Shown: positions 1 to 25,168 of the stretch, in pieces
How the letters are laid out: every line of letters starts with the position of its first letter
How positions within the stretch are numbered: position 1 is the first letter of the stretch
Source of the DNA: a virus
Reading direction: 5' to 3' (one strand)
DNA: 25,168 nucleotides
Virus record (IMG/VR): IMGVR_UViG_3300042523_000629
Span: 1-25,168 of that record
Position numbers and translations under genes: made by a program
The notes under the pieces: generated by a model
Databases searched by the model: none
What the model saw: only the letters and a program-made list of their open reading frames with translations
What the model was told of the DNA's origin: nothing

Positions 1-101
1 TAGATGTCCAGGCCGCCCACAGTGTACATTTCACTAATAGTGCGGTCAAAAAATTGGTAGTCTCTTGTGCGATTTGGGCGGTATAAACTTAGGCGTGGCA
101 T
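1..101 (-). CDS. Possible neck protein (T4 gp14-like), N-terminal fragment
   Basis: The minus strand opens with an ATG at 101 and stays open to the window edge, giving 33 residues. It begins MPRLSLYRPNRTRDYQ and contains SEMYTVGGLDI. From memory of related aquatic T4-like phages, this type of N terminus belongs to a structural neck protein placed at the gp14 position, but only a fragment is visible, so the product name is an inference. The gene is divergent from the + strand gene starting at 157. The box CATAAATA lies on the minus strand at 115-108, six bases before the ATG, and no Shine-Dalgarno sequence is visible. This matches the short-leader pattern seen at other late genes in the window. 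Confidence 0.6.
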   Translation of the reverse strand, partial: MPRLSLYRPNRTRDYQFFDRTISEMYTVGGLDI

Positions 102-107
102 AACATA

Positions 108-115
108 TATTTATG
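108..115 (-). promoter_or_regulatory. T4-late-type promoter box CATAAATA
   Basis: Read on the minus strand this is CATAAATA, one base from the T4 late promoter consensus TATAAATA. It lies six bases before the ATG of the divergent gene. A late start point about six to seven bases downstream would put +1 at or beside the start codon. The match is short and A/T-rich, so this is a moderate call. Confidence 0.45.
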
Positions 116-116
116 G

Positions 117-144
117 GCAGGTTGACCAGTAATTCCCAACCTGC
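117..144. repeat. 8-bp inverted repeat over the -35 box, possible operator
   Basis: GCAGGTTG (117-124) and CAACCTGC (137-144) are perfect inverted copies separated by 12 bases. The left arm overlaps the -35 hexamer at 122-127 and the right arm touches the -10 hexamer. In a divergent intergenic region this placement suits a repressor or activator binding site. It could also form a hairpin in RNA coming from the minus-strand side. No binding protein can be named. Confidence 0.5.
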
Positions 145-150
145 TATACT
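122..150 (+). promoter_or_regulatory. Sigma70-type promoter TTGACC-N17-TATACT
   Basis: The -35 box TTGACC (122-127) and -10 box TATACT (145-150) are spaced by exactly 17 bases, and TGC before the -10 makes an extended -10. The expected start point is about 157, which is the A of the downstream ATG, so the message may be leaderless. The whole element resembles the promoter at 415-443, including its spacer. Confidence 0.75.
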
Positions 151-156
151 TTGGGT

Positions 157-432
157 ATGAAAGTAGTAAAATTAAACCGCAGATTCCGCCAATATAAAAA
201 ACACGGGCATGTGATTGCTGTGCGATGTGATAGTTGGCTTGGGGAAGGCGTTCCTCTTGAAAAAATATGCGATACCAAACTGGGAGCCCAGGGCTACATG
301 CCCGACAATGACTGGCATGCATATTTTGGCAAGGCCAATGGGTATGGTCGTCGCCCGTTTTGGATCACATTCCGCCGGGAATCAGATCTTACTTTAGTAC
401 TACTTTCTGCCCAATTGACCAATAAATCCTAA
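157..432 (+). CDS. Unrecognised small protein, probably early
   Basis: This encodes 91 residues beginning MKVVKLNRRFRQYKKHG. I do not recognise the family. It has a basic N terminus and a Trp- and aromatic-rich middle (for example NDWHAYFGKANGYGRRPFW). I chose the ATG at 157; an in-frame TTG at 151 would add two residues but overlaps the predicted start of transcription. No Shine-Dalgarno sequence is visible, and the strong promoter at 122-150 puts +1 at or next to this ATG. A host-like promoter suggests early expression. The last codons overlap the next gene's promoter (-35 at 415-420), so the two genes are separately started. Confidence 0.7.
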   Translation: MKVVKLNRRFRQYKKHGHVIAVRCDSWLGEGVPLEKICDTKLGAQGYMPDNDWHAYFGKANGYGRRPFWITFRRESDLTLVLLSAQLTNKS

Positions 433-443
433 CGTGCTATAAT
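415..443 (+). promoter_or_regulatory. Sigma70-type promoter TTGACC-N17-TATAAT
   Basis: TTGACC (415-420), a 17-base spacer and a perfect TATAAT (438-443) with an upstream TGC (extended -10). The -35 lies inside the end of the preceding gene. The predicted start near 450 leaves a leader of about 20 bases carrying AGGAG at 461-465. It matches the promoter at 122-150 at 24 of 30 aligned positions, spacer included. Confidence 0.8.
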
Positions 444-470
444 ACACACTTGTTCACTACAGGAGTCCGT

Positions 471-761
471 ATGCAAAAGGCAGCAAATTTTGTTGCAAAG
501 TACTCTACTGCCAACAAGTCCAAGGCTGTACTGCCCTATGACAAAATAAAAGCCACAGAAAAATGGCTGGAGTACAGCCTGGACATTGTTGACATGAATA
601 AAATTTTGATGAAGTCAGATTTCAACACCAAATGGCAATTGATGGAGGCATTGGACATTGCAGAACGCAAACGCAAATACATGTACAACCACAAAAACTT
701 TGAACTCAAACGTGCCATGCGTTTGTTTGACCTCTGCCGAAATTTAACTACAAATAAGTAA
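471..761 (+). CDS. Unrecognised small basic helical protein
   Basis: This encodes 96 residues starting MQKAANFVAKYSTANKSKAV. The ATG at 471 is chosen because AGGAG at 461-465 sits five bases upstream; an ATG at 450 in the same frame lies at the predicted transcription start and has no ribosome site. The protein is Lys- and Arg-rich and predicted mostly helical (DIAERKRKYMYNHKNFELKRAM), with no motif that I can assign. It is the second gene behind a strong host-type promoter and is followed after eight bases by a larger unrecognised gene. A DNA- or RNA-associated early protein would fit the charge, but that is a guess. Confidence 0.75.
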   Translation: MQKAANFVAKYSTANKSKAVLPYDKIKATEKWLEYSLDIVDMNKILMKSDFNTKWQLMEALDIAERKRKYMYNHKNFELKRAMRLFDLCRNLTTNK

Positions 762-769
762 GGACACAC

Positions 770-1903
770 ATGAGCACCACATTCAAAATTAAACTGCTAA
801 ACCCCCGCAGTTCCGACACCAACATCTTGGGCATGGAGCCAACTTGGCAAGTCCAGCCCACAGAGTATCGCACCAGCCGATTGAGCAAAGCATTCTCCTG
901 GTACAACTATTTCTACGGAAAAAAAGATGCCCGGGATATGATTGTGAACTACCTGGAAGCACATGACCGCAAGGCAGATGTGCGTCTGCTCAAAGGAATC
1001 CCAGACTCAGCAATTCGACTGACCACAGGTTGGCTGTGCCGCATGAGCATGGTGGGCTTGGAATTGCATGACGCAGAACAACTCAAATTGCAAAACCAAT
1101 TGAGAGAAATACTAGACAGCAAGCAAAACGAAGTGACAGAAGTCACAGAAGAGCCTGCTGTGGCCAAACCCAACATTCAGGACCGCCTGCGTGAAAAAGC
1201 GTCAGAGTGCAACGGTGAACTGGATGGCATGTTTGACGAGTTCATGTTGAGCGGCGCCAAAATGACCGCAGACTTCAAGCCTGTCACAATCATGCGTGGA
1301 CTGAATGTAGCACCGCAAATGATCAGCCAAATTGCCGACAACTGGAAACGCAAACTCACAGAGTTTGAAACAGTGGCGGAAGGTAAGGATGCACAACTGG
1401 TAGAAGCCTACAGTTACCTCTCCAAAATACAACTGCGCAATGTGATCAAGTTTTGCGAGGCAGTAGTAAATGACTGCGGTGCTTATGTACAGATCAAGAA
1501 AGTGGAACGCAAGCCACGCAAGATCCGGGCAGTGCCACCAGAGAAACGTGCGGCCAAGTTCAAGATTCTAGCAGAGTTTGCAGAGCTCAAACTCAAAAGC
1601 CAGCCAGCCGCAAGCCTTGTGGACAAATCTGAAGCTTGGTTGTATGACAGCAAAAAACGCAAGCTCATCCACCTTGTGGCAGACAGTCATACACAGGCAT
1701 TCACTGTAAAGAACAACTCCGTCATTGGGTTTTCAACTGTGGAAACAGTACAAAAGACTCTGCGCAAGCCAGCAGAACAGCTCAAGGGCATTGTGGGGGC
1801 AGGTAAGCCGGCAGCTCGCAAAGCATTCAAGGATATCAAAGCCACAGAAACTGCATGGAATGCCCGTGGCACAGAGAATTTGATCATCCTTAAAAGCTGG
1901 TAA
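770..1903 (+). CDS. Conserved-looking phage protein of unknown function
   Basis: This encodes 377 residues starting MSTTFKIKLLNPRSSDTN. GTAAGGAC at 759-766 supplies a Shine-Dalgarno sequence for the ATG at 770. The N-terminal third has an ordered look (TWQVQPTEYRTSRLSKAFSWY, then a Tyr/Asp-rich helix region). An acidic linker lies near residues 115-130 (NEVTEVTEEP). The second half is basic and Lys-rich (VQIKKVERKPRKIRAVPPEK), which would suit nucleic-acid binding. I recall similar proteins in environmental T4-like phage contigs but know of no assigned role. The stop codon is part of GGTAAATA, the possible late box for the radical SAM gene that follows after eight bases. Confidence 0.75.
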   Translation: MSTTFKIKLLNPRSSDTNILGMEPTWQVQPTEYRTSRLSKAFSWYNYFYGKKDARDMIVNYLEAHDRKADVRLLKGIPDSAIRLTTGWLCRMSMVGLELHDAEQLKLQNQLREILDSKQNEVTEVTEEPAVAKPNIQDRLREKASECNGELDGMFDEFMLSGAKMTADFKPVTIMRGLNVAPQMISQIADNWKRKLTEFETVAEGKDAQLVEAYSYLSKIQLRNVIKFCEAVVNDCGAYVQIKKVERKPRKIRAVPPEKRAAKFKILAEFAELKLKSQPAASLVDKSEAWLYDSKKRKLIHLVADSHTQAFTVKNNSVIGFSTVETVQKTLRKPAEQLKGIVGAGKPAARKAFKDIKATETAWNARGTENLIILKSW

Positions 1904-1906
1904 ATA
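1899..1906 (+). promoter_or_regulatory. Possible late promoter box GGTAAATA
   Basis: TAAATA at 1901-1906 resembles the right part of the T4 late box TATAAATA. It ends five bases before the ATG at 1912, where no Shine-Dalgarno sequence is seen. The TAA is also the stop codon of the preceding gene, so chance cannot be excluded; the repeated arrangement elsewhere in the window is the argument for it. Confidence 0.35.
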
Positions 1907-1911
1907 TCGGC

Positions 1912-2874
1912 ATGCAATTTATTCCAGACGAGGATCCAAGTGATCCTCGTGTCTTTGTGCCCAATGTTGAATTTTACATAACCAATGTTTGTAATTTGGC
2001 CTGTCCAGATTGCAATCGATTCAACAATCATAATTTTCGTGGCTGGCAAGATTGGCACGACTATGCAGAACAATATCAACAATGGGCCAAGTATATCAAA
2101 CTGCAACGGATAACTATCCTTGGTGGAGAACCATTGTTGAATCCCTCTATATGTGATTGGATCGATGGAATCAATCAATTGTGGGGTAAAACAGTCCAAA
2201 TACTCACAAACGGAACCCGTTTAAATCATGTGCCAAATTTGTATGACCGCATGATTAAATTTCACGATCCGGCTTTGCCTTGGAAAAAAAACTGGATTGG
2301 AGTTAGCATACACAATGAAAACGATAGACAACGATGCTTTGATGAAATACGCAAGTTTCTTAAAGGCACAATCACCTATCATGCAAAAACTGATCTCAAC
2401 AATGAAGATAATGCAGTGACTTATGGTGCAAATCATGCATTTATAGACAGCAATGGCATGAGAATATGTGTATGGGAATACGATTCTTTTTACAAGGCCT
2501 CAATACAACAAAATACTCAAGGTAAATTTATTTTATGGGACAATGATCCAGTTGAATCGCACAACCAGTGCGGGTTTGTGCTAAACAAATGCTATCATTT
2601 TATAAAAGCCAAATTATACAAATGCGGTCCAGTGGCGTTATTTCCTGAGTTTGATCAACAGCACCACTTAAATATAACTGATCAGGACCGTGAACTGATC
2701 AATGGGTATCAGCCACTGAGTGTTGATCAGTTTGATCAAAGAGGTAAAGTATTTTTAGATCATATAGATGATGTAATCCCTCAGTGTAAATTTTGTCCAA
2801 ATGGCAGTCAGTTTGCGGGCAAAAAAATATTTGCAGTAAGCAAAAAAATTAATTCAGTTAGTGGGTTTGATTGA
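1912..2874 (+). CDS. Radical SAM protein with C-terminal auxiliary Cys cluster
   Basis: This encodes 320 residues. The radical SAM signature CNLACPDC gives Cys27, Cys31 and Cys34 for the [4Fe-4S] cluster that cleaves S-adenosylmethionine, and LGGEPLLNP is the conserved SAM-contact segment. Later cysteines (CGFVLNKCYHF, KLYKCG and a final CKFCPNG) look like a SPASM/twitch-type auxiliary cluster, usual in enzymes acting on peptides or other larger substrates. The reaction is unknown. It is followed directly by an SGNH hydrolase, the same pairing as at 19004-20901. The coding sequence looks richer in A and T than the genes on either side, which may indicate separate acquisition. No Shine-Dalgarno sequence precedes the ATG; a TAAATA box ends five bases upstream. 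Confidence 0.85.
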   Translation: MQFIPDEDPSDPRVFVPNVEFYITNVCNLACPDCNRFNNHNFRGWQDWHDYAEQYQQWAKYIKLQRITILGGEPLLNPSICDWIDGINQLWGKTVQILTNGTRLNHVPNLYDRMIKFHDPALPWKKNWIGVSIHNENDRQRCFDEIRKFLKGTITYHAKTDLNNEDNAVTYGANHAFIDSNGMRICVWEYDSFYKASIQQNTQGKFILWDNDPVESHNQCGFVLNKCYHFIKAKLYKCGPVALFPEFDQQHHLNITDQDRELINGYQPLSVDQFDQRGKVFLDHIDDVIPQCKFCPNGSQFAGKKIFAVSKKINSVSGFD

Positions 2875-2875
2875 T

Positions 2876-3541
2876 ATGAAAACAGTATTATTGACTTTTG
2901 GAGACAGTTGGCCACAAGGGGTGGAGCTTGGCGATGGAAAACGCTATGGTGAAATTCTACAAGAACAAATGAAGTTTGATGAATTTTATAACTATGGTCT
3001 TGGCGGCACTAGCAATGAACACATGCTACGACAATTGCAAAAATACGTTGATGAGCATCACACGCCCGACCACAAAACAACTGCAATTTTTTTCTTGACA
3101 AATCCACACCGCACTGCGTACTGGCCCCATGATTCAGATTTCAATGTAAACGGTCACCAACGTCAACACTGGAACGACGAAGCCAAACAAGTGTTTATGA
3201 AAACATGGTTGCATTTTCACACAGATGAAATTACTGTGATGAGATCAAGTTTGAGTGTTTGTGCATTGCAAAGCTGGTGCAAACGTTGCGGTATAGACGA
3301 TTATTATTTTTCTGGTTGGGTAAAATACCCCACTTGGTTGCCGTGTGTGGACACTGATAAAATTTGGGCGCAAGGAACAGAAACTGTAGCTGATTGGTTT
3401 GGTGCTCCAGATCACAACGGTGAAAATTTATATAACGTAGAAAACAATCCCTATATTCGACCCAACTTTTGCCACCCAAATCAGCTAGGACATCAACTTA
3501 TAGCTGATCGGTTGCAGGGTTGGATACAGTCTACGCAATAA
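2876..3541 (+). CDS. SGNH/GDSL-family hydrolase-like protein
   Basis: This encodes 221 residues. I chose the ATG at 2876, one base after the preceding stop, over an upstream GTG at 2861 that would add five residues. The N terminus MKTVLLTFGDSWPQG carries the GDS block with Ser11 as nucleophile. GLGGTSNEHM fits the conserved glycine block, and HPNQLGHQLIADRL near the C terminus holds the catalytic His. The Asp normally three residues before that His is Asn here (NFCHPN), so the triad may be incomplete. SGNH enzymes remove or transfer acyl groups on sugars, lipids or peptides. No signal peptide is visible, so action is probably cytoplasmic. It likely works with the adjoining radical SAM enzyme. 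Confidence 0.75.
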   Translation: MKTVLLTFGDSWPQGVELGDGKRYGEILQEQMKFDEFYNYGLGGTSNEHMLRQLQKYVDEHHTPDHKTTAIFFLTNPHRTAYWPHDSDFNVNGHQRQHWNDEAKQVFMKTWLHFHTDEITVMRSSLSVCALQSWCKRCGIDDYYFSGWVKYPTWLPCVDTDKIWAQGTETVADWFGAPDHNGENLYNVENNPYIRPNFCHPNQLGHQLIADRLQGWIQSTQ

Positions 3542-3544
3542 ATA
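3537..3544 (+). promoter_or_regulatory. Late-type promoter box AATAAATA
   Basis: AATAAATA differs from the T4 late consensus TATAAATA at one base and lies 18 bases before the gp13-like start codon. It overlaps the stop codon of the preceding gene. Confidence 0.45.
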
Positions 3545-3545
3545 C

Positions 3546-3562
3546 AGGGACACGGAGTCCCT
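3546..3562 (+). promoter_or_regulatory. Hairpin presenting the ribosome site before the gp13-like gene
   Basis: AGGGAC (3546-3551) pairs with GTCCCT (3557-3562) around the loop ACGGA, and the start codon follows immediately at 3563. The GGAG ribosome site straddles the loop and the 3' arm. With six base pairs it is short, but its placement against the start codon could modulate translation. Confidence 0.45.
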
Positions 3563-4330
3563 ATGGCAGAACAGCAAGACACACTTTCTCAGCTCAAACA
3601 AAATCTCATTGAGTATGCACAGCTTCAGCTGGGCAGTCAAATCATTGATTTGGAACTAGACCCATCCCACTACGAAGCTGCATATACCAAAACAATTGGC
3701 ACTTACCGCCAACGAGCCAACAATGCTTACGAGGAAAGTTACAGTTTTTTCACCCTGGTCAAGGATGAAAACATCTACACCCTGCCACAAGAAGTGGTAA
3801 GTGTGCGCCAGTGTTTTCGTAGAACATTTGGCGATTCCACAGGACCTTATGCCTCAAACTTTGACCCGTTTGCACAGGCTTCGTTGAATGTTTACTTGAT
3901 GAACTTCAACGTGGCTGGTGGTCTTGCCACATACGATTTCTACAGCCAGTATGTTGAGTTGGCAGGCCGAATGTTTGGCGCCTATTTCAATTACACATTC
4001 AACCCTGTTACTAAGAAGCTACAGTTGATCCGTGATCCTAAAAACACAGGTGAAGCTGTGTTGATTTGGACTTACAATTTGAAGCCTGAAATCAATCTAT
4101 TAAGCGACTACCAAATTTCACAGTGGATCCGTGACTACATGGTAGCCAGCTGTAAGATGATCATTGGTGAAGCCCGTGAAAAGTTTGGTACTATTGCTGG
4201 CCCACAGGGCGGTGGCACCCTAAATGGCACTGCCATGAAAGCTGAAGCCAAAACAGCGCAGGACGAGCTGATCGGCCAACTGGTCAATTATGTGGATGCC
4301 AGTCAGCCACTGACCTGGGTAATTGGTTAA
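3563..4330 (+). CDS. 13: Neck / head-tail connector protein, T4 gp13-like
   Basis: This encodes 255 residues starting MAEQQDTLSQLKQNLIEYAQ. The N-terminal layout, an opening helix followed by LGSQIIDLELDPSHYEAAY and then an aromatic beta segment with YTLPQEVVSVRQCFRR, fits the connector/neck proteins that close the filled head and join it to the tail. The C-terminal half has WIRDYMVASCKMIIGEAR and a Gly-rich loop (AGPQGGGTLNG) before a final helix, which I associate with gp13-type proteins. T4 gp13 is about 309 residues, so this one is somewhat short. The name rests on memory of family patterns. It starts one base after the hairpin at 3546-3562. It is followed by a separate early-type transcription unit. 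Confidence 0.6.
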   Translation: MAEQQDTLSQLKQNLIEYAQLQLGSQIIDLELDPSHYEAAYTKTIGTYRQRANNAYEESYSFFTLVKDENIYTLPQEVVSVRQCFRRTFGDSTGPYASNFDPFAQASLNVYLMNFNVAGGLATYDFYSQYVELAGRMFGAYFNYTFNPVTKKLQLIRDPKNTGEAVLIWTYNLKPEINLLSDYQISQWIRDYMVASCKMIIGEAREKFGTIAGPQGGGTLNGTAMKAEAKTAQDELIGQLVNYVDASQPLTWVIG

Positions 4331-4337
4331 TACAGCA

Positions 4338-4366
4338 TAGACACACAGTCATAAATCTGTTATAAT
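4338..4366 (+). promoter_or_regulatory. Sigma70-type promoter TAGACA-N17-TATAAT
   Basis: TAGACA (4338-4343) and a perfect TATAAT (4361-4366), with TGT in front, are spaced by 17 bases. The predicted start is about 4373, which is the A of the exonuclease ATG. It drives the nucleotide-metabolism pair in the middle of a late region, as expected for early genes. Confidence 0.75.
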
Positions 4367-4372
4367 CATCAC

Positions 4373-4894
4373 ATGGACTTGATGATTGATCTTGAAGGCT
4401 TGGGAACAGGCCCTGACACTACTATTCTTACCATTGCCGCCCAGGCATTTGATCCGTTTGGCTCTGGCCACTACGAGCAATCATTTTACGCCAGAGTCAC
4501 ACTGGAAAGCCAAGAAACTCGTAGCATACAACAAGGCACTATAGAGTGGTGGGCCACACAACCTGCTGTGGTGCGTGACGAAGCGTTTGCTGAAGAAGAC
4601 CGCATACCATTAGATCAAGCACTAGATGGCTTGGCCAAGTTAATATGGCATGCCAAACGAATCTGGGCCCAGGGCCCAACTTACGACATGAACATCCTGG
4701 AACATGCTTACAAGAGCTACAACAAACCCTTGCCCTGGCAATACTACATGGTGCGGGACAGCCGCACGGTGTTTAGTTTATGGCCCGATCAGCCCATGCC
4801 TCCTACCACTCACCATGCCTTAGAAGACTGCCGCAGACAAATTGGCATGCTACAAAATACACTTAAATACCTCAACGTTCGGGAGTTAAAATGA
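4373..4894 (+). CDS. dexA: DEDD-family 3'-5' exonuclease, DexA / Rv2179c-like
   Basis: This encodes 173 residues. The first Exo motif is MIDLEGLGTGP with Asp6 and Glu8. A second acidic motif is TYDMN with Asp105. The final Exo III-type motif HHALEDC carries His148 and Asp152. These supply the two-metal active site of a DEDDh-type 3'-5' exonuclease. The compact size and the WWATQPA segment resemble Rv2179c-like ribonucleases and T4 exonuclease A (DexA, 227 residues), so the symbol is tentative. The role would be degradation of host nucleic acid or RNA turnover. No Shine-Dalgarno sequence is visible before the ATG, which coincides with the predicted transcription start. The end overlaps the dNMP kinase start by ATGA, showing translational coupling. 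Confidence 0.8.
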   Translation: MDLMIDLEGLGTGPDTTILTIAAQAFDPFGSGHYEQSFYARVTLESQETRSIQQGTIEWWATQPAVVRDEAFAEEDRIPLDQALDGLAKLIWHAKRIWAQGPTYDMNILEHAYKSYNKPLPWQYYMVRDSRTVFSLWPDQPMPPTTHHALEDCRRQIGMLQNTLKYLNVRELK

Positions 4895-5553
4895 TCATTG
4901 GCATCTGTGGATTCATTGGGTCTGGCAAGGACACTATTGCTGACTACCTTGTAAATTTGCACCACTTTCGCAGAGAAAGTTTTGCAAGTACCTTAAAAGA
5001 CGCTGTGGCACAAGTGTTTGGATGGGATAGAACCATGCTGGAAGGGCGCACAAAACAAGCCCGTGAATGGCGCGAGCGTGTGGATCCATGGTGGGCAGAG
5101 CGCCTGGGCATGCCCACACTAACACCACGTTGGATCTTGCAGTACTGGGGCACAGAAGTATGCAGAGCAGGATTTCATGATGACATCTGGATTGCCAGCT
5201 TGGAAAACAAACTGCGTCACAGCCAGGATGATGTGGTGATTTCAGACTGCCGTTTCCCCAATGAAATTCTGGCCATTAAAAACACTGGCGGGCGTGTGAT
5301 TCGTGTGGTACGCGGACCCGAGCCTGCTTGGTATAATGCGGCTGTGAGTGTTAACCGTGGCCCAACTGGCAACTCAACCTGGGCACTAAGTCAACGTAAA
5401 TTGGAAAAACAAGGCATTCACGCATCAGAAACTGCCTGGGTAGGAACTGAGTTTGACGCTGTGTTAGATAACAATGGCACCCTAGACGACTTGTATCAGC
5501 AAGTTAAAAATCTGGTTCAAGATCGCCCTGTCGCCACGGAAGATCGCTCTTAG
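4891..5553 (+). CDS. 1: Deoxynucleoside monophosphate kinase, T4 gp1-like
   Basis: This encodes 220 residues. MIIGICGFIGSGKDTIADYL carries the P-loop GFIGSGKD at residues 7-14. ILQYWGTEVCRAGFHDDIWI and VVISDCRFPNE match the nucleotide and acceptor-binding segments of phage dNMP kinases (T4 gp1 has LMQALGTD and VVPDTRQ at these places). The enzyme phosphorylates dNMPs to dNDPs for phage DNA synthesis in the cytoplasm. Length is close to T4 gp1 (241 residues). It is translationally coupled to the upstream exonuclease. Its last 50 bases overlap the end of the convergent HNH-like gene. Confidence 0.88.
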   Translation: MIIGICGFIGSGKDTIADYLVNLHHFRRESFASTLKDAVAQVFGWDRTMLEGRTKQAREWRERVDPWWAERLGMPTLTPRWILQYWGTEVCRAGFHDDIWIASLENKLRHSQDDVVISDCRFPNEILAIKNTGGRVIRVVRGPEPAWYNAAVSVNRGPTGNSTWALSQRKLEKQGIHASETAWVGTEFDAVLDNNGTLDDLYQQVKNLVQDRPVATEDRS

Positions 5554-5884
5554 ACAGCTCTACTTCACAGTTTCTACAAACTGATTTGAGATTTTTGAGT
5601 CCAGTATTGTTCAAGTCTCCATCTGTGTGATACACAAAGATCTGTCCAGCATACTTGGCTTTAAATCCACAACGATCACAGCTCATTTTTTTCTTATAGC
5701 CTGCTGATTTCCAGCGTGGTTCTCGGGGCTTGAGTCCCCGTCCTTTTCTAGCACAGTTCTCACACCTTGATCGATAGTGTGTGACATCTTCGCGAATGTA
5801 GTTCACAGCACAAGGGCGCTGGTGGCAGGCTTGACAAATGGGTCTCATACGGTATTTAGCGGCATGGACCTTTGCCAAAGGCAT
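5504..5884 (-). CDS. HNH-like zinc-finger protein, possible homing endonuclease
   Basis: This minus-strand gene encodes 126 residues. Three CxxC pairs stand out: CQACHQRPC, CENC and CDRC, with a late CRNC. HTDGDLNNTGLKNLKSVC resembles the N-H core of HNH nucleases, where a His/Asp pair is followed by the conserved Asn and zinc-binding CxxC. Small proteins of this type are common single-gene insertions in T4-like phages. It is the only minus-strand gene inside this + strand stretch and overlaps the 3' end of the dNMP kinase by 50 bases. No Shine-Dalgarno sequence precedes the ATG. Whether it is an active endonuclease or a zinc-binding regulator cannot be told. Confidence 0.75.
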   Translation of the reverse strand: MPLAKVHAAKYRMRPICQACHQRPCAVNYIREDVTHYRSRCENCARKGRGLKPREPRWKSAGYKKKMSCDRCGFKAKYAGQIFVYHTDGDLNNTGLKNLKSVCRNCEVELSKSDLPWRQGDLEPDF

Positions 5885-5912
5885 TCAAAACGGCTGTTTT
5901 TTTCAAGGTCTC

Positions 5913-5920
5913 TATAAATA
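5913..5920 (+). promoter_or_regulatory. T4 late promoter, perfect TATAAATA
   Basis: An exact TATAAATA lies 24 bases before the tail sheath ATG and is followed by a GGA-type ribosome site (AAAAGGATT at 5931-5939). This is the best late-promoter match in the window and sits before the gene needed in largest amount. Confidence 0.8.
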
Positions 5921-5944
5921 TTAGAACTTGAAAAGGATTCAACC

Positions 5945-8900
5945 ATGGCTCTCACATCACCCGGCGTACAAGTAACAGTAATTGACGAAAGTCAGTATAT
6001 TCCATCAGCAGTCAACACAGTACCATACTTTGTAATTGCAACAGCACAGAACAAAGTATCTGGTGCTGGAGTTGGAGTAGCAGCTGGTACCACAGCAGCT
6101 AACGCTAACAAAACATATTTAATCACCAGTCAGCGTGATCTTAGTGCCACATTTGGGGTGCCATTCTTCTATAACACAACCACTGGCACTCCAATCAATG
6201 GTTACGAACTCAACGAATACGGCTTGTTGGCTGCTTACAGCTCATTGGGCATTTCAAATCGTGCTTATGTTCAGCGTGTGGACATTGATTTGACTGAACT
6301 TACAGCCAGCTTGACCCGCCCAACAGGATCACCAGCTGATGGTGCATATTGGCTAGATACTTCTACTTCTGTTTGGGGCATCCAAGAATGGAACCAAACC
6401 ACATCAACATTTACAGTGAAAACACCACTGTTGATTACTGACAGTGCCGATGTAGTAGAAAGCACCAGTGGTGTAACTGGACAAACAGTTTACACTCCTC
6501 TTAACACAGTAGGCAGCATTGGTGATTACGCTATTGTATCACTTGGTGGTACCGAAGCTATTTGGAACGTGGGCTGGTATAAGAATTCTGATAACGTTTG
6601 GGTTTCAGTTGGCGGTGCAGCATGGCAAGCATCTTGGCCTACAATCCAAGGTTCTGTGACCAATCCCACACTCACAGCAGGACAAAGTATTTTTATTAAT
6701 GACACTTCTGTAGCTGTGCCTGCTATTCCATCCAACACCTTGGCTGGATTTGTTGCCGCAGTTAATGCAGCAGCCATAACAGGTGTGACTGCTGCGGCTG
6801 TTGATGGAACATTTGTGATATACGCAGATGATACTGCAACCAACGATGGCAGTACTGCTACTGGCGGTATTGTTAGCATTGAACCCAATGCCAGCGGTGC
6901 TGCATTGTGTACTGCTCTTGGTATTCAAGCAATTGAATATTTGGCTCCAATCTTTTTTGCTGGATACAGTTATCAAGCACCACGTTGGAGAACCACAGAT
7001 ACTTTAGGTGGCAGACCCACTGGATCAGTTTGGAATAACATCAGTCCAGCCAATAATGGCTTGGCAGTTCAACTAAAACAATACAGTGCTACTCTAGGAG
7101 AATGGGTGTTGCAAAGTTGTCCTGCATTCCTTACCACAACTGCTGCAATCAATTCTTTTGATTCCACAGGTGGTGGAAGAAATATTCCAGTTGGTACATT
7201 GTTTGTGCAACCTGTTGCTAACTCTGCAGAAACATCACCAATGACTTCAATGGGATTTGAATTTTATAGACAAACTGCATTTGGTCAAACCATAGTTACA
7301 GGTACTACAACTCCAGGTGCCAATGGCGATGCATTGTTTGTTGCTGGTAATAAATTTACATTGGGCGGGTCAGTAGCTGGAAGTACAGTCACTAACACTG
7401 CTACAATTACATTGAGTGGTACCAGTATTGCCAGTTTTATTGCTGACGTCAGTGCAGCCAATATTCCTTATGTATCAGCCAGTGTAAATTCAGCTGGTAA
7501 TATTGTGTTCACACACAGCCAAGGCGGCATTATGTCATTGGCAGCAGTGTCTGGGTTTGGAACTCCAATTACCACAGCCGGGTTTAGCACAACTACCCCG
7601 TTTGTTCGTTTGGCAATTGGTGATTACACAACATTGATATTGTCTAACTTCTGTAGCGATCCAGAATTTGAATACACTTCCAGTTCTACAGCGCCTTACC
7701 AGGATCCTGCTGATGGCAGATTGTGGTACTACTCTACTCCAAGTCAAGTTGACATCATGATTCAAAATGCTGGACAATGGAGAGGTTATCAGAACGTTAC
7801 CAATGATGTTCGAGGGTATGATTTGACACAAACAAATGCCAGCGGTCCAATCTGTGCTGCTACAGCACCTGTCACACAAAATGATGTGTCAGCCAGTGCT
7901 TTGGTGTATGGTGATTTGTGGGTGGACACTAGTGACTTGGAAAATTATCCCAAGTTGTATCGTTGGGAATCTGTAAGCGGTGTGGATCAGTGGGTATCTG
8001 TTGATACTACAGATCAAGTCACACAGAATGGTGTGTTGTTTGCTGATGCTCGTTGGGCACCAAATGGCACAACAGATCCTATTGCAGATCCAATTCCAAC
8101 CATTGTGAGTTTGCTGACCAGCAACTATTTGGATTTGGATGCGCCAGATCCTGCACTATATCCACAAGGTATGTTGTTATGGAACACACGCCGTTCAGGT
8201 TATAATGTCAAGAGCTATCAAAGTGATTACTTTAATGCTACCACATTCCCCGATGACACATTGCCAGCAGTAACCAGTACATGGCTCACAGCATCAGGTA
8301 ACAAACAAGACGGCAGCATGTATGCAGGTCGACTAGCGCAACGTCAAATGATTGTGGCAGCAATGAGATCAGGGTTAGATACCAGTTTGGGTGCTAGAGA
8401 AGATACTGCACAATACACACTGATTGCAACACCTGCGTATCCAGAATTGATTCCTAACATGATTGCACTTAGCAACGAGCGCAACAACACATTGTTTGTG
8501 GTTGGTGATACTCCGATGCGTTTGCCTGGCACAGGTACTGACATCACAACTTGGGCTACCAACAACAATGGGTTGGGCACTGTGGCCGGTGATGGGCAAT
8601 CAGCTACCAGTAACTACGCTGCTACATTCTACCCAAGTTGTACAACTGTAGACTTGAGTGGGAATACTGTGGTAACAGCACCAAGTCACATGATGGTTAG
8701 AACAATCATTCGCAGTGACGAAGTGAGCTATCCATGGCTGGCACCAGCTGGTACACGCCGTGGTGTGGTAGACAATGCCACACAACTTGGTTATATTAAC
8801 GGAGCTACAGGTGAGTTTGTGCCAATTGGTGTGAATCAAGGCTTGCGTGATGTGTTGTACAGTTTGAATGTTAATCCAATTACATTCATTCCAGGTGTGG

Positions 8901-9271
8901 GTATTACCAACTTTGGTAACAAGACATCTACTACAACCACCACAGCGTTGGATCGTATCAACGTTGCACGTTTGGTTGCATTCTTGCGTGGACGCCTGGA
9001 AGAAATTGGCAAGTTGTATCTGTTCGAACCTAACGATCAGATCACACGCAATGAAATCACCAACACTTGCAACAGCTTGATGATTGACTTGATTGCCAAA
9101 CGTGCTATCTATGACTACTTGGTTGTTTGCGACTTGAGCAATAACACACCAGCTCGTATTGACCGCAATGAATTGTGGGTTGATATTGCGATTGAACCAG
9201 TTAAGGCTGTGGAGTTTATCTACATTCCTCTGCGTATCAAGAACACTGGAGACATAGCCGCAGGCCTGTAA
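5945..9271 (+). CDS. 18: Contractile tail sheath protein, T4 gp18-like, greatly enlarged
   Basis: This encodes 1108 residues, against 659 for T4 gp18. The N terminus MALTSPGVQVTVIDESQYIP and C terminus (FEPNDQITRNEITNTCNSLM, then KAVEFIYIPLRIKNTGDI) are the conserved sheath ends that interlock subunits and contact the tube. In between, roughly residues 125-720 hold inserted beta-rich Ser/Thr/Ala-rich domains. Short recurring segments of the form GxxWxxTS...W are seen near residues 133, 360, 589 and 655. Two copies of a module with AxFxAxVxAA appear at about 260-300 and 490-530. The inserts probably decorate the tail surface. The gene has its own perfect late promoter and is closed by a terminator. 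Confidence 0.92.
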   Translation: MALTSPGVQVTVIDESQYIPSAVNTVPYFVIATAQNKVSGAGVGVAAGTTAANANKTYLITSQRDLSATFGVPFFYNTTTGTPINGYELNEYGLLAAYSSLGISNRAYVQRVDIDLTELTASLTRPTGSPADGAYWLDTSTSVWGIQEWNQTTSTFTVKTPLLITDSADVVESTSGVTGQTVYTPLNTVGSIGDYAIVSLGGTEAIWNVGWYKNSDNVWVSVGGAAWQASWPTIQGSVTNPTLTAGQSIFINDTSVAVPAIPSNTLAGFVAAVNAAAITGVTAAAVDGTFVIYADDTATNDGSTATGGIVSIEPNASGAALCTALGIQAIEYLAPIFFAGYSYQAPRWRTTDTLGGRPTGSVWNNISPANNGLAVQLKQYSATLGEWVLQSCPAFLTTTAAINSFDSTGGGRNIPVGTLFVQPVANSAETSPMTSMGFEFYRQTAFGQTIVTGTTTPGANGDALFVAGNKFTLGGSVAGSTVTNTATITLSGTSIASFIADVSAANIPYVSASVNSAGNIVFTHSQGGIMSLAAVSGFGTPITTAGFSTTTPFVRLAIGDYTTLILSNFCSDPEFEYTSSSTAPYQDPADGRLWYYSTPSQVDIMIQNAGQWRGYQNVTNDVRGYDLTQTNASGPICAATAPVTQNDVSASALVYGDLWVDTSDLENYPKLYRWESVSGVDQWVSVDTTDQVTQNGVLFADARWAPNGTTDPIADPIPTIVSLLTSNYLDLDAPDPALYPQGMLLWNTRRSGYNVKSYQSDYFNATTFPDDTLPAVTSTWLTASGNKQDGSMYAGRLAQRQMIVAAMRSGLDTSLGAREDTAQYTLIATPAYPELIPNMIALSNERNNTLFVVGDTPMRLPGTGTDITTWATNNNGLGTVAGDGQSATSNYAATFYPSCTTVDLSGNTVVTAPSHMMVRTIIRSDEVSYPWLAPAGTRRGVVDNATQLGYINGATGEFVPIGVNQGLRDVLYSLNVNPITFIPGVGITNFGNKTSTTTTTALDRINVARLVAFLRGRLEEIGKLYLFEPNDQITRNEITNTCNSLMIDLIAKRAIYDYLVVCDLSNNTPARIDRNELWVDIAIEPVKAVEFIYIPLRIKNTGDIAAGL

Positions 9272-9298
9272 AAATAGGGTCCTTGGACCCTATTTTTT
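9271..9298 (+). terminator. Rho-independent terminator after tail sheath
   Basis: AAAATAGGGTCC (9271-9282) pairs with GGACCCTATTTT (9285-9296) across a TT centre, most simply as a CTTG tetraloop, and the run of T ends at 9298. It overlaps the sheath stop codon. The next gene restarts with a late-type box and a good ribosome site. Confidence 0.9.
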
Positions 9299-9312
9299 GA
9301 CCTCAAGTCTAA

Positions 9313-9320
9313 GATAAATA
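9313..9320 (+). promoter_or_regulatory. Late-type promoter box GATAAATA
   Basis: GATAAATA differs from the T4 late consensus at one base and lies between the terminator and the tail tube gene. The ribosome site TAGGAG follows at 9325-9330, and the ATG is at 9340. A promoter is needed here because a terminator precedes. Confidence 0.65.
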
Positions 9321-9339
9321 AAACTAGGAGATATATACA

Positions 9340-9984
9340 ATGCCAAGTTCATCATTAAACAAAATGACAGTACCGCTTGCAAGCGATCAATCAGCAAGCA
9401 CCCAAGGTCTGTTAATGCCAAAACTTAGATATCGCTTTAGAGTGATGTTTGAAAATTTGGGAGTTTCGACACCAACAACAGAGTTAACCAAGCAGGTTGT
9501 GAGCTTTGCTCGACCTAACCTGACGTTCGAACCAATCACATTGCCAATTTATAACTCAACATTGAAATTGGCCGGACGTCATAGCTGGGCAGACGTTGCT
9601 GTTGAGATTCGTGATGATGCATCAGGCAACGTGAGTAAGTTGATCGGCGAACAGATTCAGAAACAAATGGACTTCTTGGAAATGAGTTCAGCTGCATCTG
9701 GCATTGATTACAAGTTCTTGACCAAGTTGGAAATTCTAGACGGTGGCAACGGTGCTACTGAAGTAGTTGTATTAGAGTCGTGGGAACTGTATGGTTGCTA
9801 TATTGTGAGTGCTGATTACGGCCCAATGAACTATGGTACCAACGAAGCTGTGTCAATCACTATGAATATTTCTTATGACAACGCCAACCAAGGCAATCAA
9901 GGTGGTGGCGGTATTGGTGGAGTTTTAGCTAACGCTGTAAGAACTGCTACAGGAATTGTAACAGGTGCTGGACAAGGCATCTAA
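9340..9984 (+). CDS. 19: Tail tube protein, T4 gp19-like
   Basis: This encodes 214 residues. MPKLRYRFRVMFENLG near residue 26, then FARPNLTFEPITLPIYN, LKLAGRHSWADVAVEIRDD and VLESWELYGCYIVSADYG follow the order of strands in the gp19/Hcp-type tube fold. Six-fold rings of this protein make the inner tube. T4 gp19 is 163 residues; the extra length is an N-terminal extension of about 25 residues and a Gly-rich tail after residue 180 (QGNQGGGGIGG). It lies directly after the sheath gene, the usual order. A ribosome site TAGGAG at 9325-9330 supports the ATG. Confidence 0.9.
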   Translation: MPSSSLNKMTVPLASDQSASTQGLLMPKLRYRFRVMFENLGVSTPTTELTKQVVSFARPNLTFEPITLPIYNSTLKLAGRHSWADVAVEIRDDASGNVSKLIGEQIQKQMDFLEMSSAASGIDYKFLTKLEILDGGNGATEVVVLESWELYGCYIVSADYGPMNYGTNEAVSITMNISYDNANQGNQGGGGIGGVLANAVRTATGIVTGAGQGI

Positions 9985-9994
9985 GGTCTAATCA

Positions 9995-11188
9995 ATGTCT
10001 AGCTTCGGCCAAGACTTTCTTCAAGGTTTTACTGCGACAAATAGCTTGCGTGATTACACTCACGCAAGCAAAACTTTTCGCACTAATGCCTACGAACTTA
10101 AACCCAGATTTAAGTTTCTATTTCACGTTAAGTTTTCATTGAACTACCAAGAAATACAGAAACTGACAAATGTCAAAATTTTCAATCCTGAAAATATTTC
10201 CAATCTCAGTTTGGCAGTAAAAACAGTTGACTTGCCCAAATACAATATTGACGTTGCCACATTGAATCAGTACAATCGCAAAAGAATTGTACAAACCAAA
10301 ATCAATTATGAACCAGTAAACATCACATTCCACGACGATGGCGGCGACAACATTCGTGAGATGTGGTATCAGTATTATTCATACTACTACAAAGATCCAG
10401 CACAGCAATACATCAGTAATGCACCCACTTCATACGGCACACCTGGCCTAAATGCTACCAAACAAAACGGTTTCAGTTACAACAACCGAGACATTTACGA
10501 ACAAAATCGTATAGGCAGTGTGAATGACTGGGGATACATTGGCGAAAACTTCATGGATGGCACACAAACAGCCAGTGGTAAGCCACCATTCTTTAGAGAC
10601 ATACAAATTATTGGTTTTGATCAGCACAAGTATGCTAGATACATTTTGATCAATCCGTTGATTACCAATTGGAATCATGACACATATGATTACGCACAAG
10701 GCAACGGTACTATGCAACATACCATGACCATACGCTACGAAACTGTAAAGTATCTCAATGGCGGCCTTGGCAAACCAGATGTTAATATCAGCTGGCCAGA
10801 TTCAGCACACTACGATGAAACACCAAGTCCATTGGCTCGCCCAGGATCTACTGCTAGTATATTTGGCCAAGGTGGTTTGTTAAGTACCGGCGAAGGTATT
10901 TTGGCAGATTTAGAATCTGGATCAGTGGCAGGCCTGATTGGCGCAGCACAAAAAGCTGGTGCTGCCTACAACACATTCAAAGGAAAGAATTTGCAATCTA
11001 TTGTTCAAAGTGAAGCTGTGTCTTTAGGCAAACAGGCAATCAGTCAAAATGGCGCCAATGCAGTTAGATCAGTAATCAATAAAGCTGACGGCTGGGCGTT
11101 TCCTGTACAGTCAACACAACGACAAATTACTAGACAAATAAATGCACCAGGTGCTGCTGATATTTTAGCAGGCGGAGGCGGAGTGTAA
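9995..11188 (+). CDS. Second tube-like protein, possible tube initiator (gp48/gp54 type)
   Basis: This encodes 397 residues. Residues about 35-270 follow the tail-tube plan: LKPRFKFLFHVKFSLN, then VKTVDLPKYNIDVATLNQYN, RKRIVQTKINYEPVNITFHD, and a late ITNWNHDTYDYAQGNGTMQH strand pair. Length and position after gp19 suggest a tube terminator or baseplate tube-initiator such as T4 gp54 (320 residues) or gp48 (364). Which one cannot be decided by eye. The C-terminal 120 residues are Gly/Ala/Ser-rich and probably flexible or helical. It follows gp19 after ten bases with AAGG at 9983-9986, and its stop overlaps the next start (TAATG). Confidence 0.65.
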   Translation: MSSFGQDFLQGFTATNSLRDYTHASKTFRTNAYELKPRFKFLFHVKFSLNYQEIQKLTNVKIFNPENISNLSLAVKTVDLPKYNIDVATLNQYNRKRIVQTKINYEPVNITFHDDGGDNIREMWYQYYSYYYKDPAQQYISNAPTSYGTPGLNATKQNGFSYNNRDIYEQNRIGSVNDWGYIGENFMDGTQTASGKPPFFRDIQIIGFDQHKYARYILINPLITNWNHDTYDYAQGNGTMQHTMTIRYETVKYLNGGLGKPDVNISWPDSAHYDETPSPLARPGSTASIFGQGGLLSTGEGILADLESGSVAGLIGAAQKAGAAYNTFKGKNLQSIVQSEAVSLGKQAISQNGANAVRSVINKADGWAFPVQSTQRQITRQINAPGAADILAGGGGV

Positions 11189-11553
11189 TGTCTACAGGAT
11201 CAGTTAATTACACCAACACCAATCTTGATCAAACTGTAAGAATCTTTGACAGGTTCTATCAGTATGAGGCCAACGTGCCGGCAGCTGAGTATGATATTGT
11301 GTTGAGTTTTTTCAAACAACAAATGGGCGATGCCAGAGTGGCAGGCAACTTTACTGTGAGTTTGTTTCAAGTGGCAGAGCAAACAAATATTCCTGCACTT
11401 ACTCTATTAGATAGTTTTCAAGGCACTAATATAATGACCATTAATCTCAACATGGCCTACTATCTAAACAATATTCGTAGCAGAGCTACACTGCTGGGTG
11501 TAAATGTGCAACCAGTGCCCAACTACTATGCTGCTAGAACAGTGCTACAATGA
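11188..11553 (+). CDS. Small tail-cluster protein of unknown function
   Basis: This encodes 121 residues starting MSTGSVNYTNTNLDQTVRIF. The pattern NVPAAEYDIVLSFFKQQMGD then FTVSLFQVAEQTNIPALTLLDSF and IMTINLNMAYYLNNIRSRAT LLG is helical. It resembles small proteins placed next to structural genes in T4-like cyanophages, for which I know no firm role. It overlaps both neighbours by one base (TAATG at the start) and four bases (ATGA at the end), so it is produced together with the tube-like protein and gp4. A tail or baseplate accessory role is an inference from position only. Confidence 0.7.
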   Translation: MSTGSVNYTNTNLDQTVRIFDRFYQYEANVPAAEYDIVLSFFKQQMGDARVAGNFTVSLFQVAEQTNIPALTLLDSFQGTNIMTINLNMAYYLNNIRSRATLLGVNVQPVPNYYAARTVLQ

Positions 11554-11981
11554 GCAAGTGGGCACAGGGTCAATATCAAGTTATCAATCCTAAAAAATAT
11601 GTGGGCCAAGGCATGCCCAGATACAGATCAGGGTGGGAACATTCATTCATGCGTTTTTGCGATACCAATGACAACATCATGCAATGGGCCTCAGAAAGCA
11701 TACGCATACCTTATCTCCATCCATTAACTGGTAAAATGACCACCTATGTGCCAGATTTTTTGATCACTTACAAAACTCGCGACAACACACTTCGAGCAGA
11801 GTTAATTGAAATCAAACCCAAAGGCCAAAGTGCCATCACAGAAGGCCAAAAGCCCAGAGACCGTGCTGTGGTAGCTGTAAACTATGCCAAATGGGACGCT
11901 GCTACCAAATGGTGCAGAAATCAAGGCTTGACTTTTAGAGTGATCACAGAAGACGATATGTTTAAGAACGGTAAAGCATAG
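11550..11981 (+). CDS. 4: Head completion protein with nuclease fold, T4 gp4-like
   Basis: This encodes 143 residues, close to T4 gp4 (150). It has a PD-(D/E)xK-type core: Glu30 in GWEHSFMRF, VPDF with Asp69, and EIKP with Glu87 and Lys89. WASESIRIPYLHPLTGKMT before the VPDF motif is the typical gp4 region. In T4 this protein is required to finish packaged heads before tail joining and is related to TnsA/endonuclease I-type nucleases. The start overlaps the previous stop by ATGA. The product acts in the cytoplasm on maturing heads. Confidence 0.8.
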   Translation: MSKWAQGQYQVINPKKYVGQGMPRYRSGWEHSFMRFCDTNDNIMQWASESIRIPYLHPLTGKMTTYVPDFLITYKTRDNTLRAELIEIKPKGQSAITEGQKPRDRAVVAVNYAKWDAATKWCRNQGLTFRVITEDDMFKNGKA

Positions 11982-11983
11982 CC

Positions 11984-11991
11984 ACTAAATA
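11984..11991 (+). promoter_or_regulatory. Possible late promoter box ACTAAATA
   Basis: TAAATA at 11986-11991 ends four bases before the gp16 ATG at 11996, with no Shine-Dalgarno sequence. Only six of the eight late-consensus bases match, so the support is mainly the repeated arrangement at other genes. Confidence 0.35.
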
Positions 11992-11995
11992 TGGC

Positions 11996-12487
11996 ATGAC
12001 CAAACGTTTAGAAGAACTTTTTGATTTACCGCCCTCCACTGAAGAAGTGGAAACTGCTGTTCCTTCAATAGCAGAAAATCGCAACATAATCCAAAACTTA
12101 GACGCTGCTATCGACAAGATAGATGCTGCCTTACCGGCTGTGCGTGGCCTAGAATCTACTGATCAAGAAATGGACGAACTGGCTGGACTAGCCACTTCCA
12201 GCTACCGAGACCTAATGGATCTTGGCATGCAAGTAGACTCGAGATTTGCCAGTGAAATATTTGGTGTAGCCAGCAACATGCTGGGCCATGCAATCACAGC
12301 CAAAACAGCCAAGCTGGACAAAAAACTCAAGATGATCGATCTGCAGATGAAAAAGGTGCGATTGGATCAGCAACAACTAGACAAAGACCCTGAAGCCACT
12401 GCACAGCAAGGTCAAGGCCATGTGCTTAGCCGCAATGAATTGCTGGAAAGAATTCTGGGTAAGAATCAAAATGCTCAAAAAGAATAA
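11996..12487 (+). CDS. 16: Terminase small subunit, T4 gp16-like
   Basis: This encodes 163 residues, against 164 for T4 gp16. It begins MTKRLEELFDLPP, is acidic at the N terminus, and has the long central coiled-coil/helical region (DLMDLGMQVDSRFASEIFGV, then AKTAKLDKKLKMIDLQMKKV) that forms the oligomeric ring. The C terminus is short and polar (SRNELLERILGKN). The protein recognises phage DNA and regulates the large subunit during headful packaging. Unlike T4, the large subunit does not follow: gp17 begins about 8.4 kb downstream. An ATG at 11991 is out of frame and ends after three codons. Confidence 0.82.
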   Translation: MTKRLEELFDLPPSTEEVETAVPSIAENRNIIQNLDAAIDKIDAALPAVRGLESTDQEMDELAGLATSSYRDLMDLGMQVDSRFASEIFGVASNMLGHAITAKTAKLDKKLKMIDLQMKKVRLDQQQLDKDPEATAQQGQGHVLSRNELLERILGKNQNAQKE

Positions 12488-12490
12488 ATA
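12483..12490 (+). promoter_or_regulatory. Late-type promoter box AATAAATA
   Basis: AATAAATA has one mismatch to the T4 late consensus, overlaps the gp16 stop codon and ends 17 bases before the next ATG. CAGGAACC at 12497-12504 gives a ribosome site in between. Confidence 0.45.
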
Positions 12491-12507
12491 TATCACAGGA
12501 ACCTGAC

Positions 12508-13116
12508 ATGAAACCATTTGCCAAATATCTAGCAGAAAGTGAACGCACATACGACTATCGTATCAAAATGTGCGGCCGCATTCCGGACGATCTTGTGCGT
12601 CAACTCAAATCAAAACTGGATCAATTTGATCCAGCCAAATTGGGCGATGCCAAGACCACTCCCATTCAAAAGATCCTCACAGACTTTCCAAACAATCAGA
12701 ATGATGCTGTGACAATGTTTGATGTGAGTTTCAAGTATCCAGCAATTGAACCACAGATCAAACAGTTGTTTCAGATGCTAGGTGGCGATCCTAATCTTAT
12801 CGTAATGCAAACACAACCACATGTGGATGGACTTGTTGACGAGATGGACCGGATTGAATCTGAAAACAAAGACTTGTTAGCAGACACAGACTATCCTGCT
12901 CCTGATGCCGAACAACGAGCACTCAAGAAAGACTATTCAACTGGACCATACGATCATGCTGTGTTGAAGAATGCTTACCGCAGTGATTTTACAGTGGCTG
13001 GTGGTCGGACACCTCCTGCTAAGACCACTAACCAACTTCCCCAGGGCAACAAAAGCCCTATGACCAATATCAAGCGTCAACCCAAACCCGCTACCGGCGC
13101 CAACCCAAGAGGATAA
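12508..13116 (+). CDS. Probable internal head protein with capsid-targeting N terminus
   Basis: This encodes 202 residues starting MKPFAKYLAESERTYDYRIK. The first ten residues resemble the T4 capsid-targeting peptide MKTYQEFIAE, which directs internal proteins into the prohead and is cut by the gp21 protease after a (Leu/Ile)-x-Glu sequence; here YLAE would be cut after residue 10. After that comes an ordered domain (FDVSFKYPAIEPQIKQLFQM, ferredoxin-like pattern of alternating strands and helices) to about residue 120. A disordered Pro/Asn/Lys-rich tail follows (TTNQLPQGNKSPMTNIKRQP). Function after packaging is unknown. It lies between gp16 and a very large low-complexity protein, five bases before the latter. 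Confidence 0.7.
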   Translation: MKPFAKYLAESERTYDYRIKMCGRIPDDLVRQLKSKLDQFDPAKLGDAKTTPIQKILTDFPNNQNDAVTMFDVSFKYPAIEPQIKQLFQMLGGDPNLIVMQTQPHVDGLVDEMDRIESENKDLLADTDYPAPDAEQRALKKDYSTGPYDHAVLKNAYRSDFTVAGGRTPPAKTTNQLPQGNKSPMTNIKRQPKPATGANPRG

Positions 13117-13120
13117 TGAA

Positions 13121-15538
13121 ATGACATTTTTTTACGACTTAAACAAAAAGCTGGATACCATTCGTGACAAGCCAGAGACCACTCACAAGCAATTGAATGA
13201 GCGCGACATGAGCCGTGCAGCCAAGGGCTATGAAAAGTATGGCAAAAAAGGCATGGAAGCATTGGCCAAAGCTGGACGTGAAGGCAAGGCATTGGATCCT
13301 ATTCGCAACAAGTATGACAAGTATGACAATACAGAAGTAGACGAAGGCATGGGCGACATGATGGCAACTGCTGGTGCTAAGTTAAAAGGTTTAAAAGCCA
13401 ACATTACCAAGAATCCTGCTGATCGACAATCTGCGGTTGATGCTCACAGAGGGATCATGAAGAAAGAACTTTCAAAAGTTAAGCCTGGCGACCGTCCTGA
13501 ACTTGGAGGCCCGTCAGAGCGTTATCGTAATGCACAGCACAGTATGGCTACGCATAAAATTGGTCTAGATAACAACATGGAAGAAGGCATGGGAGACATG
13601 GTCCGCAAGGTGGGCAGCATGGCCAAGAAAGTTGGTAATGCAGCGTTAAACAAATTGGGCCATGGTAGCGATGCCGATCAGATTCGTGACTTGCAAAAGA
13701 AAATGGGCGTGCCACAAACAGGCAAGAAGCCTGGCGCTACAGAAGACTATGGTCCAATGGAAGCTGGAGCTCCAATGACACCCAAGCAAAAGTCATTTGC
13801 TAAACTAGCCCCTCCAGCAGACAAGATTACATTTGCTGATAAGATTGCTGGCGCTAAAAAAGAAGTTGACGAACGCATAGGCGATGTGGCTGCTGAAGCT
13901 ATTAAAAATGCATTGAGCCCCAAGCAAAAGAAAATTGACATGAACAAAAACGGCAAACTAGATGCCAACGACTTTGCCATGTTGCGCAAAGGCGGCAATA
14001 AGCAAGTGGCCGACGAAGATAGCACTGATAATGCATTCACAGCACACAAGCGTCCTCGTGTTGATGCTCCTAAAGTTGGCACAGTTGATCGTGGTCACAA
14101 GCATGACATTGAGCATACAGCTACAGGTCGTAAAGTAACTCGTAGAGTAGATGACCAAGGCCATTCAGTAGGCGCCGATGATGCGTCTGATGCTGAACCA
14201 CAAAAACGTGGTCGTGGACGTCCTTCGGGCACAGGCAGCAAAATGGGTGCCAAAGGACCATCAGGCAAATCAAAGTTAATGACTAAAGAAAACGACTTTG
14301 ATCCAGCAGAAAAAGGCGAATATGATCAAGAAGGCGACATGGCAAAAGACAGTATCAAGACTGTGGTACGTCATGCTCAAGCCTTGGAAAAGATCCTGGG
14401 CGATGATGACAACTTGCCAGAATGGGTACAATCTAAACTGGCCAAGATTGAAAGCATGATGACTGCTGTGGATGACTACATGCAGAATCAAGAAGATGAC
14501 TCTGAAGAAATGGCCATGGGCGAAGAGTCCACACGCAAGCGCGACAACCGTGCTGAACGAGCCGGTAAGAAAGTTACCAAGGACATTGAGTACGACGAAA
14601 AGAAGAAAGATCACATCCATGGTAAAAAGCGTGGTTCCGAAGATGCCAAGGCTGAAAAGGCTGGTAAGCGAGTTGCCAAAGATATCGAGTACGACGAAAA
14701 GAAAGACAGCAAAGAGGACAAGCCTAAAAAAGTCAAAGAGCAAGGCGGCACAGACACCCCAACAGCATCAAGCGGCTTTAGCTATGGAAAAGGCATTTAC
14801 GATTCAATGAATCGTGAACTGGAAAAGATGATTGCTGAATCCATGAGCGTGAACATGAGCGACTCAACAGAAGGAGGCAAGAGCTTGACCATTACTGCTA
14901 CAGATGAAGACGCACTCAAACTGGCTGGCCTGCTGAAGAACGCAGGACTAGGCGGCGGTGAAGGCATGGGACAGGAAATGGGACATGGTGATGAACACGG
15001 TGAAGAGTCATGTTCCAGTTGTGGTATGAGTGACTGCGGTTGCGGTGATATTGACGAAGCCCTAGCTGAAAACAATCCAGATTGGCCCACAGACCAAGAA
15101 ACCAGTGATGATGCACTACAATACTCAGGTGGCTTGAACGGTCCCAAGTCAACTGGTCAAACCACTATACCTGTGATTGCCAGTCAAGAAAACCGTCAGC
15201 ACACATACGAAGAAGATGAAGCTCTTCGTAGAATGATGGAAATGGCTGGTGTTCAACAAGACAATCTCAAGCCATGGGAACGCACCATGAAAGAAGATGC
15301 CGAAGAAGAAACAGAGGAAGAAGCTGAGGAAAAAGAACTTGAAGAAAGTTTTGAACAAACTCTAAATCGCATGCGTGACATTGCTGGTATCAAAGAAGCC
15401 AAAAAGCCTGACTTTCTGGATATAGACAAAGACGGCGATAAAAAAGAGCCAATGGCCAAAGCTGCAAAAGACAAAGAGAAAAAAGTTGAAGAAAGTATCT
15501 TTGCTTTGACCAATCAATGGACAGCCTACAAGGGGTAA
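13121..15538 (+). CDS. Large charged low-complexity virion-associated protein with EF-hand-like and AT-hook motifs
   Basis: This encodes 805 residues, extremely rich in Lys, Glu, Asp, Gly and Ala and probably mostly disordered. DMNKNGKLDAND at residues 273-284 is a complete EF-hand-type calcium loop (acidic or Asn at positions 1, 3, 5, 9 and 12, Gly at 6). DIDKDGDKKEPM at about 767 is a second, imperfect loop. RGRGRPSG near 363 is an AT-hook core. A tandem repeat of about 20 residues ends with KDIEYDEKK in both copies (14552-14610 and 14651-14706). CSSCGMSDCGCGD near 630 is a Cys cluster. Multiple DEGMGDM segments recur in the first part. A DNA-binding internal or scaffold-type head protein is plausible; no enzyme domain is seen. 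SD GAGGA at 13109-13113. Confidence 0.75.
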   Translation: MTFFYDLNKKLDTIRDKPETTHKQLNERDMSRAAKGYEKYGKKGMEALAKAGREGKALDPIRNKYDKYDNTEVDEGMGDMMATAGAKLKGLKANITKNPADRQSAVDAHRGIMKKELSKVKPGDRPELGGPSERYRNAQHSMATHKIGLDNNMEEGMGDMVRKVGSMAKKVGNAALNKLGHGSDADQIRDLQKKMGVPQTGKKPGATEDYGPMEAGAPMTPKQKSFAKLAPPADKITFADKIAGAKKEVDERIGDVAAEAIKNALSPKQKKIDMNKNGKLDANDFAMLRKGGNKQVADEDSTDNAFTAHKRPRVDAPKVGTVDRGHKHDIEHTATGRKVTRRVDDQGHSVGADDASDAEPQKRGRGRPSGTGSKMGAKGPSGKSKLMTKENDFDPAEKGEYDQEGDMAKDSIKTVVRHAQALEKILGDDDNLPEWVQSKLAKIESMMTAVDDYMQNQEDDSEEMAMGEESTRKRDNRAERAGKKVTKDIEYDEKKKDHIHGKKRGSEDAKAEKAGKRVAKDIEYDEKKDSKEDKPKKVKEQGGTDTPTASSGFSYGKGIYDSMNRELEKMIAESMSVNMSDSTEGGKSLTITATDEDALKLAGLLKNAGLGGGEGMGQEMGHGDEHGEESCSSCGMSDCGCGDIDEALAENNPDWPTDQETSDDALQYSGGLNGPKSTGQTTIPVIASQENRQHTYEEDEALRRMMEMAGVQQDNLKPWERTMKEDAEEETEEEAEEKELEESFEQTLNRMRDIAGIKEAKKPDFLDIDKDGDKKEPMAKAAKDKEKKVEESIFALTNQWTAYKG
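14552..14706 (+). repeat. Tandem coding repeat, two copies
   Basis: Two copies of about 57 bases (14552-14610 and 14651-14706) encode RAERAGKKVTKDIEYDEKKK and KAEKAGKRVAKDIEYDEKKD. They differ mostly at third codon positions, showing an older duplication held under protein-level selection. Confidence 0.75.
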
Positions 15539-15540
15539 TA

Positions 15541-15717
15541 ATGATGAGACCATACAGTGAACTTGCAGCCGAACTGGCACAACGCAAAGCTAATGAATAT
15601 GTACCTCCGTCTATTCCGTCAGTGAGACAACAACCTGTGGAAATTCCTGGAGTGATGTATCAAAGTCGTGAACTATTTCAACCCGTGGTCAGTCAGCCCA
15701 ACAAGGATAACAAATAA
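15541..15717 (+). CDS. Small unrecognised protein
   Basis: This encodes 58 residues starting MMRPYSELAAELAQRKANEY. The ATG at 15541 is chosen because AAGGGG at 15530-15535 lies five bases upstream and the previous gene stops at 15538; an upstream in-frame ATG at 15517 lies inside that gene. The second half is Pro- and Gln-rich (VPPSIPSVRQQPVEIPG), probably unstructured. It ends with TAATG shared with the next start. No function can be assigned; its position among presumptive virion proteins suggests a late role. Confidence 0.65.
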   Translation: MMRPYSELAAELAQRKANEYVPPSIPSVRQQPVEIPGVMYQSRELFQPVVSQPNKDNK

Positions 15718-16010
15718 TGGCCAATGTATACACTACCTTAAGCAATACTACTGTTTACACTGACAAACTTGAGATTAGCACTAGTACCGCCAATGCTTGG
15801 TTGCAGGTGTATGCTGTTGCATTAGGAACAGCCAACGCAGTTGGCAATTTGTATTCTGCACCAGTTAATATCCCAGCCAACACTGTGTATCAAACTTATT
15901 CTGGTGCCGGAAACAAAGTAACAGTGACATCCACTGCTCCGTTTACCGCAACAGAACTTGGCACAGCCAGTTCAGCCACCGCAGGCGTGATTGGTTATGG
16001 CAGTGCCTGA
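15717..16010 (+). CDS. Small beta-rich protein, possible decoration protein
   Basis: This encodes 97 residues starting MANVYTTLSNTTVYTDKLEI. It is rich in Thr, Ser, Ala, Val and Asn with alternating hydrophobic residues (ANAWLQVYAVALGTANAVG, then NTVYQTYSGAGNKVTVTSTA), which suggests a compact beta sandwich. There are no cysteines. Such composition is usual for head or tail decoration proteins, but there is no family match that I can state. The start overlaps the previous stop by TAATG and the end overlaps the next start by TGATG, so it is part of a tightly coupled run of small genes. Confidence 0.7.
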   Translation: MANVYTTLSNTTVYTDKLEISTSTANAWLQVYAVALGTANAVGNLYSAPVNIPANTVYQTYSGAGNKVTVTSTAPFTATELGTASSATAGVIGYGSA

Positions 16011-16381
16011 TGAGAGCACTTGAGTTCATTGCTGAAAATGGCGCTGGAAAGATTAGCAAACGCAATCAAAATGCCACTGTAGGTCTACATAAATTTCGAG
16101 ACAAAAATCTTGCGGATCGTGTGTATGAACTCAATAGAATTATGATGGCAACCGCAGCCACTGACGGAACTTTTGTTCCTGAAATAGATAATGAAAGTTG
16201 GGCTGGCAGGTATGACGTTGCTGCACCTTACACAAAAGAAGAACACAACATGCTGTTGATGGCATATAAAGCTGCTGGATCTAATTTTAAAGATCTAAAC
16301 AAAGGTGATTTACACAGCCAAGAACATCCAGGAGTGAACATCACCAGTCCAGTTACTGCTTTTAAAGGCTATCCACGATGA
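16010..16381 (+). CDS. Small protein with capsid-targeting-like N terminus and SPVxAFKGYPR C terminus (copy 1)
   Basis: This encodes 123 residues. The N terminus MRALEFIAENGAGKI is very close in style to the T4 capsid-targeting peptide MKTYQEFIAE, with a gp21-type cut expected after IAE at residue 9. The C terminus is ITSPVTAFKGYPR. The middle (DLADRVYELNR-type helix, then SNFKDLNKGDLHSQEHPG) has no motif that I recognise. The following gene repeats both end motifs with a different middle, so the two are paralogs or share tags. Packaging into the head as an internal protein is the simplest reading. The gene overlaps its neighbours at both ends (TGATG and ATGA). Confidence 0.75.
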   Translation: MRALEFIAENGAGKISKRNQNATVGLHKFRDKNLADRVYELNRIMMATAATDGTFVPEIDNESWAGRYDVAAPYTKEEHNMLLMAYKAAGSNFKDLNKGDLHSQEHPGVNITSPVTAFKGYPR

Positions 16382-16767
16382 GAGCAAGAGAATTTCTTCG
16401 AGAGCAAGTTGCCAGTTTGCCACCTGAACAAGCAAATCCCATGCGTTACACTTATACCATTCCAGGATTGAGTGCTTCTGATCCTTATAACAACTATAGA
16501 TTTGGTGTGGCTCTTGCACGAGCCAGAAGTGATGCCAGTACAGATGGCCTTAACGATCACATGCCCGACTGGCACTCTGAAACTGCATTTGGTGAACACG
16601 GTGTGGTAGCAGGAATGGGCCCAAACATTGCACAACTTATTGATCAGGCGTTGACCATGACCAACACCCCAGGTGGCAAGAAATTGGTGTCAACACCCGA
16701 CAGTACAGAACCCGACTTTGTTGATAAAACAAGTCCTGTAAAAGCATTTAAAGGATACCCAAGGTAA
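16378..16767 (+). CDS. Small protein with capsid-targeting-like N terminus and SPVxAFKGYPR C terminus (copy 2)
   Basis: This encodes 129 residues. It starts MRAREFLREQVASLPPEQA, again of the form M-basic-x-x-E-F-hydrophobic-x-E, and ends DKTSPVKAFKGYPR. The middle contains NYRFGVALARARSDASTDGL and DHMPDWHSETAFGEHGVVAG and is unlike that of copy 1. Conserved ends with divergent middles suggest that the ends are targeting or docking signals and the middle carries the activity. The start codon overlaps the previous stop (ATGA). The stop overlaps the ATG of a 25-codon open frame. Confidence 0.75.
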   Translation: MRAREFLREQVASLPPEQANPMRYTYTIPGLSASDPYNNYRFGVALARARSDASTDGLNDHMPDWHSETAFGEHGVVAGMGPNIAQLIDQALTMTNTPGGKKLVSTPDSTEPDFVDKTSPVKAFKGYPR

Positions 16768-16844
16768 TGGCTGTAGCAGTGGCCTACACAGCGGCCAATG
16801 CTGATCTGCTTTGGAAAATGGGCTGGGAAGAACTCTCAAATTAA
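16767..16844 (+). CDS. Possible 25-residue microprotein
   Basis: An ATG overlapping the previous stop (TAATG at 16765-16769) opens a frame MAVAVAYTAANADLLWKMGW followed by EELSN and TAA. It ends four bases before the nuclease ATG. The TAATG coupling is the same as at neighbouring real genes, and the frame fills almost the whole gap. Without relatives to compare, it may instead be a chance frame or a remnant. Confidence 0.3.
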   Translation: MAVAVAYTAANADLLWKMGWEELSN

Positions 16845-16848
16845 AATT

Positions 16849-17286
16849 ATGAAAAAACTACTTCTACTCTTACTTGTATTACCTGTGCTGGCCCTAGCAC
16901 AACCCAAACAACGACCTGGCGTTACCTATGACGCTGTGATCACCAGAGTAATCGACGGCGACACAGTGGGTATTGCTGCTACCTGGTTACCAGCACCACT
17001 TAAACCAGAACTCAGTATTCGAGTGTTTGGTGTGGACACCCCTGAAAAAGGACATCGTGCTCAGTGTGCTAGTGAAGCACAGCGCGGCGAAGCTGCTAGT
17101 GCATTTACCAAACAACTGATTGCTGCCAGTCAAAAGCGTCAAATTGTACTCATGGACTGGGACAAGTATGGCGGGCGTGTACTGGGAGATGTGCTGTTAA
17201 ACGGTGTTAGCCTACGTCAGCAGTTGATTGCTAATGGTTTTGCACGTGAGTACTACGGCGAAGCCAAAACAAGTTGGTGCCAATGA
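16849..17286 (+). CDS. Secreted thermonuclease (staphylococcal nuclease-like)
   Basis: This encodes 145 residues. I chose the ATG at 16849 because it starts a clear signal peptide, MKKLLLLLLVLPVLALA followed by Q; an ATG at 16798 would put 17 extra residues in front of it. The mature part has the SNase motifs: VIDGDTVG with Asp36, RVFGVDTPEKG with Arg58, Asp63 and Glu66, and a distal Arg in GGRVLGDVLL. These are the calcium-binding and catalytic residues of the family, which cuts DNA and RNA. Export would place it in the periplasm or outside the cell. It lies between the putative internal head proteins and the radical SAM block. Host DNA scavenging or attack on competing phage DNA are possible roles. 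Confidence 0.85.
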   Translation: MKKLLLLLLVLPVLALAQPKQRPGVTYDAVITRVIDGDTVGIAATWLPAPLKPELSIRVFGVDTPEKGHRAQCASEAQRGEAASAFTKQLIAASQKRQIVLMDWDKYGGRVLGDVLLNGVSLRQQLIANGFAREYYGEAKTSWCQ

Positions 17287-17292
17287 TACTCC

Positions 17293-17300
17293 TGTAAATA
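17293..17300 (+). promoter_or_regulatory. Possible late promoter box TGTAAATA
   Basis: TAAATA at 17295-17300 ends four bases before the radical SAM ATG at 17305, and no Shine-Dalgarno sequence of useful spacing is present. Here the box is not part of a stop codon, since the preceding gene ends at 17286, which strengthens it relative to the similar boxes at 1901 and 22463. Confidence 0.4.
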
Positions 17301-17304
17301 CGGG

Positions 17305-18453
17305 ATGAGCAATTTCTTTTGCGCAGCCCCTTGGCGTGGCTTGCATATCAATCCCAGAGGTGACGTTAAAACTTGCTGTGCTGGCAATCCCAACCTGCTG
17401 GGCAATCTCAATACACAAACAATTGAGCAGATCCTTAACTCAAATCTCATGACAGAGATACGCACCAGTTTGGCCCAAGGTGAACCGCACGAATACTGTT
17501 CTAACTGTGTGCGAGCCGAACGCTTTGGTGCAGATTCTGAACGCCAGTGGCACAACAATGTGAATCCCAACTTTGACTATGCCACTGCTGGTGATCAGTA
17601 TCATTATCCTGTGATTGTGGATGTGCGATGGAATACCACATGTAACTTGAGTTGCAACTACTGTGGCGAGTCATGCAGTTCAAAATGGGCCAGCCTCAAA
17701 GGCGTTCCATTCAAGTCAGGTGCAAGACCTTATTATGATAGTGTATGCGACTTCATTGAACAGCACTATGAACACATACACGAAGTAGCACTTGTAGGTG
17801 GCGAGCCACTGTTGCTGCCAGAAAACAATAGACTGTTAGATGTCATTCCTAAAGATGCTATTGTTACACTGATCACAAACTTGAATGTGGACTTGGATTC
17901 AAACAAGATATTCCAAAAGTTATCAACACGCAATCGAGTCGGCTGGTCAATGAGCTTTGACAATGTAGGTGACCGCGTGGAATATGTGCGCCATGGTGCC
18001 AGCTGGGTGTTGATCAAAGAAAACTTGAGTAAGATCAAACATCTCATGACCACGCAAGGTCAATGGGGCGGTATACATGCAGTATACAACATTTACAATG
18101 CCACACGCATCTGTGAGTTAAGACAGTTTGCTGAAGATACAGGAACCACAGTGCTGTGGCAAAACTTATTTCAACCTGAGCACCTTGATCCGTTCTTGCA
18201 TGGTGCTGGTGTTGCGCGGGAAGCCATAGCAGAGATTGAACGTTTCTATGAGATGAATATTGCCACACCTGCTGAACGCCAATTCTTTGATAATGCATTG
18301 GCCACTTATCGCAATAGATTGGGTGAAAACAAAGTCAGCACTATTGACACAGCATTCTTCAAGCACATACATGACAATGAAACTCGGTATCATCCAGATA
18401 AAGCTGGAGAGTTTGAACGTTTATGGCCGGAACTGGCATTCCTATGCAAATAA
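17305..18453 (+). CDS. Radical SAM protein with N-terminal twitch/SPASM-like Cys region (copy A)
   Basis: This encodes 382 residues. An N-terminal auxiliary region FCAAPWRGLHINPRGDVKTC with CCAG, followed by GNLNTQTIEQILNS and YCSNC, has the SPASM/twitch pattern that is more often found at the C terminus. The radical SAM core follows with CNLSCNYC (Cys113, Cys117, Cys120) and VGGEPLLLP near 165. The last third lacks more clusters. SPASM/twitch enzymes usually act on peptides or carbohydrate-like substrates; the substrate here is unknown. The gene at 19004 is a paralog with the same domain order and nearly the same length. It overlaps the 2OG oxygenase start by ten bases. Confidence 0.87.
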   Translation: MSNFFCAAPWRGLHINPRGDVKTCCAGNPNLLGNLNTQTIEQILNSNLMTEIRTSLAQGEPHEYCSNCVRAERFGADSERQWHNNVNPNFDYATAGDQYHYPVIVDVRWNTTCNLSCNYCGESCSSKWASLKGVPFKSGARPYYDSVCDFIEQHYEHIHEVALVGGEPLLLPENNRLLDVIPKDAIVTLITNLNVDLDSNKIFQKLSTRNRVGWSMSFDNVGDRVEYVRHGASWVLIKENLSKIKHLMTTQGQWGGIHAVYNIYNATRICELRQFAEDTGTTVLWQNLFQPEHLDPFLHGAGVAREAIAEIERFYEMNIATPAERQFFDNALATYRNRLGENKVSTIDTAFFKHIHDNETRYHPDKAGEFERLWPELAFLCK

Positions 18454-19007
18454 CACCTGTTGACGAATATAACAATCTTTTTGAAGTAAAAGATATAGTG
18501 TCTCCAGAGCTTGTGGAAAAAGTGCTGACTACCTCATGGTTAGATTTGCCCTGGATACGACAAGAAGGACAAGAACATTGGTTACGTCGGCGTATTTTAA
18601 CTGATAGTATCCCCTGGACTAGAGAGTGGGACGACCATATAAACACAATATGGTCTAAAGTAGGAGAAGTCATTGGAAGAAAATTAGAAGTATCATATGG
18701 TTCTACCTGGTGGCTGGACGAGCCAGGATTTACATGTTTGATGCACACTGATGGTGAGTTGTCTGGAGCCATGCAGCTGAATTGGATTGCTGCTCATGAG
18801 CAACTGGGAACTTGTTTTTATCACAATAAGAATGGAGCTCCAGTAAGAAAACAATTTTTATCCATACCAAACACTGGTTACATAATGTTAAATTTTCCTA
18901 GAAAAAACGAGTATACTCATTTACACTGGCATGCAATGTTAAGCGAAGTACCACCAGGAACTTTTAGACTAAGTAGCTATACCTTATTATCACCATCAAC
19001 CCAATGA
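18444..19007 (+). CDS. 2-oxoglutarate/Fe(II)-dependent oxygenase-like protein
   Basis: This encodes 187 residues from the ATG at 18444; an upstream ATG at 18423 would add seven residues and deepen the overlap with the preceding gene. MHTDGELSG gives the iron ligands His101 and Asp103, and HLHWH (residues 159-163) gives the distal His. Arg175 in GTFRLSSY, 12 to 16 residues later, is placed to bind the 2-oxoglutarate carboxylate. Spacing fits the double-stranded beta-helix hydroxylases. The target could be a protein side chain or a small molecule. It sits between two paralogous radical SAM genes and overlaps both (ATGA at its end), so co-production and a shared pathway are likely. Confidence 0.75.
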   Translation: MQITPVDEYNNLFEVKDIVSPELVEKVLTTSWLDLPWIRQEGQEHWLRRRILTDSIPWTREWDDHINTIWSKVGEVIGRKLEVSYGSTWWLDEPGFTCLMHTDGELSGAMQLNWIAAHEQLGTCFYHNKNGAPVRKQFLSIPNTGYIMLNFPRKNEYTHLHWHAMLSEVPPGTFRLSSYTLLSPSTQ

Positions 19008-20149
19008 TAACCAAAAGCCCCACATTTTGTCCAGCACCCTGGACCAGTCTCAACATAGATCAAACTGGTCTAGTAATGCCATGTTTTCACACTGGTTATG
19101 AATTAGGTAATATCAAACGCATGCCTATTCAACAAGTGTTAGAAGACAAACCAATTAAAGACATAAGACAGACTATGGCCCGTGGCGAATGGCATGAAGC
19201 ATGTGCTTGGTGCAAACGTCTAGAAGAAACTACAGGTGCCAGCGGAAGAACAGTGCGGCACGCCAGCGTAGAAACGTTGGCTGCCATTGATGCTGATATA
19301 GATTTTTTCAAACTAGAGCATTTGGTAGTTAATTGGAGTAATCTTTGCAATTTAACTTGTGTGTATTGCAACGATCAAACATCAACTGCTTGGCAAAGCA
19401 TTAGAAAAATTCCCATCAATCATGTTAAAAACGAACATGATGATTTGATTGAATTGGCCAAGACACAAGGTCATAACATTCAAGGCTTGTGCCTTGGAGG
19501 TGGTGAGCCACTGCTGCAAAAAGGGCTTGATGTATTTTTAAGTCATCTCAATCCTAACACAGTATCAGTAATGGTCACAACCAATCTCAGTATGGAAATC
19601 ACAACTAATCCTATCTATCAAATACTCAAAACATGGCCCAAGGTAGAATGGATGGTCAGCTTTGACAACGCCAACAAAGAAAAGTTTGAATACGTAAGAG
19701 ACCGAGCAAATTGGGAACAGTTTGTAAAAAATTTGCGACAAATGAAACAAGATGGTCAACACGTAAATGCACATCCTGCGTACAGCATTTATTGTGCATT
19801 GGATATCATTGAATACTATGATTTTTGTATTGCAGAAGAGTTAGGCATCTATTGGTGCGAACTCAATCATCCAATGGAACTAGACATACGAAGACATTCT
19901 CAAACATTACGAGACTTGGCTGTTGCAGAAATCAATCAAGTGATAGATAAGTATGGCGACAGAAGAAATTTAGCAATAGATGTTTTAAAAACTTATCGTA
20001 ACACATTACAAGATAATAGTTATCTTAGAGACCAAACAAATTTTAAACCATCAAAAACGTTGGCATGGCACTTAGAAATAGAAAACACGTTGAAAAAAAC
20101 AAACAAGTTTGTTGAGTTATGGCCAACACTAGCAAAGGAAATGCAATGA
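19004..20149 (+). CDS. Radical SAM protein with N-terminal twitch/SPASM-like Cys region (copy B)
   Basis: This encodes 381 residues. FCPAPWTSLNIDQTGLVMPC opens an N-terminal auxiliary Cys region closed by CAWC, followed by the radical SAM motif CNLTCVYC (Cys115, Cys119, Cys122) and LGGGEPLLQKG. LGNIKRMPIQQVLEDKPIKD aligns with LGNLNTQTIEQILNSNLMTE of copy A, so these are diverged tandem paralogs separated by the oxygenase gene. The first Cys pair of copy A (CC) is Cys-Phe here, so the auxiliary clusters may differ. Start and stop codons overlap both neighbours by ATGA. The coding sequence looks richer in A and T than gp17 downstream. Confidence 0.87.
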   Translation: MITKSPTFCPAPWTSLNIDQTGLVMPCFHTGYELGNIKRMPIQQVLEDKPIKDIRQTMARGEWHEACAWCKRLEETTGASGRTVRHASVETLAAIDADIDFFKLEHLVVNWSNLCNLTCVYCNDQTSTAWQSIRKIPINHVKNEHDDLIELAKTQGHNIQGLCLGGGEPLLQKGLDVFLSHLNPNTVSVMVTTNLSMEITTNPIYQILKTWPKVEWMVSFDNANKEKFEYVRDRANWEQFVKNLRQMKQDGQHVNAHPAYSIYCALDIIEYYDFCIAEELGIYWCELNHPMELDIRRHSQTLRDLAVAEINQVIDKYGDRRNLAIDVLKTYRNTLQDNSYLRDQTNFKPSKTLAWHLEIENTLKKTNKFVELWPTLAKEMQ

Positions 20150-20901
20150 GACAGTTTAAAAACCCACCCTGGCATCCAGGAGTAAATTCTGCCAACACCG
20201 CAGAAGATTTTATGCCAACTGATACTAAAGAAAGTTTTGAAAAACTTTGCCAGGTATCTGAATACCGTGAATATTTTCGCCAGCAAGGCTGGTTAGAACC
20301 CGGTGCTATTACATACAAAATTAATAGTTATGGATTTCGTAGTGACGAGATTGATGACCGAGATTGTATAATAGCACTAGGCTGTAGTTTCACAATTGGT
20401 ATTGGATTGCCGCTTGAAAGCACCTGGCCACAAATAGTTGGCCGGCAGTTGGGACTTGTGCCGTATACTATGGCCTGGGGCGGAACATCAGCAGATACTT
20501 GTTTTAGACTGGCAGAATATTGGATCCCAAGGTTAAAACCCAAAGCAGTGTTTATGTTAGCCCCGCCGCCTAGTAGATTTGAATTGATAAGAGCAGCAGG
20601 TGTGCCTCCAGTTGAAAATTACATGCCGCAAAGTGAATCTAACAGTGCAAGTGAAATTGACAGTTTCTTAAAGCACTGGCACACCATGGATGAAAATTCT
20701 AGATTGAATCAGAAAAAAAATAAATTGGCAATTCGAGCTATGTGTGCTGAAGTTAATATTCCATTTTTTGTATACGATGCATTTGACCACATGGCCATGA
20801 GTAGAGAAGAAATTGGCTATGCAAGAGATCGCATGCATGGTGGTCCGGGCGGGCACCAACGCTTGGCGGAAAGGATGTTAGATGATTGGTCTAAAAAGTA
20901 A
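20146..20901 (+). CDS. SGNH/GDSL-family hydrolase
   Basis: This encodes 251 residues. The ATG at 20146 (ATGA overlap, AAGGA about six bases upstream) is preferred to one at 20119 inside the previous gene. YKINSYGFRSDE leads into the nucleophile block LGCSFTIG with Ser81. WGGTSADTCFRL is the glycine block, and ARDRMHGGPGGH supplies the DxxH pair Asp228 and His231. The catalytic set is thus more complete than in the other SGNH protein at 2876. These enzymes are esterases or acyltransferases on sugars, lipids or peptides. There is no signal peptide. It completes the block with two radical SAM enzymes and an oxygenase and overlaps the gp17 start by 20 bases. Confidence 0.8.
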   Translation: MRQFKNPPWHPGVNSANTAEDFMPTDTKESFEKLCQVSEYREYFRQQGWLEPGAITYKINSYGFRSDEIDDRDCIIALGCSFTIGIGLPLESTWPQIVGRQLGLVPYTMAWGGTSADTCFRLAEYWIPRLKPKAVFMLAPPPSRFELIRAAGVPPVENYMPQSESNSASEIDSFLKHWHTMDENSRLNQKKNKLAIRAMCAEVNIPFFVYDAFDHMAMSREEIGYARDRMHGGPGGHQRLAERMLDDWSKK

Positions 20902-22465
20902 TTTAGAAACAGTACTGGTCAAAGCACCACACAGGGTAGAGACTTACACTGAACAAGAACTCACAGAGTTTGCGCTGTGTGCTGATCCTGTGAACGGTCC
21001 TTTGTACTTCATGGATAACTTTTTCTTTATCCAGCATCCCACACGCGGCAAGATGCTGTATCATCCTTTTGACTATCAAAAGCGATTGATCCACACCTAT
21101 CACAATTACAGATATTCGATATCACTGATGCCTCGACAAACAGGCAAGTCAACGTCAGCTGCTGGGTACCTGTTGTGGTATGCTATGTTTGTGCCAGATT
21201 CTACCATTCTCATTGCTGCACACAAATACACCGGTGCACAAGAGATCATGCAACGTATTAGATATGCTTATGAACTGTGCCCCAATCATATTCGAGCAGG
21301 TGCTACCAGTTACAACAAAGGCTCAATAGAGTTTGAAAACGGATCACGCATTGTGAGTCAAACCACAACAGAAACAACAGGCCGAGGTATGTCGATATCC
21401 TTGTTGTACGCTGACGAATTTGCATTTGTGCGCCCTACTATTGCCAAAGAGTTTTGGACTTCAATTTCGCCCACATTAGCCACTGGTGGTAAGGCAATTA
21501 TCACAAGCACCCCCAACTCAGACGAGGATCAGTTTGCGTTTTTGTGGAAGGGTGCTAACAAGACAGAAGATGAACATGGCAACACTACGGAACTGGGTAT
21601 TAATGGATTCCGTGCATTTAGATCATACTGGCGTGAACATCCTGAACGCGGGGATCAATGGGGTTCTGAACAACTGGCACAGCTAGGCGACGAGCGTTTT
21701 CGCAGAGAAATGGACTGCGAATTTGTCATTAACGACGAGACACTGATCAATCCTATCAAGCTCATGGACTTAGAGGGTGCAGAACCTGCTCGTAGATCAG
21801 GTCAGGTGCGTTGGTACAAAGACCCTGTAAAAGATGGCATGTATGTTGTGGCACTAGATCCTAGCTTAGGCACCGGTGGAGACCCTGCTGCCATACAGGT
21901 ATTTGATGCTAGAACTACTGATCAAATTGCCGAGTGGCGCCACAACAAAACTGATATTCCCACACAGATACGTATTCTAGCAGATATTGTGAAAGAACTG
22001 CATGCTGTGGTAAAGGACGAAAAAAGCATTTACTATAGTGTGGAAAACAACACCATTGGCGAAGCCGCCTTAATCAGCATAGCAGAATACGGCGAAGATA
22101 ACATTCCTGGCTACTTTCTTAGTGACAACTCTGTAACAGGCACAACAGGGCGCCGATTCCGCAAGGGCTTTAACACCACAAACAAAAGCAAAATCACAGC
22201 CTGCAACAAGTTCAAAATTCTAATAGAGTCTGGGCGAATGAAAATCAACTCAAGACCCCTAGTTTCAGAACTCAAAACGTTTGTGGCTCTGGGCACCAGT
22301 TATGCTGCTAAACCAGGCGAAACAGACGATTTAGTAATGGCCAGTTTGCTGGCAGTTCGCATGCTGTTGCTGTTGCAAACTTACCATTCAGACTTGGACA
22401 CACACCTTAAAGATCACGGTGATATGATTGTTGAGCCCATGCCGTTCATATCAATGATGCGATAA
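20882..22465 (+). CDS. 17: Terminase large subunit, T4 gp17-like
   Basis: This encodes 527 residues (T4 gp17 has 610). The ATPase has Walker A MPRQTGKST with Lys89 and Walker B LLYADEFAF with Asp178 and Glu179, then the coupling motif STPNS. The nuclease half has VVALDPSLGTGGDP (Asp326), VENNTIGEA and a final GETDDLVMA, giving the RNase H-type acidic triad. It packages and cuts concatemeric DNA at the portal. GGAAAGGA at 20868-20874 provides a ribosome site for the ATG at 20882. The start lies inside the SGNH gene, so it is coupled to the enzyme block rather than to gp16, an unusual arrangement. Confidence 0.95.
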   Translation: MIGLKSNLETVLVKAPHRVETYTEQELTEFALCADPVNGPLYFMDNFFFIQHPTRGKMLYHPFDYQKRLIHTYHNYRYSISLMPRQTGKSTSAAGYLLWYAMFVPDSTILIAAHKYTGAQEIMQRIRYAYELCPNHIRAGATSYNKGSIEFENGSRIVSQTTTETTGRGMSISLLYADEFAFVRPTIAKEFWTSISPTLATGGKAIITSTPNSDEDQFAFLWKGANKTEDEHGNTTELGINGFRAFRSYWREHPERGDQWGSEQLAQLGDERFRREMDCEFVINDETLINPIKLMDLEGAEPARRSGQVRWYKDPVKDGMYVVALDPSLGTGGDPAAIQVFDARTTDQIAEWRHNKTDIPTQIRILADIVKELHAVVKDEKSIYYSVENNTIGEAALISIAEYGEDNIPGYFLSDNSVTGTTGRRFRKGFNTTNKSKITACNKFKILIESGRMKINSRPLVSELKTFVALGTSYAAKPGETDDLVMASLLAVRMLLLLQTYHSDLDTHLKDHGDMIVEPMPFISMMR

Positions 22466-22468
22466 ATA
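22461..22468 (+). promoter_or_regulatory. Late-type promoter box GATAAATA
   Basis: GATAAATA has one mismatch to the T4 late consensus. It overlaps the gp17 stop codon and ends seven bases before the next ATG, with no Shine-Dalgarno sequence between them. Confidence 0.45.
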
Positions 22469-22475
22469 ACACACT

Positions 22476-24962
22476 ATGGCAATTGAAAATCTTTCCCAAG
22501 ATCTGGCTGACTTGTTGGCCACTAAAAACTTTGAAGTAAAATACACAGACGGACAAGGTCAGGATTCTGCACCTGCAGAAGCCAAAACTTTTGCATTTGA
22601 TTGGATTGCTAGTTCGGGCAAAAACTACGGTACGGTGGTAATTGTACTAGGCGATGACAGCGATCTACAAATGTTTTTTGGCGACAATCTAGGAAGAACC
22701 ATGGAAGATCCTCAGGACAAGCTGGATTGGCTTGGCAGCGAGCGGCACTTGGGATTCTTGGAAGAAATCTCACAATTTGCTACCAGCCACGGCCTGGGCA
22801 CATTCAGTCCCAAAGACATCAATCAACTCAAGCACACCATGCAAGGCATGGCAGCCATCAAAGAAGGTTTATTTGAAGGCTACTATGGCACACGCAAGGT
22901 CAGCTATGTAGGCGAGCAAACTGAAGCCAGACTGGTAATCAAACACAACCGCATGATTGGCGAAGATGACAAACGCTATCGCTATGTGGAAAGTTTGTTT
23001 ATTGAAACTGTGGATGGTGAACGATTCAAACTGCCTTTTGTTAAACTGTCAGGCGGTCGAGCCATGTTAGAACATGTGAAGCAAGGCGGCAGACCTTACG
23101 ACATTCGTGGACAACACATCAATGAAATTGTGAGCGAAATGGCTGTGCTCAGTAGATTTAACCGAGCCAGCCAACAACGAGTGTTTGAAGGCATCACACA
23201 GGAACTGGTAGAAACAGTTCAGCACTACTACAGTGAACTGCGTGAAAGTCTACAGCACATGGCCACAGGCCGTGGATACAACCAATATTTTGAATCATGG
23301 ACGCCAGCAGACATCGGGGACGAAACTGCCCTAGTAGAAGATCTCAAGACCATGTTTATTGAACAAACACTGGATGCTAGAATTGAGGCTGCATTGCCCA
23401 CACTGGCCAAAATACAACAACGAGGAAACGCTATGAAAGAAGCACAAATTTTTGAAAACTGGGCAAACCAGATCATGGAAGGCACATGGGCATTGCCAGA
23501 CACTCCAGAAGCACAAGCCAAACTGGATGAACTCATGAGCCAAGAACTCATTGTTGGTCCAGACGCTACCAATGCCAAAGAACAACTGTCTGACGTGATA
23601 GGCGATGATCAATTGTTTGACATTCTGTCTGACTTGGCTGAACAAGATCCTCGTGCTAACTGTTGGGATGACACAGATGTGCAGGCTAGACTGCAAGAAC
23701 TTGGCATTCAAATGAACACCACACCTGACGCTGAACAACAACAGCCAGTGGCACCCCCTGCTGGTCAACAAGCACCGGGCACTGCTCCAGAACAAGGCAT
23801 GGCAGAAGCTGCTAAATGGCGTGACCCCAAATACAAGGATCGTTTGTACACACAGGAACCAGGTGACAGTGACGAATATGATGATATTGGGTACGGCTAT
23901 GATTTTCCCGAACGACCAGAAAACGATCCTGGACAAAAACGTAGAATGGGTGGCGTAGGTAGTGCTTATGACCGCACTGATCCTTTGGTCAAAGGCGCAG
24001 GTATTGGTCGTACAGGCATCACTCATAGTATCAACACAGCTGGCAAGAGAAAAGGACTACCATCAAGAGATCAAATCACCAGTCTAAAACAAAGTATTAA
24101 AGATATTAGTGGTAGACACACTCGCCCAAATCTGCCAGAACAAGGTATGGCAGAAGATCAATTGGATGAATTGAGCCCCGGCACACTCAGCAACTATGTA
24201 AACCGAGCAGTCGATGATGTAGCTGATCGCAGTCATGGTACTGGATTTCAGAAAGGTGCTAGAGTTGCATTTAATGCAGTGGCCGGCGGACTTCCAAAAT
24301 CAGGTAGATTTGAAAAAGATCCTAAGATTGCCAATCGCAAAGTTGGTATCAGCCGTGCTATAGGTAGAATGGAAGAAAACACAGAACTCAATGCCATGTT
24401 GAAATATGCTGGCGTGCCACTTCGAGAAAGTGTGCTCACAGACTCCACTGGTCACACCCTAGAACACATCTTGCAACGTTTCGGCAGAGAAGTTGCTGAC
24501 TTCGAAGCAGGTGCTGATTTAGACAATGATTTGTTTGATGCACTGTATGACTACTACTTTGACGACATGCCTTATGGAGTGAAAAAAGCTCGCACTGGCG
24601 ATCCACATGAATGGATATCACAACGCCTAGCAGACGACTTGGGCATTACGGAAAGCAACTCAGGTATGATCATGCCCGAAGCAGATCCAATGGCCACAGT
24701 GGAAGCCATGCCAGACTTGAGCGCACCAGTTGTGGAAGGTTCATGCAATACAACCATGGAAGGTGAATACTGCCCAGAACACGGCTTGGCTGAATGTGGC
24801 ATGTATGAAATGGGCACAGTGGCAGGTTCAATGGCTCCTGTTATTGGTGAAGCACCGCAAGACCCAATCAACTACAATGCAGCTATCACAGGTGCCTACT
24901 ACGAAAGCAAATCTGATACTGCCCTTCTGGCAAGAATAAAATCACTGGCTTTGCTCAAATGA
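22476..24962 (+). CDS. Large multi-domain phage protein, probably virion-associated
   Basis: This encodes 828 residues. The first 300 look folded (YVGEQTEARLVIKHNRMIGE, then GERFKLPFVKLSGGRAMLEH, a beta-rich domain followed by helices). Residues about 320-420 are acidic and helical. A Gln/Pro-rich linker follows, then two copies of PEQGMAE (near 443 and 550). Next come a basic region (SNYVNRAVDDVADRS) and a C-terminal domain with LFDALYDYYFDDMPYGVKKA. SCNTTMEGEYCPEHGLAEC near 755 could bind zinc. The linker-rich style matches the 805-residue protein at 13121, and both may be head-internal proteins. I cannot assign a function. No ribosome site precedes the ATG; a late-type box is seven bases upstream. 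Confidence 0.72.
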   Translation: MAIENLSQDLADLLATKNFEVKYTDGQGQDSAPAEAKTFAFDWIASSGKNYGTVVIVLGDDSDLQMFFGDNLGRTMEDPQDKLDWLGSERHLGFLEEISQFATSHGLGTFSPKDINQLKHTMQGMAAIKEGLFEGYYGTRKVSYVGEQTEARLVIKHNRMIGEDDKRYRYVESLFIETVDGERFKLPFVKLSGGRAMLEHVKQGGRPYDIRGQHINEIVSEMAVLSRFNRASQQRVFEGITQELVETVQHYYSELRESLQHMATGRGYNQYFESWTPADIGDETALVEDLKTMFIEQTLDARIEAALPTLAKIQQRGNAMKEAQIFENWANQIMEGTWALPDTPEAQAKLDELMSQELIVGPDATNAKEQLSDVIGDDQLFDILSDLAEQDPRANCWDDTDVQARLQELGIQMNTTPDAEQQQPVAPPAGQQAPGTAPEQGMAEAAKWRDPKYKDRLYTQEPGDSDEYDDIGYGYDFPERPENDPGQKRRMGGVGSAYDRTDPLVKGAGIGRTGITHSINTAGKRKGLPSRDQITSLKQSIKDISGRHTRPNLPEQGMAEDQLDELSPGTLSNYVNRAVDDVADRSHGTGFQKGARVAFNAVAGGLPKSGRFEKDPKIANRKVGISRAIGRMEENTELNAMLKYAGVPLRESVLTDSTGHTLEHILQRFGREVADFEAGADLDNDLFDALYDYYFDDMPYGVKKARTGDPHEWISQRLADDLGITESNSGMIMPEADPMATVEAMPDLSAPVVEGSCNTTMEGEYCPEHGLAECGMYEMGTVAGSMAPVIGEAPQDPINYNAAITGAYYESKSDTALLARIKSLALLK

Positions 24963-24970
24963 TATAAATA
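24963..24970 (+). promoter_or_regulatory. T4 late promoter, perfect TATAAATA
   Basis: An exact TATAAATA directly follows the preceding stop codon, 129 bases before the gp32-like ATG. Only this and the box at 5913 match the consensus completely. Confidence 0.65.
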
Positions 24971-24973
24971 CAC

Positions 24974-25002
24974 TTGACACCAAGGCAAATAGCGCATATA
25001 CT
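24974..25002 (+). promoter_or_regulatory. Sigma70-type promoter TTGACA-N17-TATACT
   Basis: A perfect -35 TTGACA (24974-24979), exactly 17 bases, then TATACT (24997-25002). Unlike the other three sigma70-type promoters here it lacks the TGn extension. The start near 25009 would give a leader of about 90 bases to the gp32-like gene. The -10 lies inside the 5' part of a hairpin sequence. Confidence 0.8.
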
Positions 25003-25018
25003 ACATGGTGTATGCGCT
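24991..25018. repeat. Hairpin over the -10 box, terminator or operator
   Basis: AGCGCATATAC (24991-25001) and GTGTATGCGCT (25008-25018) form an 11-bp stem with one G-U pair and loop TACATG. It is followed by TTTATTGTTTG, a weak T tract, so it could end transcripts from the preceding gene. As DNA it is a dyad centred just downstream of the -10 box, where a repressor could bind. Confidence 0.6.
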
Positions 25019-25036
25019 TTATTGTTTGTGCGTCAC

Positions 25037-25079
25037 AGGCAACAAAGATCTAATTTTAGATAGGCAACACATAGGCAAC
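25037..25079 (+). repeat. Three AGGCAAC repeats and a dyad in the gp32 leader
   Basis: AGGCAAC occurs at 25037-25043, 25062-25068 and 25073-25079. Between the first two is the dyad ATCTAATTTTAGAT (25048-25061). The set lies in the leader just before the ribosome site. T4 gp32 represses its own translation by binding its leader, so these are candidate autoregulatory elements; that link is an inference. Confidence 0.45.
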
Positions 25080-25099
25080 TTTTTAAGGAGAAATAAACT

Positions 25100-25168
25100 A
25101 TGGCATCTTTAGCAGAAATCCGAGCAAGACTACAGGCAGCTGATACAAAAGGCAACTCAAACCAAGGT
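25100..25168 (+). CDS. 32: Probable single-stranded DNA-binding protein gp32, N-terminal fragment
   Basis: Only 23 codons are present, reading MASLAEIRARLQAADTKGNS and on to the window edge. AAGGAG at 25085-25090 is nine bases before the ATG and is one of the strongest ribosome sites here. From memory, gp32-type proteins of aquatic T4-like phages begin in this way, with a short helix LAEIRARLQAA before a Gly/Asn/Gln-rich linker to the OB fold, and the T4 protein also needs its N-terminal arm for cooperative binding. The strong early-type promoter, the late promoter and the long structured leader fit gp32, which is made both early and late. The fragment alone cannot prove it. Confidence 0.6.
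   Translation, partial: MASLAEIRARLQAADTKGNSNQG

Follow-up and report, generated by a model that had tools for sequence, protein, structure and literature searches.

The DNA analysed here, called the window, comprises positions 1 to 25,168 of the IMG/VR virus record IMGVR_UViG_3300042523_000629. Near its left end two promoter copies and two small genes, g1 and g2, lie between a divergent gene (g0) and a longer gene (g3); these features and a second promoter–gene pair further downstream are listed in Table 1.

Table 1. Promoters and genes at the left end of the window and around its exonuclease gene
Feature	Position	Strand	Remarks
g0, 5' part; divergent, fixed left gene, runs off the window	1..101	-	left of the module region in 20/21 records
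T4-late-like box CATAAATA before g0	108..115	-	see text
Promoter copy 1	122..150	+	-35 TTGACC 122-127; TG 142-143; -10 TATACT 145-150; predicted +1 at 157 (from spacing only)
g1, 91 aa, predicted leaderless (ATG at +1)	157..432	+	no PHROG/Pfam match
Promoter copy 2	415..443	+	-35 TTGACC 415-420; TG 435-436; -10 TATAAT 438-443; predicted +1 at about 450
Predicted 21-nt leader of g2	450..470	+	AGGAG at 461-465, read from sequence
g2, 96 aa, SD-led	471..761	+	no PHROG/Pfam match; cargo gene, present or absent among relatives
g3, 377 aa, fixed right gene	770..1903	+	phrog_11903; anchor for the locus comparison
σ70-type promoter TAGACA-17-TATAAT with TG	4338..4366	+	lacks the conserved spacer; +1 predicted at 4373
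Gene for a 173-aa exonuclease, the other gene in the window predicted to be leaderless (ATG at +1)	4373..4894	+	phrog_255 exonuclease, PF16473

The original prediction of two like promoter segments is borne out. Positions 121–150 and 414–443 share 24 of 30 bases, and both copies are of the σ70 type, defined as TTGACA-like and TATAAT-like hexamers separated by 16–18 bp: they agree with the hexamers at 10 and 11 of 12 positions, respectively, and each has a 17-bp spacer and a TG preceding the -10 element. On the plus strand of the window, only positions 122 and 415 match copy 1 with up to five mismatches, the next best site having 11. A degenerate pattern made from the two copies (up to three mismatches, both strands of the 25,168-base record) likewise found these two sites only, and its reversed control found none. 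The further claim that the copies bracket the gene at 157–432 needs correction in that copy 2 overlaps the 3' end of g1; its -35 element is therefore coding, and the g1 stop codon (430–432) lies within its spacer. A feature absent from that prediction is that the ATG at 157 is the seventh base past the last -10 base of copy 1, which is the predicted transcription start. Copy 1 is predicted to serve a leaderless start and copy 2 an SD-led one. No terminator-like hairpin adjoins the pair, and neither Rfam (window 1–2000) nor megablast against a phage collection (window 1–8000) gave a match.

Proteins encoded in the window, among them a tail sheath, tail tubes and a large terminase, resemble those of T4-like myoviruses. 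T4-late-like NATAAATA boxes occur at 3537, 5913, 9313, 12483, 22461 and 24963 (plus strand) and at 115 (minus strand). Several of them lie directly ahead of structural genes, for example those for a tail sheath (5945) and a tail tube (9340), and they form a class separate from the 29-bp promoters. Three radical-SAM-like genes (1912–2874, 17305–18453 and 19004–20149) are situated amid the structural-gene region.

The window is a member of an uncultured clade of jumbo myoviruses. Among named phages, PA5oct, Phosso and Atu_ph07 come closest to it in terminase sequence (50–55% identity); in the contigs in which a terminase was found (n = 9), identity to that of the window is 74–96%, except for G007 with 59%. 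A phage-encoded multisubunit RNA polymerase was rejected, as an RNA polymerase β' domain was found in none of 12 records (control, 14 of 14). Host RNA polymerase is therefore the likely enzyme. The 29-bp motif had no match in a collection of one genome per bacterial or archaeal species and hence gave no clue to the host.

A scan for further copies, proposed with the original prediction, revealed dispersed copies before small genes, with the spacer conserved among relatives. The degenerate pattern occurs exactly in 24 IMG/VR stretches, mostly at the same locus in relatives, L005, L010, L012 and L018 representing another locus. Ten contigs, which were reached by virtue of holding the pattern, contain 53 copies with up to three mismatches (18, 15, 6, 3, 2, 1, 4, 2, 1 and 1), confined to one strand within each contig, and the reversed pattern has no match in any of the ten. 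A looser pattern is present in at least 119 stretches, and six further contigs, also chosen for holding the pattern, carry 5–16 copies each. The pair in the window belongs to a large family of near-identical promoters driving small interchangeable genes. A second family of promoters with a shared spacer, about TTGACTTYTTGYWGYRRTAAGTATATACT, was noticed at L037:2830, L068:4037 and L071:12456, where it precedes predicted leaderless genes of 287, 489 and 373 aa.

Conservation of the spacer was assessed in an ascertainment-free set of sites picked by TTGAC-N18-TATAMT alone, ignoring the spacer. Such sites number 21–44 per contig in seven of eight clade contigs and five in the shortest one, and almost all of them share a strand; the reversed pattern has 0–2 matches per contig. 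Spacer information was scored in the fetched stretches of contigs with at least 16 sites, a seventh contig having too few: the 18 bases between the hexamers carry 11.1–14.5 bits versus 3.9–4.7 bits at random (z 10–12) in all six contigs. In named relatives the value is near random in three of four (z 0.7 in PA5oct, 0.2 in GAP32, 0.2 in PBECO4 and 2.2 in SCTP-2). Spacer columns reach 0.3–1.3 bits in the 115 sites with an extended -10 TG and mostly 0–0.5 bits in the 46 others. Upstream flanks hold about 0–0.3 bit except for a GG at the last two positions before the -35 element, and downstream conservation is confined to the start site and the SD leader. Small spacer-sharing groups were also seen in named jumbo phages: one, about GTTAGCCCC, occurs in GAP32 and XbC2, PBECO4 has one that resembles it, and SCTP-2 has GAGGGTAATATTTATAGA-like spacers (sites of these groups: NC_019401.1 8793 and 10657; OP292654.1 15967; NC_027364.1 183669; MF360958.1 240648, 415109, 423867 and 110337).

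The likeness of the copies can be read in several ways. That the likeness merely combines the coding sequence at the end of g1 with the usual hexamers would be compatible with the overlap of copy 2 and the last g1 codons, but it is refuted by dispersed copies without a single reversed-pattern match and by the high spacer information obtained without ascertainment, and we give it practically no credence. The original prediction had left a choice between duplication and a protein that reads the spacer, and a constrained spacer fits better. If a promoter unit had recently been copied around the genome, its spacer would be alike for want of time and no reader would be required. Promoter copies do recombine, given that modules are swapped at the locus (see below). 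However, the flanks are unlike, the mean difference over the 29 bases is 6.5–7.5 within a genome versus 6.8–8.0 between genomes, and the same spacer recurs in contigs whose terminases are 59–80% identical to that of the window. Because flanks differ and distances within genomes approximate those between them, recent duplication alone is insufficient, and we regard it as improbable; recombination at the promoters is indicated to take place in addition.

Alternatively, the spacer could be an operator in which a phage DNA-binding protein, bound inside the spacer and overlapping the -35 element, turns all of these promoters on or off in concert. This would agree with the -35 sequence TTGACC in the conserved-spacer class, other promoters of the same contigs favouring TTGACA, and with two occurrences of CCAAT at a distance of 10 bp (p 0.012 for this one shift). 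Over all shifts tested, however, p rises to 0.19, so that a CCRAT direct repeat with a 10-bp period was rejected. A reader of the OmpR type was rejected as well, its C-terminal domain being absent from 12 of 12 records, and no candidate protein was found. We consider an operator possible but rather doubtful.

We think it quite probable that the pair represents dispersed, strong σ70-type promoters, most likely early ones, whose spacer is read, whose modules are swapped and from which messages start in two forms. Across the clade, promoters in front of unrelated genes have the whole 29-bp sequence in common, spacer included, but not the flanks. Host RNA polymerase would use these promoters soon after infection, an early timing predicted from sequence. 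Conservation of the spacer may reflect its recognition by a component of the initiation complex, most probably the host holoenzyme, which a protein injected by the phage might modify or assist. The repeated promoter would provide homology at which promoter–gene modules are gained, lost and swapped, and transcripts would begin with a short SD leader in some cases and with the ATG itself in others, the latter being leaderless mRNAs. It is tempting to go further and to propose that a spacer code labels the promoters of this clade and is read by a factor the phage carries, that the promoters move as one-gene modules, and that the same promoter is used in an SD-led and a leaderless form, such that many genes are translated leaderless during infection; we offer this extended version as speculation that is more apt to fail than to hold.

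The idea of a promoter–gene module gained support from the window's own locus, which was compared in 21 distinct records having g3 (P denotes a promoter copy). Relatives hold zero, one or two cargo genes there, usually each with its own promoter copy. The order P-g1-P-g2-g3 of the window is found in eight records and, cut by a contig end, in one more. Four records have P-g3, and P-g2-g3 and P-g2-P-g3 occur once each. In three records the order is P-x-P-g3, x being an 89-aa gene; single records show P-x'-P-g2-g3, with an 81-aa gene x' that resembles x, and P-47-aa gene-P-g2-g3, and a distant contig has two other small genes with a promoter copy each. The only record lacking g0 on the left is a contig cut at its end, and in three (L008, L025 and L125) g0 is set apart by further DNA. 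These arrangements indicate that promoter–gene modules get swapped at the locus. The promoter unit itself is not fixed: the copies in L213 and L238, the two records whose cargo includes x' or the 47-aa gene, are weak matches that differ at 5–7 of 25 scored positions.

For many of these promoters, the predicted start of the message coincides with the first codon of a gene. Among 161 hexamer-defined promoters of six contigs, an ATG lies 6 nt past the -10 element in 44, compared with four at offset 5 and one at offset 7; as a first ATG it is at offset 6 in 27 of 115 TG promoters and 12 of 46 non-TG promoters. Since the start place favours AT generally, ATG was compared with ATA at +1: of the 44 promoters with ATG, 14 are followed by an SD-led start within 60 nt, as against 43 of the 46 with ATA (p 5e-10). 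In a larger collection, which includes orthologues and comprises 619 distinct sites, ATG occurs 132, 15 and 6 times at offsets 6, 5 and 7, and 94 of the 132 open a frame of at least 40 aa with no SD start thereafter (31 families). Homologues retain the start at +1 to differing degrees, namely in 14 of 15, 12 of 12, 11 of 15 (for the exonuclease of the window) and 8 of 10 (for g1) distinct homologues, whereas other predicted leaderless families do so in just 5 of 23, 4 of 20 and 1 of 17 by a fixed 6-nt test that overlooks starts at 5 nt. One of the remaining two g1 homologues has no start in place, and the other (41% identical) is SD-led. The +1 positions are predicted from the spacing of sequence elements; about 7 nt after the -10 element, where transcription would begin, an AT preference and the ATG peak are seen.

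At the T4-late-like boxes, ATG at +1 shows no more than a weak excess, and leaderless starts there were set aside. In PA5oct, it is at offset 6 in three of 16 hexamer-defined promoters, and leaderless starts were rejected for this phage, as the annotated genes at those sites start elsewhere or are absent. Initiator tRNAs are marked by a G-C run, which the five tRNA-Met genes inspected lack; the idea that an initiator tRNA encoded by the phage assists leaderless translation was rejected. Long proteins of 405 and 377 aa from two genes predicted to be leaderless (L078:552, minus strand, and L099:3100, plus strand) appear to open with a lipoprotein-like signal and then a run of glycines.

Several known systems invite comparison. 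PeSL (promoter early stem-loop) elements are reported from T4-like phages (Arbiol et al. 2010; Comeau et al. 2014; cited in PMC4503421). They resemble the present system in being repeated promoter elements between small genes and in their association with gene shuffling among related phages, as in the cargo swaps across our 21 records. Unlike in PeSL elements, a stem-loop is not a regular part here: terminator-like hairpins were detected in 15 of 108 upstream flanks (mean 7.0, maximum 13 in shuffles of these flanks), and a terminator as a fixed part of the unit was rejected. The conserved spacer and the many copies that start predicted leaderless genes are further differences. T4 early promoters are strong and host-type, with -35, TGn and -10 elements and further consensus regions (PMC2988021), and provide a precedent for consensus beyond the hexamers; the promoters described here differ in sequence and lack UP-like upstream conservation save for the GG just before the -35 element. 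Named jumbo relatives (PA5oct, Atu_ph07, GAP32, PBECO4 and others) have homologous terminase and tail sheath proteins, and several have hexamer-type promoters, yet the motif is found in none of nine with up to three mismatches.

Leaderless mRNAs are known from bacteria and phages. In Burkholderia cenocepacia, 72 genes have a start site exactly at the start codon (PMC4603805), and λ cI is an example of a leaderless mRNA (PMC9031893). A leaderless gene is defined by a start codon at the 5' end of its mRNA and by the lack of an SD, and the predicted positions accord with this. As in bacterial leaderless mRNAs, the start codon would lie at the 5' end, with the -10 motif directly upstream; unlike these, the cases described here are predicted from sequence alone, and for many genes of one phage clade. 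The novelty is tempered by a passing remark in another paper that phage transcripts are often leaderless (PMC5312081). No paper on the 29-bp promoters, or on leaderless genes being widespread in these phages, was found in the open-access literature. The family supplies a sequence tag by which the promoters, and with them the likely early genes, of a large jumbo-phage clade without cultured members can be recognized. At one locus, modules gained and lost form a natural series, and leaderless starts are predicted for many phage genes; together these make spacer reading by RNA polymerase and leaderless translation in infection testable. Should the copies be ordinary strong promoters only, they would still constitute a clear PeSL-like system without the stem-loop.

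Contigs of the clade also carry tmRNA genes marked tmRNA* by ARAGORN, a sign of the permuted form (L230:2616-3134, L243:14148-14593 and L245:11405-11850). Two of the tmRNA tags, ANDSQFALAA and ANDEKFLMAA, look betaproteobacterial to us and presumably hint at the host. A dense tRNA array is located at L245:547-13194, where ARAGORN identified 31 tRNA genes as well as one tmRNA within 16 kb.
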